Shown here piece after piece: positions 1 to 64,000 of a DNA stretch of 64,000 bases. The DNA comes from Planomonospora sp. ID67723 (GTDB taxonomy: Bacteria > Actinomycetota > Actinomycetes > Streptosporangiales > Streptosporangiaceae), in the NCBI RefSeq assembly GCF_015711605.1, contig NZ_JABTEZ010000002.1:744001-808000 (forward strand), given 5' to 3'. The notes under the pieces were generated by a model. The model saw only the letters and a list, made by a program, of their open reading frames with translations, made no database searches and was not told the origin of the DNA. A program made the position numbers and the translations under genes. Within the stretch, counting starts at the first letter, position 1, and each line of letters begins with the position of its first letter.

Positions 1-1022
1 CGGGAGATCATCGGTTCGGCCGCGCGGATCCAGCCGATCCGCAGGCCTCCCCAGACGAGCTTGCTCAGCGAGCCGATCGTGATGATCTGCTCGCCCCGGT
101 GGAAGGAGCAGAGCGGCGGCGGCGGCTCGCCGGAGAAGCAGAGCTCGGCCGGGACCTCGTCGTCGATGAGCGGCACGTCGTGTTCGGCGGCGAGCCCGGC
201 CAGGCGGCGCCTGACCAGGGAGGGCATGACCGAGCCCGTCGGGTTCTGGCCGGTGGGGACGAGGTAGGCGAGGGCGGGGCGGGCGGTCAGGGCGGCGCCG
301 AACTCGGCCGCTCCGGCGGCCGGGCCGGACCCCGTCGCGCTCGCCGCCGTGCGGAACCGCGCGGCGGCCTCGCGGAAGGACTCCAGCGCGCCGGGATAGG
401 TGGCGGGCTCGGTCAGCACCGTGTCGCCGGGGGAGAGGAGCGTGGTCGCCAGCAGCGTCAGCGCCTGCTGCGCGCCGTTGGTGACCAGGATCTCCCCGGC
501 GGAGGTGGGGACCCCGCGCGCCCGGTAGTAGCCCGCGAGCGCCTCGCGCAGCACCGGGTACCCGGCCGGGTGGTAGCCGATGTCGTGCCGGACGGCCGCG
601 AGCTCCGCCGCCGCCTCCGCGTAGGCCTCGATCAGGGCCGGCGGGGGCTCGTCCGGGGCGACGCAGGACAGCAGGGCGACGTCGTCCGGCAGGCCCAGCA
701 GATGCTGGTGCAGGGGGTTGACCGTGATCCCCGCCGGGGTCCGGGTGGCGGGCAGGGCGGCGGGGGAGACCCGGGTGCCGCTGCCCTGCCTGCGCGTCAC
801 CTTGCCCTCCTGCTGGAGCTGGTCGTAGGCCGCCACGACGGTGCCCCGGCCGACCGCCAGCCTGCGCGCCAGGACCCGCTCGGGCGGGAGCGGGCTGCCG
901 GGCGGCAGCTCGCCGTCGTCGATCAGGGCGCGGATCCGCACGGCCAGCAGCAGGTAGAGCGGCCCCCGGCCGGAGGACCACCGCCCGAGCCGGGAGGTCA
1001 GCTCGTCTAAATTGGATCGCAT
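1..1022 (-). CDS. MocR-type (GntR/aminotransferase) regulator, 3' part missing
   Basis: The gene runs off the left edge; 340 residues are visible from an ATG at 1022. Residues about 15-85 form a GntR winged helix (PPERVLARRLAVGRGTVVAAY), followed by a linker and a type I aminotransferase fold with TNGAQQALTLLA and the PLP lysine K321 in SLSKLVWGGLRIGW. MocR proteins use the aminotransferase domain as a PLP or amino-acid sensor. It is divergent from the PLP enzyme at 1085, which it probably controls through the palindrome in the 62-bp gap. MocR proteins are usually about 450-490 residues, so roughly 120 are missing. The family is clear; the effector is unknown. Confidence 0.9.
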   Translation of the reverse strand, partial: MRSNLDELTSRLGRWSSGRGPLYLLLAVRIRALIDDGELPPGSPLPPERVLARRLAVGRGTVVAAYDQLQQEGKVTRRQGSGTRVSPAALPATRTPAGITVNPLHQHLLGLPDDVALLSCVAPDEPPPALIEAYAEAAAELAAVRHDIGYHPAGYPVLREALAGYYRARGVPTSAGEILVTNGAQQALTLLATTLLSPGDTVLTEPATYPGALESFREAAARFRTAASATGSGPAAGAAEFGAALTARPALAYLVPTGQNPTGSVMPSLVRRRLAGLAAEHDVPLIDDEVPAELCFSGEPPPPLCSFHRGEQIITIGSLSKLVWGGLRIGWIRAAEPMIS

Positions 1023-1025
1023 GAT

Positions 1026-1049
1026 GAGCCAATCTTGCCGGATTGGCTC
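1026..1049. promoter_or_regulatory. Inverted repeat between the MocR gene and PLP enzyme gene
   Basis: Perfect 9-bp arms GAGCCAATC and GATTGGCTC flank a 6-bp spacer. A further ATTGGATC half-site lies at 1012-1018, over the first codons of the MocR gene. The position in a short divergent gap suggests the MocR operator. Binding is inferred. Confidence 0.55.
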
Positions 1050-1084
1050 TGACGGACAACCCGCTGAACGGACATCGTTGACAT

Positions 1085-2257
1085 ATGACTGAGCTTCGCC
1101 CGGAGACCCGTACCGTCCACCTGCCCCAGCCGCCGATGAACGGCAGTCGTCCGATCACGGTGCCGATCTACCAGACCTCCGGATTCGTCTTCGAGGACCC
1201 GGCCGTCTTCGCCGATGGCATGAACCGCCCCGACGGGGCGTTCGTCTACGGCCGGCTCTCCAACCCCACGGTCCGCGCCCTGGAGGAGGCCGTGGCCGGG
1301 CTGGAGGGCGGCACCGGGGCCGTGGCCACCGCCTCGGGCATGGGGGCGATCAACGCCGTGTTCCTGGGCCTGCTCCAGCCCGGCGACCACCTCATCGCCC
1401 AGCGGGCCATCTACGGCGGCACCGCGGCGATGATCAACGACCTGGTGGCGCGGTTCGGCATGGAGGTGACCTACGTTCCCGAGGACGACCCGGAGGCGCT
1501 GCGCGCGGCGGTCCGGCCGTCCACGAAGCTGGTCTACCTGGAGACGATCGCCAACCCGGTGACGCAGGTGGCCGACCTGCCGGGGATGTGCGCCGCGGCC
1601 CGCGAGGCGGGGCTCGTCTCGGTGGTGGACAACACCTTCGCCTCGCCGATCCTGTGCCGCCCGATCGAGCACGGCGCCGACATCGTGGTCCACTCCACGA
1701 CCAAGTACCTGAGCGGCCACACCGACGTGATCGGCGGCATCGCGGTCTTCGCCGACGACGAGCTCTACCGGAGGGTGTGGAAGTTCGCCACCCACCTGGG
1801 CGCGACCGCCGACCCGTTCGCCGCCTGGCTCACCCTGCGCGGCATCCAGACGCTGCCGCTGCGCATGGAGCGCCACTGCGCCAACACCCGCGAGCTGGCC
1901 ACCCGCCTGGACGCCCACCCCGCGGTCGCGGCCGTGCACTGGCCGGGCCTGCCCTCGCACCCCTCCCACACGCTGGCGACCAAGCTGCTGCCGGATTTCG
2001 GCGGGGTCTTCTCCTTCGACCTGGTCGGCGGGCGCGCGGCCGGGGAGCGGTTCATGAGCTCGGTACGGCTGGCGCTGCTGGCCCCCTCGCTCGGCGGCGT
2101 GGAGACGCTGATCATGCAGCCGGCGACCACCTCCCACAAGTCGCTGACCGCCGAGGAACTCGCCCGGCACGGGATCGCCGAGGGGACCGTCCGGGTGGCG
2201 GTCGGCATCGAGCACGTCGAGGACCTCTGGGCCGACTTCGCCCAGGCCCTCGCCTGA
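1085..2257 (+). CDS. Cys/Met metabolism PLP-dependent enzyme (cystathionine gamma-synthase / methionine gamma-lyase type)
   Basis: A 390-residue cytosolic fold-type I PLP enzyme of the trans-sulfuration family. Visible hallmarks are YGRLSNPT near residue 55, the glycine-rich ATASGMGAI near 82, DNTFASP near 182 and the PLP lysine K207 in HSTTKYLSGH. Members act on homoserine esters, cystathionine or methionine, and sequence alone does not settle which. The divergent MocR regulator and the following dehydratase-like PLP gene suggest amino-acid catabolism or sulfur metabolism. There is no obvious Shine-Dalgarno; the ATG at 1085 gives the normal N-terminus (RPETRTVHL). The family is certain, the substrate not. 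Confidence 0.9.
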   Translation: MTELRPETRTVHLPQPPMNGSRPITVPIYQTSGFVFEDPAVFADGMNRPDGAFVYGRLSNPTVRALEEAVAGLEGGTGAVATASGMGAINAVFLGLLQPGDHLIAQRAIYGGTAAMINDLVARFGMEVTYVPEDDPEALRAAVRPSTKLVYLETIANPVTQVADLPGMCAAAREAGLVSVVDNTFASPILCRPIEHGADIVVHSTTKYLSGHTDVIGGIAVFADDELYRRVWKFATHLGATADPFAAWLTLRGIQTLPLRMERHCANTRELATRLDAHPAVAAVHWPGLPSHPSHTLATKLLPDFGGVFSFDLVGGRAAGERFMSSVRLALLAPSLGGVETLIMQPATTSHKSLTAEELARHGIAEGTVRVAVGIEHVEDLWADFAQALA

Positions 2258-2324
2258 CCGCGCAGGGCGTCCCCCGATACGGTTCCATGGGATCTTCGGG
2301 TCGTTCGAGCGAGAGGAACCGCAC

Positions 2325-3239
2325 ATGAGGATCGGGGATGTGGAGCGGGCGGCGGAGCGGATCGCCGGTCACGCCCGCCGTACACCGGTGCTGGAAGTCT
2401 CGCCGCGGCTGTTCCTGAAGCTGGAGACGGTGCAGCACGCCGGGTCGTTCAAGGTCCGGGGCGGGTTCAACCGGGCCCTGGCGGCGCGGGAGGCCGGGGC
2501 GCTGCCCGAGGCCGGCCTGATCGCCGCCAGCGGCGGCAACCACGGCCTGGCGGTGGCCTACGCCGCGCGCTCGCTCGGCGTCCGGGCGGAGATCTTCGTG
2601 CCCACGGTGTCGAACCCGGTGAAGGTCGCCGGGCTGCGGACGCTGGGGGCCGAGGTGACCCAGACAGGGGCGATCTACACCGAGGCGTACGAGGCGTCGG
2701 TCAAGCGGGCCGCGGAGACGGGCGCGCTGGAGATCCACGCCTACGACCAGGCCGACGTGGTCGCCGGGCAGGGCACGGTGGGACTGGAGGTGCTGGAGCA
2801 GACCGGGGGCGTGGACACGATCCTGGTCGCGGTCGGCGGCGGCGGGCTGATCGCCGGGATCACCGCCGCCGTCGCGGGCCGCGCCAGGGTGGTCGCCGTG
2901 GAGCCGGAGCTGATCCCCACCCTGAACCGGGCTCTGGCCAGCGGAGGCCCGGTCCGGGTCGAGGTGAGCGGGGTGGGCGCGGACGCGCTCGGGGCGAGCC
3001 GGATCGGCCGGATCGCCTACGAGGTCACCAGCGCCGCCGGGGTCGAGAGCCTCCTGGTCACCGACGATGCGATCATCGAGGCCCGGCGCGAGCTGTGGCG
3101 CTCCTGCCGGGTGGCCGCCGAGCCCGCAGGGGCCGCGGCCTTCGCCGCCCTGCACTCCGGCGTCTACGTCCCGGCCCCGGGGGAGCGCGTGGCCGTCGTC
3201 GTCTGCGGGGCCAACACCGATCCCGCCACCCTGGCGTAG
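2325..3239 (+). CDS. Threonine/serine dehydratase-like PLP enzyme
   Basis: A 304-residue fold-type II PLP protein (tryptophan synthase beta superfamily). The Schiff-base lysine is K43 in GSFKVRGGFNRA, the phosphate/substrate loop is SGGNHGLAVAYAA near 69, and VGGGGLIAG near 170 is the PLP phosphate-binding loop. It lacks the C-terminal ACT-like domain of biosynthetic IlvA, so a catabolic or promiscuous serine/threonine dehydratase is more likely; a racemase is the alternative. It follows the trans-sulfuration enzyme by 67 bp on the same strand, and AGAGG precedes the ATG. Its last 76 bp overlap the end of the convergent WD40 gene. Confidence 0.85.
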   Translation: MRIGDVERAAERIAGHARRTPVLEVSPRLFLKLETVQHAGSFKVRGGFNRALAAREAGALPEAGLIAASGGNHGLAVAYAARSLGVRAEIFVPTVSNPVKVAGLRTLGAEVTQTGAIYTEAYEASVKRAAETGALEIHAYDQADVVAGQGTVGLEVLEQTGGVDTILVAVGGGGLIAGITAAVAGRARVVAVEPELIPTLNRALASGGPVRVEVSGVGADALGASRIGRIAYEVTSAAGVESLLVTDDAIIEARRELWRSCRVAAEPAGAAAFAALHSGVYVPAPGERVAVVVCGANTDPATLA

Positions 3240-4315
3240 CGGACCGGACGGGCGTCCGCGGTCCCGGAGCGGGTCACCAGCGCGACCTCCGCACCGGAGC
3301 CGACCAGCAGCCCGCCGCAGGGGGCCGGGGCCAGCGCCCGGACCGGGAGCGGGAACGTGAGGTCGAGCAGTTTCTGCGCGGGCGCTCCGGCGAACAGCCG
3401 CCAGCCTCGCAACGTCCCGTCGCAGGCGCCGGTCGCCACCGCCGGCCGGTCGTCGACCGTCATCGCGACCAGGGCGCCGGTGGACTCCGCGCGAGCGCAG
3501 CCGCCGGCCAGCGGCCCGTCCACCCGCTCTCCGCCGGCCAGATCCCACGCGCACACCGTCCCGTCCTCGCCCTCGGTCACGATCACGGGCCAGCCGCCCG
3601 GTGCGGCCGCCGTCATGGACGTCCAGGAGCCCCGCGGGTGCACGGGGACGAAAGGATCGCCGACCTGCAGGCCCGACGCCAGATCCCACACCCGTATGTC
3701 CTCTCCGCCGAAATGGCCGCTGTCACCGGTGACGGCGACCGCCCGGCCGTCCACCGCGACGGTGGCGACCGAGCCCACCTGGTCGGTGTGGCACATGGGG
3801 CGGGTGAACTCCACCTCGCGGCAGGTCGTCAGATCCCACACCCGCACCCGGCCGTCCGCGTCGCCGGTGACGGCGACCGGCCTGCCGTCCACCACCGTGG
3901 CATCGACCGCGACCAAGGGTGAGGGGGAGGCGACCGGCCCGCCGATCTGGCGCCCGGTGTCCAGGTCCCACATCAGCACCGCCTCTCCGGAGCGGCGGGC
4001 GTCGACGCGGCCGACGACGACCGCGACGGGCCGGCCGTTCACCACCGCGGTGGCCAGATCCCGCCCGCGCAGCGGCATCCGTCCGCGTTCCCGCCACGCC
4101 GGAGAGGGGATCAGCTCCTGGCCGGCAGGCCTTCCCGTCGGGAGGTCCCACAGCTGCACCGTCATGTCGGCCCTGCACGCGACGGCGACCGGCCGACCGC
4201 GCACGACGGCCGTCGCGAGCGCGCACACCGCGCGGTGCGGATCGGCGGCCGGACGGCTCGGCCCCGAACCGGCCATCCAGTGCACACGCCACCGCGCGCC
4301 GAACATGTCGCTCAT
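3164..4315 (-). CDS. WD40 repeat protein, seven blades
   Basis: A 383-residue protein with seven recognisable blades of about 40-50 residues, each with a core like GRPVAVTGDADGRVRVWDL and ending TGR or similar; the last blade is poorly conserved. No signal peptide or membrane span is visible, so it is probably a cytosolic beta-propeller scaffold. The start chosen is the ATG at 4315, preceded by GATACT seven bases upstream (leaderless type); a GTG at 4321 is possible. Just upstream, in another frame, AVAVTGDTD resembles another blade, suggesting the gene was once longer. The 3' end overlaps the convergent dehydratase gene by 76 bp. No specific function can be assigned. Confidence 0.75.
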   Translation of the reverse strand: MSDMFGARWRVHWMAGSGPSRPAADPHRAVCALATAVVRGRPVAVACRADMTVQLWDLPTGRPAGQELIPSPAWRERGRMPLRGRDLATAVVNGRPVAVVVGRVDARRSGEAVLMWDLDTGRQIGGPVASPSPLVAVDATVVDGRPVAVTGDADGRVRVWDLTTCREVEFTRPMCHTDQVGSVATVAVDGRAVAVTGDSGHFGGEDIRVWDLASGLQVGDPFVPVHPRGSWTSMTAAAPGGWPVIVTEGEDGTVCAWDLAGGERVDGPLAGGCARAESTGALVAMTVDDRPAVATGACDGTLRGWRLFAGAPAQKLLDLTFPLPVRALAPAPCGGLLVGSGAEVALVTRSGTADARPVRYARVAGSVLAPQTTTATRSPGAGT

Positions 4316-4360
4316 GCGCACCAGTATCGGTGTCTCCCGTCACCGCGACCGCATGCCGAG
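4316..4360 (-). pseudogene. Out-of-frame WD40 blade remnant
   Basis: Reading leftwards, the reverse strand encodes HAVAVTGDTDT, the core of a blade like those in the gene downstream. A single-base frame change near 4324-4330 would continue it as VRMSDM in the annotated frame, matching the expected VRVWDL. This looks like a decayed extra blade, or the scar of a 5' truncation. Confidence 0.4.
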
Positions 4361-4368
4361 GCGCCGCG

Positions 4369-4401
4369 CCGGGGCCGCACCGGGGCCGCACCGGGGCCGC
4401 G
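4369..4401. repeat. Three tandem 11-bp units
   Basis: CCGGGGCCGCA is repeated three times head to tail (last base changed in the third unit). It sits at the broken upstream edge of the WD40 gene and may mark a slippage or deletion junction. Confidence 0.7.
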
Positions 4402-4449
4402 CTGAGCGCGGACGGTCCGGGGGTGCCGACGACGGGCCCGCCGTGACGT

Positions 4450-4483
4450 GACGGGCCGCCGGACAGGGGTCCGGCGGCCCGTC
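4450..4483 (-). terminator. Stem-loop downstream of panB
   Basis: A perfect 15-bp GC-rich stem (GACGGGCCGCCGGAC and its complement) with a 4-base loop starts 17 bases after the panB stop codon. There is no T-tract, as is common for actinomycete terminators. It could serve both strands. Confidence 0.7.
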
Positions 4484-4500
4484 GGACCGGCGCCGAGGCG

Positions 4501-5346
4501 TCAGTGGTAGCTGTGCTCGGGGGTCGGGAAGGCCCCGCCGGCGACCTCGTCGGCGAAGGCGCGTACCGCCCGGTCCATCTCCTCGGCCAGGTTGGAGTAC
4601 TTCTTGACGAACTTGGCCGGGCGCTCGGTGAGGCCCATGAGGTCCTGCCAGACGAGGACCTGGGCGTCGGTGGACGGACCGGCGCCGATTCCGATCGTCG
4701 GGATCGACAGGGAGGTGGTGACCCGCTCGGCGAGGTCGGCCGGGACGCACTCCAGGACGACGGAGAAGGCGCCCGCCGCCTCCAGGTCCTTGGCGTCGGC
4801 CATCAGCTCGTCGCCGGACTGGCCGCGGCCCTGGACCCGGTAGCCGCCGAAGGCGTTGACCGACTGCGGGGTCAGGCCCAGGTGGGCCATGACCGGGATG
4901 CCGGCCGAGACGAGGGCCTCGACCTGGGGGAGCACCCGGCGACCGCCCTCCAGCTTGACCGCGTGGGCGCCCGCCTCCTTCATGAACCGCACGGCCGTCT
5001 CCAGGGCCTGCTGGGGGGAGGCCTGGTAGGAGCCGAACGGCAGGTCGGCCACGACCAGGGCGCGGGAGGAGCCCCGCACCACGGCCGCGGTCAGCGGCAT
5101 GAGGTCGTCGACGGAGACGGGCAGCGTCGAGTCGTATCCGTAGACCACCATGGCCGCCGAGTCACCGACGAGCAGGACCGGGATCCCGGCCTCGTCGAAG
5201 ATCCTGGCGGTCATCGCGTCGTACGCGGTGACCATCGGCCACCTCTCGCCCCGCTCCTTGGCGGCGGCGATGTCGCGCACGGTGATCCTTCGCCCTGCCT
5301 GGCCGCCGTAGAGAGCAGTCGGCCGACTGGTGACGGAAGAGGACAT
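4501..5346 (-). CDS. panB: 3-methyl-2-oxobutanoate hydroxymethyltransferase (ketopantoate hydroxymethyltransferase)
   Basis: A 281-residue cytosolic enzyme that transfers a hydroxymethyl group from methylene-tetrahydrofolate to 2-oxoisovalerate, the first committed step to pantothenate and CoA. The TIM-barrel signatures are present: [28 protein letters not shown] with a metal-binding Asp, [20 protein letters not shown] and [15 protein letters not shown]. The ATG at 5346 is set by GGAGGG about 8 bases upstream; the open frame continues upstream but is not coding. It is divergent from the MFS gene at 5506. In M. tuberculosis panB lies close to glnA2, and here it sits on the same side of glnA2 but separated by an insertion of about 23 kb. 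Confidence 0.97.
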
Positions 5347-5505
5347 GGGAACCCTCCAGAGTCTCGAGGCGCCCCTGTGGCGTCCCCGGACGGTTCTGAT
5401 GATGGCATGCGTTCGCCTGGTTAAACACCCCCCGATCCGCAGGTAATCCGGTGGCGGGGTTGTCGGCGCCATACGCCACAATGCGAGAGGAGGTAAGTAA
5501 TAAAA

Positions 5506-6708
5506 ATGGCTATCGAACCTTACCGTCGGCTGCTGGCCCTTCCGGGCGTGCGGACGCTGCTGCTGGTGGGCCTGCTCGCGCGGATCCCGTCCACCGCGGT
5601 GGGCCTCACACTGACCCTGCATATCAGGGGTCTCGGCCTGGGGTGGTTCGAGGCGGGCGCGGTCGGCACCGCGACCACGGTGGGCATGGCCGTCGGCTCG
5701 CCGCTGGCCGGAAGGTTCGTCGATCGGTACGGCCTCCGGCCGGTGCTGCTGGTGACCGGTGCCGCGCAGCTCGTCTTCTGGACCTCCGCCTGGGCGCTGC
5801 CGTACCTCGCGCTGGTCGTCGCCTCGGTGGCGGCGGGTCTGCTGGCTCTGCCGGTGTTCGGCGTGATCCGGCAGTGCCTGGCCGCCGTGGTCCCGGTGGA
5901 GCAGCGCAGGACCGGTTTCTCCCTCGACTCGATGCTGGTCGAGCTGGCCTACATGACCGGGCCCGCGTTCGCCGCGGCCGGCACGGTGGCGCTCGGGAGC
6001 ACATGGACGATGTGCCTGGTCGCGGTCGGCCTGGCCGGTTCCGCCGCGGCGCTGATCCTGCTGGACCCGCCCGTCCGCTCCGACGAGGAGGAGGAGCGCC
6101 CGGAGAAGAGGGTCCCGAGGGGCGAGTGGCTGACCCCGGGCCTCGTCACCCTGCTCGGCACCGCCTCGGCGGCGACCTTCGTGCTGATCGCCACCGAGCT
6201 CTCCCTCGTCGCGACGATGGAGCGCACCGGGGACACGGCCTGGATCGGCGTGGCGATCGGGGGGTGGTGCCTCTACTCGCTGATCGGCGGTTTCGTGTAC
6301 GGCGGACTGTCGCGCGGATTCTCCCCGCTGGTCCTCATCGGGGCCATGGGCCTGTTCACCGTCCCGGTCGGCCTGGTCGGCCTGGTCGGAGGCGGCTGGG
6401 GGTGGCTGGTCGCGGCCCTGATCCCGGCCGGGGTGCTGTGCGCTCCGGGGCTCTCCTCCACGGTGGAGGCGGTGAGCCGCCGGGTCCCCGCCGGGGCCAG
6501 GGGTGAGGCCATGGGCCTGCACGGCACCGCGCTGCTGGTCGGCGGCGCGCTCGCGGCGCCGGTCGCCGGAGCGGTCATCGACGGCGCCGGCCCCGGCTGG
6601 GTGTTCGTGACGGCGGGGCTGGTGAGCGTGGTGATGGTGCTGGTCGCCCTGCCGTTCTGGCGCAGGAGCGCCTCCCGGGCCGAGGCGCCCCAGCCGGTCG
6701 CGGTCTGA
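5506..6708 (+). CDS. MFS transporter, 12-TM type
   Basis: A 400-residue hydrophobic protein with about 12 membrane segments in two halves and a charged central loop near residues 190-205 ([17 protein letters not shown]). The cytoplasmic loop [14 protein letters not shown] near residue 70 matches MFS motif A. No substrate can be read from the sequence; it looks like a drug/metabolite efflux-type MFS (DHA1-like). A strong GAGAGGAGG Shine-Dalgarno lies 12 bases before the ATG, inside a locally AT-rich leader (GTAAGTAATAAAA) that is unusual for this DNA. It stands alone, divergent from panB. Confidence 0.85.
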
Positions 6709-6784
6709 ACCCGTCCGGAATCAGGGGCCCGGTGCCGGGTAGGGCATGCGGGTGACCCTCGGGTTAATACGAAACGAGACCGTT

Positions 6785-6810
6785 GCGTATCGGAATGAAT
6801 AGCGATACGC
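6785..6810. promoter_or_regulatory. Inverted repeat in promoter of DHA2 efflux operon
   Basis: Perfect 8-bp arms GCGTATCG and CGATACGC are separated by 10 bp, with an extra GTATCG half-site at 6831-6836 close to the start codon. The region is AT-richer than its surroundings. A likely operator for the TetR protein encoded at the end of the operon; inferred from position. Confidence 0.5.
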
Positions 6811-6850
6811 TCTCGTTGCGAAACTTTGCCGTATCGAAAACGGGGTTCCC

Positions 6851-8413
6851 ATGGAACAGCAGCTCGGCCACCCCCGGCGGTGGCACATCCTGGGAGTGCT
6901 GGTCTTCAGCCTCCTGGCGGTCGTGCTCGACAACACCATCCTCAACGTCGCGTTGAAGACGATCGCCTCCCCTCCGCCGGTCGGACTGGGCGCGTCCCAG
7001 AGCCAGCTCGAGTGGGCGATCAACTCCTACACCCTGGTCTTCGCCGGGCTGCTGTTCACCTTCGGAGTGATCGGCGACCGGACCGGGCGCAAGCGCATGC
7101 TGATGATCGGCATGGTCCTGTTCGGCCTCGCCTCCCTGGCCAGCGCCTACGCCCAGGACCCGGCGCAGCTGATCGTGGCCCGGGCGTTCATGGGGATCGG
7201 CGGCGCCGCGATCATGCCGGCCACGCTGGCGATCATCTCCAACGTCTTCCCGCCGCAGGAGCGGGGCAAGGCGATCGGCTTCTGGGCCGGTGGCGTGGGC
7301 CTGGCCGTGGCGATCGGCCCCATCACCGGGGGCCTGCTCCTCGAACACTTCTGGTGGGGCTCGGTCTTCCTGATCAACCTGCCGATCGTGCTGGTCAGCA
7401 TGGTGCTCATCGGGACGGTCGTGCCCGAGTCGCGCGACCCCAAGCCGTCCAAGCTCGACCCGGTCGGCGTGCTGCTGTCCATCGTGGGCCTGGTCGCCGT
7501 CACCTACGGCATCATCCGCGGCGGCGAGCTGGCCACGGTCGCCAGCGTCGAGGTGCTCGCCCCGGTGATCCTGGGCCTGGCCGTGCTGGCCGCCTTCGTC
7601 TGGTACGAGCGCCGCATCGACCACCCGGCCTTCGATGTCACCTACTTCCGCGACGCCCGTTTCTCCACCGCGATCGGCATGATCGGCATCGTCTTCTTCG
7701 CGATGATGGGCGCGATGTTCTTCCTGGTCTTCTACCTGCAGATCGTGCTGGGCTTCAGCCCGCTGCAGGCCGGAGCCCTGATGATCCCGTTCGCCGCGGC
7801 CCAGCTCATCTTCGCGCCGCTCAGCCAGCAGATGGCCAGGCGTTTCGGCGGCAGGCTGACCGCCACCGTGAGCATGGTGATCGTGGCCGCCGCGCTGGCC
7901 GCCTACGCGCTGATGGACCAGAGCACCCCGGTCCTGGTGATCGAGATCGTCTTCTTCGTCCAGGGCGCGGCGATGGCCAACATCATGCCCCCCGCCACCA
8001 CTGCGATCATGGAGGCGCTGCCGCGCGAGAAGGCGGGCGTCGGTTCGGCCATGAGCAACACGGTCCGCCAGGTGGCCGGCGCGCTCGGGGTGGCCCTGCT
8101 GGGCTCGCTGCTCTCGGCGAACTACCGTGAGGGGATCACGCCCGCGCTGGCCGTCGTGCCGGAGGGAGCGCGGCACCAGGCGGGGGAGTCGCTGACCGAC
8201 ACGCTCACCGCCGCCCAGGGGCTCGGCGAGCGCGGCCTGGCGCTGGTCGAGCCCGCCAAGCAGGCCTTCATCGACGGCATGCACGTCACCGCCCTGGTCT
8301 CGGCCGGGATCGCCCTCGCCGGAGCCCTGATGGTCGTGCGCTGGCTGCCCGGCAAGCACGCCCCCGCCGCCGCTCAGGAGCGGGGTCCCGGCAAGAAGCC
8401 GGCGGTAGTGTAG
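6851..8413 (+). CDS. MFS multidrug efflux transporter, DHA2 (EmrB/QacA-like, 14 TM)
   Basis: A 520-residue membrane protein with about 14 membrane helices, the usual size for DHA2 pumps. Family marks include [13 protein letters not shown] in TM1 (the DHA2 D-motif region), motif [14 protein letters not shown] near residue 78, and motif [25 protein letters not shown] near 155, which defines proton antiporters. It exports hydrophobic drugs or metabolites in exchange for protons. The TetR gene follows after 7 bp and is surely co-transcribed, the standard regulator/pump pairing. The promoter region carries the palindrome at 6785-6810. The substrate is unknown. Confidence 0.93.
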
Positions 8414-8420
8414 GCGTGAT

Positions 8421-9038
8421 ATGACGACCACGGACGAGACGCGCGCGCCCCGCCCCGCGGGCCGGCCGCGCAGCGCCAAGGCAGAGAAGGCGATCATCGA
8501 GGCCACCCTCGACCTGATCAGCGAGAGCGTCAGCCTCTCCGAGCTGTCGATCGAGGCCGTCGCCGCCCGCGCCGGCGTGGGCAAGACCACGATCTACCGG
8601 CGCTGGTCCAGCAAGGAGGACCTGGTCGTCGACGCCCTCGCCGTGCTCAAGTCGCCGCTGCCCCCGCTGGCCGGCCGGTCGGTCCGCGAGGACCTGATCA
8701 CCTGCCTGGAGATCATGCGGCGGGAGGCGAGCGACACGCGGAGCCGGTGCGTGATGAACATCGCGATGAACGAGGCCGAGCGGCATCCGCGCCTGGTGGA
8801 GCGCATCCTCCGGGCGACGGTCAGGCCGCGCCAGGAGGCGATGAGGGCCCTGCTCCAGCGCGGTGTCGAGACCGGCGAGCTCCGGGCCGACCTCGACCTT
8901 CCGATCGCGATGGCGATGGTGGTCGGCACCGTGATGTGGTACGTCAAGACGGCCGGGTCCGGCGAGGCCGGCGCCGACTCCGAGACCCTCACCGAGCGCC
9001 TCGTCGACCACATCCTGGCCGGTCTCGTCCCTCGCTGA
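8421..9038 (+). CDS. TetR/AcrR family regulator of the DHA2 pump
   Basis: A 205-residue protein. Its N-terminal helix-turn-helix (residues about 22-65, LSIEAVAARAGVGKTTIYRRWSSKEDLV) is a textbook TetR recognition domain; the C-terminal half is a helical ligand-binding domain with no recognisable specificity. It starts 7 bp after the efflux gene stop, so the two form a transcription unit, and it most likely represses that unit until a pump substrate binds. The basic N-terminal segment PRPAGRPRSAKAEK is typical. Self-regulation through the repeats at 6785-6836 is inferred. Confidence 0.92.
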   Translation: MTTTDETRAPRPAGRPRSAKAEKAIIEATLDLISESVSLSELSIEAVAARAGVGKTTIYRRWSSKEDLVVDALAVLKSPLPPLAGRSVREDLITCLEIMRREASDTRSRCVMNIAMNEAERHPRLVERILRATVRPRQEAMRALLQRGVETGELRADLDLPIAMAMVVGTVMWYVKTAGSGEAGADSETLTERLVDHILAGLVPR

Positions 9039-9086
9039 TCCGGCCGGACCGGGGAAGCCGGAGCCGTCCTGCCCCTAGGCAAAATA

Positions 9087-9104
9087 TGAACATTGTTCTA
9101 GTCT
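9087..9104 (+). promoter_or_regulatory. Operator-like palindrome and -10 element of beta-helix operon
   Basis: GAACA-T-TGTTC at 9088-9098 is a perfect 5-bp inverted repeat that abuts a TAGTCT -10-like hexamer at 9099-9104, six bases before the ATG at 9111. A protein bound here would block a leaderless promoter. The TetR protein at the end of the operon is the obvious candidate (inference). TGAACATTGTTCTA recurs with one change at 25984-25997. Confidence 0.5.
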
Positions 9105-9110
9105 CCCGGC

Positions 9111-11129
9111 ATGCGTTCGTTGCGCAGGGTCGCGACCGCCGTCGCGCTGACCTTCGGTCTGCTGCTGCCCGCCTCCGCCGCCCTCGCCCACGAGGAGCGC
9201 CCGGTCGCCTTCCCCGACGGCACGGGCAGCGTCCCGGCGCGCCGTACCGGAGAACCCGACCTGCTGGTCTGCAAGACCGACCGCGCGGACTTCGGCAGGC
9301 GGATCGCGGCCTTCCCCGCCGACCTCAAACAGCGCAACCTGGAACTGTTCGAGCGCTGCCAGGACAGCGGCTACCGCCACCTGCAGGAGGCGGTCGACCG
9401 GGTCGACCGGGCCGGGATGAACATCGCGATTCTGCCCGGCGTCTACCTGGAGGAGCCAAGCCAGCCCGAGCCCGCGGGAGACTGCGCCAGGCTGGACGCC
9501 CGCTGGTCGTCGTGGGGATACCAGATCCTCTCCTTCGAGCAGCAGAAGCAGTGCCCGCACAACCAGAACCTGGTCGCCATCCTCGGGGTCGAGGACCTGC
9601 AGATCGAGGGCACCGGCGCGGGTCCGCTGGACGTGATCATCGACGCGCAGTACAAGAAGTTGAACGCGATCCGGGCCGACATGACCGACGGGATCTACTT
9701 CCGCAACTTCACCGCCCAGCGGACGACGTTCAACTCGCTCTACATCCTGGCCACCGACGGGTTCGTCATCGACACGATGCTCACCCGCTGGAACGACGAG
9801 TACGGCTTCCTGACCTTCGCCAGCGACCACGGTCTCTACACCGACTGCGAGTCCTACGGCAACGGCGACTCCGGCATCTATCCGGGCAGCGCCTCCGACA
9901 TCAACGACGGCCGGGGCCACGACGTGCCGCGCTACGCCATCGAGATCCGGCGCTGCAGGAGCCACCACAACATGGTCGGCTACTCGGGTACGGCGGGCGA
10001 CTCGGTCTACGCCCACGACAACGAGTTCTACGAGAACATGGGCGGCGCCTCGATGGACAGCGCCTTCGCCGGGCATCCGGGCCTGCCGCAGAACCACGCG
10101 AGGTTCGAGCGCAACAAGATCTACGACAACAACCAGGACTACTACCGGTACGTCGCCGACGGCACCTGCGCCAAGCCCCCGGCCGAGCGAGGCTACGAGC
10201 GGGGCGTCGTCTGCCCGCAGATCGGCATGCCCCCGGGCACCGGCGTCATCACCGCGGGCGGCAACTGGAACGTCTTCAGGGACAACTGGATCTGGGGCCA
10301 CGACGAGGCCGCCTTCAACCTGCTGGCCGTACCCGCCTTCATCCGGGGCGAGGAGTCCTGGGGCAAGCAGTTCGACACCTCCCACCACAACCTCTACGAG
10401 GGCAATCGGCTCGGGGTCTCGCCGGCGGGGGAGAGCCGCCCCAACGGCGCGGGAGTCTCCTGGGACGGCCAGGGCACCGGCAACTGCTGGCAGCGCGACG
10501 TCGGCCCCTCGACTCCCTGGGCGCTGCCCGCCTGCGGTTCGGCGGGACCGTCCCGGATCCTCAGCGAGCCGGTCAAGATCGCCAAGAACTACCTGTGCAA
10601 CGACTACAGCATCAAGGATCGGAGGCTCCCGGCCGGCTGCGACTGGTACGGCTCGACCGGCCTGGCCAGGGTGGAGGTCCAGCTGGCCCTGGCCGGCTCC
10701 CTCGTCCTCGGCCTGGTCGCGGTCCTGCTCCGGCGACGCCGCCTCCCCTCGCGGGCCGGGCTGGCGGTCACGCTCACCGGGCTGGCGGGCCTGGGCCTGG
10801 ACGTCTTCGGCGCGGCGTACGAGTACACGGTGCTGCCCGCCGCCGCCCTGGCGCTGATGGGCGTGTGGTGGATCGGGGCCGGGCGGCTGCTGTCCGGGAG
10901 CGGCATGCGCGGCAACAGGGTGTTCGGCTGGTTCACCGTCGCGCTGGGCGCGCTCGCCCTGGCCGACGCGTTCGACAAGGCGATCATGATGATCCCGCTG
11001 CTGCCGGTCGGCCCCGGCTGGATCCGCGGCCTGCTCACCGGGGTGTGGACGCTCTGGGCGATCGTCCTGCTCGCTCCGCGGCCCCGCCGTACGGCTCCGG
11101 CCGGGGCCGCGGAGAAGGCGGTCGCATGA
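9111..11129 (+). CDS. Secreted right-handed beta-helix protein with C-terminal membrane segments
   Basis: 672 residues. A signal peptide (MRSLRRVATAVALTFGLLLP, cleavage after about ALA at 26) leads to an extracellular domain of about 490 residues with the periodic pattern of parallel beta-helix (NosD/pectate-lyase-like) proteins, e.g. IYFRNFTAQRTTFNSLYI, SYGNGDSGIYPGSASDI, HHNMVGYSGTAGDSVYAHDNEFYENMGGA. Several cysteines suggest disulfides. After residue 520 come about five hydrophobic helices, so the C-terminus is anchored in the membrane. It overlaps the next gene by 4 bp (ATGA). There is no Shine-Dalgarno; TAGTCT six bases upstream suggests a leaderless start. Catalytic activity, if any, is unknown; a polysaccharide or cell-surface role is inference. 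Confidence 0.8.
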   Translation: MRSLRRVATAVALTFGLLLPASAALAHEERPVAFPDGTGSVPARRTGEPDLLVCKTDRADFGRRIAAFPADLKQRNLELFERCQDSGYRHLQEAVDRVDRAGMNIAILPGVYLEEPSQPEPAGDCARLDARWSSWGYQILSFEQQKQCPHNQNLVAILGVEDLQIEGTGAGPLDVIIDAQYKKLNAIRADMTDGIYFRNFTAQRTTFNSLYILATDGFVIDTMLTRWNDEYGFLTFASDHGLYTDCESYGNGDSGIYPGSASDINDGRGHDVPRYAIEIRRCRSHHNMVGYSGTAGDSVYAHDNEFYENMGGASMDSAFAGHPGLPQNHARFERNKIYDNNQDYYRYVADGTCAKPPAERGYERGVVCPQIGMPPGTGVITAGGNWNVFRDNWIWGHDEAAFNLLAVPAFIRGEESWGKQFDTSHHNLYEGNRLGVSPAGESRPNGAGVSWDGQGTGNCWQRDVGPSTPWALPACGSAGPSRILSEPVKIAKNYLCNDYSIKDRRLPAGCDWYGSTGLARVEVQLALAGSLVLGLVAVLLRRRRLPSRAGLAVTLTGLAGLGLDVFGAAYEYTVLPAAALALMGVWWIGAGRLLSGSGMRGNRVFGWFTVALGALALADAFDKAIMMIPLLPVGPGWIRGLLTGVWTLWAIVLLAPRPRRTAPAGAAEKAVA

Positions 11130-11632
11130 TCGGGCGGACCTTCTCCGGCCCGGCACGACGGGCGGTTTCGGCGGCCGCCGGGAGTCTCCGGAGGACGGGG
11201 ACGCGGACCTCCGTACGGCTTCTCCCGCCGAGGGCGCCGGGCGCCTGCCTGCTGGTGGCGGCTTGCCTGCTGGTGGCCGCCTGCAACGTCTCCACCGGCC
11301 ACCACGTCCCCGGTGCCGACCACGCCGTGGCCACCGCGCCCCCGGCCTACGACGCCTACGGCGCGCCCAAGGGCCCGACGGTCGAGATCACGATCACCGG
11401 GGGGAGGGTCAGCCCCGCTCCCGGCCGCGTCGAGGCCGTCAAGGGCCACGCGGTCCGCCTGGTCGTCACCTCCGACATCGCCGACGAGCTCCACATCCAC
11501 GGCTTCGACCTCACCCACCCCCTGGAGGCCGGGGAGCCGGCCACCGTCGACTTCGTCGCCGACCGCACCGGGCTGTTCGAGGTCGAGACCCACGAGTCCG
11601 GACTGGTCCTCACCCAGATCGCCGTCCGATGA
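11126..11632 (+). CDS. Cupredoxin-like lipoprotein
   Basis: 168 residues. A long basic N-region leads to a lipoprotein signal with two consecutive lipoboxes (LLVAAC twice), the second followed by NVSTG. The mature part is one beta-sandwich of the EfeO/cupredoxin type: VEITITGGRVSPAPGRVEAVKGHAVRLVVTSD-like strands, then ELHIHGFD with H123 and H125, and FEVETHESG with H156. The usual Cys and Met copper ligands are not visible, so copper binding is uncertain. The ATG overlaps the upstream stop (ATGA), and the stop overlaps the next start likewise, so it is translated with the beta-helix and membrane proteins. It probably faces the outside of the membrane. Confidence 0.8.
   Translation: MIGRTFSGPARRAVSAAAGSLRRTGTRTSVRLLPPRAPGACLLVAACLLVAACNVSTGHHVPGADHAVATAPPAYDAYGAPKGPTVEITITGGRVSPAPGRVEAVKGHAVRLVVTSDIADELHIHGFDLTHPLEAGEPATVDFVADRTGLFEVETHESGLVLTQIAVR
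11246..11281 (+). repeat. 18-bp tandem duplication of the lipobox
   Basis: Two 18-bp units differing at two positions (11246-11263 and 11264-11281) encode the duplicated CLLVAA of the lipoprotein signal peptide. The duplication is in frame and leaves two potential lipidated cysteines. Confidence 0.8.
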
Positions 11633-12975
11633 GATCGCCGGCGGCCTCTCCGGCGGTGTCGCCCGGGGTTCCCCCGGGGCCGGTGGCGGAGGTCCTCGCG
11701 CATGGCGTGGGAAGCAGGCACGACCTGCCGATCCCGCTGTTCTACGCCTTCGCCGGGGCGTTCGCGGCGCTGTTCGTCTCCTTCCTGGGGCTCGCCCTGC
11801 TCTGGGGCGACCCGCGGTTCCGGGGCGGTGCGGCGGGGCGGCCGGTGCGGCTGCCCGAGGGCCCGCGGACCCGCTGGGTCCTGCGGATCCTGGGGCTGAC
11901 CGGGACCGCCCTCGCCGGGGCGTGGACGGTCCTGGGTCCCGACGACCCGGCGCGCAACCCGGCCGCCCACCTGGTCTACGTGGTCCTGTGGGCCGGCCTG
12001 GTCCCGGCGTCGCTGCTGTTCGGCCCGGTCTGGAGGCTGCTCAACCCGCTGCGCACGATCCACCTGCTGCTCGGGGGCCGGTACAGGGGCCCGGCCCCCT
12101 TCGGCTACTGGCCGGCCGCGCTCGGCCTGGCCGCCTTCACCTGGATGGAGCTGGCCTCCCCGGAACCGGCCTCGACGGCCACACTGATGATCTTCTTCGC
12201 CCTGTACGGCGCGGCCCAGCTGGCCGGGGCCTTCGTCTACGGCTCGGGGTGGTTCGACCGGGCCGACGCCTTCGAGGTCTACTCGGCCCTGATCGGACGC
12301 CTGTCCCCACTGGGCCGCCGGGACGACGGCAGGCTCGTCCTGCGCAACCCCTTCGACGGCCTCGACGCCCTGCGCCCGGCTCCCGGCCTGGTCGCGACCG
12401 TGTGCGTACTGCTCGGCTCGACCGGTTACGACGGTTTCTCCGGATCCCCGTGGTGGGTGGACGTCCTGCAGTCCGGGCCGCTGGGGCGCACCGTCACGGG
12501 AACCCTCGGCCTGCTCGCCGCGATCCTCCTCGTGGCGCTGCTCTACCAGGCGTGCGCCGGCGCGGCCGGACTGATCGGCGGAGCGCGGGGGACCGGCGCG
12601 GCCCCGCTGACCGGCCGTACAGGTCCGGCCGGTGTCACGGGAACGGCTCCCCGGTTCGCCCACTCGCTGATCCCGATCGCCGTCGGCTACCTCATCGCCC
12701 ACTACTTCTCCCTCCTCGTCGTCGAGGGCCAGCAGGCGGCGATCCTCTCCCTCGGGCTGGACCGGACCGTGGACGTCGAGGTCGTCGGGGCCGGCGCGAC
12801 CGCCTCCGTCCAGGTGCTGGCCATCGTGACCGGCCACGTCCTGGGAGTGGTCGCCGCCCACGACCGCTCCGTACGGATCTTCGTCCCGATGAGGGCCGTC
12901 GCCGGGCAGCTCCCACTGCTGATCATGATGATCTGCTACACCGTCGGCGGGCTCACCCTCCTGTTCGCGGCATGA
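11629..12975 (+). CDS. Polytopic membrane protein, third gene of beta-helix/cupredoxin operon
   Basis: A 448-residue protein with roughly 9-10 membrane helices. After a short proline-rich N-terminus comes LAHGVGSRHDLPIPLFYAF, a start that resembles actinobacterial membrane proteins annotated, without good evidence, as fenitrothion hydrolase; that resemblance is from memory. No motif of a known transporter or enzyme is visible; a conserved charged loop is GDPRFRGGAAGRPVRLPEG. ATGA overlaps at both ends couple it to the lipoprotein upstream and the TetR gene downstream, so the four proteins likely form one functional unit at the membrane. Function unknown. Confidence 0.75.
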   Translation: MRSPAASPAVSPGVPPGPVAEVLAHGVGSRHDLPIPLFYAFAGAFAALFVSFLGLALLWGDPRFRGGAAGRPVRLPEGPRTRWVLRILGLTGTALAGAWTVLGPDDPARNPAAHLVYVVLWAGLVPASLLFGPVWRLLNPLRTIHLLLGGRYRGPAPFGYWPAALGLAAFTWMELASPEPASTATLMIFFALYGAAQLAGAFVYGSGWFDRADAFEVYSALIGRLSPLGRRDDGRLVLRNPFDGLDALRPAPGLVATVCVLLGSTGYDGFSGSPWWVDVLQSGPLGRTVTGTLGLLAAILLVALLYQACAGAAGLIGGARGTGAAPLTGRTGPAGVTGTAPRFAHSLIPIAVGYLIAHYFSLLVVEGQQAAILSLGLDRTVDVEVVGAGATASVQVLAIVTGHVLGVVAAHDRSVRIFVPMRAVAGQLPLLIMMICYTVGGLTLLFAA

Positions 12976-13550
12976 TTGAGGCCGTGGGATCCTCCGTACG
13001 CCGAAGCCCGGTCCAGCAGCGCAGCGTGGAGCGGGTGAACCAGATGCTCGACGCGGCCGCCGCCCTGCTCGACGAGGGCGGCTACGACGCGCTGAGCACC
13101 CGCGCGGTGGCGGTCCGCGCCGGGGTGCCGATCGGTTCGATCTACCACTTCTTCCGCGACAAGCGCGGCCTGGCCGACGCCCTGGCCCAGCGCAACCTGG
13201 AGCGCTTCCTGGCCGGGGTCGAGCGGCGGCTGGACGGCGTGACGCATTGGCCGGTCATGGTGGATCTGGTCGTGGACGAGTACGTCGAGATGAAGCGCAC
13301 CGTCCCGGGCTTCGCGGTCCTGGACTTCGGAGAGAACCGGGTGGTCGCCGAGTCCCTGGCGGCCTACCTCGCCCAGCGCATCGCCCCGGTCGACGCGGCC
13401 GGCCTGACCCGCCCCATGCTGGTCGCCGTCGAGGCCGCCGACGCCCTCCTCAAGCTCGCCTTCCGCGAGTCCCCCGCGGGCGACCCTTTCTACATCGACC
13501 AGACCAAGGAACTCCTCCGCGCCTACCTGGAGCGCGCCCTGCCCCACTGA
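12972..13550 (+). CDS. TetR family regulator of beta-helix operon
   Basis: 192 residues. The helix-turn-helix spans about residues 20-65 (LDEGGYDALSTRAVAVRAGVPIGSIYHFFRDKRGLADAL), and the C-terminal half is a helical ligand/dimer domain. The ATG at 12972 overlaps the stop of the membrane protein gene (ATGA), making it the last gene of the operon starting at 9111. It probably autoregulates the operon through the GAACA-T-TGTTC palindrome at 9088-9098. The ligand is unknown. Confidence 0.9.
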   Translation: MIEAVGSSVRRSPVQQRSVERVNQMLDAAAALLDEGGYDALSTRAVAVRAGVPIGSIYHFFRDKRGLADALAQRNLERFLAGVERRLDGVTHWPVMVDLVVDEYVEMKRTVPGFAVLDFGENRVVAESLAAYLAQRIAPVDAAGLTRPMLVAVEAADALLKLAFRESPAGDPFYIDQTKELLRAYLERALPH

Positions 13551-13658
13551 ACGCGCAGCGCGACCTGCCGCACGCCTCGCCGGGCTGGACGTCGGAGGTG
13601 TGCACGGGCAGGGTGAGGTCGAGCCCGGCGTCAGGGAGCCGGTGACCGAGGCATAACC

Positions 13659-13690
13659 AGGCAGGCCCCCGTCGCAGGGGTGGTCTGCCT
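13659..13690 (+). terminator. Nested stem-loop after the beta-helix operon
   Basis: AGGCAG pairs with CTGCCT on the outside and CCCC with GGGG inside, about 110 bp after the TetR stop and 60 bp before the next gene. The rest of the 199-bp gap shows no gene. Confidence 0.45.
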
Positions 13691-13749
13691 CCAGCCGGAT
13701 CGCGGGTCTGCCCGATGGCGGTCACGACCGCCGAACCGAGAATGGAGAC

Positions 13750-15822
13750 ATGCGGCTTCTCCTCACGGCTCTTGCGGCGCTCGGCGGGTGCGCGGTCATG
13801 CTGGCTGTCGCAATCGCGCTGGCCACCGACCGTCCGTCCCTGGCCGGCTGGGTCCTGTCGGGGCCGTTCCCGATGTACGCCGTGGGCGTGGCGGCCTTCC
13901 TGTGCCGGCCCGGCAACCCGGCGGTGCGCTGGCTGCTCGCCACTGGGACCATGTTCGCCCTTGAGACATGCCTGGGCGATGTCGTGCTGCCCCTCATCGC
14001 CGGCTGGCCGCCCGTATGGATCCTGGCGCTGGTCCGTCAGTGGGCGGGTACGGCCAGCGTGATGGCCATGATGGGATTCATCGGGCTCTTCCCCGTGGGC
14101 CGTGCAGAACGCCCGTTCGAACGGTTCGTCATCCGGGCCCTGGCGGCCCTGGCCGTGCTGGTTCCGGTGCTCAACGCGCTGTCGGACCACACCCTGGCGC
14201 GGGGGATGTACCCCAGCGCGTACCCGGTCTTCCTCAGCCCCCTCTTCGTCGAGGCGCTCGCCCCGCTGGGGCCCGCGACCGTCCTGCTGTACCAGGGCTT
14301 CCCGCTGTGGATCATGCTCGGTTTCCTCCTGCTGGCCGCACGCTACCGGCGGGCCCCGTCCGACCAGCGCCGCAAGATCAGATGGCTGCTCTTCGGCAAT
14401 GTCGCCGCGGCCGTCTTGTGGATCCCGCAGTTCCTCGTCGTCTGGCTGGCCGGGGAGAACTCGGCGGCATACCTGGTGATCGACGCCGTCAGCTGGCCGA
14501 TGACGGTGATCATCGTGCTCGGCTCGACGCTCGTGGCGCTGTTCCACGAGGGGGTCTTCGGCATCGACCGCCCGGCCCGGCGCTCGCTCGTCTACCGCCT
14601 GCTGTGGTCGCTGATCACGGTGGGCTACGTCGGCGTCGCCACCGGTCTGGGCATCCTGGCCAACTGGTATTTGCCGGCCGGCGTCGCGGTGCTGCTGACG
14701 ATCTGCATGACCCTCCTGCTCCAGCCGGTGCGCGGGCGGCTGGAGCAGTTGGCCGACAGATGGGTCTTCGGCGCCCGGCTCGACGGCTACCGGCTGCTCA
14801 GCCGGTTCGGCGCGGTGCTGGAGAAGTCACCCGGCCCGGCCACGCTGCTGCAGGAACTGGCCGAGACCGTGCGCCGGGGGCTGAACCTGACCTGGGCCCG
14901 GGTCCGTCTCGACCCGGACATCGCCCATGCCGGGGGCGCGCAGGGGATCGGCGTCGGGGAGCGGGCGGACCCGGCGCTGGTGGTCCCCATCACCCACGGC
15001 CAGAAGGTGCTGGGCAGCATCGAGTGCGGTCCCCGGCGGGACGGCCCGCTCCTGAAGGAGGACCGCCGCCTCCTGGGCTACCTCGCCGGTCAGGCGGCGG
15101 CCGTCGTGCACAACATCCATCTCACCGCCGAGCTGTCCGCGCAGCTCCTGCTGATCCGGCGGCAGGCCGCCGAGCTGGCCGCCTCCCGGGAACGGGTCGC
15201 CCAGGGCCAGGACGCCGAGCGCCGCCGCATCCAGCGCGACCTGCACGACGGCGTGCAGCAGGAGGTGGTGGCACTGACCGCCAAGCTGGGACTGGTCCGC
15301 CAGCGGCTGCGGCGCGGTGACCCGCGAGCCGAGCAGGACCTGACCGAGCTCCACGGGGACCTGGGCACGCTCCTGAACGGCCTGCGCGAGTTCGCGTACA
15401 CGATCCATCCGCCGGTCCTCAGCGACCGGGGACTGCTGGAGGCGGTCGAGGCCCAGGCCGCCCGCCTTCCCGTATTGATGGAGGTCAGGGCCGACCCGGT
15501 GCTGCGGGGCACGCGCTTCCCCTCCCACATCGAGGCCACCGCCTGGTACGCGGTGGCCGAAGCCCTGTCCAACGCGGTCAAGCACGCCGACGCGACCCGG
15601 GTGGAGGTCTCACTCCGGCAGGCCGATCACCGGCTGGTGCTGGCGGTCCGCGACGACGGCCGGGGATTCGACCCGGAGGCCGCCCGCGGGCTGGGACTGA
15701 CCGGGCTCGCCGACCGGTTGGACATCGCCGGCGGCACCCTGCAGGTGCACAGCGCCTCCGGCGCGGGCACCGAACTGTGCATGGAGATCCCGCTGACCCA
15801 CCCGGAGGCCGCAGATGCCTGA
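13750..15822 (+). CDS. Membrane sensor histidine kinase, NarL/DesK type (HisKA_3)
   Basis: 690 residues. About eight to ten membrane helices occupy residues 1-330, followed by a GAF-like region (about 350-450), a coiled coil (LSAQLLLIRRQAAELAASRERV), the HisKA_3 dimerisation helix with phospho-acceptor H499 in QRDLHDGVQQEV, and a HATPase_c domain with the N-box near ALSNAVKHADA and G-box DDGRGFD. It should phosphorylate the response regulator whose gene overlaps its 3' end by 8 bp. The signal is unknown; the many membrane helices and short loops suggest a membrane-state or hydrophobic signal. Confidence 0.92.
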   Translation: MRLLLTALAALGGCAVMLAVAIALATDRPSLAGWVLSGPFPMYAVGVAAFLCRPGNPAVRWLLATGTMFALETCLGDVVLPLIAGWPPVWILALVRQWAGTASVMAMMGFIGLFPVGRAERPFERFVIRALAALAVLVPVLNALSDHTLARGMYPSAYPVFLSPLFVEALAPLGPATVLLYQGFPLWIMLGFLLLAARYRRAPSDQRRKIRWLLFGNVAAAVLWIPQFLVVWLAGENSAAYLVIDAVSWPMTVIIVLGSTLVALFHEGVFGIDRPARRSLVYRLLWSLITVGYVGVATGLGILANWYLPAGVAVLLTICMTLLLQPVRGRLEQLADRWVFGARLDGYRLLSRFGAVLEKSPGPATLLQELAETVRRGLNLTWARVRLDPDIAHAGGAQGIGVGERADPALVVPITHGQKVLGSIECGPRRDGPLLKEDRRLLGYLAGQAAAVVHNIHLTAELSAQLLLIRRQAAELAASRERVAQGQDAERRRIQRDLHDGVQQEVVALTAKLGLVRQRLRRGDPRAEQDLTELHGDLGTLLNGLREFAYTIHPPVLSDRGLLEAVEAQAARLPVLMEVRADPVLRGTRFPSHIEATAWYAVAEALSNAVKHADATRVEVSLRQADHRLVLAVRDDGRGFDPEAARGLGLTGLADRLDIAGGTLQVHSASGAGTELCMEIPLTHPEAADA

Positions 15823-16573
15823 GCCACTGAGAATCGTGATGGCCGACGACAACTACCTCGTCCGGGAGGGTGCGCGGCGGCTGCTCGAAGACTCGGGCGA
15901 GGTCGTCGTCCAGGCCGCGGTCGGCTCCGCGCCCGAACTGCTCGACGCGGTACGGCGCATGCGCCCCGATGCCGTGCTGACCGACATCCGCATGCCGTCC
16001 GGCGTGGTCCCGGCGGGCCTGCCCGTCCACGACCAGGCCGCCGGTCCGGCCGACAGGGCCGGGCAGGACGACGGGACCGGCCGGGCGATGGAGGGCATCG
16101 ACGCCGCCCACGCCATCAAGGCGGGCCACCCGGAGATCGGCGTGGTCATCCTGTCGCAGTATGTCGACGAGACCTACGCCTTCGAGCTGTTCCGCGACGG
16201 CACCGCCGGCCTGGCCTACCTGCTCAAGGACCGCATCGGCGACGTGCAGCGGCTGGTGAGCGCGCTGCACGAGGTCGCCCGCGGCGGATCGGTCGTCGAC
16301 TCCAAGGTGGTCGAGGCGCTCGTCGCCCGCCGTACCCAACTGCGCGAGTCGCCCCTCGCCCTGCTCACGGCCCGCGAGCTGGACATCCTGCGTGAGATGG
16401 CGCAGGGGCGCGGCAACGCGGGCATCGCCGCGCAGCTGGTCCTGGCGGAGTCGTCGGTGGAGAAACACGTCACCGCAATCTTCTCCAAGCTCGGTCTCAC
16501 CGCCGAACCACTGGTGCACAGGCGTGTCATGGCCGTGCTGACCTTCCTGCGCGAGACCGGCCTCAGCAGCTGA
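15815..16573 (+). CDS. NarL-type response regulator with an insertion in the receiver
   Basis: 252 residues. The receiver has the acidic pair D11/D12, phospho-acceptor D57 in TDIRMP, a conserved Ser in VVILSQY and Lys in YLLKDR. The LuxR helix-turn-helix is at about 185-240 (LTARELDILREMAQGRGNAGIAAQLVLAESSVEKHVTAIFSKLGL). Between D57IRMP and GIDAAHAI there are about 32 residues (SGVVPAGLPVHDQ... rich in G, A, D) where the family normally has about 8, so some 24 extra residues sit in the beta3-alpha3 loop next to the phosphorylation site. The corresponding DNA is a large imperfect hairpin. It overlaps the kinase gene and is its cognate regulator. Confidence 0.9.
   Translation: MPEPLRIVMADDNYLVREGARRLLEDSGEVVVQAAVGSAPELLDAVRRMRPDAVLTDIRMPSGVVPAGLPVHDQAAGPADRAGQDDGTGRAMEGIDAAHAIKAGHPEIGVVILSQYVDETYAFELFRDGTAGLAYLLKDRIGDVQRLVSALHEVARGGSVVDSKVVEALVARRTQLRESPLALLTARELDILREMAQGRGNAGIAAQLVLAESSVEKHVTAIFSKLGLTAEPLVHRRVMAVLTFLRETGLSS
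16006..16078 (+). repeat. Imperfect palindrome inside the receiver domain
   Basis: GGTCCCG (16006-16012) pairs with CGGGACC (16072-16078), and CCTGCCCG (16018-16025) with CGGGCAGG (16060-16067), giving a two-part stem that coincides with the extra residues of the response regulator. It may be an in-frame palindromic insertion element. Confidence 0.6.
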
Positions 16574-16651
16574 CGGCACCGCCGGCCGGCATCCTCCCCG
16601 GGCTGTCTGCGTTCCGCTACGCCCTGTCCGCAAGCGGAGTACGGAGAGGTG

Positions 16652-18436
16652 TCAGGGGGCGGTCTCGCGCCAGCGGTTGGTGATGGGCAGGCGGCGGTCC
16701 CGGCCGAAGTTCTTGGGGGTGATCTTGGGGCCCGGGGGATACTGCCTGCGCTTGTACTCGGCCAGGTCGACCAGGCGGATGACCCTGGCGACCAGGGCGG
16801 GGTCGTGGCCGGCCGCGATCAGCTCGGCCGAGCCCATGTCCTTTTCGACGTAGTCGTCCAGGAGGCGGTCCAGCACCTCGTACTCCGGCAGGGAGTCGGT
16901 GTCGCGCTGGTCGGGGCGGAGCTCGGCGCTGGGCTCCTTCTCGATGGAGTTCTCCGGGATCGGCGGGACCGCGAAGCCGTGCAGGAACTCACCGGACACG
17001 CCGGCCTGGGTGTTGCGCCAGCGGGCCAGCTTCCAGACCAGGGTCTTCAGGACGTCCTTGATGGGCGCGAAACCGCCCGCCGAGTCGCCGTAGAGCGTCG
17101 AGTATCCGGTGGCCAGCTCGCTCTTGTTCCCGGTGGTCAGCACCAGGTGACCGTGCTGGTTGGACAGGCCCATCAGGATCATGCCGCGCACCCGGGCCTG
17201 GAGGTTCTCCGCCGCCAGACCGGTCAGGTGGACGTCCTTCTCGAAAGCGGCCACGATATCGGCGATCGGCACGATCTGGGCGTTGATGCCCTGCCGGTCC
17301 ACCAGCTCCTGCGCGTCGCCCAGAGAGTGCTCGGAGGAGTAGATCGAGGGCATCAGCACCGCGTGGACCCGGTCGGGGCCGATGGCGTCGGAGGCGATGG
17401 TGGCGGTCAGCGCCGAGTCGATGCCGCCGGACAGGCCGAGGATGACCGACCGGAAGCCGTTCTTGGCGACGTAGTCGCGGACCGCGAGGACCAGCGCGGA
17501 GTAGACCTCGGCGGTGTCGTCGAGGTGCGCGGCGACCGCCGGGGGCTCCGGCTCGTACGGCTCCAGCGGCCGGGCCGACAACTCCACCCGTTCCACCGTG
17601 ATGACGGTGCCGTCGCCGGCGCCCACCTCGAAGGCGCCGAGACCGCCGTAGGAGGCCTCCGGCAGCTCCAGGTCGGCCACCAGCAGCTCCTCGGTGAACT
17701 GCGCGGCCCGCGCCACCAGCTCGCCCGAGGCGGAGACGACGATCGAGTCGCCGTCGAAGACCAGCTCGTCCTGGCCGCCCACCTGGTTGGCGTAGGCGAG
17801 GGCGCAGCCGGCCTCCCCGGCCCGCCGGGAGACGAGCGCGAGGCGCACGTCGTCCTTCTCCCGCTCGTACGGCGAGGCGTTCGGCACGACCAGCAGCCCG
17901 GCCCCGGCCTCGGCCGCCACCGCGACCGGCCCGCCGTCCTGCCAGAGGTCCTCGCAGACCGCGATCGCCACGTCCACCCCGTGCAGCCGGAAGACCGGCA
18001 GCCGGTCGCCGCGCACGAAGTAGCGGTACTCGTCGAAGACGCCGTAGTTCGGCAGGTGGTGCTTGGCGGTCTTGACGACCACCCGGCCCCGGTGGAGCAG
18101 CGCCGCCGCGTCGAGCGGGGCGCCCTTGGGCTGCCCGACCCTGGGGGCGAGCCCGGCCCGGTCGACGTAGCCGACGACCACGGGGGTCTCGCCGAGCCCC
18201 TCCTCGGCCAGCCGCCGTGCCGCGGTCTCGATCGCCGCGATCGACGCCTCCACGAACGAGGTCCGCAGCACCAGGTCCTCGACCGGGTAGCCGGTGAGGA
18301 ACATCTCGGTGAAGACCACCAGGTGCGCGCCGCGGTCGGCGGCGCGCCGGGTCCATTCGACGAGCTTGTCGATGTTGGCGGGCAGGTCGCCGACCGCGGG
18401 GTTGGTCTGAGCCAGGGCGATTCGCAGTTGAGCCAC
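16652..18436 (-). CDS. nadE: Glutamine-dependent NAD+ synthase
   Basis: 594 residues. The N-terminal nitrilase-type glutaminase domain (about 1-275) has the catalytic triad E44 in VFTEMFLTGYP, Lys in KHHLPNYGVFDE and C161 in AVCEDLWQDGG. The C-terminal synthetase domain (about 300-594) has the ATP pyrophosphatase loop GLSGGIDSALTATI and STLYGDSAGGFAPIKDV. It amidates deamido-NAD with glutamine nitrogen, the last step of NAD synthesis. The GTG at 18436 follows AAGGTGAGG and gives the standard MAQLRIALAQTNP start. It is convergent with the response regulator gene. Confidence 0.96.
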   Translation of the reverse strand: MAQLRIALAQTNPAVGDLPANIDKLVEWTRRAADRGAHLVVFTEMFLTGYPVEDLVLRTSFVEASIAAIETAARRLAEEGLGETPVVVGYVDRAGLAPRVGQPKGAPLDAAALLHRGRVVVKTAKHHLPNYGVFDEYRYFVRGDRLPVFRLHGVDVAIAVCEDLWQDGGPVAVAAEAGAGLLVVPNASPYEREKDDVRLALVSRRAGEAGCALAYANQVGGQDELVFDGDSIVVSASGELVARAAQFTEELLVADLELPEASYGGLGAFEVGAGDGTVITVERVELSARPLEPYEPEPPAVAAHLDDTAEVYSALVLAVRDYVAKNGFRSVILGLSGGIDSALTATIASDAIGPDRVHAVLMPSIYSSEHSLGDAQELVDRQGINAQIVPIADIVAAFEKDVHLTGLAAENLQARVRGMILMGLSNQHGHLVLTTGNKSELATGYSTLYGDSAGGFAPIKDVLKTLVWKLARWRNTQAGVSGEFLHGFAVPPIPENSIEKEPSAELRPDQRDTDSLPEYEVLDRLLDDYVEKDMGSAELIAAGHDPALVARVIRLVDLAEYKRRQYPPGPKITPKNFGRDRRLPITNRWRETAP

Positions 18437-18553
18437 GACCTCACCTTATTCCCGGCGATCGGGAAAGCGGGAACAGGGTGATCCTTCCCCGGCGGAGCCC
18501 GTGACCCGCGGCCGGGACCCGCCACCGGTCCAGGCGGCCCGCCGGCAGGGCGT

Positions 18554-20095
18554 CTACCCCCGGAACCAGGCGCTGCTCGCCGGGGCCACCGCCCCGGCCC
18601 GCACGTCGGCGGAGGCGAGCACCGGGGTGCCCCATTCCACCGGGTACGGCTCGTCGCCGAAGACGGTCACGCAGATCATCTCCCCGCGGCGGAAGGCCAG
18701 CACGTCCTGCCTGCCGGTGGGCAGCCACTCCAGCGGGCCGTCGAAACCGGGGCGCATGCCAAGCGCGTCGCGGTGCAGGGACCAGGTCGAGCCGGGGCGG
18801 GCCGTCTGGTCCTCGATCGCGAACGCCCCGAACCAGTCCGGCTGCGGCAGCCAGGTCCGCGCTGAGGGGGAGAAACCGAACGAGGGGCCGGTGGGGGTCC
18901 ACGGCAGCGGCACCCGGCAGCCGTCTCGGCCGTGCTCGGTCCTCCCCGAGCGGAACCAGGTGGGGTCCTGGCGGGCCTCGTCCGGCAGGTCCATGACCTC
19001 CGGCAGCCCGGCCTCCTCGCCCTGGTAGAGGTAGACCGAGCCGGGCAGGGCCAGCACCAGCATCATCGCGGCGCGCGCCCGCCGTACGCCCAGCTCGACG
19101 TCGACCACGCCGCGGGGCCGGGTGTCCGGGCCGCCGGTGCGGGAGACCAGGCCGAAGCGGCTGACCGTCCGGTGCACGTCGTGGTTGGCGAGCGTCCAGG
19201 TGATCACCGCGCCGGTGGAGACGATCTCCTCCAGGCCCCGGTCGATGGAGGCGCGGAAGCGGGAGGCGTCCCAGGGGCAGACCAGCAGGTCGAAGTAGAA
19301 CGCCTGCTGGAGCTCGTCGGGACGCAGGTAGAGGGCCAGGTCGCCCACCGTCGGCACCCAGATCTCGCCGACGAGCGTGCGCTCGCGGGCGTCGGCGAGC
19401 TTGCGCCACCGGCGCAGCACCTCGTGCACCTCCGGCTGGTTCTGCGCCAGGATGTTGTACTCCGGGTGGTGCGGCCAGTCGGGCAGGTCGGCGTGCTTGA
19501 ACAGCATGTGCACCACGTCGATGCGGAAGCCGTCCACACCCCGGTCGAACCAGAAGCGCAGCACGTCCTCGAAGTAGGCGCCGACCTCGGGGTTGCGCCA
19601 GTTGAAGTCGGGCTGGCCGGGGTCGAAGCTGTGCAGGTACCACTCGTCGCCCACCCGGGTCCAGGCGGAGCCGCCGAAGACCGAGCGCCAGTTGTTGGGC
19701 GGCTCGTCGCCCCGCCCGGGGCGGAAGATGAAGCGCTCCCGCGCCGGGCGGTCACCGGCCAGCGCGGCCTGGAACCACGGGTGCTCCACCGAGCAGTGGT
19801 TGGGCACCAGGTCCATGAACACCTTCAGCCCGCGCGCGTGGGCGTCGGCCAGCAGCCGGTCGAAGGCGGGCAGGCCGCCGTAGCGCGTGTCGACGTCCAT
19901 GTAGTCGGCCACGTCGTAGCCGTGGTCGGCGCCGGGCGAGGGGTAGCACGGGTTGAGCCAGATCCCGTCGACGCCCAGCTCGACCAGGTAGTCCAGGCGG
20001 GTGCGCAGCCCGTCCAGGTCGCCGACGCCGTCGCCGTCGGAGTCGGCGAACGAGCGCAGGTACACCTGGTAGACGACGGCGTCACGCCACCACAT
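18554..20095 (-). CDS. Glycoside hydrolase family 13 alpha-glucosidase-like enzyme
   Basis: 513 residues without a signal peptide, so cytosolic. All GH13 regions are present: DLVPNHCS (region I), the nucleophile D193 in VDGFRIDVVHM, the acid/base E244 in LVGEIWVP and D306 in TLANHDVHR. The N-terminus MWWRDAVVYQVYLRSFADSDGDGVGDL is typical of oligo-1,6-/alpha-glucosidases acting on short maltodextrins, trehalose-like or sucrose-like sugars. The ATG at 20095 is set by GGGGGAGGAA about 5 bases upstream. It lies between nadE and the kinase/SARP cluster on the same strand. The exact linkage specificity is not readable. Confidence 0.92.
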   Translation of the reverse strand: MWWRDAVVYQVYLRSFADSDGDGVGDLDGLRTRLDYLVELGVDGIWLNPCYPSPGADHGYDVADYMDVDTRYGGLPAFDRLLADAHARGLKVFMDLVPNHCSVEHPWFQAALAGDRPARERFIFRPGRGDEPPNNWRSVFGGSAWTRVGDEWYLHSFDPGQPDFNWRNPEVGAYFEDVLRFWFDRGVDGFRIDVVHMLFKHADLPDWPHHPEYNILAQNQPEVHEVLRRWRKLADARERTLVGEIWVPTVGDLALYLRPDELQQAFYFDLLVCPWDASRFRASIDRGLEEIVSTGAVITWTLANHDVHRTVSRFGLVSRTGGPDTRPRGVVDVELGVRRARAAMMLVLALPGSVYLYQGEEAGLPEVMDLPDEARQDPTWFRSGRTEHGRDGCRVPLPWTPTGPSFGFSPSARTWLPQPDWFGAFAIEDQTARPGSTWSLHRDALGMRPGFDGPLEWLPTGRQDVLAFRRGEMICVTVFGDEPYPVEWGTPVLASADVRAGAVAPASSAWFRG

Positions 20096-20157
20096 CGGTT
20101 CCTCCCCCGGCGAGTCCGGATCTGTCCGCTGGGGTTCCTCCCCAAAGATCCCGGATG

Positions 20158-22320
20158 CTATCCGCCGAGGGGGAGGACGGCCTCCACCGCCGTGCCGCCG
20201 CCGGGCACCGGTCCCACCGCGCACGTCCCGCCCAGCTCGGTGGCGCGCTCGCGCATCGAGATCAGGCCGATCCCGGACCTGGCCCCCGCGGGCAGCCCGC
20301 GCCCGTCGTCGGTGACGCGGACCGTGAGCGAGGAGTCCTCGCGCCGCAGGGCGACCGTCGCCGAGCGGGCCCCCGCGTGCTTGCGGACATTGGTGAGCGC
20401 CTCCTGCGCGATCCGGTAGGCGGCCACCTCGGCCGCCGCGGGCAGGTCGGAGAGGTCTCCGGAGGCCTCCACCGCGACCGGGAGCCCGCCCTCGGCCGCC
20501 AGCGCCCGTACGGCCCCCGCCAGGCCGAGCTCGTCCAGGGTGGGCGGGCGCAGGCCGTACACCAGCTCCCTGATCTCCTGGCTGACCGAGTCCATCCCGG
20601 CACGCAGGCCGAGCAGGAGCCGGTCGGCCGAGGCCGGGGCGGTGCGCAGGCTGATCCGGGCCATGTTGATCGACATCGCCATGTCGGCCAGCGCGTGGCC
20701 CAGCCCGTCGTGCAGATCCCGGCGCAGGCGGCGGCGCTCCTCCTCGCGGGCGGTCAGGATGCGCTCGCGGGAGCGCTGCAGGTCGGCGGTCATCCGTATG
20801 GCGTGCACCACGTCGGCCACGTACGGCGCGACCACGGCGATCAGCCGGTCGTTGTAGGCCGCGGCGAACCTGCGCGGCCCGGGAGCGCCGAGCAGCAGGC
20901 GGCCGACCGGTTCGCCGTGCCAGACCAGCCGGACCACCCGCGGGCCCGGTCCCAGCCGGCCGAGCTCCACCCGCCGGGCGCCGGGATCGTCCACCTCGAC
21001 CGCGACCCCGGTGACGCCGAGCCCGTCGCGGATCGCGGCGGCGACGGCGGCCAGCGCGCCCGCGGGCTCGGCCTCGCCGACCTCGCGGGCCAGCCGGGCG
21101 GCCAGGAGGGCCGGGTCGCCGTGCGTGCCGTACATGAGCCGGTCGACCAGGCGCCGCAGCCGGTCGCGGAGCGGCTGGAAGAAGACCCCGGCGGCCAGGG
21201 CGGCGACCAGGCCGCCGACCCGGTCGTAGCCCGACAGGACCAGCCCGGCCAGCGTGCCCGCGCCGAAGTAGACCACGCTGACCGCGGCGAGCAGCCCGGC
21301 GGCCACGAAGGCGCGGCTGATCACGGTGTCGATGCCGTACAGCCGGTAGCGCAGCGCGGCGAAGACGAGGGTCACCGGGATGAGACCGGTCCAGATCGCG
21401 GCGGGCAGCCACAGCTCCGCGCCGGCGACGAGGAAGACGATGTAGCCCGCGAAGGCCGACAGCGGCCAGGCGACCTGGCGGCGTCCCGCCGCGTCGGCCC
21501 GGCGGAAGCGCACGACCTGCGATGCCATCGCCGTGACCACGAAGAGGACGATGACGGTGAAGAGGGTCATGTGCACCGCGGAGTAGGAGGACGGCGCGAG
21601 CACCTCCACCGCGAGCGGGTTGGGGATCACCCGCGGCCAGGGATACCCCTCCGGCGGCGGCGTCGGGCGGATGACCACGAGCGCCGTCTGCGCGACCGCC
21701 ACGGCCGAGGCCGCCACCACGATCGGTCGCCAGCGTGCCGACGGCAGGCGGCCGTCGGGGGAGTAGAGAGGGAGCAGGACGGCGAGCAGCAGGGCGCCGA
21801 CGTGCAGGCCCGCGGCCGTGACCCAGGTCAGATACCCCGCGGCGGTGAGATCCCCCGCGGAGGCGCAGGAGAGCATCAGGGCACGGCAGAAGACGCGGAC
21901 CGCGCAGCCCAGCCCGCCCGCGCACATCAGCCAGCCGGTGATCGCGGGCGCCCGGTTGACCAGCAGGAACACCCCCGCCAGGGGGAAGGCCAGCCCCGCC
22001 GCGTGATCGGGCAGGGCGGGGACCTCCGGTACCCATCCGGGCGGGAGCCGCAGGCCCAGGACGAGGCTCGCGGCGGTGAGCAGCACGGAGACCAGGGCCG
22101 TCACGGCGGCGAGGATCCCCGGAGGAGAGGCGAGGAACGCGGCCGTCGCGCTCGGGCGCGGGGCGCCGAAGTCGCCGTCGTCCACCGGCCCGGCCGCATC
22201 GTCCGCGGGGGTTCCACCCGCCGCGTCCGGGCCGCGCTCCGGGTGCCCCGCTCCATCCGGGCTCTCCGCGCCCGCCCCGCCGGAAGCGGCGTGGCCGTGG
22301 TCCCCCGCCTGCAGGTACAT
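20158..22320 (-). CDS. Membrane sensor histidine kinase A of the SARP/receiver cluster
   Basis: 720 residues. A disordered hydrophilic N-terminus (1-50, rich in G, A, D, P) precedes about ten membrane helices (50-390), a degenerate GAF-like segment, the HisKA_3 motif with H537 in RRDLHDGLGHAL, and a HATPase_c domain (EALTNVRKHAG, DDGRGLP, GIGLISMRERA). It starts 2 bp after the stop of the SARP/receiver gene, so they are co-transcribed and coupled, and that protein is its likely partner. It is a clear paralogue of the kinase at 23884-25941, sharing for example VWHGEPVG, TAREEERRRLRRDLHDGLG and YGLRPPTLDELGLAGAV. The signal is unknown. Confidence 0.9.
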   Translation of the reverse strand: MYLQAGDHGHAASGGAGAESPDGAGHPERGPDAAGGTPADDAAGPVDDGDFGAPRPSATAAFLASPPGILAAVTALVSVLLTAASLVLGLRLPPGWVPEVPALPDHAAGLAFPLAGVFLLVNRAPAITGWLMCAGGLGCAVRVFCRALMLSCASAGDLTAAGYLTWVTAAGLHVGALLLAVLLPLYSPDGRLPSARWRPIVVAASAVAVAQTALVVIRPTPPPEGYPWPRVIPNPLAVEVLAPSSYSAVHMTLFTVIVLFVVTAMASQVVRFRRADAAGRRQVAWPLSAFAGYIVFLVAGAELWLPAAIWTGLIPVTLVFAALRYRLYGIDTVISRAFVAAGLLAAVSVVYFGAGTLAGLVLSGYDRVGGLVAALAAGVFFQPLRDRLRRLVDRLMYGTHGDPALLAARLAREVGEAEPAGALAAVAAAIRDGLGVTGVAVEVDDPGARRVELGRLGPGPRVVRLVWHGEPVGRLLLGAPGPRRFAAAYNDRLIAVVAPYVADVVHAIRMTADLQRSRERILTAREEERRRLRRDLHDGLGHALADMAMSINMARISLRTAPASADRLLLGLRAGMDSVSQEIRELVYGLRPPTLDELGLAGAVRALAAEGGLPVAVEASGDLSDLPAAAEVAAYRIAQEALTNVRKHAGARSATVALRREDSSLTVRVTDDGRGLPAGARSGIGLISMRERATELGGTCAVGPVPGGGTAVEAVLPLGG

Positions 22321-22322
22321 CG

Positions 22323-23804
22323 TTATCTGCCCGTGTCGCCCGGGTTCACCAGGCCCGACTCGTACGCCGCGACGACGAGCTGCGCGCGGTCGAACAGGCC
22401 GAGATGGTCCAGGAGCCTGCTCACCGACCCGGCCACGTCCTGCTCGGGCACCGCGAGGGTGGCCGCGATCTGCCGGTTGGTGAGCCCTCGGGCGACCAGC
22501 TTCAGCAGGTCCAGCTCGGCGTCGCCGAGACCGGCGAGGGCGGGCGGGGCCGTGGGGTCGGTGCGCCCGGCGAAGGCCGAGATGAGCCGCGTGGTGACGG
22601 CCGGGTCGATCAGCGCGTCCCCGGCCTGCGCGGCGCGCATCGCGCTGATCAGTTGCTCGGGCGCGGAGGTCTTGAGCACGAAGCCGCTCACCCCCGCCCG
22701 CAGCGCCGAGTAGAGGTTGTCGTCGGTGCCGAACGTGGTCATCATGATCACCTTGGGCGGGTCCCGGTCGGCGAGGATCCGCCGCGCGGCGGTCAGGCCG
22801 TCCAGCCGGGGCATCTGGATGTCCATCAGCACCAGGTCGGGACGGGTCTCGCGGACGAGCGCGATCGCCTGCTCGCCGTCCTCCGCCTCTCCGGCCAGCT
22901 GGAAGCCGGGCTCGCTGTCCAGCACCACCCGCAGCCCGGTGCGGACCAGGGCCTGGTCGTCGACCACGACGACGCGCAGCGCCGGTTCCCCGGCTGCGGG
23001 ACTTCCCGCCGGGGGCGTCCCGGCCGGGAGCACGGTGACCGGTCTCTCCTTGGGCGGGTCCAGGTGGGGAGCCTGGGACAGCATGTCGGACTCCAGGCGC
23101 TGCAGGGTGGCGCCGAGGTCCAGGCCCAGCTCGTCGCGGAGCACGGCCCTGGCGCGGCGGAGCGCTCCCAGCGCGTCGCCCTGCCTGCCGCCCCGGTAGA
23201 GGGAGAGCGACAGCAGCCGCCAGCCCTCCTCGCGGAGCGGGTGGGCCGAGACGTGCGCCTCCAGGTCCGCGACCAGCGCCGAGGACTGGCCGAGTGCGAG
23301 CCCGGCGTCGGCGCGGCGCTCGATCGCGGTCAGCCGGAGCTCCTCCAGCCGCCCGGCCTCGGTCACCGCCCACGACAGATCGGAGAACTCCGCCAGCGCG
23401 GGTCCCCGCCACAGCGCGAGCGCCTCCTCCATGCGCTCCCACACCGCGGCCGGCCCGCCCTCCATCTTGACCGCGTTCTCGAACCGCCAGGAGTCCACCT
23501 GGCCGGTCTCGGCGCGCAGCGCGTACCCGGGCGGGGCCGAGACCAGCACCTCCGCCTCCTCGCGAGGCGCGCGGCCCGGTTCCAGCGCGCGCCGCAACCG
23601 CGAGACGTATCCCTGGATGGTGGACAGGGCCTGGGCCGGGGGCTCGCCCGGCCAGAGCTCGTCGATGAGCACGCTCACCGGGACGGCCCGTCCCCCGGCC
23701 ACCAGGAGCCGGGCCAGCACCGCCATCTGGCGTTGACCGCCGAGGTCGAGCACCACGTCACCGTGGCGCGCCTGGAACGGTCCTAGGGTGCGGAATGTCA
23801 ACAT
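22323..23804 (-). CDS. SARP (winged helix + BTAD) fused to a receiver and LuxR helix-turn-helix
   Basis: 493 residues with four domains: a winged helix (1-90, LTFRTLGPFQARHGDVVLDLGG then DELWPGEPPAQALSTIQGYVSRLRRAL), a BTAD all-helical domain (about 95-245), a proline-rich linker, a receiver (about 270-390: VVVDDQALVRTGLR, phospho-acceptor D328 in LVLMDIQMP, TTFG, VLKTSAP), and a C-terminal LuxR/NarL helix-turn-helix (about 425-493, ARGLTNRQIAATLAVPEQDV). SARPs usually end after BTAD or carry NB-ARC/TPR, and NarL regulators have one DNA-binding domain; this one has two. The ATG at 23804 gives the normal SARP start and has TACTCT ten bases upstream; an in-frame ATG at 23849 is possible. It is flanked by two paralogous kinases. 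Confidence 0.92.
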   Translation of the reverse strand: MLTFRTLGPFQARHGDVVLDLGGQRQMAVLARLLVAGGRAVPVSVLIDELWPGEPPAQALSTIQGYVSRLRRALEPGRAPREEAEVLVSAPPGYALRAETGQVDSWRFENAVKMEGGPAAVWERMEEALALWRGPALAEFSDLSWAVTEAGRLEELRLTAIERRADAGLALGQSSALVADLEAHVSAHPLREEGWRLLSLSLYRGGRQGDALGALRRARAVLRDELGLDLGATLQRLESDMLSQAPHLDPPKERPVTVLPAGTPPAGSPAAGEPALRVVVVDDQALVRTGLRVVLDSEPGFQLAGEAEDGEQAIALVRETRPDLVLMDIQMPRLDGLTAARRILADRDPPKVIMMTTFGTDDNLYSALRAGVSGFVLKTSAPEQLISAMRAAQAGDALIDPAVTTRLISAFAGRTDPTAPPALAGLGDAELDLLKLVARGLTNRQIAATLAVPEQDVAGSVSRLLDHLGLFDRAQLVVAAYESGLVNPGDTGR

Positions 23805-23883
23805 TGCAGCTGTAAGAGTACGGCTACCTGGACTGACGTCATACGGCAACGTTCACCATCGTTCGCTCGCAGGGGGAAACGGG

Positions 23884-25941
23884 TCACCGGCAGGGCTCCG
23901 TGTCCAAGGTCAGCGGCAGCACCGCCTCGACCACCGTGCCGCCCTCGGGAGGCGATGTGATCATGCAGGTGCCACCGAGTTCGGCGGCGCGCTCGCGCAT
24001 CGAGGCCAGCCCCACCCCGGCCCGCCTGCCGGGCGGGACGCCGGAGCCGTCGTCGCTCACCCGGACGCGCAGGTGCCCGCCGTCCGGGTGCCCGCCGTCG
24101 GGGCGGCGGCCGCGCTCCAGCCGGACCCGTACGGAGCCCGCCCCCGAGTGCTTGCGCGCGTTGGTCAGCGCCTCCTGCACGATCCGGTAGGCGGCCACCT
24201 CGGCGGCGGCGGGCAGGCCGGTGAGATCGCCGCTCACCTCGACCGCGACGGCGGGCCCGGCCATCTCCCCGACCGCCCCGGCCAGGCCGAGGTCGTCCAG
24301 GGCCGGGGGGCGCAGGCCGTACACCAGGTGCCTGATGTCACCGGTCACGCTGTCCATGCCGGCGCGCAGGCCGTCGAGCAGCAGCTCGGCGTTCTCCGGG
24401 GAGACGTGCAGGGAACGCCGGGCCGCGTTGATGGACATGGCCATGCCGCTGAGCGACTGGCCGAGGCCGTCGTGCAGGTCGCGGCGGAGGCGGCGGCGCT
24501 CCTCCTCGCGGGTGGCGATGATCCGCTCGCGGGAGCGGCGCAGCGCGCCGACGAGCCGGACCGCGTGGGCGGCGTCGGCGATGTACGGCGTGAGCGCGGC
24601 GATGACCCGCTCGTTGTGCGCCGCGGGCAGCCGCCGGGCGCCCGGAGGGCCGATGAGCAGGTGGCCGACCGGCTCGCCGTGCCAGACCAGGGGGACCTCG
24701 CGGGCCACCTCGCCGAGTTCGCCCGACAGCGTCCGGCCGGGCCACTCCCCGAAGGGCGCGGCGGCGGACGGTCCCGGCGGCTCGGTGAACCGCACGGCCA
24801 CCCCCGTGACGGAGAGCCCCTCACGCAGCACCTCCAGGGCCGCGGGCAGGCCCTCGGCGGGGTCGGTCCGCTGCAGCCGCCGCCGCAGCTCGCCGGCCAG
24901 CGCCACCGGGTCGCCCCTGCTGCCGTAGAGCAGCCGGTCGGCACCGCGCTGCAGCACCCTGCGGAGCGGATGGAAGAAGACGCCGGCGCAGAGCGCGGCG
25001 AGCAGTCCGCCGATCTGGTCGAGGTCCGACAGCAGCAGGCTGAAGGCGGCGCCCACTCCCACGTAGACGCCGCCGATGACGCCGACGAGGCCGGCGCCGA
25101 CCAGCGCCCGGGTGATCAGCGTGTCGATCTCGTAGAGCCCGTGCCGCAGGATCGCAAACGCGATCGCGGCCGGGATGAGCGGGATGGTGAACGAGGCCAG
25201 CCACCAGACGTGGCCGCCCATCACCCACGGGACGATCAGGCCCGCGAACGCGAACAGGGGCCAGACGATCTGGTGCCTGCCGACCGGGTCGGCGCGGCGG
25301 AAGCGCACCGCCAGGGAGACGAACGCCAGTCCCATCGCCACCGCGGTCAGCCGGTGCAGGTTCTCCCTGAGAGCCGGGGGCGGTGCCGCCCCTCCCAGGA
25401 GGACGAGCATCGAGCGCAGGCCCTCCAGCCCCTGCACCAGGCAGGCGAAGACGACCAGCGCGCGCCACCGGGGCGAGGGCAGGCGGCCGGTCGGGTAGAG
25501 CAGGGGCAGCAGCACGCCCAGCAGGAGCGTGGCCAGGGCCCAGCTCTGCCCGACGGCCACCCACAGCAGCTTGGGCGCGCCGACGGCGTAGGGGGTGGGG
25601 GCCTGCAGCAGGGCGAGGTTGGCCGCCAGGATGTTGACCGCGCAGGCCAGGCCGCCGCCCAGCAGCACCCAGCCGATGAGCAGCCGCGGCCTGCGGAGGA
25701 TCAGCAGCGCCCCGAAGATCGGGAAGGCGGTCCCCGCCATGTCCTCGGGCGCGAAGGGCAGCGGCGTGTACTTCGACGGCGGCAGCATGGCGGTCACCAC
25801 GATGTCCGCGCACTCCATCGCCAGGGAGAGCGCGGCGATCAGCACGCCCGCCAGGCGCAGGCGCCCGTGCGTCACCGCGGGAGGGCCTCCCGGTTTCCGG
25901 GGGAGACCTCCCGGTCCGAGCCGGTCCGGTTCGCGCGTCAC
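23884..25941 (-). CDS. Membrane sensor histidine kinase B of the SARP/receiver cluster
   Basis: 685 residues starting at a GTG with a good GGAGGG Shine-Dalgarno. About ten membrane helices fill residues 25-330, followed by a GAF-like region, HisKA_3 with H490 in RRDLHDGLGQSL, and HATPase_c (EALTNARKHSG, DDGSGVPPG, GVGLASMRERAAEL). Near the end the sequence PDGGHPDGGHL is a small in-frame duplication. It is paralogous to the kinase at 20158-22320 and precedes the SARP/receiver gene by 79 bp on the same strand. Both kinases may feed one regulator, or they may heterodimerise; this is inference. Its promoter carries three 11-bp-phased heptads. Confidence 0.9.
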   Translation of the reverse strand: MTREPDRLGPGGLPRKPGGPPAVTHGRLRLAGVLIAALSLAMECADIVVTAMLPPSKYTPLPFAPEDMAGTAFPIFGALLILRRPRLLIGWVLLGGGLACAVNILAANLALLQAPTPYAVGAPKLLWVAVGQSWALATLLLGVLLPLLYPTGRLPSPRWRALVVFACLVQGLEGLRSMLVLLGGAAPPPALRENLHRLTAVAMGLAFVSLAVRFRRADPVGRHQIVWPLFAFAGLIVPWVMGGHVWWLASFTIPLIPAAIAFAILRHGLYEIDTLITRALVGAGLVGVIGGVYVGVGAAFSLLLSDLDQIGGLLAALCAGVFFHPLRRVLQRGADRLLYGSRGDPVALAGELRRRLQRTDPAEGLPAALEVLREGLSVTGVAVRFTEPPGPSAAAPFGEWPGRTLSGELGEVAREVPLVWHGEPVGHLLIGPPGARRLPAAHNERVIAALTPYIADAAHAVRLVGALRRSRERIIATREEERRRLRRDLHDGLGQSLSGMAMSINAARRSLHVSPENAELLLDGLRAGMDSVTGDIRHLVYGLRPPALDDLGLAGAVGEMAGPAVAVEVSGDLTGLPAAAEVAAYRIVQEALTNARKHSGAGSVRVRLERGRRPDGGHPDGGHLRVRVSDDGSGVPPGRRAGVGLASMRERAAELGGTCMITSPPEGGTVVEAVLPLTLDTEPCR

Positions 25942-25970
25942 CCAGTCCCTCCAAGTGCAGGCTTAGAGGG

Positions 25971-26013
25971 ACACTAGCCGGAATAGAGCAATGTTCAATC
26001 AACAGACGTTCAA
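25971..26013 (-). promoter_or_regulatory. SARP-like direct repeats and -10 upstream of kinase B
   Basis: On the minus strand TTGAACG, TTGATTG and TTGCTCT begin exactly 11 bp apart (26013, 26002, 25991), and the last is separated by 8 bp from TAGTGT, a plausible -10. Heptads at 11-bp spacing ending 8 bp from the -10 is the published geometry of SARP binding sites. The site overlaps the last bases of the upstream MFS gene. Binding by the neighbouring SARP fusion is inferred. Confidence 0.55.
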
Positions 26014-27221
26014 CGTGCCGTCGACGCGGTACGGCGGCGCAGCGCCGGGCCGATCGCGAGCAGCCCCGCGGCGGCCACGAGCTCGATCGCGCCGATGGTC
26101 AGCCAGAGGGCGGTGGGACCGATCGCGAGCAGCCTGGTGCCGAGCAGCGGGGCCAGCAGGACGCCGGCCGACCATGCGAAGCCGAACATCCCCGAGTAGC
26201 GCCCGCGCAGGTGGGCGGGGGCGAGCGAGGCCACGATGGCGCCGGGGATGCCCGCGGTGACGATCTCGCCCAGCGTCCAGACCACCACGGTGAGGGCGTA
26301 GCCGGTGACGCTGGAGACGAGGGCGTTCAGCGCGAAGCCCCCGCCGATGACGGCGAACCCGATCGCCAGCACGGTGCTGTGGTCCCGCCTGCCGAACCAG
26401 TCGCCGGTCAGCGGCTGGATCAGCACGATCAGGATGCCGTTGACCGCCATGACCAGGCCGTAGTCGCTCTCCCCGAACCCCACGCCGGTCATGGCCAGCG
26501 GCAGGGTCGTGAACGCCTGGGCGTAGACCAGGCTGGCGAGCACGCAGATCACGACGTAGGCGACCATCAGCCGGTCCTTGAGCACCGCCCCGAAACCGCC
26601 GCCCGTCCGCTCGCCCGGCTCCGGCCGGGTCTCCGGCACCGCTCGCCACACCAGCAGGCCGAAGACCACCGCGGTGGTCGCGTTGAACCAGAACATCCAG
26701 CCGTACCCGGCCTCGGCCAGCCAGCCGCCGACCACCATCGCCACCGCGAAGCCCAGGTTCAGCGCCCAGAACAGCAGGCCGTAGGCGCGCGGCCGGTCCT
26801 CGGGCCGCACCAGGTCGGCCACCAGCGCGGTGGACGCGGGCCGGTAGGCGTCGATCGTCAGGCCGAGCACGAACATCGCCGCCACGATCGCGGGCAGCGA
26901 GGTGCTCGCCCCCAGCGCCACCATGGTCACGGCGGTCGCGACCATGCCGCCGGTCAGTGTGACCCGCCGCCCGAACCGGTCGGCCAGCCAGCCCGCGAGG
27001 ACCTGCGAGATCAGCGAACCCGCCCCGAACACCGCCATCACCACGCCCGCGGCCGCCAGCGACATGCCGCGCGCCTGGGTCAGGTAGACGCCGATGAACG
27101 GCTCGACCATCATGCCCACCCGGTTGACCAGCGTCCCGGCCCACAGCGCCCAGAACGGCCGGGGGAGACCGCCGACCTTGGATCGCAGGAACGCGGGCTT
27201 GGCGAGGGTCGTGGTCGTCAT
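26010..27221 (-). CDS. MFS transporter (MdtH/YfcJ-like drug efflux type)
   Basis: A 403-residue protein with 12 predicted membrane helices. MFS motif A appears as GWLADRFGRRVTLTGG near residue 78, and a long central loop (RPEPGERTGGGFGAVL) divides the halves. No substrate can be read; the sequence resembles general drug or metabolite exporters. It is divergent from the ArsR-type regulator at 27269 with only 47 bp between, containing an inverted repeat, so the regulator probably controls it. Its stop codon lies inside the promoter of kinase B downstream. Confidence 0.88.
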   Translation of the reverse strand: MTTTTLAKPAFLRSKVGGLPRPFWALWAGTLVNRVGMMVEPFIGVYLTQARGMSLAAAGVVMAVFGAGSLISQVLAGWLADRFGRRVTLTGGMVATAVTMVALGASTSLPAIVAAMFVLGLTIDAYRPASTALVADLVRPEDRPRAYGLLFWALNLGFAVAMVVGGWLAEAGYGWMFWFNATTAVVFGLLVWRAVPETRPEPGERTGGGFGAVLKDRLMVAYVVICVLASLVYAQAFTTLPLAMTGVGFGESDYGLVMAVNGILIVLIQPLTGDWFGRRDHSTVLAIGFAVIGGGFALNALVSSVTGYALTVVVWTLGEIVTAGIPGAIVASLAPAHLRGRYSGMFGFAWSAGVLLAPLLGTRLLAIGPTALWLTIGAIELVAAAGLLAIGPALRRRTASTAR

Positions 27222-27242
27222 GGGACCAGGGTTGGACAGGTG

Positions 27243-27258
27243 TTCGCACGGATGCGAA
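27243..27258. promoter_or_regulatory. Inverted repeat between MFS and ArsR-type regulator genes
   Basis: TTCGCA and TGCGAA are perfect 6-bp arms with a 4-bp spacer in a 47-bp divergent gap. The right arm overlaps GAATCT (27256-27261), a -10-like hexamer seven bases before the GTG at 27269. A likely ArsR operator that would repress both genes. Confidence 0.5.
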
Positions 27259-27268
27259 TCTTTTAGCC

Positions 27269-28267
27269 GTGCCTAAAGAGTCGCCGGTGTTCCAGCGGAA
27301 GTCCTGCCACGTCGAGTGGGTCTTCGCCCCCGACGACGTGGCCCGGATCCGCTTCGCCTTCTCCCCGATGTGGGAGCTGGTGGCCAGCCTGCGCACGCTC
27401 CGCGACCCGGCCAGGCGCTCGCTCCACCTGCCCTGGCTGCGCGCCGTACGCCCCCGCCTGGCGGGCCTGGACCTGTCCGAGCTGTTCGCCCTGGTCCCCG
27501 CGAGCGGTTATCTCGTCGACTTCGTGACCCCGGCCCCCGACACCCCCGAGCCCGACTTCGCCGCCGAGCTGGAGCGGGTGCGGCGCACGCCGCCCGACCG
27601 GGCCGCGGCCGAGGTGGGCTGGGTCTCCGGAGCCGACCCGCGGATCGTCGAGCGGTTCCGGGCCGACCCCGCGGCAGGGGTGGCGCGGGTCGCCGGCGCC
27701 CTCCAGCGCTACTGGGAGGTGGCCTTCGCAGAGTTCTGGCCCCGCGTCCACGGCCTGCTGGAGGGGGAGGTGGTCCGCCGCTCCCGGCAGCTCGCCGCCG
27801 GCGGGGCCCGGGAGCTCTTCGCCGACCTCCACCCGGACGTCACCTGGCGCGGCGACCGGCTCGCGGTCACACGCGACTGGGAGTACTCCGCTCCGCTGGG
27901 CGGCGACGGGCTGGTGCTCGTGCCGACCGCCTTCTGGTGGCCGGACACGGCCGTCATGGTCGAGCCGTACCAGCCCATGCTCGTCTACCCGGCCACCGGC
28001 GTCGGCACCCTGTGGATCGCGGGCCCGCCGCCCGCGCCCGGCGCCCTCGCCGCGCTGATCGGCCGGACCCGCGCGCAGATCCTCCTGGCGCTCGCCGACC
28101 CGTCGACCACCTCGGCGCTGGCCCGGCGGATGGAGCTCACCCCCGGCGCGATCAGCCAGCACCTGGCCGTCCTGACCGGCGGCGGCCTGGCGGCCCGCCG
28201 GCGGCTCGGCCGCGAGGTCGTCTACACCCGGACCCCGGTGGGGGACTCCCTGGTCTGCGCCCCCTGA
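27269..28267 (+). CDS. ArsR-type winged-helix regulator with DUF5937-like N-terminus
   Basis: 332 residues. The long N-terminal part (DDVARIRFAFSPMWELVASLRTLRDP) matches actinobacterial regulators with DUF5937, and residues about 255-325 form an ArsR winged helix (LIGRTRAQILLALADPSTTSALARRMELTPGAISQHLAVLTGGGLAARRRLGREVVYTRTP). No metal-binding cysteines like those of classic ArsR sensors are visible in the recognition helix, so the signal is probably an organic compound. A GTG at 27269 is used here with GAATCT seven bases upstream; a GTG at 27287 is the alternative. It is divergent from, and probably controls, the MFS gene. Confidence 0.85.
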   Translation: MPKESPVFQRKSCHVEWVFAPDDVARIRFAFSPMWELVASLRTLRDPARRSLHLPWLRAVRPRLAGLDLSELFALVPASGYLVDFVTPAPDTPEPDFAAELERVRRTPPDRAAAEVGWVSGADPRIVERFRADPAAGVARVAGALQRYWEVAFAEFWPRVHGLLEGEVVRRSRQLAAGGARELFADLHPDVTWRGDRLAVTRDWEYSAPLGGDGLVLVPTAFWWPDTAVMVEPYQPMLVYPATGVGTLWIAGPPPAPGALAALIGRTRAQILLALADPSTTSALARRMELTPGAISQHLAVLTGGGLAARRRLGREVVYTRTPVGDSLVCAP

Positions 28268-28380
28268 GCCCGCAAAGGGACGGACCGGGCAGGTTCCACG
28301 CGGCCGTGACGGGAACACTGCGGGATGAGGTACGCGGGAGGGTACGGCGAGTCCGATGCGACAGCGCACCGCCGTTCCTC

Positions 28381-28396
28381 GTAACGTGGGCGAAAC
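28381..28396 (+). promoter_or_regulatory. GlnR box upstream of glnA2
   Basis: GTAAC, six bases, GAAAC: an exact match to the actinobacterial GlnR half-site pair gTnAc-n6-GaAAc, located 64 bp before the glnA2 start codon. GlnR is the global nitrogen regulator of actinomycetes. Not tested here. Confidence 0.65.
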
Positions 28397-28459
28397 ACGG
28401 TGCGGGCAGACTGGTAGCAACCAGGCGTGTCACACCGCGCCGGCAATGGAGGAGAGGCC

Positions 28460-29821
28460 TTGGACCGCCAGCAGGAGTTCGTTCTCCGCACTCTCGAGGA
28501 GCGCGACATCCGGTTCATCCGGCTCTGGTTCACCGACGTGCTCGGGTTCCTCAAGTCGGTGGCCGTCGCCCCGGCCGAGCTCGAGGGGGCCTTCGCCGAG
28601 GGCATCGGCTTCGACGGCTCGGCGATCGAGGGCTTCGCCCGCGTCTACGAGTCGGACATGCTGGCCAAGCCCGACCCCTCGACCTTCCAGATCCTGCCCT
28701 GGCGCAGTGAGAACCCGGGCGCGGCCCGGATGTTCTGCGACATCCTCATGCCGGACGGCTCCCCCTCGCACGCCGACCCGCGCTGGGTGCTCAAGAAGAC
28801 CCTGGCCAAGGCCTCCGACATGGGCTTCAGCTTCTACACCCACCCCGAGGTCGAGTTCTTCCTGCTGAAGCACCGGCCCGAGCGCGGCTCCCGCCCCGAG
28901 CCGATCGACGAGGGCGGCTACTTCGACCACACCCCGCACAGCTCCGGGCACGACTTCCGGCGCCAGGCGATCATGATGCTGGAGTCGATGGGCATCTCCG
29001 TCGAATACAGCCACCACGAGGGCGGGCCCGGTCAGCAGGAGATCGACCTGCGCTACGCCGACGCGCTCACCACCGCCGACAACATCATGACCTTCCGGCT
29101 GGTCATGAAGGAGGTCGCGCTGGAGCAGGGCATCTGGGCGAGCTTCATGCCCAAGCCCTTCACCGAGTACCCCGGCTCCGGCATGCACACCCACATGTCG
29201 CTGTTCGAGGGCGACCGCAACGCCTTCCACGAGCCCGGTGCCGAATACCAGCTCTCCAAGACCGGCCGCGCCTTCATCGGCGGCCTGCTCGCCCACGCCG
29301 CCGAGATCACCGCCGTCTGCAACCAGTGGGTCAACTCCTACAAGCGGCTGTGGGGCGGGGCCGAGGCGATCGCCGGCCAGGGCGGCGAGGCGCCGAGCTA
29401 CATCTCCTGGGGCCACAACAACCGCTCGGCCCTGGTCCGCGTCCCGATGTACAAGCCGCACAAGAGCGGTTCCACCCGCATCGAGTTCCGCTCGCTCGAC
29501 TCCGCCTGCAACCCCTACCTGGCCTTCGCGGTGATCCTCGCCGCCGGGCTGAAGGGCATCGAGGAGGGCTACGAGATGCCTCCCGGCGCCGAGGACGACG
29601 TCTGGGCGCTGACCAGCGCCGAGCGCCGCGCCCTGGGCATCGCCCCGCTCCCGCAGTCGCTGGACGAGGCCATCGCGGTCATGGAGCGCAGCGAGCTGGT
29701 CGCCGAGACCCTCGGCGAGCACGTCTTCGACTACTTCCTGCGCAACAAGCGCACCGAGTGGAACGAGTACCGCCGCCAGGTCACCGAGTTCGAGCTCGGC
29801 CGCTACCTGCCGGTGCTGTAG
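28460..29821 (+). CDS. glnA2: Glutamine synthetase, GlnA2 type (not adenylylated)
   Basis: 453 residues. The N-terminal beta-grasp (LDRQQEFVLRTLEERDIRFIRLWFTDVLGFLKSV) and catalytic domain are complete, with metal/substrate motifs VEFFLL, HHEGGPGQQEID, PGSGMHTHMSL and NNRSALVRVP. It strongly resembles M. tuberculosis GlnA2 (Rv2222c, from memory). The tyrosine adenylylated in GlnA1 is replaced here (DDVWALTSAE), so GlnE should not modify it. It converts glutamate, ammonia and ATP to glutamine; some GlnA2/3-type proteins instead gamma-glutamylate amines. A TTG at 28460 is chosen because GGAGG precedes it by 7 bases and it matches the family start. A GlnR box lies upstream. Confidence 0.93.
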   Translation: MDRQQEFVLRTLEERDIRFIRLWFTDVLGFLKSVAVAPAELEGAFAEGIGFDGSAIEGFARVYESDMLAKPDPSTFQILPWRSENPGAARMFCDILMPDGSPSHADPRWVLKKTLAKASDMGFSFYTHPEVEFFLLKHRPERGSRPEPIDEGGYFDHTPHSSGHDFRRQAIMMLESMGISVEYSHHEGGPGQQEIDLRYADALTTADNIMTFRLVMKEVALEQGIWASFMPKPFTEYPGSGMHTHMSLFEGDRNAFHEPGAEYQLSKTGRAFIGGLLAHAAEITAVCNQWVNSYKRLWGGAEAIAGQGGEAPSYISWGHNNRSALVRVPMYKPHKSGSTRIEFRSLDSACNPYLAFAVILAAGLKGIEEGYEMPPGAEDDVWALTSAERRALGIAPLPQSLDEAIAVMERSELVAETLGEHVFDYFLRNKRTEWNEYRRQVTEFELGRYLPVL

Positions 29822-29904
29822 GAAAAAGCCCGGCCAGGGAATGTCCGGGGGCCCGCAGGCGCTGTGAACGGGTGCCCCGGATGCGTCACCTTCTCTTTGC
29901 CCGC

Positions 29905-29944
29905 CCTTCACAGGGGCGGTACCGGTCCCCTGGTGGGGTGAAGG
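29905..29944. promoter_or_regulatory. Nested stem-loop between glnA2 and the hotdog gene
   Basis: CCTTCAC pairs with GTGAAGG (outer 7 bp) and CAGGGG with CCCCTG (inner 6 bp), with a GGTACC palindrome in the loop and a 6-base bulge. It lies about 85 bases after glnA2 and 87 before the next start. It could be a terminator or a leader structure; the rest of this 209-bp gap holds an AT-rich promoter-like stretch (29979-30003). Confidence 0.4.
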
Positions 29945-30030
29945 CGTGGCTGCTCCGGTAATATCGGCCAGTCCCTTTGCAGTTTACATATCTAAGATCG
30001 ATCGCCGTTTGAGGCGACAGGAGGTGCGGC

Positions 30031-30756
30031 ATGACGACGGCTGCCGGTCTGCAGACCGTGGTGACCGTTCCGGCACGTTTCCGCGGTCCCGAGGGGATCG
30101 CGAACGGCGGATGGATCGCGGGCACGGTCTCCGAGGCGCTGCACGGCGCCCGGCACGACTCGGCCGTCGAGGTCACGCTGCATGCGCCCACCCCGCTGGA
30201 GACCGAGCTGGAACTGCGCCAGCTGGCCAACACCGCCACTCTCACCCACGGCGAGACCCTCCTCGCCGAGGCCATCACGGTGGCCGAGCGGCTCGACGCC
30301 CCGGCGTTCGTGCCCTTCAACGAGGCGGCCCGCGCCGAGCGCGGCTTCGCCGGGCTGACCGGCCACGCCTTCCCCGGCTGCTTCGTCTGCGGCCTGCGCG
30401 AGCCCGGCGACGGCCTGCGCATCTTCCCCGGCCGGGTGGAGGGCGCCGAGATCGTGGCCGCCGGCTGGCGGGTGCCGATGACCGTCACCGACCAGGACGG
30501 TGTCATCCCCGACGCGGTCGTCTGGGCCGCGCTCGACTGCGCCACCGGCTGGGCGCACTTCGCACCCGGCGAGTTCGCGCTGCTCGGCCGCCTGACCGCC
30601 CAGGTCCACCGCCGGATCTACCCCGGCGGCACCTACTCCGTGGTCGCCCGTCCCACCGGCCGCGAGGGCCGCAAGCTCTTCGGCGAGAGCGCGATCTACG
30701 AGGTGGACGGCACCCTGGTGGCCGCCGCCAAGGCCACCTGGATCGCTCCCGCCTGA
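30031..30756 (+). CDS. Hotdog-fold protein (thioesterase-like), function unknown
   Basis: 241 residues, no signal or membrane segment. The N-terminal half (FRGPEGIANGGWIAGTVSEAL) and C-terminal half (VVWAALDCATGWAHFAPGEFALLGRLTAQVHRRIYPGGTYSVVARPTGREGRKLFGESAIYEVDG) each look like a hotdog domain of the acyl-CoA thioesterase superfamily, joined by a CFVCG motif that could bind metal or form a disulfide. A good AGGAGG precedes the ATG. It lies between glnA2 and a desaturase, which hints at acyl-chain metabolism, but the strong stem-loop directly after it makes it a single-gene unit. No substrate can be assigned. Confidence 0.75.
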   Translation: MTTAAGLQTVVTVPARFRGPEGIANGGWIAGTVSEALHGARHDSAVEVTLHAPTPLETELELRQLANTATLTHGETLLAEAITVAERLDAPAFVPFNEAARAERGFAGLTGHAFPGCFVCGLREPGDGLRIFPGRVEGAEIVAAGWRVPMTVTDQDGVIPDAVVWAALDCATGWAHFAPGEFALLGRLTAQVHRRIYPGGTYSVVARPTGREGRKLFGESAIYEVDGTLVAAAKATWIAPA

Positions 30757-30761
30757 CCCGC

Positions 30762-30785
30762 CCGGCCGGGGGCGACCCCGGCCGG
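30762..30785 (+). terminator. Stem-loop directly after the hotdog gene
   Basis: A perfect 10-bp stem (CCGGCCGGGG with its complement) closed by a GCGA tetraloop starts 5 bases after the stop codon. Confidence 0.7.
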
Positions 30786-30919
30786 AGAGGTTCGTCTCCC
30801 GGGTCTCCGCCGGATGCCGGCCCCGCCGGGCGAGCTGTTCACGGAGTGACAACTTCCGCCGGATAAATCGCCTTCCGGGGCGGAGAGTTCGTCGCCGTCC
30901 GCGACTACCTTCGGCGGGC

Positions 30920-31858
30920 ATGGCATCCTCTTCCGCCGCGCCGTCGGATCTCGCCGCCACTCCTGACCCGTGGTTCGAGCGGCTGCTCGTCGTGCTCTTC
31001 GTCGTCGTGCCCTTCCTCGCGGTGCTGGCGGCCGTCCCCTTCGCCTGGGGACGGGGCCTCGGCTGGCGGGACGTGGTCATCGGCGGGGTGATGTACCTCG
31101 TCACGGGGTTCGGCATCACCATCGGCTACCACCGGCACTTCACCCACCGGTCGTTCCAGGCCAGGCCCTGGCTCCGGGTCGTGCTGGCGCTCGCCGGGGG
31201 CATGGCGCTCCAGGGGCCGGTCATCCGCTGGGTGGCCGACCACCGACGGCACCACAAGTACGCCGACCGGGAGGGCGACCCGCACTCGCCCTGGCGGTTC
31301 GGCCCCGGGTTCGCCGGCCTGTGCAGGGGGCTGTTCCACGCCCACGTCGGCTGGCTGTTCAGCCCGGAGCGCACCTCCCGGCGGAGGTTCTGCCCCGACC
31401 TGCTCGCCGACCGGCCGATCAGGCTCCTGTCGCACAACCTGGCCTACGCGCCGGTCATCCTGCTCTCGGTCGGCCTGCCCGCCCTCGCCGGCGGGCTGTG
31501 GGGCGGCTCCTGGGACGCCGCCCTCACCGCCTTCTTCTGGGGCGGGCTGATCCGGATCTTCCTCCTGCACCACGTGACGTGGTCGATCAACTCCATCTGC
31601 CACACCTTCGGCGAGGAGGAGTTCGCGGTCCGGGACCGCTCCCGGAACGTGCGGTGGCTGGCCCTGGTCTCGCTGGGCGAGTCGTGGCACAACCTGCATC
31701 ACGCCGATCCCACCGCGGCCCGGCACGGGGTGCTCCCCGGCCAGACCGACGTCAGCGCCCGGCTGATCTGGCTGTTCGAGCGGTTCGGCTGGGTGTGGGA
31801 CGTGCGCTGGCCCGACGCCGACCGGATCGCCTCCCGCCGGGTGGCGGCGGGAGCGTGA
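30920..31858 (+). CDS. Acyl-CoA/fatty-acid desaturase (delta-9 type, membrane di-iron)
   Basis: 312 residues with four to five membrane helices. The three histidine boxes that bind the di-iron centre are intact: HRHFTH at 71-76, HRRHH at 108-112 and HNLHH at 257-261. This class introduces a double bond into saturated acyl chains, using electrons from a reductase not seen nearby. No fused cytochrome b5 or ferredoxin domain is present. TACCTT lies eight bases upstream of the ATG, so a leaderless transcript is likely. Probably involved in membrane fluidity control. Confidence 0.92.
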   Translation: MASSSAAPSDLAATPDPWFERLLVVLFVVVPFLAVLAAVPFAWGRGLGWRDVVIGGVMYLVTGFGITIGYHRHFTHRSFQARPWLRVVLALAGGMALQGPVIRWVADHRRHHKYADREGDPHSPWRFGPGFAGLCRGLFHAHVGWLFSPERTSRRRFCPDLLADRPIRLLSHNLAYAPVILLSVGLPALAGGLWGGSWDAALTAFFWGGLIRIFLLHHVTWSINSICHTFGEEEFAVRDRSRNVRWLALVSLGESWHNLHHADPTAARHGVLPGQTDVSARLIWLFERFGWVWDVRWPDADRIASRRVAAGA

Positions 31859-31934
31859 GCCGTACGGCGGGGCATGAGCCGTGCCGTGGACCGAGGACAG
31901 CGGATTATTTGGTGATAAGTCCCATAATTACCGC

Positions 31935-32648
31935 ATGAGGATTACCGTCATCGAGCACGAGGCCGCAGCGGGCCTGGGATTCTTCGCCGAGTGGCTGGCC
32001 GGGACCGGGGCCGCCTGTGAGATCGTCCGGCCGTACCTGGGGGAGACGGTGCCGGAGCACGCCGCGGACGGGCTGATCGTGCTCGGAGGCGAGGCGGCGG
32101 CCTGGCAGGACGAGGACTACCCCTGGCTGCCCGCCACCCGCGAGCTGCTCCGCCGCGCGGTCGCCGACGGCGTGCCGACCCTGGGCATCTGCCTGGGCGC
32201 CCAGTTGCTGACCCTCGCCTGCGGCGGGACCGTCGAGCGCGGCGACCTCGGGCTGGAGATCGGCGCGTGCCGGATCTCCCCGCTTCCCGCCGCCGACGGG
32301 GACCCGCTCTTCGACGGCCTGCTCGACGGCGCGGAGCCCGCGGTGGCGGTGCAGTACCACGGGGACGCGATGACCCGCCTGCCCGCGGGCGCGGTGCCGC
32401 TGGCCACTGGGGAGATCTACCCCAATCAGGCCTACCGGCTCGGCGAGCGGGCCTGGGCGGTGCAGTTCCACCCCGAGGCGACCCCCGAGATCTTCCTCGA
32501 CTGGACGAACGGCTCCGCCGACCACCTGACCGCTCAGGGCCACCCCGTCGAGGAGCTCAACACCCGGGTCAAGGCCGCCGAGACGCGGCTCACCGCCACC
32601 TGGAAGCCGCTCGCCGAGCGCTTCGCCGCGGTGGTCGCGAACTCCTGA
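31935..32648 (+). CDS. Class I glutamine amidotransferase (GuaA N-domain-like)
   Basis: 237 residues forming one GATase1 domain: the nucleophile C86 in LGICLGAQLL, and H179/E181 in VQFHPEAT complete the triad. Stand-alone proteins like this hydrolyse glutamine or gamma-glutamyl compounds; many actinobacterial examples are annotated as GMP synthase-like without a synthetase domain. The ATG at 31935 is chosen because CATAAT ends eight bases before it (leaderless type) and the upstream codons are AT-rich and not coding-like. It follows the desaturase by 76 bp and lies between glnA2 and glnE. The substrate is unknown. Confidence 0.88.
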   Translation: MRITVIEHEAAAGLGFFAEWLAGTGAACEIVRPYLGETVPEHAADGLIVLGGEAAAWQDEDYPWLPATRELLRRAVADGVPTLGICLGAQLLTLACGGTVERGDLGLEIGACRISPLPAADGDPLFDGLLDGAEPAVAVQYHGDAMTRLPAGAVPLATGEIYPNQAYRLGERAWAVQFHPEATPEIFLDWTNGSADHLTAQGHPVEELNTRVKAAETRLTATWKPLAERFAAVVANS

Positions 32649-32695
32649 TCGGCTGATCGCGCGACGAAACCGCTGACGACGCCGCACCGTCTCAG

Positions 32696-33049
32696 AAACA
32701 CCCGTGCGTCAACGTCGCCGCCAAGGCCGGGCTGAACCGGGCTGTCCTCGCAAAGGGCTGGGGCGCTCTGCTGACCGCCCTGGAGCACAAGGCCCGATAC
32801 AACGGCTCCCGTATCGTGCGGGTGCCACCTGCGTACACCTCGCAGCGCTGTTCGGCGTGCGGGACGGTGGACGCGAAGTCCCGCGAAAGCCAAGCGGTCT
32901 TCGCCCGCACCTCCTGCGCCTACACCGGCAACGCTGACGTGAACGCCGCGAAGAACATCCTCGCCGCCGGGCTGGCGGTGACAGGGCGTGGAGACCTCGC
33001 CGTCGGGCGGTCTGCGAAGCGCCAACCACCCGTCACGGTCGCGGCCTAG
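32696..33049 (+). pseudogene. C-terminal remnant of TnpB (IS200/IS605-type OrfB)
   Basis: About 117 codons match the end of TnpB/OrfB: NVAAKAGLNRAVLAKGWGALLTALEHKA, VPPAYTSQRCSACGTVDAKSRESQ and NADVNAAKNILAAG, then a stop. The first two thirds, including the earlier RuvC motifs, are missing, and there is no start codon or tnpA. The zinc ribbon is damaged: in the second knuckle the expected C-x2-C is ARTSC, so one cysteine is lost. The last RuvC aspartate (ADVN) survives. TnpB is an RNA-guided nuclease of IS200/605 elements; this copy cannot be active. Confidence 0.85.
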
Positions 33050-33059
33050 TCACAGATCA

Positions 33060-33101
33060 GCCACGGGAATCCCCCGGCTTCAGTCGCGGGGAGGAAGTCA
33101 A
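33060..33101 (+). mobile_element. Right end (omega-RNA scaffold end) of the TnpB relic
   Basis: Directly after the tnpB stop, GGGAATCCCCCGGCTTC leads into a hairpin (CCCCG 33072-33076 with CGGGG 33087-33091) and GAGGAAGTCAA, the ending I recall for actinomycete IS200/605-group elements. In active elements this region is the 3' part of the guide (omega) RNA, and the flank becomes the guide. No matching left end is visible. Confidence 0.6.
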
Positions 33102-33123
33102 GCAGGATGAGGGGAGGTCAGCA

Positions 33124-36100
33124 GTGCTCGCGATCGGAGACGAGGAAGGGTCGGTGGACACCGTGCCCCGCATGCAGACGACCGCCGGGCGGTTGGCCCG
33201 GCTCGGTTTCTCCGACGGGGCCAGGGCCGAGCGGCTCCTCGACGAGCTCGGGCCCGACGCCGTCGGCGATCTCGCCTTGCTGGACTCCCTCGTCGGGACG
33301 GCGGATCCCGACCTGGCGCTCACCTCCCTCAACCGGCTCGCCGAGAAGGACCCTGGCGTTCTCGGGGCGCTCCGCGCCGACCCCGGCCTGCGGGCCGGCC
33401 TGCTCGGCGTCTTCGGCGTCAGCGCCGCCCTCGGGGAGCACGTGGTCCGCCATCCCGGGCACTGGCGGCTGCTGGAGGGGGAGCGGGCCGCCCGGCGGCC
33501 CTCCGCGGCCGAGCTCCGCGCCGAGCTGCTGACGGCGATCGGGGCCGAGCCCGACGACCCCGAGCCGCGCGCCCCGGACGCCTCCACCGCGACCCTGTCC
33601 GCGCTGCGCGTCGCCTACCGGGGCCGCCTGCTCCGCCTGGCCGCGCGGGACGTCACCGGCAGGGCGACGCTCGCCGAGGTCACCGCCGAACTGTCCGACC
33701 TGGCCGGAGCCGCGCTGGAGGCGGGGCTCGCCGTCGCCCGGGCCGAGCACGAGGAGTCCGGCTCGGTACGGCTGGCCGTCATCGGCATGGGCAAGTGCGG
33801 CGCCCGCGAGCTCAACTACATCAGCGACGTCGATGTGATCTTCGTGGCCGAGCCGTGCGAGAACGTTGACGAGACGAAGGCGATCCGGCTCGCCACCCGC
33901 CTGGCCCAGAGCATGATGCGCGCCTGCTCGGCCGCGACGCCCGAGGGATCGCTGTGGGAGGTGGACGCGGCGCTGCGCCCCGAGGGCAAGGCCGGGCCAC
34001 TGGTGCGGACCCTCGCCAGCCACCTGGCCTACTACCGGCGCTGGGCCAAGACCTGGGAGTTCCAGGCGCTGCTGAAGGCCCGGCCGGTCGCGGGGGATGC
34101 GGAGCTCGGCAACCGCTACGTCGACGCGACGGACGAGATGGTCTGGCAGGCCGCCACCCGGGAGAGGTTCGTCGAGGACGTGCAGGCCATGCGCCGGCGG
34201 GTGGAGGCCCACGTCCGGGCGGGGGAGGCCGAGCGGCAGATCAAGCTCGGCCCCGGCGGCCTGCGCGACATCGAGTTCGCCGTCCAGCTCCTGCAGCTCG
34301 TGCACGGCCGCCTGGACCCGCTGCTGCGCCGCCGCGCCACGCTGCCCGCTCTCGCCGCCCTGTCCCGGGGCGGCTACGTCGGGCGGGACGACGCCAGGGC
34401 GCTCGCCGAGGCGTACTGCTTCCTGCGCCAGGTCGAGCACCTGATCCAGCTGCACAGGCTCCGCCGTACGCACGTGGTGCCCGAGGGCGAGGGCGACCTG
34501 CGGCGGCTCGGCCGCGGCCTGGGCATGACCGCCGATCCGGTGGGGGAGTTCACCAGCCGGTGGCGGCGGCACGCGATGGAGGCCCGCCGCCTGCACGAGA
34601 AGCTGTTCTACCGGCCGCTGCTGCAGGCCGTGGCCCGGTTGCCCGAGTCGGAGGACCGCCTGTCCACCACCGCCGCCCAGGCCCGCCTGGAGGCCCTCGG
34701 CTACGCCGATCCCGCCGGGGCGCTGCGCCACATCAGCGCGCTGACCACCGGCGTCTCCCGCCGGGCGGCGATCCAGCGTACCCTGCTGCCGGTGATGCTG
34801 GGCTGGTTCGCCGACGCCCCGGACCCCGACGCCGGGCTGCTCGGCTTCCGCCAGGTCTCCGACAAGCTCGGCGCCACCTCGTGGTACCTGCGGCTGCTGC
34901 GCGACGAGACCGCGGCGGCCTCGCGCATGGCCCGGATCCTGGGCAGCAGCAGGTACGCCGCCGGGTTGCTGCTGCACGCCCCCGAGGCCGTCGCACTGCT
35001 CGGCTCCGACGCCGAGCTGGACGCCCGGCGCCCCGAGGCGCTGCTGGCCGAGGCCCGCGCCACGGTCGGCCGCTACCCCGGGCAGGCCGAGACCGCGGTG
35101 GCGGCCGTGCGCGCCCTGCGGCGCAGGGAGCTGTTCCGCACGGCGGTCGCCGACCTCACCGGCCACATCGGCATCGAGCAGGTCGGCCAGGCGCTGTCCG
35201 CGCTCAACGACGTGACGATCCAGGCCGCGCTGGACGCCGCGATCGCCAAGGTGGAGATGGAGCGCAGGATCCCGCTGGGCACCCGGTTCGCGGTGATCGC
35301 AATGGGCCGCCTGGGCGGGGTCGAGTGCTCCTACGGCAGCGACGCCGACGTGATGTTCGTCCACGAGCCGCTGCCGGGCGTGCCGGAGAAGGACGCCACG
35401 GACGCCGCGCACGCCGTCGCCAACGAGCTTCGCCGCCTGCTGGCCCTGCCCGCTCCCGACCCGCCGCTGCTCGTCGACCCCGGCCTGCGCCCGGAGGGCC
35501 GCCAGGGGCCGCTGGTCCGCACGCTGGCCTCCTACGCCGCCTACTACGAGCGCTGGTCGTCACCGTGGGAGTCGCAGGCGCTGCTGCGCGCCCGTTTCTG
35601 CGCCGGGGACGCCGAGCTCGGCGTCGGGCTGCTGCACCTGGCCGACCCGCTGCGCTACCCGGCCGAGGGGGTGAGCGACGCCGCCGTGCTGCAGATCCGC
35701 AAGCTGAAGGCGCGGATGGAGGCCGAACGGCTGCCGCGCGGGGCCGACCCCGCCCTGCACACCAAGCTCGGCCGGGGCGGCCTGTCGGACGTGGAGTGGG
35801 TGGCCCAGCTCCTGCAGCTCCGCCATGCGGGGCGACTGCCTTCCTTGCGGACCACCCGCACCCTGGAGGCGCTGCACGCGGCGGTCGCCGAGAAACTGCT
35901 CACCCCCGACGACGAGGCGGTGCTCGCCGACGCCTGGCGGTTCGCCTCCCGCATCCGTGACGCGATCGTCCTGGTCCGGGGCCGCGCGTCCGACTCCATT
36001 CCGGGGGACGTCCGCGAGCGCACGCTCGTCTCGCGTGCCCTCGGCTACCCGCCGGACGGCAGCGAGGACTTCGTGGACGACTACCGCCGGGTCACCCGCC

Positions 36101-36141
36101 GGGCCCGCGCCGTGGTGGAGCGCGTCTTCTACGAGGACTAA
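33124..36141 (+). CDS. glnE: Bifunctional glutamine synthetase adenylyltransferase / deadenylylase
   Basis: A 1005-residue cytosolic enzyme with two nucleotidyltransferase halves, each with a GlnD_UR_UTase-like helical domain. The deadenylylase half has the metal pair D235xD237 in YISDVDVIF; the adenylylase half has D740xD742 in YGSDADVMF. Conserved blocks KLGPGGLRDIEFAVQLLQL and KLGRGGLSDVEWVAQLLQL close each half. It adds and removes AMP on the Tyr of GlnA1 (Y402 here). The GTG at 33124 is placed by GGGGAGG 7 bases upstream, and it begins only 23 bp after the TnpB right end. It lies between glnA2 and glnA1 as in other actinobacteria. Confidence 0.96.
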   Translation: MLAIGDEEGSVDTVPRMQTTAGRLARLGFSDGARAERLLDELGPDAVGDLALLDSLVGTADPDLALTSLNRLAEKDPGVLGALRADPGLRAGLLGVFGVSAALGEHVVRHPGHWRLLEGERAARRPSAAELRAELLTAIGAEPDDPEPRAPDASTATLSALRVAYRGRLLRLAARDVTGRATLAEVTAELSDLAGAALEAGLAVARAEHEESGSVRLAVIGMGKCGARELNYISDVDVIFVAEPCENVDETKAIRLATRLAQSMMRACSAATPEGSLWEVDAALRPEGKAGPLVRTLASHLAYYRRWAKTWEFQALLKARPVAGDAELGNRYVDATDEMVWQAATRERFVEDVQAMRRRVEAHVRAGEAERQIKLGPGGLRDIEFAVQLLQLVHGRLDPLLRRRATLPALAALSRGGYVGRDDARALAEAYCFLRQVEHLIQLHRLRRTHVVPEGEGDLRRLGRGLGMTADPVGEFTSRWRRHAMEARRLHEKLFYRPLLQAVARLPESEDRLSTTAAQARLEALGYADPAGALRHISALTTGVSRRAAIQRTLLPVMLGWFADAPDPDAGLLGFRQVSDKLGATSWYLRLLRDETAAASRMARILGSSRYAAGLLLHAPEAVALLGSDAELDARRPEALLAEARATVGRYPGQAETAVAAVRALRRRELFRTAVADLTGHIGIEQVGQALSALNDVTIQAALDAAIAKVEMERRIPLGTRFAVIAMGRLGGVECSYGSDADVMFVHEPLPGVPEKDATDAAHAVANELRRLLALPAPDPPLLVDPGLRPEGRQGPLVRTLASYAAYYERWSSPWESQALLRARFCAGDAELGVGLLHLADPLRYPAEGVSDAAVLQIRKLKARMEAERLPRGADPALHTKLGRGGLSDVEWVAQLLQLRHAGRLPSLRTTRTLEALHAAVAEKLLTPDDEAVLADAWRFASRIRDAIVLVRGRASDSIPGDVRERTLVSRALGYPPDGSEDFVDDYRRVTRRARAVVERVFYED

Positions 36142-36260
36142 CCGGTTCCCGGAGGCGAGCGCCGACCGGCGGGTGGACCGGCGTCCCCGCGCCGCCGGGA
36201 TCGGCGTTCCTGTTGCGCAACGCCGGGACCGGCGTGTATCAACGATCCGGGTGATCTGCT

Positions 36261-37334
36261 TTGATATCCGTTTACGCCGACCTGGCCATCGGGCTGGTGC
36301 TGGCCTTCCTGCTGCTCTCGCTTCTGGTGAGCGGGATCAACGAGGCCTTCGTCCGCATGCTCGGGATCCGCAGCAAGTTCCTGTGGGCCTACCTCCGCGA
36401 CACCATGGACGGCGGCTCCTCGGAGGGCACGTCGTGGATCCCGTCGAAGATCGCTGATGTCTTCGCCAAGCTGCCCTTCTCGAAGGACGACCCGCGCCCC
36501 GAACACAGTCCTGACCCGGCTCCTTCCGTGGTCACGCCGATGCCGGTGGACCCGACGACCGTGCTGGCCGCCGAGGGGCCCGTTCCCGATGTCGACATGA
36601 CCGAGCGGCTCTACCGGCGGCTGCAGGAGATCGACCACCCCAACGGCGCGCGGACCACCATCTCCGACATCCCGCCCGAGCGCTTCTCCGGCGCGGTGAT
36701 GGAGCTGGTCGCCGCCGAGGAGGGCGGAGTGGAGGGCCTGCTGGTCAAGCTGGAGGCCATCCGCAGCCCGCTCGCGGGGCACCTGCGCGGCGTGTGGAAC
36801 GGCGCCGGGGAGGACCTGGCGAAGTTCCGCCGGGGGGTCGAGAACTGGTTCGACGGGGAGATGCAGCGCCTGTCCGGACTCTACCGGCGCTACGTCAAGT
36901 GGGTGGTGTTCGCGCTCGGGGTGACGCTGACGCTGCTGTTCAGCATGGACGCGCTGGAGTACGGCAAGACCCTGCTGCGGGACAACGCCTTCCGGGCCGG
37001 GGTGGCGGCCATCGCGGGCGGCAGCGAGGAGGGACTGACCGCCCTGAAGGACAAGTGCACCACCACCGGGGCCGCCGAGCCGTACGAGTGCGTGACCGAG
37101 TCCTTCAGCTCGCCCGCACTGGTGAAGATCTTCGACCACGCCATCGTGAGCATCACCGTCCCGCCGGACGGCGGCGATCCCTCCCTGAACTGGAACGGCG
37201 CCGTCTGGTGGGATCGGCTGATCACTCCCGGCCACTGGCCCGGCTACCTGCTCACCGCCGTCGCCCTGCTGTTCGGCGCCCCCTTCTGGTGGGACGTGCT
37301 GCGCCGCCTGACCGGCTTCCGCAACCGCGGCTGA
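36261..37334 (+). CDS. Membrane protein of unknown function
   Basis: 357 residues. An N-terminal helix (residues 6-27, LAIGLVLAFLLLSLLVSGINEAF), a hydrophilic middle of about 180 residues with a predicted helical stretch, a second helix (about 213-231, WVVFALGVTLTLLFSMDAL), an outside loop with three cysteines, and a C-terminal helix (GYLLTAVALLFGAPFWWDVLRRLTGFRNRG). The C-terminal WWDVLRRLTGFRN motif recurs in uncharacterised proteins of other actinomycetes and bacteria (from memory). A TTG at 36261 is the best start, after a weak GGTGAT; this is uncertain. It follows glnE by 119 bp. I do not recognise a function. Confidence 0.7.
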   Translation: MISVYADLAIGLVLAFLLLSLLVSGINEAFVRMLGIRSKFLWAYLRDTMDGGSSEGTSWIPSKIADVFAKLPFSKDDPRPEHSPDPAPSVVTPMPVDPTTVLAAEGPVPDVDMTERLYRRLQEIDHPNGARTTISDIPPERFSGAVMELVAAEEGGVEGLLVKLEAIRSPLAGHLRGVWNGAGEDLAKFRRGVENWFDGEMQRLSGLYRRYVKWVVFALGVTLTLLFSMDALEYGKTLLRDNAFRAGVAAIAGGSEEGLTALKDKCTTTGAAEPYECVTESFSSPALVKIFDHAIVSITVPPDGGDPSLNWNGAVWWDRLITPGHWPGYLLTAVALLFGAPFWWDVLRRLTGFRNRG

Positions 37335-37369
37335 CCGGTCGCCGGGCGCGGCCGGTCAGCCCGCGGCCC

Positions 37370-38224
37370 CTACCGCAACGCGGCGAGGATCCGGTCGACG
37401 TGACCCAGGGGCTCTGCGCCGACCGGCCGGAGCACCACGGTGTCCGCCCCGGCCTCCCACAGCGACCGGACGACGTCGGCGGCCTGAGCCGCGGAGCCCG
37501 CCGCCATCGGCACCTCCTCCGGCGCGATGCCCAGGAAGCCTCCCTGCTCCGTCGCGGCGGGCCGCACGGCCTCCCGGACCCGCTCGGGGTCGTCGTCGAC
37601 GTAGAGGTGGACGAAGACCACCATCTCGTGGTCGCCGCCGGTCTCGCCGACCAGCTTCCCGGCCTCCGCGACCCGCGCGGCGTCGAACCCCTCGGGCAGG
37701 ATCGTGCCCTGCGCCACCCGCCCGGACAGCTCCAGCGAGCGGGGCCGCACCACCCCGGCCAGGATCGGCGGCGGCACGGCGGGCGGGTGCACCAGGCTCA
37801 CCCCGTCGAGCCGTACGGCGCGGCCCTCGGTGGTGACCGTCTCGCCGCGCAGCAGCGCCCGCACCGCGACGATGGTCTCCTCCAGCAGTGTCAGCGGCGA
37901 CGGGGCGAGGGCGCCCACCCGGCGCATCCAGTCCTGTACACCGTGACCGATTCCGGCGGCGAGCCGGTGAGGGTGCACCCGGGCCAGGTTGCCCAGCTCC
38001 ATGGCGAGCAGGGCGGGGTTGCGCAGCGGTGCGGGCGCGATGCCGATGCCGACGCGGAGCCGCTCGGTGACGGCGAGCGCGGTGGCCGCCGAGGAGATCG
38101 ACCCCGTCCAGCCCAGGTCCTCCACCACCCACAGATCGTCGGCCTCGGCGGCGTCCAGGTGGCGGGCGAAGGGGATGAGGGACTCGGGGGGAAGATCGCG
38201 TTCGAACATGACGCCCAGGCGCAT
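37370..38224 (-). CDS. LLM-class (F420/FMN) flavin-dependent oxidoreductase
   Basis: 284 residues with the luciferase-like monooxygenase TIM barrel: MRLGVMFERDLPPESL, DLWVVEDLGWTG, RVGIGIAPAPLRNPALLAMELGNL and GIGHGVQDWMRRVG. In actinomycetes many such proteins use F420 and cannot be told from FMN enzymes by sequence alone. The ATG at 38224 is preferred over the GTG at 38236 because GAGGAGAG lies 6 bases before it. It is a single gene, convergent with the membrane protein at 36261. The substrate is unknown. Confidence 0.9.
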   Translation of the reverse strand: MRLGVMFERDLPPESLIPFARHLDAAEADDLWVVEDLGWTGSISSAATALAVTERLRVGIGIAPAPLRNPALLAMELGNLARVHPHRLAAGIGHGVQDWMRRVGALAPSPLTLLEETIVAVRALLRGETVTTEGRAVRLDGVSLVHPPAVPPPILAGVVRPRSLELSGRVAQGTILPEGFDAARVAEAGKLVGETGGDHEMVVFVHLYVDDDPERVREAVRPAATEQGGFLGIAPEEVPMAAGSAAQAADVVRSLWEAGADTVVLRPVGAEPLGHVDRILAALR

Positions 38225-38357
38225 GTCTCTCCTCACGGTGGACTGCGGGAACTCGAGGTAGCAGGGGCCGGTCTCCAGGGAATACTCACGATAGGTCCCG
38301 CGTGGACACCGCGGACAGAGCCCGCGGGACCGCCCTCGACCCGGCCCGGCGGGAGGC

Positions 38358-38951
38358 TCAGAGATAGCGGAAGTACCCGGCGAAGTCGTCGAGCCGGGTG
38401 AGCGGGTCGATCCGGATCTCGGTGCCGGTCCGCAACGCGTTGATCATCTTGCCCTGTCCGATGTAGACGCCGACGTGGTGGGTCTTGATCCTGCGCCGGT
38501 TCACCGTGCCGTAGAAGACGAGATCGCCCGGACGCGCCCTGGCCGCCGGGATCCTGGTGAGCCGCCGGACGTGGTCGTCGGTGTTGCCCGGGCCCAGGAC
38601 GTCGCGGCCGTAGGCCAGGTGGTAGACCCATCTGGCCAGTCCGGAGCAGTCGAGCCCGAGCGTCCCGGCGGCCGGGCACGGCCTGATCGAGCCCCGGTAG
38701 CCCCGGCACGTGCCCAGGGACGGGCCCGGGTCCTCGCGGTGGCCGCCGCCCCAGGAGTAGGGGATGGGCCCGCCCCGCCAGCCGGGCTGGCCGTGCCCGG
38801 CGTGGATGGCGTGGGCGACGGCGGTCAGCCGGTTGAGGGCGGCGGGCAGGACCGGCACCGAGGCGCTCGCCGCCGGCAGGAGCGCCGCGAGCACTCCCGC
38901 CAGGGCGGCCCAGGGGCGGCGCCCGAGCGCCCGCGCGGAGACCTCGGCCAC
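38358..38951 (-). CDS. Secreted NlpC/P60 cell-wall peptidase
   Basis: 197 residues. An N-terminal signal peptide (RPWAALAGVLAALLPAASA) is followed by a single NlpC/P60 domain of about 140 residues with the catalytic Cys102 in GLDCSGLARWVYH and His159 in THHVGVYIG. Such enzymes cut gamma-D-glutamyl-meso-diaminopimelate bonds in peptidoglycan stem peptides. The insert GHREDPGPSLGTCRGYRGSIRPC before the active site adds two cysteines that may form a disulfide. The GTG at 38951 is the only start that keeps the full signal peptide. No cell-wall binding domain is attached. Confidence 0.9.
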   Translation of the reverse strand: MAEVSARALGRRPWAALAGVLAALLPAASASVPVLPAALNRLTAVAHAIHAGHGQPGWRGGPIPYSWGGGHREDPGPSLGTCRGYRGSIRPCPAAGTLGLDCSGLARWVYHLAYGRDVLGPGNTDDHVRRLTRIPAARARPGDLVFYGTVNRRRIKTHHVGVYIGQGKMINALRTGTEIRIDPLTRLDDFAGYFRYL

Positions 38952-39115
38952 TCCGGTTCACCCCGTCCCGTCACCCTGAATCAGGGTTCATTCTGCCGGA
39001 CGCTCCGCTGTTCCGCGTCGGAGGCGGTACGGCTCCGCGTGCCGGTCCGGGATCGCGGGGAGCGCCGTACCGGAGCCGTTTCGCGGCTCCTGCCCGGGCG
39101 CCTGGAGGGCGTCGC

Positions 39116-39325
39116 TCAGTCGCAGTCGTCGATGTCGACGTCGACCTTCTTCTTCTTGGGCTTCGACGGCTTCCGGTCCGCCGAGGAGTCCGCGGCTGAC
39201 CGGGTGAAGGGGGCTGCCGCCGTACTGACCGAGGCGGCGCACGCCTCATCGTCCGCGCTGCAGGCGACGAGCGAGGACAGGGCGATGACGATGACGCCGG
39301 CGGTGGTGGCGACGGTGCGGAACAC
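39116..39325 (-). CDS. Small lipoprotein, unknown function
   Basis: 69 residues. A signal peptide with a lipobox (VIALSSLVAC) at Cys22 and a short hydrophilic tail ending KPKKKKVDVDIDDCD, with a basic stretch followed by an acidic one. GGGAG lies about 10 bases before the GTG at 39325. It sits next to the perfect TATTGATATCAATA palindrome, which is probably its operator or that of the divergent MBL gene. No family recognised. Confidence 0.65.
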   Translation of the reverse strand: MFRTVATTAGVIVIALSSLVACSADDEACAASVSTAAAPFTRSAADSSADRKPSKPKKKKVDVDIDDCD

Positions 39326-39363
39326 GGTGTTCGTTCTCCCGGTTGTGCGTTCGGTTAATGCCT

Positions 39364-39377
39364 TATTGATATCAATA
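39364..39377. promoter_or_regulatory. Perfect 14-bp AT-rich palindrome
   Basis: TATTGATATCAATA reads the same on both strands and stands out against the GC-rich surroundings. It lies 39 bp upstream of the lipoprotein start and about 150 bp before the MBL gene, in a gap without other genes. Dyads of this kind are typical operators (for example of MarR-type proteins), but no such regulator is adjacent. Confidence 0.55.
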
Positions 39378-39526
39378 GTGACTTGTAGAGGGCTTTCGTC
39401 TCACTTGCATCGGCGATGCGGTGACGGCGGAGGCCGGGGGCCGCTGACCGGCGACCGCGTCGCAGAGTCTTCTCCCAGGTCGGCCTGCCGGCATCGCCCG
39501 GGGCGTCCGGCCGTAGAGTGAACAAC

Positions 39527-40270
39527 ATGCGGATCACCGTCTTGGGCGGCTGCGGCGCATGGCCCGCAGCCGGACAGGCATGCAGCGGCTACCTGGTGGA
39601 GCAGGACGGGTTCCGCGTCCTGGTGGATCCGGGCTACGCCACCCTGCCCCGGTTGCTGGAGCTGACGGCCGCGGACGAGATCGATGCGGTGCTGGTCAGC
39701 CACGGTCATCCGGATCACTGCGCCGACCTGCATCCGCTGCTGCGCGCCCGGGCACTCGCCGGTGACCCGCCTCCCGCGCTGCCGGTGTACTCACTGCCCG
39801 GCGCCCTCACCGCGATCCTCGCCCTCGACGGGCCGGGGTCCCTTCGCGACGCCTACCGGGTGCACGAGTTCACCGCCGGCGGCCGGTTCGAGGTCGGCCC
39901 CTTCCGGGTGGACACCTGGCTGCTCCCGCACTGGGTGCCGAACGCCGGTCTGCGGCTGTCCGCCGACGGACGGGTGCTGTCCTACACCGGAGACACCGGA
40001 CCCAGCCCCGACCTGACCGCCCTGGCCCGCGACGCCGACGTCTTCCTCGCCGAGGCCACGTACGCCGAGCGCGTACCCGAGCATTCCGCCCGGTACCTGT
40101 CGAGCGCCCGGCAGGCGGGTGAGAACGCCGCCGAAGCCGGCGTCGGGAAGCTGCTGCTCACCCACCTGTGGCCCGGGACAGACCCGGAGACGATCGAGGA
40201 AGCCGCCCGGCGGGGCTTCTCCGGAGAGATCGAAGTCGCCCGCGGCGGCCTGCACGTCGATCTGGGCTGA
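39527..40270 (+). CDS. MBL-fold metallo-hydrolase (RNase Z-like)
   Basis: 247 residues, one metallo-beta-lactamase domain. The metal motif is H59-G-H61-P-D63-H64, with later ligands in SYTGDTGPSPDL and in LLTHLWPGTD. RNase Z/ElaC-like proteins of this length include cyclic-nucleotide phosphodiesterases and hydrolases of unknown substrate. The ATG at 39527 is chosen because TAGAGT lies seven bases upstream (leaderless type) and MRITVLGGCGAWP is the usual start. It is convergent with glnA1. Its role is unknown. Confidence 0.88.
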   Translation: MRITVLGGCGAWPAAGQACSGYLVEQDGFRVLVDPGYATLPRLLELTAADEIDAVLVSHGHPDHCADLHPLLRARALAGDPPPALPVYSLPGALTAILALDGPGSLRDAYRVHEFTAGGRFEVGPFRVDTWLLPHWVPNAGLRLSADGRVLSYTGDTGPSPDLTALARDADVFLAEATYAERVPEHSARYLSSARQAGENAAEAGVGKLLLTHLWPGTDPETIEEAARRGFSGEIEVARGGLHVDLG

Positions 40271-40280
40271 GGGCTGAGGC

Positions 40281-40308
40281 GGACGGCACGGCGCTCGATG
40301 TGCCGTCC
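40281..40308 (+). terminator. Stem-loop after the MBL gene
   Basis: Perfect 9-bp arms GGACGGCAC and GTGCCGTCC with a 10-base loop begin 10 bases after the stop codon. Confidence 0.65.
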
Positions 40309-40383
40309 GGTACGCACAACGCGGTGGACGACGAGCCGCTGCCTGGTGCCGTCGTTCCCGGGCCGGCCACCGCGGTGACGCTG

Positions 40384-40411
40384 CTGACCGGTGGCAACTG
40401 ACCGGTGGCAA
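40384..40411. repeat. Tandem 14-bp duplication
   Basis: CTGACCGGTGGCAA occurs twice in direct succession in the 324-bp gap between the MBL gene and glnA1. Apart from this repeat and the two stem-loops annotated here, I see nothing coding in that gap. Confidence 0.8.
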
Positions 40412-40455
40412 CGGTGCACAAGCCGGTGCGTGAAAGCTCGAACGCATGATGCGGA

Positions 40456-40492
40456 AAGCCCGTGACAAGGCGCACGACCCTGTCACGGGCTT
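40456..40492 (-). terminator. Stem-loop after glnA1 (bidirectional)
   Basis: A 12-bp perfect stem (AAGCCCGTGACA with its complement) and a 13-base loop lie about 100 bases after the glnA1 stop, between convergent genes. Confidence 0.7.
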
Positions 40493-40594
40493 CCGGTTCC
40501 ACGACGTGCATCATCCCCGCGTCGCTCCTGATCGCCTCAGGTGCGGGCGCCGAGGCCGTCCGGGCCGCCCACGGCATGTGAGCGCCGGAACCGG

Positions 40595-42019
40595 TCAGAC
40601 GTCGTAGTAGAGCTCGAACTCGTGCGGGTGCGGGCGCAGGCGGATCGGGTCGACCTCGTTCTCCCGCTTGTAGGAGATCCAGGTCTCGATCAGGTCGGGC
40701 GTGAAGACGCCGCCCTCCAGCAGGTACTCGTGGTCGGCCTCCAGGGCGGCCAGCACCTCCGACAGCGAGCCGGGGACCTGCGGGATGTTGCGGGCCTCCT
40801 CCGGCGGGAGCTCGTAGAGGTCCTTGTCGACCGGCTCGACCGGCTCGATCTTGTTGCGGATGCCGTCGATGCCGGCCATCAGCTGGGCGGCGAAGGCGAA
40901 GTACGGGTTGCAGGAGGGGTCCGGCACGCGGAACTCGATGCGCTTGGCCTTCGGGTTGGAGCCCGTGATCGGGATGCGGATGCAGGCCGAGCGGTTGCGC
41001 TGGGAGTAGACCAGGTTGACCGGGGCCTCGTAGCCGGGGACCAGGCGGTGGTAGGAGTTGACCGTCGGGTTGGTGAAGGCCAGCAGCGACGGGGCGTGCT
41101 TGAGCAGACCGCCGATGTAGTAGCGGGCGGTGTCGGACAGGCCCGCGTAGCCGACCTCGTCGTAGAAGAGCGGCTCGCCGTCCTTCCACAGCGACTGGTG
41201 GCAGTGCATGCCGGAGCCGTTGTCGCCGAAGATCGGCTTGGGCATGAAGGTGACCGTGTGGCCGTACTCCAGGGCCGTGCTCTTGACGATGTACTTGTAC
41301 AGCATCAGGGTGTCGGCGGCCTTGAGCAGCGTGTTGAACCGGAAGTCGATCTCGGCCTGGCCGGCGGTGCCCACCTCGTGGTGCTGCATCTCCACGTCGA
41401 TGCCCGCGTCGATGAGACGGCGGACCATCTCCGAGCGCAGGTCGGTGAAGTGGTCCATCGGCGGCACCGGGAAGTAGCCGCCCTTGAAGCGCGGCTTGTA
41501 GCCGAGGTTGCCGCCCTCCTGGGCCTTGCCGGTGTTCCAGGCGCCCTCGATGGAGTCGATGTGGTAGTAGCTCGTGTGCGCGCTGGTCTCGAACCGCACG
41601 TCGTCGAAGATGTAGAACTCGGCCTCGGGGCCGAAGTAGACGGTGTCGGCGATGCCGGTGCCCCGGAGGTACTCCTCGGCCTTGCGGGCGACGTTGCGCG
41701 GGTCGCGGCTGTAGGCCTCGCCCGTCAGCGGGTCGTGCACGAAGAAGTTGAGGTTGAGCGTCTTGTGGGCGCGGAAGGGATCCAGGACGGCGGTGGAAGG
41801 GTCGGGCAGCAGCAGCATGTCCGACTCGTGGATGGCCTGGAAACCGCGGATGGAGGAGCCGTCGAACATCAGGCCGTCGGTGAAGACGCTCGCTCCGAAG
41901 TTCTCCGACGGGAAGGTGAAGTGGTGTGTCGTCCCGGGCAGGTCGGTGAACCTGACATCGACGAACTGTACGCCTTCGTCCTTGATGAACTTCAGGACGT
42001 CGTCGGCGGAGTTGAACAC
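40595..42019 (-). CDS. glnA1: Glutamine synthetase type I, GlnA1 (adenylylated)
   Basis: 474 residues, the dodecameric class I-beta enzyme: beta-grasp with [15 protein letters not shown], latch HDPLTGE, metal site [41 protein letters not shown] and the adenylylation loop [10 protein letters not shown] with Tyr402. It is the main ammonium-assimilating enzyme and the target of GlnE. The GTG at 42019 has GGGAGG about 5 bases upstream. Upstream, four GlnR-like half sites with exact 6-base spacing lie at 42070-42107, so it is probably under GlnR control. It lies next to an RDD protein, as in mycobacteria. Confidence 0.97.
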
Positions 42020-42069
42020 GCGAACCTCCCAAGGGGCACGGGCTATCGGACCGAACGTAGGCCTGTGCC

Positions 42070-42107
42070 GTTACCGCCCCGTGTCTCGATTGTTTCACCC
42101 GTGTTAA
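42070..42107 (-). promoter_or_regulatory. Four-half-site GlnR box upstream of glnA1
   Basis: On the minus strand TTAAC, GAAAC, GACAC and GTAAC follow each other with exactly six bases between each. The GlnR consensus is gTnAc-n6-GaAAc repeated; the first pair matches well and the second with one mismatch per half. The site lies 50-90 bp upstream of the glnA1 GTG. Confidence 0.65.
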
Positions 42108-42180
42108 GGGACGCCGCCTCCACGCTAACCCCGGAACCGGCCCACGCCCTCCACGGCGACCCTTCTTTTGCCAGAGGTTT

Positions 42181-43221
42181 TCAGCTCCGGGACGCCAGTC
42201 CGCAGCCCGCCTTCCCCGGCTTGCGGTCGTGGTCGTAGGGATCGGTCGGAGCGGCCGTGGCTTTGGAGGCCTCTTCGTCCGGTGCGGAGTCCGGATAGTA
42301 CGGGTGGACGAACCCGTCGTCGACGTCGCACCGGGCACCGGTGGTCCGGCGGTTCCATCTGTCGATCCACACGACCAGTTCGCCGCCCGCGCGGTAGGCG
42401 AGAATCTCGCCCGTCCTCCGGGCCAGGACCCGCCTGGCCGTGTCCGGCTGCCCCGGGCGGCGGACGGCGTAGACGAACAGGTAGTTCGCCTTGATCCGCA
42501 CGCCGGACCGGCCGTCCTTGCGGAACGGCGCGTAGGCCACCCTGCCGTCGACTTTGATGGTTTTTGTGGTGAAATCGGCGGTCTTCGGTGCGAAGGCGAC
42601 GACCCAGTGCCGCGTGTCGCTCTCTCCCGGCCTGCGGCGGTCGAGGTGCCTGAGGAACCAGGCGCGCTCCTCGGGGTGCAGCAGCTTGAGGAACGCTTCC
42701 GGTCGACCGGCGCCCAGCAGGGTCTTCCGGTCGAGGTGGGAGGCGGCGAGCAGGTCACGGGTGCGCCTGAGCGCGGTGGCGACGTCCTTCTCGCTCAGGC
42801 CTCCCGTCGCCTCGGGTGACGGCATCACCAGGCCCTTGACACCGTCGGCGTAGTACATCGCCGGAGAGCCCTCGAAAGGGGACGCCTCCACGGGTTTCAC
42901 GTCCACCGGCGTCGTCTCCTCGGGGACCGCCCCGGTGGACGGACCCGCCTCGGAGACCGGTGTGGAGAACGCGGCGCCCACCTCCGCGAGGAGGTCCGGC
43001 CGGTGGGCGAGGAGCGTTCCCGCCCCCGCGACCACCGTCACGCCCACCAGCGCCGCGACCCATCGCCTGCGGCGCCGCCGGACCCACGGCAGATTCGCCC
43101 ACCCCCGCCTGGCGGCCCTGCTCATCCTCCGCCGCTCTTCGGCGCTGATCTGGGCGGTGAGCGCGTTGAAGCGCTCGTCGAGGTCATCGGACACGTGGGG
43201 GATGCTCCGGGCGGATGTCAT
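42181..43221 (-). CDS. Single-pass membrane protein, unknown function
   Basis: 346 residues. A cytosolic N-terminus of about 50 residues with a basic end (SRAARRGWANLPWVRRRRRRW), one membrane helix (about 53-72, VAALVGVTVVAGAGTLLA), then an external domain of about 270 residues with no recognised fold (conserved-looking parts: GLSEKDVATALRRTRDLL and LDRKTLLGAGRPEAFLKLLHPEE). The topology resembles anti-sigma-like or lytic regulators of actinomycetes, but no zinc-binding motif or sigma gene is present. The ATG at 43221 lacks a Shine-Dalgarno. It is on the same strand as glnA1, 161 bp upstream of it, and divergent from the RDD gene. Confidence 0.65.
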   Translation of the reverse strand: MTSARSIPHVSDDLDERFNALTAQISAEERRRMSRAARRGWANLPWVRRRRRRWVAALVGVTVVAGAGTLLAHRPDLLAEVGAAFSTPVSEAGPSTGAVPEETTPVDVKPVEASPFEGSPAMYYADGVKGLVMPSPEATGGLSEKDVATALRRTRDLLAASHLDRKTLLGAGRPEAFLKLLHPEERAWFLRHLDRRRPGESDTRHWVVAFAPKTADFTTKTIKVDGRVAYAPFRKDGRSGVRIKANYLFVYAVRRPGQPDTARRVLARRTGEILAYRAGGELVVWIDRWNRRTTGARCDVDDGFVHPYYPDSAPDEEASKATAAPTDPYDHDRKPGKAGCGLASRS

Positions 43222-43323
43222 GAACGGTGGTGGAATTTCATATGATGTACGGCTTTTGTCGCATTCCGATAACCGGCTCGGGCGGGTGCGGGGGCGGGCC
43301 CTGTGGCGGATACCGTTGAGGGC

Positions 43324-43788
43324 ATGAGCAGCAGGCAGCAGCCCCGTTGGACCCAGACCTGGCTCGGCGGTGTCCGGTCGGCCGGAGTCGACCTCGGATA
43401 CCCGGGGGAGCGGCTCGGCCTGCCCGAGCGGGGCAGCGGCGCGGTGGCCGGGTTCGGCCGCAGGGTCGGGGCCCTGGCGATCGACTGGATCATCTGCACC
43501 TGGGCCATCGCCCAGGGGATCCTCCGGGTCGACCCCGCCCAGCAGGCGTGGGCCCCCCTCGTGATCTTCGGGGTGGTGAACCTCCTGCTGGTGGGGAGCA
43601 TGGGCATGACCTTCGGCATGCGCCTGCTCGGCATCCGCGTCGCCGCCCTCGACGGGGGCAACCCCCGGTTCCTGCCCGTCCTGGTGCGCAGCCTGCTGCT
43701 GTGCCTGGCCGTACCGGCGCTCATCTGGGACCGCGACCAGCGGGGCCTGCACGACCGGGCGGCGAACACCGTGGTCGTGCGCATGTGA
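43324..43788 (+). CDS. RDD family membrane protein
   Basis: 154 residues with three membrane helices after a 45-residue hydrophilic start. RDD features: GFGRRVGALAIDWIICTW (R and D in the first helix), TFGMRLLGIRV in the loop and the C-terminal helix ending WDRDQRGLHDRAANTVVV. RDD proteins are proposed transporters or membrane modulators of unknown substrate. In M. tuberculosis a homologue lies beside glnA1, so the linkage is conserved. TACCGT lies seven bases before the ATG (leaderless type). Convergent with the methyltransferase. Confidence 0.88.
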   Translation: MSSRQQPRWTQTWLGGVRSAGVDLGYPGERLGLPERGSGAVAGFGRRVGALAIDWIICTWAIAQGILRVDPAQQAWAPLVIFGVVNLLLVGSMGMTFGMRLLGIRVAALDGGNPRFLPVLVRSLLLCLAVPALIWDRDQRGLHDRAANTVVVRM

Positions 43789-43790
43789 CA

Positions 43791-43844
43791 CGCGTGCGCA
43801 CCCCATCCCGCGCACGCGCAACGGGAACCGGCCTTCGGGGCCGG
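43791..43844. terminator. Two stem-loops between the RDD and methyltransferase genes
   Basis: CGCGTGCGC pairs with GCGCACGCG (43791-43799 and 43810-43818) three bases after the RDD stop, and CCGGCC/GGCCGG around a TTCGG loop follows at 43828-43844. They end convergent transcripts. Confidence 0.65.
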
Positions 43845-43851
43845 GCTGGGC

Positions 43852-44658
43852 TCAGGCGGGCTTCACGCAGGTGAAGATGGCGGTGCCGGGCAGGTTGCGG
43901 CCGCGCAGCGGGCTCCAGCCGCCCCACACCCGGTCGTGGCCCTGCGGCCACTCCGGTTCGGTCAGCGCCGTCAGGACCAGCCCCGAGGCCGTGATGTGCG
44001 CGACCCAGTCGGCCATCGTGCGGTGGTGCTCGACGTAGCTCGGCCGCCCGTCCGAGCCGGTCTCCACGTACGGCGAGCGGTCGAAGTAGGAGCGGTCGGA
44101 GGTCAGCCCGCGGGGGCCGGGGTCGTCGGGGAAGGCCCAGCGGATCGGGTGGCTGACGGAGAAGACGAAACGCCCGCCGGGCCGCAGCACCCGGCGGGTC
44201 TCGGCGAACACGGCCGCCGGGTCGGCGACGAACGGCAGCGCGCCGTACGCCGAGCAGGCAAGGTCGAACGAGCCGTCGGAGAAGGGCAGGGCCTCGGCGT
44301 CGGCCTGGACCACCGGGAGCGCTCCGTCGCCCGGGCCGCCGAGGTCGATCCGGCGGGAGTGCTGGAGCTGGCGGAAGGACAGGTCGAAGGCGGCGACCCG
44401 GGCTCCCCGCCCGGTCAGCCAGCGTCCGCACTGGCCCGCACCGCAGCCGATCTCCAGGACGTCCCGCCCCGCGACCTCGCCCAGCAGCCGGGCGTCGGCC
44501 TCGTCGAGGCCCTCGGGGCACCAGACGAAACCGGAGTCGCGCAGGAAAGCGCCGTGCTCCGACTGGTACTCGTCGGCGGCCCCGTCCCACCAGCCGCGGT
44601 TGGCCCGGGAGGTGGTGAGGGCGTCCACCCGCTGGCGGCCGACCCCTTCCAGGGTCAT
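43852..44658 (-). CDS. Class I SAM-dependent methyltransferase
   Basis: 268 residues, cytosolic. Motif I is VLEIGCGAGQCGRWL near residue 68, then VAAFDLSFRQLQHSR (motif post-I) and VQADAEALPFSDGSFDLACSAYGALPFV (motifs II/III). The N-terminus RANRGWWDGAADEYQSEHG and the C-terminal HHRTMADWVAHI match methyltransferases of actinomycetes acting on small molecules or lipids. Its ATG overlaps the stop of DUF4191 by one base (TGATG), so the two are translated together. The substrate is unknown. Confidence 0.9.
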   Translation of the reverse strand: MTLEGVGRQRVDALTTSRANRGWWDGAADEYQSEHGAFLRDSGFVWCPEGLDEADARLLGEVAGRDVLEIGCGAGQCGRWLTGRGARVAAFDLSFRQLQHSRRIDLGGPGDGALPVVQADAEALPFSDGSFDLACSAYGALPFVADPAAVFAETRRVLRPGGRFVFSVSHPIRWAFPDDPGPRGLTSDRSYFDRSPYVETGSDGRPSYVEHHRTMADWVAHITASGLVLTALTEPEWPQGHDRVWGGWSPLRGRNLPGTAIFTCVKPA

Positions 44659-45335
44659 CAGCGCATCTTCGGGCGGGGCATCTTCGCGCCGCGGGGAAGC
44701 GGGCCCTTGGGCATCGGCAGGGTCTGGGGAAGCGCCTTGAGCCGGTTGTTGATCTCGTAGACCGCGGGCTTCTTCAGGTTGCGGGGCAGCTTCATCAGGT
44801 GCCGCTGGAGCTTGCCGATCGGGATCTGGCCCTCCCCGTCACCGGACTGGATGTCGTAGACCGGCACGTCGAGTGCGACCCGCTGCACCCGCTTCTTCTC
44901 GGCGACGAGCATCTTCTGCACCCGGCTGCCCGGCCCCTCGGAGACGAGGATGATGCCCGGGTAGCCGACCACGCGGTGGACGATGTCCTGGTCGCGGTTG
45001 ACCGCGACGGCCGGGGTGACCTCCCAGTTGCCGCGCATGCCCTGCAGGATCGCGGCGGCGGCGCCGGGCTGGCCCTCCAGCATGGAGTACTGGGCCTTCT
45101 GGGCGAGCTGGCCGAAGACCACCAGTCCGACGGTGAGGGCCATCATGACGCCGATGATGTACAGCGGCCACCAGCCGGTGACCAGGCCCAGCACGACGAA
45201 CAGCACGAGGGTGCCGAGCGCCGCCGCGTAGACGATCGGCATCCCCTTGGGATTGGCCTTCTTGATGATCTGCGCGATCATGCGGAGCTGCTTGATGCGC
45301 CCCATGCGCTCCGGGTCTTCCGGCTTCTTCGCCAT
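44658..45335 (-). CDS. DUF4191 membrane protein (Rv2219 family)
   Basis: 225 residues. After a basic N-terminus (MAKKPEDPERMGRIKQLRMIAQIIKKANPKG) come two membrane helices (about 33-52 and 56-75) and a soluble domain with NWEVTPAVAVNRDQDIVHRVVGYPGIILVSEGP, ending in a K/R/P-rich tail. This family occurs next to lipA/lipB in many actinobacteria, e.g. M. tuberculosis Rv2219 (from memory). Its function is not established. TATCCT lies about eight bases before the ATG, suggesting a leaderless start. It is coupled to the methyltransferase gene. Confidence 0.92.
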   Translation of the reverse strand: MAKKPEDPERMGRIKQLRMIAQIIKKANPKGMPIVYAAALGTLVLFVVLGLVTGWWPLYIIGVMMALTVGLVVFGQLAQKAQYSMLEGQPGAAAAILQGMRGNWEVTPAVAVNRDQDIVHRVVGYPGIILVSEGPGSRVQKMLVAEKKRVQRVALDVPVYDIQSGDGEGQIPIGKLQRHLMKLPRNLKKPAVYEINNRLKALPQTLPMPKGPLPRGAKMPRPKMR

Positions 45336-45381
45336 ATGGGTAAGGATACAAATCCGGGGGGCAAGAAATGAAAACGTGACC

Positions 45382-45418
45382 TTCGCGCCGCGCACCGGAT
45401 CGCGGCAGGCGGCGCGAA
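45382..45418 (-). terminator. Stem-loop after the GH3 gene
   Basis: TTCGCGCCGC pairs perfectly with GCGGCGCGAA over a 17-base loop, about 70 bases after the GH3 stop and 47 bases before the DUF4191 start. Confidence 0.5.
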
Positions 45419-45454
45419 GACACGGCCTCGCCCCGGGACACGGCCTCACCCCGG
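45419..45454. repeat. Tandem 18-bp repeat, two copies
   Basis: GACACGGCCTCGCCCCGG and a copy with one change lie side by side between the GH3 stop and the stem-loop. No gene is visible in this gap. Confidence 0.75.
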
Positions 45455-45488
45455 GGCGGGCTCGGCTCCTCCCCGAGGGAGGCCGCCG

Positions 45489-47903
45489 TCATGCCCGGAC
45501 GGGCACGACCGCGGCGAGCCGGCGGTCGGCGACGCTGCGGCCGGCCTCGACCGTGTAGTCACCCGGGACGGTCGCCCAGCCCCCGGCCGTCCAGACCTGG
45601 AAGGCGCGTTCGGGAACCGTCACCGTCGTGATCACCGTCTGGCCCGGTTCGGCGTCGACGACGTCGAACCCGGCGAGCAGGCGGGCGGGCCGCCCGGCGT
45701 CCGGCTCCCCGGGGGACCGCGGGGGCGAGAGATAGAACTGCACGATCTCGCGTCCCGGCCGCTCGCCGGTGTTGGTCACCGCCACGGTCACCGTCCGGCC
45801 CGTCACCGCGATCGTGTCGTAGGACCAGGTGGTGTAGCCCAGGCCGTGGCCGAACCAGAAGGCCGGGGCCCGCCCCGCGCGCTCCCAGGCCCGGTAGCCG
45901 ATGAAGACGCCCTCGTCGTAGACGACCTCGCCGTCCACCGGGGTCACGTCCAGGACGGGCACGTCGGTCTCGCGGAGCGGCCACGTGGTGGGCAGTCGCC
46001 CGCCCGGCTCGGCGTCGCCGAACAGCACGTCGGCCAGGGCGTTGCCGGCCTCCTGCCCGGGGAACCAGGTCAGCAGGACAGCGGAGACCTGCTCCAGCCA
46101 CGGCATCTCCACCGGAGAGCCCGCGTTGACGACCACGACCGTGCGCGGGTTGGCCTCGGCGACCTTCGCGATGAGCTCGTCCTGGCGGCCGGGCAGGGCC
46201 AGGCTCGTCCGGTCGAAGCCCTCGCTCTCCACCTCCAGGGTGGTGGAGGCGACCACGACCGCCACGTCGGCGTCCGCGGCGGCCCGCACGGCCTCGGCGA
46301 TGAGCGCGTCGTCCCCGGGGGAGGGGTCGGCGTGGCCGAGGGTGAACGCCACGAAGGCCATGCCGCCGAACGCCCCGGCGGGGTGCCGCGCGCTCAGCTC
46401 GACCGGCACGCCCTCGGTGAGGGCGACCGTGACGCGCTGCTCCGGCGGAGCGAGGAACGCGGCGACGGGGTCGCTGCCCTCCGGGAGCCTGACGGTCCCG
46501 TCGAAGACCGTCTCGCCGTCGACCGTCACGGTGAAGGCGCCGGCACCCGCGACCGAGAGCTCGTGCGCGCCGGTCACGGCGGGGGTGTAGCGGATGCGCA
46601 GCTCCACCGAGGCCAGGCGGTCGCCGTCCACGTCCGGCGGAAGGCTGCCGACCCAGCGGGCCTCGGTGGTGGCCAGCGGATGCTCGGCGAGGATCTCGTC
46701 TCCGGCGTCCAGGAACAGGGCGCGGACCCGGCCGGTCAGCGGCGCGAGCCGTACGCGGGGGTCGGTGCCGAGCGCGTGGCGGATCTCGACGCCGGCCCGG
46801 GCGCGCAGGCCCTCCAGCGGTGAGACGACCCGGTCGGGGAAGACCTGGGCGCTGCCGCCGCCCATGATCCTCGCCTCGGCGGCCGCCGACCCGATCAGGG
46901 CCACGCTCCGCACCCCGGTGAGCGGCAGCAGGCCGCCCTCGTTGCGCAGCAGGGTGAACGAGCGGGCGGCCGCCTCCCTGGCCAGGGCCGTCCCGTCGAT
47001 CGGGGCCCGGCCGGGGCCGTCCGCCGCGCCGGCGGAGGGGGAGGGATCCGCGGAGCGCAGGGCGCCGACGCGGTGGGCGAGGCGGAGAACGCGGCGGACC
47101 TGGTCGTCGACGATCTCCTCGGAGACGCGTCCCTCGCGGACGGCGGCCTCCAGCTTCTCGCCCCAGGGACCGGACGGGCCGGGCATGGCGACGTCGAGGC
47201 CGCCCTCGGCCGACGCCTCCGTGGAACGGGTCGCCGTCCAGTCGGAGACGACGAAGCCGTCGAATCCCCACTCGCCCTTCAGCACGTCCCGCTGCAGGGT
47301 CCGGTGCTCGGTCATGGTGGTCCCGTTGACCGAGTTGTAGGCCGCCATCACGCCCCACGCGCCCGCCCGGACCACCCGCTCGAACGGCGCGAGGTAGACC
47401 TCGCGGAGCGCTTTCTCGCTGACCTTCACGTTCACCGTGAACCGGTCGGTCTCGAAGTCGTTGGCCACGAAGTGCTTGGGCGTGGTGCCGACGCCGCCCT
47501 CCTGCACTCCCTCGACGTAGGCGGCGCCGATCTCACCGGTGAGGTGGGGGTCCTCGGAGAAGCACTCGAAGTGGCGGCCGCCCAGCGGGCTGCGGTGCAG
47601 GTTGATGGTGGGGGCCAGGAGCACGTGCACGCCCTTGCGGCGGGCCTCCTGCGCGAGCAGCCGCCCGGCCCGGCGGACCAGCTCCACGTCCCAGGTCGCC
47701 GCGAGCGCGGTGGGGCTGGGCAGGGCGATCGATGGGTCGGCGGAGGTCCACTGCTCGCCTCGGACGCCGATGGGGCCGTCGCTCATCACCAGCCGGTCGA
47801 GCCCGATCTCGGGCAGCGCGGGCAGGGACCACATGTCCGCGCCGGTCAGCAGGCGCACCTTGGCGCTCAGGTCGAGCTTCCTGATCAGTTCTTCGATGTC
47901 CAC
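45489..47903 (-). CDS. Glycoside hydrolase family 3 beta-glucosidase with PA14 domain
   Basis: 804 residues without a signal peptide. Order: GH3 N-terminal barrel with the nucleophile D221 in GFVVSDWTAT and KHFVANDFETDR; GH3 C-terminal alpha/beta domain split by a PA14-like insertion (about 385-510, RALFLDAGDEILAEHPL...ELSVAGAGAFTVTVDGETVFDG); FnIII-like domain at the end (TNTGERPGREIVQFYLSPP). The PA14 insertion is found in beta-glucosidases that narrow or block the +1 site. It cleaves terminal beta-glucosides inside the cell. The GTG at 47903 has no clear Shine-Dalgarno; an ACCGAG-TG-CTCGGT palindrome lies 22 bp upstream, likely an operator. It interrupts the lipA-DUF4191 synteny, so it may be an insertion. 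Confidence 0.93.
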   Translation of the reverse strand: MDIEELIRKLDLSAKVRLLTGADMWSLPALPEIGLDRLVMSDGPIGVRGEQWTSADPSIALPSPTALAATWDVELVRRAGRLLAQEARRKGVHVLLAPTINLHRSPLGGRHFECFSEDPHLTGEIGAAYVEGVQEGGVGTTPKHFVANDFETDRFTVNVKVSEKALREVYLAPFERVVRAGAWGVMAAYNSVNGTTMTEHRTLQRDVLKGEWGFDGFVVSDWTATRSTEASAEGGLDVAMPGPSGPWGEKLEAAVREGRVSEEIVDDQVRRVLRLAHRVGALRSADPSPSAGAADGPGRAPIDGTALAREAAARSFTLLRNEGGLLPLTGVRSVALIGSAAAEARIMGGGSAQVFPDRVVSPLEGLRARAGVEIRHALGTDPRVRLAPLTGRVRALFLDAGDEILAEHPLATTEARWVGSLPPDVDGDRLASVELRIRYTPAVTGAHELSVAGAGAFTVTVDGETVFDGTVRLPEGSDPVAAFLAPPEQRVTVALTEGVPVELSARHPAGAFGGMAFVAFTLGHADPSPGDDALIAEAVRAAADADVAVVVASTTLEVESEGFDRTSLALPGRQDELIAKVAEANPRTVVVVNAGSPVEMPWLEQVSAVLLTWFPGQEAGNALADVLFGDAEPGGRLPTTWPLRETDVPVLDVTPVDGEVVYDEGVFIGYRAWERAGRAPAFWFGHGLGYTTWSYDTIAVTGRTVTVAVTNTGERPGREIVQFYLSPPRSPGEPDAGRPARLLAGFDVVDAEPGQTVITTVTVPERAFQVWTAGGWATVPGDYTVEAGRSVADRRLAAVVPVRA

Positions 47904-47924
47904 GCCGACAGTCTCACCGAGAAA

Positions 47925-47938
47925 ACCGAGTGCTCGGT
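47925..47938. promoter_or_regulatory. Palindrome upstream of the GH3 gene
   Basis: ACCGAG and CTCGGT flank TG, with another ACCGAG at 47916-47921. The GAGTGCTC core resembles LacI-family sugar-regulator operators (such as CebR-type GAGCGCTC), but no LacI gene is nearby. Confidence 0.45.
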
Positions 47939-47982
47939 AGGTGTTATGCCCGTAATGTTATAAACGAGATGCGGGAACCACG

Positions 47983-48010
47983 AAAAAGGCCCCGCGCGAA
48001 CGCGGGGCCT
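47983..48010 (-). terminator. Intrinsic terminator of lipA
   Basis: A perfect 10-bp stem (AGGCCCCGCG and complement) with a TTCG loop is followed by TTTTT on the minus strand, about 40 bases after the lipA stop. The best-formed terminator in the window. Confidence 0.9.
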
Positions 48011-48048
48011 CGGAGGCGGAAGCCCGGGGACGGCCCGGGCGGGGCGGG

Positions 48049-48978
48049 TCAGGCGTGCTGGCGGGCCTCGACGGCCTGCTTGTAGAGGCGTCCGGCCCGG
48101 TAGGAGGAGCGGACCAGCGGGCCGGACATGACCCCGGCGAAGCCGATGGCCTCGGCGTCCTTCTGGAACTGCACGAACTCCTCGGGCTTGACCCAGCGCT
48201 CCACCGGGTGGTGGCGGGGCGTGGGCCGCAGGTACTGCGTGACGGTCAGCAGGTCGCACCCGGCCTCGTGCAGGTCGCGCATGGCCTCGAGGACCTCCTC
48301 CGGCTCCTCGCCCATGCCCAGGATCAGGTTGGACTTGGTCACCAGGCCGGCCTGGCGGGCCTTGGTGATCACTTCCAGGGACCTCTCGTAGCGGAATCCC
48401 GGGCGGATGCGCTTGAAGATCCGCGGCACGGTCTCGATGTTGTGCGCGAACACCTCGGGCCGGGCGGAGAAGACCTCCTCCAACTGGTCCTGCTCGCCGT
48501 TGAAGTCGGGGACCAGCAGCTCGACGCCGCAGCCGGGGAGCAGCGCGTGGATCTGCCGGGCGGTCTCGGCGTAGAGCCAGGCGCCGCCGTCGGGCAGGTC
48601 GTCACGGGCGACACCGGTCACGGTCGCGTAGTTGAGGCCCATCTGGCGGACCGACTCGGCCACGCGGCGCGGCTCGTCGGTGTCGTACTCCTTGGGCTTG
48701 CCGGTGTCGATCTGGCAGAAGTCGCAGCGCCGGGTGCACTGGTCGCCGCCGATGAGGAAGGTCGCCTCGCGGTCCTCCCAGCATTCCGAGATGTTGGGGC
48801 ATCCGGCTTCCTGGCAGACGGTGTGCAGGCCTTCGCGCTTGACCAGCGCCCGCAGCTCGGTGTGGTTGGGACCGGTCCGGAACCGGGTCTTGATCCACTC
48901 CGGCTTCTTCTCGATGGGGGTCTCGGCGTTGCGGACCTCCAGGCGGAGGAGCTTTCGGCCTTCTGGAGCCACGGTCAT
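48049..48978 (-). CDS. lipA: Lipoyl synthase
   Basis: 309 residues, a radical SAM enzyme. The auxiliary cluster motif is [12 protein letters not shown] near residue 60, and the radical SAM cluster is [10 protein letters not shown] near 86; RSSY near the C-terminus supplies the conserved serine. It inserts two sulfurs into octanoyl groups on the E2 subunits of 2-oxoacid dehydrogenases and on the glycine cleavage H protein. The ATG at 48978 has GAAGGAGGGAGC just upstream. lipB is next on the same strand with about 150 bp between, and the dihydrolipoyl acyltransferase and Lpd genes follow, so the maker and users of lipoate are clustered. Confidence 0.97.
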
Positions 48979-49122
48979 GCTCCCTCCTTCGTCGGTCGCA
49001 TGACCACGGTGCTGTGCTTATCGGCTCGCTCGCTACGCTCGCTCACGGATACACCTTACGTCCACCGGGAAACCGGCGTGGATCCGGGGCGTGCCCCCGG
49101 CGGGAGCGCGCCGCACCCGGGC

Positions 49123-49800
49123 TCAGCGCCGGAAGAGGTCCTCTTCCGGCAGGTCGAAGGCCTGCGCGCCGAGCGCCTCGGCCAGGCGCTTCTCGGCGTA
49201 CGGCATGACGTCGTCGACCACGATCCGGCGCCCGGTCTCCGCCGACAGCGAGGAGACCCCGGCGCCGGCGATCCCGCAGGGGACGATGCGGTTGTACCAG
49301 CTCGGGTCGTTGGCGCAGTTGAGCGCGTAGCCGTGCATGGCGACGCCTCGCGTGACCCGGATGCCGATCGCGCCGACCTGCCGGTCGGGCAGGCCGTGGG
49401 AGGGGTCGCCGGCCGCCCAGACGCCCGCGCGCCCCGCGATCCGGCCCACCGCCACCCCGAAGTCGGCGCAGACCTGGATGAGGACCTCCTCCAGGAGCGC
49501 GACGTAGCCGGGCACCTCCATGCGCCCGTCCAGCCGGATGATCGGGTAGCCGACGAGCTGCCCGGGACCGTGCCAGGTGATCCGGCCGCCCCGGTCGACG
49601 TCGATGACCGGGGTTCCGTCGCCGGGCCGCTCGTGCGGGGCCGTACGCTTGCCCGCGGTGTAGACCGGCGCGTGCTCGAGCATCAGGCAGGTGTCGCGCA
49701 TCTCCCCGGCGGCCCGGCGGGCGTGGATCCGCCGCTGGAGCTCCCAGGCCTGCTCGTAGGGGACATCGACGCCAAGTCGGACGATCGCCAGCTCGCTCAC
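49123..49800 (-). CDS. lipB: Octanoyl-[ACP]:protein octanoyltransferase, with Lys to Gln at the catalytic position
   Basis: 225 residues. LipB features: HAPVYTAGKR, GGRITWHGPGQLVGYPI, GRAGVWAAGD, MHGYALN and the nucleophile C175 in VPCGIAGAGVSSL. In characterised LipBs a lysine (Lys142 in M. tuberculosis) pairs with the cysteine; here the aligned residue in DRQVGAIGIRVTRG is Gln141. The codon is CAG, one base from AAG. It moves octanoyl from ACP to lipoyl domains, before LipA. The GTG at 49800 has TACGCT six bases upstream (leaderless type). Whether activity is kept is unknown. Confidence 0.92.
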   Translation of the reverse strand: MSELAIVRLGVDVPYEQAWELQRRIHARRAAGEMRDTCLMLEHAPVYTAGKRTAPHERPGDGTPVIDVDRGGRITWHGPGQLVGYPIIRLDGRMEVPGYVALLEEVLIQVCADFGVAVGRIAGRAGVWAAGDPSHGLPDRQVGAIGIRVTRGVAMHGYALNCANDPSWYNRIVPCGIAGAGVSSLSAETGRRIVVDDVMPYAEKRLAEALGAQAFDLPEEDLFRR

Positions 49801-49886
49801 GCCTAAAGCGTAGTTGACGGGGCCGAGGCCACGAGATCCGGAGAAGGGCGGGCGGCCGGGAGGGGGCATCTACGGCCTCGCCGGGC

Positions 49887-50624
49887 TCACGAGGTGAGAA
49901 GGCGCGGCTCGATGCGGAACTCCTTGACGCTGTCAGCCCCGTCGTGCTCGATCTTGTAGGCGTAGCCTCCCGGGTTCACGGTGACGGCCTGGATGAAGTC
50001 GGTGCCCACGTAGTGCAGGGCGACGCCCTCGTCGGCGGCGTAGCCGTCGGGCAGCTCGCCGGCGCCCACCGAGGCGTGCAGCAGCTCGCGGCGCTGCGGG
50101 TCGGAGTCGTAGTGCACACCGCATGAGTAGGGCAGCAGGGCCAGGCCCTCCGACCAGGGGCGCAGCTCCGGGCCGAAGGAGTCGGTGTTGCCGCCCACGT
50201 GCCAGCAGAGCGCGCCCGCGCTCTGCCCGGACAGGACCACGCCCGCGCGCCACGCCTCCTCGAACACCTCGTCCAGACCGTGCAGGCGCCACAGCGCCGC
50301 GAGGTTGGCCACGCTGCCGCCGCTGACGTAGATCATGTCCTGGCTCAGCACCCACTCGCGCGGGTCGTCGACGTTGGGCATCGGGAAGACCGTCAGATGG
50401 CTGAGCTCGACATCCCAGTCACGGAAGGCCCCGTACATCTTCAGCAGCCAGTCGGAGTCGTCCCCCGTCGCGGTCGCGAGCAGCCCGAGCCGGGGCCGGT
50501 CCTGGCCGGTCAGGTCGAGACCGTAACGCAGCAGCGCACTGGCCTCGATGAACCCGTAGCGGGCGGAGGGACGGAACGAGCCGCCGCCGATGGCGAGGAT
50601 GTGGGACTGTCCGGACCTGCTCAT
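49887..50624 (-). CDS. Peptidase S51 / cyanophycinase-like protein
   Basis: 245 residues in a class I GATase-like fold. Typical marks are LAIGGGSF at the start, the nucleophile Ser in VVLSGQSAGALCWH (G-x-S-A-G), and IYVSGGSVANL. S51 enzymes are dipeptidase E (aspartyl dipeptides) or cyanophycinase. This one is cytosolic and cannot be assigned to either. A GGGGGAG Shine-Dalgarno precedes the ATG at 50624. It lies between lipB and the epimerase on the same strand; in M. tuberculosis those are adjacent, so this gene is probably an insertion. Confidence 0.88.
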   Translation of the reverse strand: MSRSGQSHILAIGGGSFRPSARYGFIEASALLRYGLDLTGQDRPRLGLLATATGDDSDWLLKMYGAFRDWDVELSHLTVFPMPNVDDPREWVLSQDMIYVSGGSVANLAALWRLHGLDEVFEEAWRAGVVLSGQSAGALCWHVGGNTDSFGPELRPWSEGLALLPYSCGVHYDSDPQRRELLHASVGAGELPDGYAADEGVALHYVGTDFIQAVTVNPGGYAYKIEHDGADSVKEFRIEPRLLTS

Positions 50625-50662
50625 AAGTGATCTCCCCCGTGACTCCAGTGGGAACAGGGACC

Positions 50663-51556
50663 CTAGAGTACGGCGGGCAGTGCCTCGTTGAGGTGGATAT
50701 GCCGGAACGTGTACCCCGTATCGAGTAAGCGCCGAGGGATCACCCGCTGTCCGGTCAGCACGCCCTCCTGCGCGAAGCCGCCGATCGCGGCACGGAGCAC
50801 CGGTCCGGGGACGGCCAGCGGCATCGTGGGCCGGTGGAGCGCCCGGCCCAGAGCCGCGGTGAACCCGGCGTTGGTGACGGGCTCCGGCGCGGTGAGGTTC
50901 ACCGGGCCCGTGATCTCCTGATTTTTCAGGATGTGCCGTACGGCGTGCACCCAGTCCTCGACGGAGATCCACGACCAGTACTGCCGTCCGGAGCCCAGCG
51001 GCGCCCCCAGGCCGAGCTTGAAGACCGGCAGGATCCGGGGCAGCATGCCGCCCTCGCGGCTCAGCACCAGCCCGGTGCGCAGCCGTACGGTCCGGATGCC
51101 CGCCGCCGCGGCGGGCTCCGCCTCGGCCTCCCACGCGCGCACCACCTCGGGCAGGAACCCCTCGCCCGAGGGGCCCGACTCGTCCACCTCGCGGTCGCCG
51201 GTGTCCCCGTAGTAGCCGATCGCGGACCCCGACAGCAGCACCGCCGGCTTGGCCGTCAGGCCGGCCAGCGCGCTGGCGAGGGTCCTCGTGCCCTCCACGC
51301 GGCTGCGCAGGACCTCGCGCTTGTGCTCCTCGGTCCAGCGCCGGTCGCCGATGCCCGCCCCGGCGAGGTGGACCACGGCCTCGGCCCCCTCCAGCGCGGC
51401 GGGGTCGAGGAGCCCTTTCGCCGGGTTCCAGAACGACTCGTCACCGCTCTGCGGCGCCCGCCGTACCAGCCGGACCACCCGGGAGCCCTCGGCGCGCAGC
51501 GCCCCGACCAGAGCCGTGCCGAGCAGACCGGAGGAACCCGTCACGATGACCGTCAT
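50663..51556 (-). CDS. TIGR01777-family NAD(P)-dependent epimerase (Rv2216 homologue)
   Basis: 297 residues. The N-terminal Rossmann motif is MTVIVTGSSGLLGTALVGAL, followed by VVHLAGAGIGDRRWTEEHKREVLRSRVEGTR, SGSAIGYYGDTGDREVDE (active-site Tyr region) and a DUF1731 C-terminal segment RVIPRRLLDTGYTFRHIHLNEALP. The family, called SulA/YfcH-like, has no proven substrate. The ATG at 51556 is chosen over TTG at 51565 because TACATT lies seven bases upstream (leaderless type). It sits next to the acyltransferase gene as in M. tuberculosis. Confidence 0.92.
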   Translation of the reverse strand: MTVIVTGSSGLLGTALVGALRAEGSRVVRLVRRAPQSGDESFWNPAKGLLDPAALEGAEAVVHLAGAGIGDRRWTEEHKREVLRSRVEGTRTLASALAGLTAKPAVLLSGSAIGYYGDTGDREVDESGPSGEGFLPEVVRAWEAEAEPAAAAGIRTVRLRTGLVLSREGGMLPRILPVFKLGLGAPLGSGRQYWSWISVEDWVHAVRHILKNQEITGPVNLTAPEPVTNAGFTAALGRALHRPTMPLAVPGPVLRAAIGGFAQEGVLTGQRVIPRRLLDTGYTFRHIHLNEALPAVL

Positions 51557-51620
51557 GACGCCCAATGTAATCCCGCCCCCTCGGCGTCGGAGAGGCGGGC
51601 ACGCCGCGGCCGTGCGCGGG

Positions 51621-51661
51621 AAAAGGGGCCGGGCCGGTCCGCGAGGCGGACCGGCCCGGCC
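51621..51661 (-). terminator. Intrinsic terminator of the acyltransferase gene
   Basis: A perfect 16-bp stem (GGCCGGGCCGGTCCGC and complement) with a 3-base loop, followed on the minus strand by CCTTTTCCC, begins 15 bases after the stop codon. Confidence 0.85.
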
Positions 51662-51676
51662 GGGGAGAACGGGGGA

Positions 51677-53131
51677 CTAGGCGTTGAGGCCCAGCTGGTT
51701 CTCGAAGCGGCCCTCCTCCAGACGGCGCTTGACCGTCGTCAGGAAGCGGGCGGCGTCGGCGCCGTCGACCAGGCGGTGGTCGTAGCTGAGCGCGAGGTAC
51801 ACCATCGAGCGGACGGCGATGACCTCGCCCTCGGGGGTGTCCACGACGACCGGGCGCTTGACGACCGCGCCGGTGCCCAGCATGCCGACCTGCGGCTGGT
51901 TGAGGATCGGCGTGTCGAACAGCGCGCCGCGGCTGCCGGTGTTGGTCAGCGTGAAGGTGCCGCCGGTGATCTCGTCCGGGCTCACCTTGTTGGTGCGGGT
52001 GCGCTCGGCCAGGTCGGCGATCTTACGGGCGAGGCCGGCGATGTTGAGGTCGCCCGCGTCCTTGATCACCGGGACGAGCAGGCCGCGCTCGGTGTCCGTG
52101 GCGAAGCCCAGGTGCTCGGTGTCGAAGTAGGTGACCTCGTTGGTCTCGTTGTTGATCGTGGCGTTCAGCTTCGGGTGCTGCTTGAGCGCCTCGACGGTGG
52201 CGAGGGCGAAGAACGGCATGAACGAGAGCTTGACGCCCTCGCGCCGCTGGAACTCGGCCTTCGCCCGGTCGCGCAGGCGCGCGATCCTGGTGACGTCGAC
52301 CTCGACCACGGTGGTGAGCTGGGCCGAGACCTGCAGGGACTCGACCATGCGCTTGGCGATGGTCTGGCGCAGGCGCGACATCTTCTCGGTACGGCCGCGC
52401 AGGGTGGTGTCCACCGCGACCGGCTCGGGAGCCGCAGCCGGAGCCTGGGCCTGGGCCTGGGCGGGAGCGGCGGCCTGCGGGGCGGCGGCGGCCGGAGCGG
52501 GTGCGGCGGCCCGCTCGCGCTGGGCGCGCGCGGCCTCCAGCACGTCCTGCTTGCGGATGCGGCCGCCGACTCCGGTGCCGTTCAGGCTGTCGAGGTCCAC
52601 GTTGTGCTCGCTGGCGAGCTTGCGGACCAGCGGCGTGACGTACGGGCTCTCCCCGGAGGACGGCGCGGGGGCCGGGGCGGCCTGCGGAGCCGGAGCCTGA
52701 ACCTGCGGCGCCGGAGCGGGCGGAGGCGTCTGGACGGCGGGGGCGGGCTCGGGAGCCGGAGCCTGCGGAGCCGGGGCCTGCGGGGCGGGCTGCGGGATCG
52801 AGGAGATCGGCGCCGGGGCGGGCTCGGGAGCCGGGGCGGGAGCCGCGGCGGGAGCGGGGGCCTCCTCGGCCGGGGCGGCGGCGCCCTCGGTGGCGTTCTC
52901 GTCGATGAGGGCGAGCTCGGTGCCGACCTCGACGGTCTCGTCCTCGGCGACGATGATCTTCGTGAGGATGCCGGCCGCGGGCGACGGGATCTCGGTGTCC
53001 ACCTTGTCGGTGGAGACCTCCAGGAGCGGCTCGTCGGCCTCGACGCGCTCGCCCTCCTTCTTCAGCCAGCGGGTGACGGTGCCCTCGGTGACGCTCTCGC
53101 CGAGCTGGGGCATCTGTACGGACTTCGGCAT
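51677..53131 (-). CDS. Dihydrolipoyl acyltransferase, 2-oxoacid dehydrogenase E2 (dlaT/sucB type)
   Basis: 484 residues. One N-terminal lipoyl domain (residues 1-75, lipoylated Lys in [11 protein letters not shown]), a long Ala/Pro linker (about 80-165), a peripheral-subunit-binding domain ([35 protein letters not shown]), a second linker, and the trimeric catalytic core (about 255-484) with [14 protein letters not shown]. In mycobacteria the homologue (DlaT) serves pyruvate dehydrogenase, so a PDH or a 2-oxoglutarate role is possible. The ATG at 53131 follows GAGAGAAG. It forms a run with lpdA upstream, 37 bp away. Lipoylation depends on LipA/LipB nearby. Confidence 0.95.
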
Positions 53132-53167
53132 GGTGTCTTCTCTCGCGCTTTCGAGTGAGGGCTTCGG

Positions 53168-54547
53168 CTAGTTGTGGACGTGCAGCGGCTTGCCGGCCAG
53201 GGCGAGCATCGCCTCGCCGACGGCTTCGGACTGGGTCGGGTGCGCGTGGATGAGCTGGGCGACCTCGGAGGGCAGGGCCTCCCAGTTGTAGATCAGCTGA
53301 CCCTCGGTGACGAGCTCGCCGATGCGGCGGCCCACCATGTGCACGCCGAGCACCGGGCCGTCCTTCTGGGCGATGACCTTGACCGCGCCCTGGGTGCCCA
53401 GGATCTGGCTCTTGGGGTTGCCCGCGAGGTCGTAGGTCATCTCGACGATCTCGTAGCCCTTCTCACGCGCCTGGGCGGAGGTGATGCCGACCGAGGCGAC
53501 CTCGGGGTCGGAGTAGGTGATCCGCGGCACGCCGTCGTAGTCGATCGCGGGCGGGTTGAGGCCGGCGATGTGCTCGGCCACCATGATGCCCTCGGCGAAG
53601 CCCGCGTGGGCGAGCTGCAGGGTCGGGATCAGGTCGCCGACCGCGTAGACGCCCGGGACGCTGGTCTGGCAGTGCTCGTTGACCACGACGGTGCCGCGCT
53701 CGATCGCGATGCCCGCCTCCTCGAAGCCCATGCCGGCGGAGACGGCGCCGCGGCCGACGGCGACGAGCAGCAGCTCGGCGTCGATGGTCTTGCCGTTGGC
53801 GAGGGTGACGACCACGCCGGTGTCGGTGCTCTTGACGCCCTCGAAGAAGACGCCGAGCTCCTGCTTGATGCCGCGGCGGCGGAAGGCCCGCTCCAGCAGC
53901 TTGGAGCTGGACTCCTCCTCCAGCGGGAGCAGGTGCGGCAGGGCCTCGACGATCGTCACCTCGGCGCCGAAGGAGCGCCAGACGCTGGCGAACTCCACGC
54001 CGATGACGCCGCCGCCGAGGACGACCACCGAGGAGGGCACGCGGTCCAGCTTGAGCGCGTGCTCGCTGGTGATGATCCGCTGACCGTCGATCTCCAGGCC
54101 GGGCAGGGACCGGGGCGCCGAGCCCGTGGCCAGCACGATGTTGCGGCCCTCGTAGATCTCGTCGCCCACGGCGATGCGGGTCGGGCCCACCAGGCGGCCC
54201 TCGCCCTCGACGATCGTGATGCCCTTGCTCTTGAGCAGGCCCTGCACACCCTTCCAGGCGCGCGTGACGATCTTGTCCTTGAACGCGTGCACGGCGGGGA
54301 CGTCGATGCCCTCGAAGCGGGCCTTGACGCCGTAGGTGGCGCTCTCCCGCGTCTCGTCGGCCACCTCGGCCGAGTGCAGGAGGGCCTTGGTGGGGATGCA
54401 TCCCCGGTGCAGGCACGTGCCGCCGATCTTGTCCCGCTCGATCAGCGCGACGGACTTGCCCAGCTCGGCCGCCCGCAGGGCGCAGGCGTAACCACCGCTA
54501 CCCCCGCCCAGGACGACGACGTCGTAGGGGCCACTGCCATCAGCCAC
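53168..54547 (-). CDS. lpdA: Dihydrolipoyl dehydrogenase (E3)
   Basis: 459 residues, flavoprotein disulfide reductase. FAD motif VVVLGGGSGGYACALRA, redox-active C45-LHRG-C50 in GGTCLHRGCIPTKALL, NAD motif VVVLGGGVIGVEFASVW, and HAHPTQSEAVGE with the catalytic His/Glu pair at the dimer interface. It re-oxidises dihydrolipoyl groups on E2 and makes NADH. The GTG at 54547 has AAGGAG upstream. It lies directly before the acyltransferase gene, as an E3-E2 pair. The 36-bp tandem repeats separate it from pepA. Confidence 0.96.
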   Translation of the reverse strand: MADGSGPYDVVVLGGGSGGYACALRAAELGKSVALIERDKIGGTCLHRGCIPTKALLHSAEVADETRESATYGVKARFEGIDVPAVHAFKDKIVTRAWKGVQGLLKSKGITIVEGEGRLVGPTRIAVGDEIYEGRNIVLATGSAPRSLPGLEIDGQRIITSEHALKLDRVPSSVVVLGGGVIGVEFASVWRSFGAEVTIVEALPHLLPLEEESSSKLLERAFRRRGIKQELGVFFEGVKSTDTGVVVTLANGKTIDAELLLVAVGRGAVSAGMGFEEAGIAIERGTVVVNEHCQTSVPGVYAVGDLIPTLQLAHAGFAEGIMVAEHIAGLNPPAIDYDGVPRITYSDPEVASVGITSAQAREKGYEIVEMTYDLAGNPKSQILGTQGAVKVIAQKDGPVLGVHMVGRRIGELVTEGQLIYNWEALPSEVAQLIHAHPTQSEAVGEAMLALAGKPLHVHN

Positions 54548-54720
54548 AGGAATGCTCCTTGTCGGATCGGTATGCCACCGGGGACCCGCTGTCGGCCCGG
54601 CCCCGGCAACCGCATCTTTTCACTTGTCCGTGTCGCATGTGCCCCGCTCGCGCGGGGCGGAACGCCGGGCCCGCACCCGGCCCGCGCGGTGTGCGCGGGG
54701 CCGGGAGACGGGCCTGCCGG

Positions 54721-54900
54721 CCCGCTGTGTTCCGCGAGCTCATGCCGGCTTCTGAGCCCGCTGTGTTCCGCGAGCTCATGCCGGCTTCTGAGCCCGCTGT
54801 GTTCCGCGAGCTCATGCCGGCTTCTGAGCCCGCTGTGTTCCGCGAGCTCATGCCGGCTTCTGAGCCCGCTGTGTTCCGCGAGCTCATGCCGGTTTCTCAG
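54721..54900. repeat. Five tandem 36-bp repeats between pepA and lpdA
   Basis: Units of 36 bp start at 54721, 54757, 54793, 54829 and 54865; four are identical and the fifth has two changes. On the plus strand a unit begins CCCGCTGTGTTCCGCGAGCT, contains GAGCTC and ends in GGCTTCTGAG. The last unit includes the pepA stop codon. Because 36 is divisible by three, frames stay open: a minus-strand frame from ATG 54887 reads MSSRNTAGSEAG repeatedly and ends at 54540 just over the lpdA start. Whether it is translated is unknown. The rest of the gap (54548-54720) shows no gene. Confidence 0.95.
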
Positions 54901-56384
54901 CCCGCATAACGCTCGGCGAGGCCGACCAGGGTCCGGGTGATCGCGCCCGTCCCGCCCTTCGGCGTGTAGCCGTGCGCCTCGCCCTTGTTGAAGGCGGGGC
55001 CGGCCATGTCGATGTGCGCCCACTTGACGCCGTCCGGCACGAACTCGCGCAGGAAGATGCCCGCGCTCAGCATGCCGCCGAACCGGTCGGGGTTCAGGTT
55101 GGCGATGTCGGCCACGGGGGAGTCGAGGCCCTTGCGCAGCTCCTCGGGCAGCGGCATGCCCCAGGCGTTCTCGCCCTGCTCGCCGGCCACCGCGACGACC
55201 TCCTCGCGGAGCTCGTCGTCGTTGGCCATGACACCCGCCGTGCGCCAGCCGAGCGCGACGATCTGCGCGCCGGTGAGCGTGGCGATGTCCACGATGAGGT
55301 CCGGGTTGTCCTGGCCGGCGCGGGCGATGCCGTCGATCAGGACCAGGCGGCCCTCGGCGTCGGTGTCGAGCACCTCGACGGTCTTGCCCGCGAAGCTGGT
55401 GAACACGTCGGAGGGGCGCTGCGCGGTGCCGCTCGGCATGTTCTCCGCCAGGCAGAGGTAGCCGACCGCGTTGACCTTCAGGCCCAGCCGCGCGATGGCG
55501 ACGAGCGCGCCGAAGACCGCGCCCGCGCCGCCCATGTCGGACTTCATCCAGTCCATGGAGGAGGTCGGCTTGAGCGACAGGCCGCCCGAGTCGAAGGTGA
55601 TGCCCTTGCCGACGAACGCGATCGTCTTGGCGGCCTCCGGGTGGCTGTAGGCGAGGCGGACCAGGCGCGGCGGGTTGGCCGAGCCCTGGCCGACGGCGAC
55701 GATGCCGCCGTAGCCGCCCTCCTTGAGGGCCTTCTCGTCGAGGATCTCGACCGAGAGCCCGGCCTCGCCGCCGGTCTGCTCGGCGATCTCGGCGAAGCGG
55801 GACGGCCACAGGTCCGACGGCGGGGTGTTGACCAGGTCGCGGACGAGGCAGACGGAGGTCGCGACGGTGGCGGCGCGTTCGACGGCCGCCTCGGCGCCCC
55901 CGGCCCCGCTCAGCACGGTGATCTCGCCCACCGGGGCGGTCTGCTGCTCGCCGGTCCGGTACTTGGTGAAGGAGTAGGCGCCCAGCAGACCGCCCAGGGC
56001 CACGGCGCCGGCCTGCTCCGCGGAGGCGGCGGGCAGGGCGAGCGCGACGCGGGCGGTCCCGGCCAGGGCGCGGGCGGCGACGCCCGCGGCGCGGCGGAGG
56101 GCCTCAGGGTCATGGTCGCCCTCGGGGGCGTCACCGAGGCCGACGACGACGAGGAGCGGGGCGGTCAGCGCGCCGAAGGTCGGCACCTTGGCGATCTCGC
56201 CCGGCTTGCCCTTGACGCCCAGGGCGTCGAGGGTCGCGGCCAGCTTGCCGCCGAGCGCCTCGTCGAGCCCCTCGGCGCCGGGCGCGGCCCGCAGGCCGTC
56301 CGGGCCGGTGTGGACTCCGACGACCAGCGCATCGGTGTCGAAAGAGACGACGTTGTCACTTGGGTTCAGCCGCACAGTGGTCAC
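54897..56384 (-). CDS. pepA: Leucyl aminopeptidase (M17)
   Basis: 495 residues, cytosolic hexameric di-zinc peptidase. The C-terminal catalytic domain shows FVGKGITFDSGGLSLKP (metal Lys/Asp), MKSDMGGAGAVFGAL, and LDTDAEGRLVL where the family has NTDAEGRL (here the Asn is Leu-Asp, a variation shared by some members). It removes N-terminal residues from peptides. The GTG at 56384 is chosen because TAGCAT lies eight bases upstream and the protein then starts VTTVRLNPSDN. Its stop codon lies in the tandem repeats. Divergent from the GntR gene. Confidence 0.94.
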   Translation of the reverse strand: MTTVRLNPSDNVVSFDTDALVVGVHTGPDGLRAAPGAEGLDEALGGKLAATLDALGVKGKPGEIAKVPTFGALTAPLLVVVGLGDAPEGDHDPEALRRAAGVAARALAGTARVALALPAASAEQAGAVALGGLLGAYSFTKYRTGEQQTAPVGEITVLSGAGGAEAAVERAATVATSVCLVRDLVNTPPSDLWPSRFAEIAEQTGGEAGLSVEILDEKALKEGGYGGIVAVGQGSANPPRLVRLAYSHPEAAKTIAFVGKGITFDSGGLSLKPTSSMDWMKSDMGGAGAVFGALVAIARLGLKVNAVGYLCLAENMPSGTAQRPSDVFTSFAGKTVEVLDTDAEGRLVLIDGIARAGQDNPDLIVDIATLTGAQIVALGWRTAGVMANDDELREEVVAVAGEQGENAWGMPLPEELRKGLDSPVADIANLNPDRFGGMLSAGIFLREFVPDGVKWAHIDMAGPAFNKGEAHGYTPKGGTGAITRTLVGLAERYAG

Positions 56385-56456
56385 GTAGCCAGATGCTAGT
56401 CCTGCTTTGGCCGTACACATAAACGGGGGTTCATCCTACCAATCGGTAGCCCTCGA

Positions 56457-56513
56457 ATGGTGCTAATCCTGCTGGCTTCATTTCGCATTTGGCGCTAATG
56501 TCAATAGCACCAT
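56457..56513. promoter_or_regulatory. Long inverted repeat at the GntR promoter
   Basis: ATGGTGCTA (56457-56465) and TAGCACCAT (56505-56513) are perfect 9-bp inverted arms, the second covering the start codon; GGCGCTAAT at 56491-56499 is another half-site. CTACC-aatc-GGTAG at 56436-56449 lies upstream. Probably autoregulatory sites of the GntR protein. Confidence 0.55.
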
Positions 56514-56859
56514 GTTGCTCACTCTGGATCTCAACGACCCCCGTCCCCTGCACGAGCAGGTCGCCGGAGCGATCCGCCGCGCCATCGCCGACGGGTCCTA
56601 CGCGCCGGGCGACCGGCTGCCCCCCGCCAGGGATCTGGCCGGCGCGCTCGGCATCAACGCCAACACCGTGCTGCGCGCCCTGCGCGACCTGCGCGACGAG
56701 GGCCTGCTGGAGTTCCGCCGCGGCCGGGGCGTCAGCGTGCTCAGCCGCCCCGACGCCCACGCCGTGCTGGTGGAGGCGGCGCGCGAGTTGCTCGCCGAGG
56801 CCGACCGGTACGGCTACGGCCCGGAAGAAGTGATCCACATCATCAGGGAGATCTCATGA
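56512..56859 (+). CDS. GntR family regulator, YtrA type
   Basis: 115 residues: a GntR winged helix (residues about 10-75, PLHEQVAGAIRRAIADGSYAPGDRLPPARDLAGALGINANTVLRALRDLRDEGLLEFRRGRGVSVL) and a short C-terminal tail, the size of the YtrA subfamily, which has no effector domain. YtrA proteins usually precede a membrane protein or ABC exporter genes and repress them. Here only a truncated partner frame follows. Inverted repeats at 56457-56513 overlap its start. Confidence 0.92.
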   Translation: MLLTLDLNDPRPLHEQVAGAIRRAIADGSYAPGDRLPPARDLAGALGINANTVLRALRDLRDEGLLEFRRGRGVSVLSRPDAHAVLVEAARELLAEADRYGYGPEEVIHIIREIS

Positions 56860-56936
56860 CCCCGTCCGTCCCCACTCCGAGGCGGCACGCCTCCAGCTCC
56901 CGGGGGCGGTCGCCGTCGCGGGGGTCACCGGCCTGA
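56856..56936 (+). pseudogene. Truncated partner gene after the GntR regulator
   Basis: An ATG overlaps the GntR stop (ATGA) as expected for a coupled partner, but the frame closes after 26 residues. In another frame the DNA encodes LQLPGAVAVAGVTGL, which looks like the first part of a membrane helix. Probably a broken membrane-protein gene; about 30 bp later cobS ends. Confidence 0.4.
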
Positions 56937-56969
56937 GCGGACCGGAGGGAACGCCGGGGGCGCGGCAGG

Positions 56970-57953
56970 TCACCAGAGGATCGCGCAGGTCACCAGGGCG
57001 GCGGCGGTGGCGGTCTCGACGAGCGCGCCGAGCACGTCCCCGGTGATCCCGCCCAGCCGCCGCACCGCCCTGCGCCGCAGCGCCGACGCCGCCAGCAGGC
57101 CCGCCGCCACCGCCGCGGGAAGAAGCACGAGGACGACCGGGAACGGGTTGACGAGCGGAGAGCGGAAAGTGGAGAGGCCCGGCTCGGAAAGGTCCGAGGC
57201 GGTGCCGAGGCAGAACACGAACGTCACGGCGGCCACGCCCGTGAGGGAGAGCGCGGTGGCGGCCAGGGCGGGGCCGCGCCGTACCGTCCCGGCCACCATC
57301 GAACCCAGCCCGCCGGGCCGGGCGGAGGGCACGCGCTCGCGGCAGGCCCAGGTGAGCGCGAGCCGCCCCGCGACGCAGGCGGCGACCAGCGCGGGCGGGC
57401 CGATCCCCGCCGACGCGGCCTCCGACAGCGCCGCCGTCTGGACCAGCAACGTGAGGACCAGCGTCACGACGCCGAACGGGCCGATGTCGGAGCGCTTCAT
57501 GATGTCCAGGGCCTGCTCCGCGGGCCGGCCGCTGCCCAGCCCGTCGGCCAGGTCGGCCAGCCCGTCCAGGTGCAGGCCCCGGGTGAGCAGCGCGAGCGCG
57601 CCCACGGCCAGCGCCGAGGCGAGCAGCGGGGAGACCTCCAGCCGGAGCGCGGCCGCGAGCACGACCGCCGCGACCCCGCCGAGCAGAGCCCCGGCCAGCG
57701 GGGCGAGTACCATCGCCCGCCCTCCCGCCCGGCGGTCGACCGTGCCCGGCCGCACCGGGAAGACGGTCAGCGTGCCCACCGCCAGCCGGAACCCGTCGGC
57801 GAGCGTGGACGGCCGGTCGGGGCCCCGCGAGCTCCGCGGGCTCCGGGACGGCGGCTCCGGACCGTCCGGTTCCCCGGGGCCCCGCCGGGCACCCGGCTGC
57901 TGCGGGACACCCGGGTCTTCGGGCGGGTTCTCCGGGTGCGGGGTCTCGGGCAC
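56970..57953 (-). CDS. cobS: Adenosylcobinamide-GDP ribazoletransferase (cobalamin synthase)
   Basis: 327 residues. After a disordered Pro/Arg-rich start of about 50 residues come six or seven membrane helices with the family motifs FRLAVGTLTVFPV, TRGLHLDGLADLADGLG (metal-binding Asp cluster) and RRLGGITGDVLGALVE. It joins adenosylcobinamide-GDP to alpha-ribazole (phosphate), the last assembly step of cobalamin. The GTG at 57953 has TACGAT eight bases upstream. It follows cobU by 103 bp on the same strand. No cobalamin riboswitch is visible. Confidence 0.95.
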   Translation of the reverse strand: MPETPHPENPPEDPGVPQQPGARRGPGEPDGPEPPSRSPRSSRGPDRPSTLADGFRLAVGTLTVFPVRPGTVDRRAGGRAMVLAPLAGALLGGVAAVVLAAALRLEVSPLLASALAVGALALLTRGLHLDGLADLADGLGSGRPAEQALDIMKRSDIGPFGVVTLVLTLLVQTAALSEAASAGIGPPALVAACVAGRLALTWACRERVPSARPGGLGSMVAGTVRRGPALAATALSLTGVAAVTFVFCLGTASDLSEPGLSTFRSPLVNPFPVVLVLLPAAVAAGLLAASALRRRAVRRLGGITGDVLGALVETATAAALVTCAILW

Positions 57954-58056
57954 AAGCGGTGATCGTAGTGGGGAGCCGTCCGGCCGGCCGAACGCCCCGC
58001 CCGCGGCGGCTCCGATGCTCCGGCGGCGGTCGCGGCGCCCGGCGGGGCGCGCACGG

Positions 58057-59058
58057 TCAGATCGGCAGGGGCAGCAGACGGCCCGCCACGACGAGGGCGG
58101 CGTCCTCGGACTCGGCGACCAGGCGCTGGTTCAGCCGTCCCAGGGCGTCGCGGAACGCCCGGCCGCTGGAGGTGGCCGGGACCACCCCCAGGCCCACCTC
58201 GTCGGAGACGGCCACGACCCGCGCCCGCGTCCCCCGCCAGGCGGCCACGAGCTCGTCGCACCGCGCCTCCACCCGCTCGCGGGCCCGCGCGCCGCCCTCC
58301 CACGCGCCGCACTCGTCGAAGACGGCGGTGATCCAGGTGCCGAGCCCGTCGATCAGCAACGGCGACCGCGCAGTCTCCAGCAGCCCGGCCACCTCCGTGG
58401 TCTCGGCCGTCTCCCAGTGCGCGGGCCGGCGCTCCCGGTGGCCGCGGACCCGCGCCAGCCACTCCGGGTCGTCGCCGCCGGACGGGCCGGTCGCCACGTA
58501 GACCACCTCGGGCTCGGCCAGCAGGCGCAGCTCGGCCTCGGCCGACTTGCCCGACCGGGAACCGCCCAGCAGGATCGTCCTGCGCGGCGGCACGGGCCGG
58601 GCGGGCGCGGGCTCACAGGTGTCGAGCACCGTCCCGTCGGGTACGGCTCGCGCCCCCCACAGCGAGAGCCGCCGTTCCAGCTCGGACTCGGTCGGCACCC
58701 GGTGGTCGATCCCCACGGCCACGACGTGGGTGCGCTCCCCGACCAGCCCCCGGCGGCGCAGCCCGCCCAGGCGCTCGGGCCGCTCCAGCAGGTCGATCAG
58801 GACCACGTCGAAGGGGGCCCCGGCGTCACCGGGAACGTCCTCGGGGACATCGTCCGGGACGGAGCCGGCGGGGGCGTGCAGGAGGCGTTCGCCGCCGGAG
58901 GCGACCACGCAGCCGCCCGGCGAGAGCACACGGCCGTCGACGGAGATCCGGGCGGGACGGCGGCGGGCGGCGGCGGGCAGCCGGGAACAGGACGAGCAGC
59001 CGCAGCCGGGGACGGGCCAGCCGTACGGCCCCGCCGTACCTTCGAGCAGGACTTTCAC
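58057..59058 (-). CDS. cobU: Adenosylcobinamide kinase / guanylyltransferase with an N-terminal MBL-like remnant
   Basis: 333 residues. The CobU domain fills about residues 160-333: P-loop TILLGGSRSGKSAEAE with K171, VYVATGP, HRERRPAHWET and VSDEVGLGVVP. It phosphorylates adenosylcobinamide and attaches GMP. The first 155 residues are extra: VLLEGTAGPYGWPVPGCGCSSC resembles the start of MBL-fold hydrolases (GTGA.G.P.pgC.C), but the HxHxDH metal motif is missing, so this is an inactive or diverged domain. Similar N-terminal extensions occur in other actinomycetes (from memory). The GTG at 59058 has no clear Shine-Dalgarno. Confidence 0.92.
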   Translation of the reverse strand: MKVLLEGTAGPYGWPVPGCGCSSCSRLPAAARRRPARISVDGRVLSPGGCVVASGGERLLHAPAGSVPDDVPEDVPGDAGAPFDVVLIDLLERPERLGGLRRRGLVGERTHVVAVGIDHRVPTESELERRLSLWGARAVPDGTVLDTCEPAPARPVPPRRTILLGGSRSGKSAEAELRLLAEPEVVYVATGPSGGDDPEWLARVRGHRERRPAHWETAETTEVAGLLETARSPLLIDGLGTWITAVFDECGAWEGGARARERVEARCDELVAAWRGTRARVVAVSDEVGLGVVPATSSGRAFRDALGRLNQRLVAESEDAALVVAGRLLPLPI

Positions 59059-59212
59059 GATGAAAGGGTCGCACGCCCCGGGGCCCGCGTGATCAGGTGG
59101 TGAGAAGCGGGCAGCATGATCCCGCAGGACCCGTCCGGGCCCTGCGGAGATAGTAGGGTTCGCTGAGCCGTCGAGGGGCGGTGGCGGGAACCCGCGAGAA
59201 GGGGCGTGTGGA

Positions 59213-59419
59213 ATGACGTGGCGCTGGCGTTACGAGAACGCGGACGGTGGCGAGATCACCGCGGGGGCCCTGCAGGGCGACACGTTCTCGAACCAGGCCG
59301 ACGCGGAGTCCTGGCTCGGTGAGAACTGGCGTGAGCTGCTGGAGGCCGGCGTCGAGCGGGTCACCCTCCTGGAGGACGAGCGGCCCGAGTACGAGGGGAT
59401 GTCCCTGCGCCCGGAATGA
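59213..59419 (+). CDS. Small conserved acidic protein, unknown function
   Basis: 68 residues, acidic, with no signal or membrane segment: MTWRWRYENADGGEITAG, then SNQADAESWLGENWRELLEAGVERVTLLED. Aromatic/charged spacing suggests a small alpha/beta fold. GAGAAGGGG precedes the ATG by about 8 bases. Similar short proteins appear in many actinomycetes, from memory. It lies between cobU (divergent) and a strong bidirectional stem-loop. No function can be given. Confidence 0.75.
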   Translation: MTWRWRYENADGGEITAGALQGDTFSNQADAESWLGENWRELLEAGVERVTLLEDERPEYEGMSLRPE

Positions 59420-59524
59420 GCCCCTCCGGAGCGGCCCGGGAGACGCGGGCTCAGGCGGCGCCGGTCGTGCCGTGGCCCGCGAGACGGGCGCCGAAGACGG
59501 GCGTGCTGAAAACGGGCAGAAAGC

Positions 59525-59570
59525 GGAGCCTCCGGGTCCCCTTCCACGTGGGAGGGGACCCGGAGGCTCC
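59525..59570. terminator. 18-bp stem-loop between convergent genes
   Basis: A perfect 18-bp stem (GGAGCCTCCGGGTCCCCT and complement) with a 10-base loop that itself contains CCACGTGG. It separates the small acidic protein gene from the aldo/keto reductase. Confidence 0.85.
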
Positions 59571-59584
59571 GGTCCGGGCTCCGG

Positions 59585-60583
59585 TTACGGGCGCTTGGCG
59601 GGGCTGACGGTCCTGGCCGGGTCCCGCTCGACGATCGGGTCCAGCACGGCGTCGATCTTCTTCAGCACCTCGGCGTCCAGCTTCACCCCGGCGGCCCTGA
59701 CGTTGTCGCGGACCTGCTCCGGCCTGGTCGCGCCGACGATGGCCGAGGCCACGTTCGGGTTCTGCAGCACCCACGCCACCGCGAGCTGGGCCATCGTGAG
59801 GCCGAGGTCGGCGGCGATCGGCTTCAGCTCCTGCACGCGGGTGAGCACCTCGTCGGTGAGCATCCGGGAGATGAAGTTGCCCCCGGTCGGGTCGGTGGCC
59901 CGGGAGCCGGCCGGCGGCGGCTGGCCCGGAAGATACTTGCCGGTGAGCACGCCCTGCGCGATCGGGGACCAGACGATCTGGCTGAGGCCCTCCTTCTCGC
60001 ACAGCGGCACGATCTCGGACTCGATGACCCGCCACAGCATGGAGTACTGGGGCTGGTTGGAGACCAGGCGGTCGAAGCCCATCTCGTCGGCGATCTTCAG
60101 GGCGGCGGCGATCTGCTCGGCGTTCCACTCGCTGACGCCGACGTAGAGCACCTTGCCCTGCCGTACGAGGTCGTCGAAGGTCTTGAGGGTCTCCTCGAGC
60201 GGGGTCTCGACGTCGAAGCGGTGGGCCTGGTAGAGATCGACGTAGTCGGTCTGCAGGCGGCGCAGCGAGCCGTTGATCGACTCGGTGATGTGCTTGCGGG
60301 ACAGGCCGCGGTCGTTGGGGCCCGAACCCGTGGGCCAGTAGACCTTCGTGAAAATCTCCAGGGACTCGCGGCGGACGCCCTTGAGCGCGCGGCCGAGCAC
60401 CTCCTCGGCCCTGGTCCCGGCGTACACGTCGGCCGTGTCGAAGGTGGTGATCCCCTCGTCGAGCGCCGCCTTCACGCATTCCTTTGCGGCGTCCTCCTCG
60501 ACCTGGGAGCCGTGCGTGATCCAGTTGCCGTAGCTGATCTCGCTGACCATGAGACCGCTGCGGCCAAGGTGACGGAATTCCAT
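59585..60583 (-). CDS. Aldo/keto reductase (KCNAB-like)
   Basis: 332 residues forming a TIM barrel with the AKR tetrad: Asp in FDTADVYAG, Tyr of that segment, Lys in KVYWPT and His in YQAHRFD. GLSQIVWSPIAQGVLTGKY and the C-terminal VASAIVGATRPEQVRDN bind NADP(H). The pattern MEFRHLGRSGLMVSEISYGNW is typical of the potassium-channel beta subunit-like AKR6 branch. It reduces aldehydes or ketones with NADPH; the substrate is unknown. Good ATG at 60583 with GGGTCGGAGC upstream. Confidence 0.93.
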   Translation of the reverse strand: MEFRHLGRSGLMVSEISYGNWITHGSQVEEDAAKECVKAALDEGITTFDTADVYAGTRAEEVLGRALKGVRRESLEIFTKVYWPTGSGPNDRGLSRKHITESINGSLRRLQTDYVDLYQAHRFDVETPLEETLKTFDDLVRQGKVLYVGVSEWNAEQIAAALKIADEMGFDRLVSNQPQYSMLWRVIESEIVPLCEKEGLSQIVWSPIAQGVLTGKYLPGQPPPAGSRATDPTGGNFISRMLTDEVLTRVQELKPIAADLGLTMAQLAVAWVLQNPNVASAIVGATRPEQVRDNVRAAGVKLDAEVLKKIDAVLDPIVERDPARTVSPAKRP

Positions 60584-60638
60584 GCTCCGACCCTAGTAGG
60601 CGTCCTGAGATGAGCCGATCCGGGATACTCTGCCCGGC

Positions 60639-62021
60639 GTGTTGCGGTTGATCGGTTCTCGACGGGTACGGCTCGCGCTGGCGGTGGTTGCGACGGCGGC
60701 GGTCGTGGTGGCGGTCCTGCGCCTGCGGCGCGGCGCTCCTGCGGCCCGCGGACCGGCGGCGTCCGAGCCGGGGACGGTTGCCTCGGCTCCGGAGGACCGG
60801 CAGGCCCTCGCCGGCCCCGGCGCTCCTCCCGGGGCGCCTGCGGCTTCGGACACCAGGGCGGCGCAGGCCGTGGCGCCGTGGCCGCCCGCCCCGGTCCTCG
60901 GCACCCCCACCGCCGCGGACCTCGCGCGTTACAACGTCACGCGGTACGAGCCGAAGAGACTCCTGCCGCCTCGTCCGCCGCTGGACGAGGCGACCCGCCG
61001 CCGACTGACCCGCTGGGGGTCGGCCGCGATCGCGCTGTGCCTGCTGGTCTTCGCCACCCAGGCCCTGGAGGCGGCGGTCTTCTCCAAGGAGACGGCCGCC
61101 GGGCCCGAGTACACGGAGGAGCACGTCTATCCGGAGCACCTCCAGGACTTCTACGACGGCCGCGACTGCACCCCGCCCTCGCGGGACGCGAACGGCATGC
61201 TGCACGCCTTCTGCACGGCGGAGACGCTCCCGCCGGCCACCGGGGACGGCAGCGTGTTCATGTCCGACGTCATGCCGCGCACCGTCCGGCCTTCCACCGG
61301 AGAGGCCGCCGCGCGCCCCTCCGCGGAGTCGGTCCCCCCGCCGTTCCCCCCGGCCACGGAGACCGCCGGCCCGGGGCCTGACGAGGACTGCCGACCGGGG
61401 ACGGGAACCCCGGTGGTGCGGGAGGTGGATCCGGGGGTGACCCGGGCGGTGAACCGGCAGTGGGCGCGGATCGAGAGGTGGCTCAGGGCCAACGCGCCCA
61501 GCAGCCACCGCACGCTCGCCCCGCCCGCCCGCGCCAGGACGATCGCGATCGCCGAGGCGCAGATGGGCCTGCGCTTCCCCGACGACCTGCGGGCCTCGCT
61601 GCTGCGGCACAACGGGTCCGTCCCCGTCGGGAAGGTCTGGGGATTCGGGTTTCTCATGAACGAGAACATGAGCGTGCGCGCGATCCGCGACACCTGGCGG
61701 GGACTGTGCGAGATCGACGCCGAGGACGTCACCGACCCGCGCTCGGAGTGGTGGGACGGCCGGATGATCCCGATCGGCGCCGATGGGCTGGGGAATCACC
61801 TGGTGGTCGACTCGGCCCGGCGCGACGTCGGCGAGTCCGACCACGAGGGGAACCTGGACTTCAGGCCGGGGGACGTGCCGATCCGCTCCTACCACGCGCT
61901 GCTGAAGCTGACCGCGGACGCGCTGGAGCGCGGCGGGTCCATCGGCTACTGGAGGCCGGTGGTCGTGGACGGCGAGCTCGAATGGGAGGTCGTACTCGAC
62001 CAGCCGGGATCGGGAGGGTGA
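60639..62021 (+). CDS. Membrane-anchored SMI1/KNR4 family protein
   Basis: 460 residues. One helix near the N-terminus (residues 8-27, VRLALAVVATAAVVVAVLRL) and a second at about 128-146 (SAAIALCLLVFATQALEAAVF) with a Pro/Ala-rich stretch between; an outside-type region with cysteines; and at about 285-430 an SMI1/KNR4 domain: IAEAQMGLRFPDDLRASLLRHNGS, GLCEIDAEDVTDPRSEWWDGRMIPIGADGLGNHLVVD. SMI1/KNR4 domains are common in toxin-immunity proteins and regulators. The GTG at 60639 has GATACT nine bases upstream. No toxin gene is adjacent. The role is unknown. Confidence 0.8.
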   Translation: MLRLIGSRRVRLALAVVATAAVVVAVLRLRRGAPAARGPAASEPGTVASAPEDRQALAGPGAPPGAPAASDTRAAQAVAPWPPAPVLGTPTAADLARYNVTRYEPKRLLPPRPPLDEATRRRLTRWGSAAIALCLLVFATQALEAAVFSKETAAGPEYTEEHVYPEHLQDFYDGRDCTPPSRDANGMLHAFCTAETLPPATGDGSVFMSDVMPRTVRPSTGEAAARPSAESVPPPFPPATETAGPGPDEDCRPGTGTPVVREVDPGVTRAVNRQWARIERWLRANAPSSHRTLAPPARARTIAIAEAQMGLRFPDDLRASLLRHNGSVPVGKVWGFGFLMNENMSVRAIRDTWRGLCEIDAEDVTDPRSEWWDGRMIPIGADGLGNHLVVDSARRDVGESDHEGNLDFRPGDVPIRSYHALLKLTADALERGGSIGYWRPVVVDGELEWEVVLDQPGSGG

Positions 62022-62112
62022 CCCGGGAGTGACCGGGGCCGCCGGACGGGCCGGCCGGCGGGTGCCAAGGGGCGGACGGCCGCGGTACGGCGGGGCGGGG
62101 CCGTACAGGGGA

Positions 62113-62143
62113 GAACCCCGCCTCTCCTCGGAGGGCGGGGTTC
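62113..62143. terminator. Stem-loop between the SMI1 and DUF3043 genes
   Basis: GAACCCCGCC and GGCGGGGTTC form a 10-bp stem, with CCTC/GAGG adding pairs in the loop, 10 bases after the DUF3043 stop. Confidence 0.75.
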
Positions 62144-62153
62144 GGAGGAAGAC

Positions 62154-62762
62154 CTACTTCTTCGGCGGGACGGGCTTGCCGCCGGGGAGGAACTGGGGCG
62201 GCGGGAAGCGCAGCTTGCGGATCTGCAGCGCGCGCATGGCCGCGTAGAAGCCGACGCCCTTGAGGCTCTCGCCGGGGAACTTCTCGGCCGCGAGTTTCTT
62301 GACCTTCCACGACACCCAGATCGAGGTGAACAGGACGCCCACCATCATGAGCGGCCAGCCGACGACGATCACGGCCTCGTAGACGTAGCGCTGGATGTGC
62401 GGGGGGAAGGGGATCCAGGTGAACAGCAGGATCACCAGCGAGAACGGCAGGAAGTACTGGCTGACCAGGCGGCGGGAGTCGACCCAGTCGCGGGCGAACT
62501 TGCGCGCCGGTCCGCGGTCGCGGGCCGGGAAGTAGCGCTCGTCGCCGCGCATCATGCCCTCGCGCGCCTTGGCCCGGTCGGAGGCCTGGCGCTCGCGGAG
62601 CTGCTTGTAGGCCTCCTTGCGGTTCTGCGGAGCGTTCACCGGCTGGCGGCGGCGGCCCTCGGCGTCCCGGCGCTTGGGGGTGGGGCGCCCCTTGCCCGCG
62701 GGCTTGGGATCGTTGGAGACGGCGGGGGAGTCGTCCGCGGTGGCGTGGGTACGTCGGAACAC
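62154..62762 (-). CDS. DUF3043 membrane protein
   Basis: 202 residues. A basic, disordered N-terminus of about 50 residues (GKGRPTPKRRDAEGRRR), then NRKEAYKQLRERQASDRAKAREGMMRGDERYFPARDRGPARKFARDWVDSRR, the signature of DUF3043, and two membrane helices (about 108-126 and 133-155), ending in a basic tail. The family is widespread in actinobacteria with no known function. The GTG at 62762 has TAGGCT six bases upstream. Confidence 0.92.
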   Translation of the reverse strand: MFRRTHATADDSPAVSNDPKPAGKGRPTPKRRDAEGRRRQPVNAPQNRKEAYKQLRERQASDRAKAREGMMRGDERYFPARDRGPARKFARDWVDSRRLVSQYFLPFSLVILLFTWIPFPPHIQRYVYEAVIVVGWPLMMVGVLFTSIWVSWKVKKLAAEKFPGESLKGVGFYAAMRALQIRKLRFPPPQFLPGGKPVPPKK

Positions 62763-62907
62763 AACGTCAGCCTACCGGGACTGCAACTTAGTGACGCCCC
62801 CGTGCGTTATGCGTAGGGTGAACCCATGTGGATCCGCCGCTTTTCCCGGGGGCCGGAATCACTGGGGAGACCCGAAGCGCATTTGAAGAAGGGGACGGCC
62901 GACGCGC

Positions 62908-63741
62908 ATGAGCGTGATGAAGAGACTTTCCATGATCTTTAAGTCCAAGGCGAACAATGCCTTGGACAAGATGGAGGATCCGCGCGAGACCCTGGACTAC
63001 TCCTATCAGCGGCAGCTCGAGCTGCTGCAGAAGGTGCGCCGGGGCGTGGCCGATGTGGCGACCTCGCGCAAGCGCGTCGAGCTGCAGATCAACCAGATCG
63101 AGGCGCAGGCGCGCAAGCTTGAGGAGCAGGGCCGCAAGGCGCTCGGGGTCGGCCGCGAGGACCTGGCCCGCGAGGCCCTGACCCGCCGCAGCAGCCTGCA
63201 GGGGCAGATCGCGGACCTGCGGGTGCAGCATGACAACCTGCAGGCCGAGGAGGAGAAGCTCACCACGGCCTCGCACCGCCTCCAGGCCAAGGTCGACTCC
63301 TTCCGGACCCGCAAGGAGACCATCAAGGCGACCTACACCGCCGCCGAGGCGCAGACGCGCATCAACGAGGCGTTCTCCGGGATCTCCGAGGAGATGGGCG
63401 ACGTCGGCCTGGCGATCCAGCGTGCCGAGGACAAGACCGCGCAGATGCAGGCGCGGGCCGGCGCCATCGACGAACTGCTCGCGAGCGGCGCGCTCGACGA
63501 CTTCAGCGGTTCGCGCGGCGACGACATCCAGGCGGAGCTGGACCGGATGGGCGGCGGCCGCGACGTGGAGCTGGAGATCGCCCGGATGAAGGCCGAGCTG
63601 GGACAGGGGCCGGCGCCGCAGGGCGCGATCACGCCCGGCCAGCCGCAGCAGCAGCCGCAGGCCGAGCCGCACCAGGAGCCGTACCAGCAGCCGCAGTCGC
63701 AGCCGACGCAGCAGTACCGCCAGCCGGGGGAGGGGCAGTGA
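62908..63741 (+). CDS. PspA/IM30 family protein
   Basis: 277 residues. A PspA core of about 215 residues: an amphipathic N-terminal helix (MKRLSMIFKSKANNALDKMEDP), then long coiled coils (RQLELLQKVRRGVADVATSRKRVELQINQIEAQARKLEEQG). The tail after residue 225 is rich in Gln/Pro (QPQQQPQAEPHQEPYQQPQ). PspA is an ESCRT-III-like membrane-repair protein. Actinobacterial forms work with small PspAA/PspAB partners; the pspAA gene overlaps its stop by 4 bp. GAAGGGG lies about 12 bases before the ATG at 62908; ATG 62917 is possible. Confidence 0.94.
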   Translation: MSVMKRLSMIFKSKANNALDKMEDPRETLDYSYQRQLELLQKVRRGVADVATSRKRVELQINQIEAQARKLEEQGRKALGVGREDLAREALTRRSSLQGQIADLRVQHDNLQAEEEKLTTASHRLQAKVDSFRTRKETIKATYTAAEAQTRINEAFSGISEEMGDVGLAIQRAEDKTAQMQARAGAIDELLASGALDDFSGSRGDDIQAELDRMGGGRDVELEIARMKAELGQGPAPQGAITPGQPQQQPQAEPHQEPYQQPQSQPTQQYRQPGEGQ

Positions 63742-64000
63742 TCGTTCGCATCATGGGCGAGGGCCAGGTCGAGATCGCCGCGGGCGACCTCGCCGTCCTC
63801 AACGACCTGGACGGGCAGCTCGAGGCCGCGATCGAGGCCGGAGAGGAGGAGGCGTTCCGCGCCCGGCTGCACGCTCTGCTGGACCAGGTCCGCCTCGTCG
63901 GCAAGGCGCTTCCGGACGAGAGCCTGGAGCCCTCCGAGCTGATCCTGCCTCCGGCAGACGCCTCCATGGAGGAGGTCCGGGAGATGCTCGGCGACGAGGG
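63738..64000 (+). CDS. pspAA: PspA-associated protein PspAA, cut by the window end
   Basis: 87 codons are visible from a GTG that overlaps the pspA stop (GTGA). VIVRIMGEGQVEI, LDGQLEAAIEAGEEEAFRARLHALLDQVR and ELILPPADASMEEVREMLGDEG match PspAA, a small alpha-helical partner of PspA about 92 residues long in the family, so only the last few codons are missing. A GGGGGAGGGG Shine-Dalgarno is present. Confidence 0.9.
   Translation, partial: MIVRIMGEGQVEIAAGDLAVLNDLDGQLEAAIEAGEEEAFRARLHALLDQVRLVGKALPDESLEPSELILPPADASMEEVREMLGDE

Follow-up and report, generated by a model that had tools for sequence, protein, structure and literature searches.

SARPs are activators that usually turn on antibiotic genes. 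AfsR, the medium and large SARPs and the SARP-LAL proteins share a plan in which an OmpR-type winged helix and a BTAD domain are followed by an added C-terminal module. EmbR, which is fed by Ser/Thr kinases, likewise has a C-terminal domain linked to phosphorylation. In the available part of PMC10936776, the NOD and TPR domains of AfsR are described as inhibitory, phosphorylation of AfsR by a Ser/Thr kinase as having little effect on activation, and EmbR as carrying an FHA domain; the available part of a 2024 review lists NB-ARC, TPR and LAL forms among the SARP classes, and the word “receiver” is absent from that main text (PMC10972967). The regulator analysed here has the same N-terminal plan, and AfsR chains match its residues 2-270, but, unlike in AfsR-type SARPs, its C-terminal module consists of a receiver and a degenerate LuxR head, so that it carries a two-component receiver where EmbR carries an FHA domain. 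In both sequence and fold, the best match of the SARP half is EmbR (2fez).

A receiver is also combined with BTAD in a group of response regulators in which, to our knowledge, the receiver comes first and there is no LuxR head. The accessible part of a survey of biosynthetic clusters puts BTAD at 0.6% of the response regulators found there (PMC10663231). The other half of the regulator, residues 276-486, matches VraR, LiaR and NarL in sequence and, by Foldseek, in fold. With respect to gene arrangement, a described precedent is AbrC1/AbrC2/AbrC3 of Streptomyces coelicolor, in which two histidine kinases accompany one response regulator; this likeness concerns arrangement, and AbrC3 is not described as a SARP fusion in the abstract of PMC4428217.

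Here, we describe a locus in Planomonospora sp. ID67723, contained in a stretch of 64,000 nucleotides (hereafter, the window), where a SARP-receiver-LuxR fusion lies between two histidine kinases. From comparison of sequences across related genomes, the regulator is probably a SARP in which phosphorylation of D328 controls DNA binding or activity, with the LuxR module retained for dimerisation or restraint.

Architecture and distribution of the regulator

The features of the locus, in window coordinates, are the following.

20158..22320, minus strand: kinase A, 720 aa, with 7 hydrophobic segments, HisKA_3 with H537, and HATPase_c (Pfam)
22323..23804, minus strand: SARP-receiver-LuxR fusion regulator, 493 aa, ATG at 23804 and stop at 22323 (Pfam)
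22347..22535, minus strand: LuxR/NarL-type four-helix domain, residues 424-486 (Pfam GerE, alignment, AlphaFold2)
22401-22445, minus strand: LuxR recognition helix, residues 454-468, with the conserved lysine and histidine gone
22629..22979, minus strand: receiver domain, residues 276-392 (Pfam), with the D328 codon at 22821-22823
23085..23498, minus strand: BTAD activation domain, residues 103-240 (Pfam)
23514..23804, minus strand: SARP winged helix, residues 1-97 (Pfam and AfsR alignment)
23815..23820, minus strand: -10-like hexamer TAnnnT, 10 nt before the regulator ATG
23884..25941, minus strand: kinase B, 685 aa, with 7 hydrophobic segments, HisKA_3 with H490, and HATPase_c (Pfam)

The domain composition given in the preliminary description, a 493-residue protein joining SARP winged helix, BTAD, a receiver with D328 and a LuxR domain, is borne out by Pfam, which finds BTAD (E 3e-35, residues 103-240), Response_reg (4e-27, residues 278-389), Trans_reg_C (1e-06, residues 24-95) and GerE (6e-06, residues 429-480), all four above the curated cut-offs. 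The N-terminal order, an OmpR-type winged helix (Trans_reg_C) followed by BTAD, is that of SARPs. In the AlphaFold2 model (mean pLDDT 81, pTM 0.49), all four helices of the LuxR domain are retained; given the pTM, the model is silent on how the domains pack against each other. The reading frames also reproduce the coordinates and spacings described previously: along the minus strand, kinase B comes first, the regulator begins 79 bp after it, and kinase A follows the regulator at a distance of 2 bp. Most relatives of kinase A, however, align only from about residue 20-80 onward, which leaves both its start codon and the 2-bp coupling in doubt.

When 345 genomes of the order were searched, 109 of them, spread over 19 of 70 genera, gave a match to the regulator, as did 95 of the 297 genomes in the family sample. 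A single full-length match was obtained in 103 of the 109 order genomes (in one of them, G026, with a TGA inside the match), and four more gave two pieces of one open frame; in the remaining two, the match was split over two contigs or cut by a contig edge. A frameshift or assembly artefact that would separate the two halves of the protein is therefore rejected by the single open frame in 107 of 109 matching genomes, and the fusion is genuine. Whole-protein matches include Planomonospora (93% to P. venezuelensis), Planobispora, Streptosporangium, Microbispora, Acrocarpospora, Herbidospora and Nonomuraea.

In wider sampling, 14 of 394 genomes in the class sample matched at a strict cut-off, 13 over the full length, all from the window's own family, and one in the SARP half. 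Among 246 genomes sampled from the phylum, 11 matched, with the window's own genome giving the sole full-length match. Within the reach of these searches, the architecture appears to be confined to the window's family, one of soil actinomycetes; independent origins outside it were sought and none was seen in the class and phylum samples, at cut-offs strict enough for diverged independent fusions to escape. Among 1881 matching plasmid records, two cover at least 80% of the query: one is a chromosome-sized Nonomuraea record (74%), and the other is the plasmid of Streptomyces sp. NBC_00316 (L208:3781-9368), on which a histidine kinase, a response regulator and a BTAD regulator are encoded side by side, each by a gene of its own.

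The regulator can be viewed as a variant combining known kinds of protein in an architecture for which we found no description in the open-licence literature searched, including the available parts of PMC10663231, PMC10972967 and PMC12692060, where no SARP-receiver-LuxR protein appears.

The two DNA-binding-like ends compared

To the regulator, the preliminary description attributed two DNA-binding domains. We compared the LuxR recognition helix of 47 fusions (the window and loci L014-L059) with two sets of NarL-type regulators: 31 control orthologues of the fusion's closest paralogue in the window's genome, itself a NarL-type regulator of ordinary build (the query and 30 loci; 30 of 31 genomes searched gave a match), and 40 paralogues of NarL type encoded in that genome. 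The recognition-helix positions compared are those that contact DNA in NarL, and the LuxR part of the fusions is alignable to VraR and LiaR. The closest paralogue is 59-61% identical; by eye, its gene follows a Ser/Thr protein kinase-like gene (L094:3089-4687, 5123-5785), and the 11.5 kb fetched around it contains no match to kinases A or B.

The recognition-helix signature of NarL/FixJ proteins (T, K/R, H) is absent from the fusions (n=47). T456 is present in two of the 47 fusions, compared with all 31 control orthologues and 39 of the 40 paralogues; K/R458 in none, compared with 31/31 and 39/40; and H460 in none, compared with 31/31 and 35/40. An acidic residue at 456, 458, 459 or 460 occurs in 35/47 fusions, 0/31 orthologues and 0/40 paralogues, and over a wider set of seven positions in 39/47, 0/31 and 5/40, respectively. 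The mean net charge of the helix is -1.96 in the fusions, where it never exceeds 0, and +2.06 and +1.85 in the orthologues and paralogues. The contrast between sets in all these features is partly one of rate, because the control orthologues evolve more slowly than the fusions. Within the LuxR domain of the fusions, where rate does not affect the comparison, mean entropy is 2.27 bits over nine DNA-face positions and 0.09 over fourteen core positions; hence, the fold is apparently under selection and the face is not. The deepest row, L057, differs from the other 46 in still having an R-E pair at 429-430, which suggests that the DNA-reading face was lost stepwise.

The SARP end presents the opposite picture. 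Its recognition helix (residues 59-74) is nearly invariant, with a mean entropy of 0.10. Using the list of AfsR contacts given in the available part of PMC10936776, we found the equivalents of W74, P79, Q81, S91, R92 and R94 identical in 47/47 fusions; K95 corresponds to R in 46/47 and D71 to D in 45/47. At other contacts the fusions depart from AfsR: all 47 have G, R, A, Q and G where AfsR has S46, Q48, R59, R87 and T88, 45/47 have G in place of E76, and the residues opposite E68 and E77 are variable. Its DNA site may differ from that of AfsR, as may some of the contact with polymerase.

These comparisons bear on the proposal that two sensors feed a regulator binding DNA at both ends, its LuxR head having acquired new, lineage-specific sequence preferences. 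The fold is indeed kept, as indicated by a GerE match above cut-off, four modelled helices and a conserved core, but altered specificity would be expected to retain phosphate contacts, and the fusions depart from NarL/VraR-type regulators, apart from their N-terminal SARP head, in having neither K/R458 nor H460 in any of the 47, acidic residues in most, and a recognition helix of net negative charge. We accordingly judge dual DNA binding very unlikely, and this part of the preliminary description is not supported. Because the LuxR end is devoid of the residues expected to touch DNA, the regulator probably reads DNA with one of its two DNA-binding-like ends, the SARP end; this is the best-supported step of the mechanism we propose.

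Receiver, kinases and genomic context

The receiver was described as complete, and it keeps the five active-site residues compared: the acidic pair (D282, D283), the phospho-acceptor aspartate (D328), the Thr/Ser position (T356) and the lysine (K378) are invariant in 47/47 fusions, including four loci without an adjacent kinase, and the conservation extends to the fusion itself.

Kinases A and B of the window are 49% identical over 670 columns and both contain HisKA_3 and HATPase_c, in agreement with the description of a paralogous kinase on each side. In the kinase tree, A forms a group of 47 rows (SH-aLRT 93) and B a group of 30 rows (SH-aLRT 87), each spanning several genera. The arrangement around the regulator varies among loci L014-L059. 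Kinases flank the regulator in 8/46 loci, with B upstream and A downstream in all 8 (in one, L018, the downstream kinase is cut by a contig end). In another 8/46, there is A downstream only, and in 3/46, B upstream only. An A-type kinase lies directly upstream in 22/46, accompanied by a B type farther upstream in 16 (for 15 of these B kinases, the sensor part begins before the fetched stretch), by a second A type in one (L029), and by no other kinase in five. No adjacent kinase is found in 4/46 (L041, L049, L056, L057), and in L016 a contig end prevents the arrangement from being read. Thus, of the idea that two sensors serve one regulator, the existence of two kinase lineages in many genera holds up, but the placement of one on each side is found in only those 8 loci; two kinase genes linked to one regulator, as in AbrC, occur in the window, and both types are present inside the fetched locus in 24/46.

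Beside the regulators of G298 and G305, too, no kinase was found. The genomes of L041, L049 and L057, and G298, each encode one kinase elsewhere that is 53-55% identical to B and 56-57% identical to A and groups with A in the tree; no NarL-type regulator gene was found in the stretches fetched around these distant kinases, which in the L049 genome end with the contig about 260 bases beyond the kinase. In the L056 genome there is a kinase fragment where a contig breaks off, besides a weaker kinase that is accompanied by a separate regulator, and no kinase match was obtained in the G305 genome, which is 63% complete.

The neighbours of the regulator include glutamine synthetase-like, ArsR-like and MFS transporter genes, 0-2 kinases and, downstream, NAD synthase (nadE), which is present in 45/46 loci, the exception, L018, being cut by a contig end. 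Three genomes from genera that otherwise carry the regulator (G005, G069, G023) have none, and their MFS gene directly precedes nadE (L177-L179), which looks like loss. In the stretches fetched from eight other genomes (L180-L187), there is no SARP match; in one of them, a receiver-HTH match of 36% lies past the glutamine synthetase gene. In the window, kinase A and nadE are separated by an alpha-amylase family gene (18554-20110), for which, among the loci listed, L014, L015 and L016 alone gave a match.

In Nonomuraea corallina (L061, 6001-9222), the place of the regulator is occupied by a 1073-residue protein whose residues 1-140 are 75-100% identical, per 20-residue block, to the fusion of N. 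harbinensis, dropping to 40-50% over residues 141-240, with a breakpoint near residue 140. Beyond its SARP head, this protein has AAA and TPR domains, with NB-ARC just below the cut-off, so the head seems to have recombined onto an AfsR-like ATPase-TPR module.

That the same SARP head can sit on such a module instead of a receiver, and that regulators without an adjacent kinase exist at the four loci and in G298 and G305, is what one would expect if the receiver were mainly structural, the true input something else and the kinases chance neighbours. The invariance of the receiver active site in all 47 fusions speaks against this explanation, as do the A-clade kinases that G298 and three of the four genomes without an adjacent kinase encode elsewhere, with no NarL-type regulator in the stretches fetched around them. 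We consider a mainly structural receiver improbable and favour a phosphorylatable one.

The upstream DNA offers a possible reason for this mobility of the kinases. A TAnnnT hexamer ends 7-10 nt before the regulator ATG in 46/46 sequences (the window and L014-L058); when the test position was moved 30, 60, 90 and 120 nt farther up, the counts were 2, 0, 0 and 0. None of four Shine-Dalgarno-like 4-mers was found before the ATG in these 46 sequences. We infer that the regulator has its own near-leaderless promoter, independent of the upstream kinase. Of the direct repeats that SARPs bind, sought at 11-nt spacing upstream of the regulator in 12 sequences, none recurs. By eye, most rows of Planomonospora, Planobispora and Streptosporangium share a well-conserved block before the regulator, at window positions 23838-23866, which Thermocatellispora and Spongiactinospora keep in part and which is not evident in other genera; it is a possible binding site.

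Under the phosphorylation-gated reading, kinases A and B, or whichever of them a genome keeps, adjacent or distant, would autophosphorylate and hand the phosphate on to D328. In response, the receiver together with the leftover LuxR module would dimerise or release the SARP head, which would bind near a promoter and contact RNA polymerase as AfsR does, DNA being read only by the SARP end. With a near-leaderless promoter of its own, the regulator could stay in place while the kinases move. Its foremost candidate targets would be nadE and the MFS gene.

A divided kinase pair in two Nonomuraea

Two Nonomuraea genomes, G283 and G312, carry a kinase-regulator-kinase cassette at another place in the genome; their cassette regulators lie outside the 47 fusions, and the full-length tree places them, on a long branch, with Nonomuraea (support 99). 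In both cassettes, the kinase preceding the regulator can be aligned to B only from around residue 310 of the latter onward, keeping the phospho-acceptor histidine and HATPase and lacking the N-terminal sensor, and the kinase after the regulator is A-like, keeping the membrane segments and a DHp-like coil and lacking both histidine and HATPase. Since the catalytic-only kinase forms a long branch outside both groups (outside A, support 96) and is only slightly nearer B than A, its B label is provisional. Between the two genomes, dN/dS is 0.32 for the sensor-only kinase (523 codons), 0.39 for the catalytic-only kinase (376 codons) and 0.25 for the regulator (506 codons, stop to stop), with 0.51 for the DHp-like tail alone. 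Both divided kinases look maintained by purifying selection, with pooled values that are also compatible with slow decay.

This natural split gives a hint that the two kinases work together as a single heteromer, with a sensor arm and a catalytic arm, an extension that is compatible with the phosphorylation-gated SARP and which we hold tentatively, as a possibility somewhat short of probable. The division of sensing and catalysis between two proteins, the dN/dS of both parts and the span of each lineage over several genera are consistent with it. However, G283 and G312 are the only known cases of the split: 42 of 54 Nonomuraea genomes match the sensor-only kinase, and the other 40 all have open frames of at least 684 residues (kinase motifs among these were examined in G298). 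The sensor-only protein could instead be an inhibitor, the DHp-like tail being the part for which slow decay is most easily accommodated, and the provisional label of its partner weakens the case for an A-B pair. Moreover, loci with A downstream only, with a lone A upstream or two A types (6/46), or with a lone B do not provide both arms beside the regulator.

In both genomes, the cassette sits inside a lanthipeptide-type cluster. At the G283 locus (L188:758-6179, 13342-15639) lie genes for a lanthipeptide synthetase of the RamC type, for a P450 and for a protein with a nitric oxide synthase domain, all of which are matched in G312 (L189), together with a second P450-like gene. Between the synthetase and the P450 lies a 32-residue peptide, identical in G283 and G312, which we take to resemble class III lanthipeptide precursors and which is a candidate precursor. 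The cassette may control this cluster. A more elaborate scenario, in which an obligate or preferred kinase heteromer phosphorylates the SARP, the NarL head, stripped of DNA reading, is reused as a phosphorylation-driven dimeriser, and the fully split kinase controls the lanthipeptide-type cluster in some Nonomuraea, strikes us as rather doubtful when taken as a whole.

A built-in receiver would let a single aspartate set the on-state of a SARP. The family is also a case in which a response regulator has had one DNA-binding end displaced by another. The two species in which sensing and catalysis are divided across a kinase pair provide natural parts for testing kinase heteromers, and the regulator family may offer a handle on silent biosynthetic clusters in Nonomuraea.
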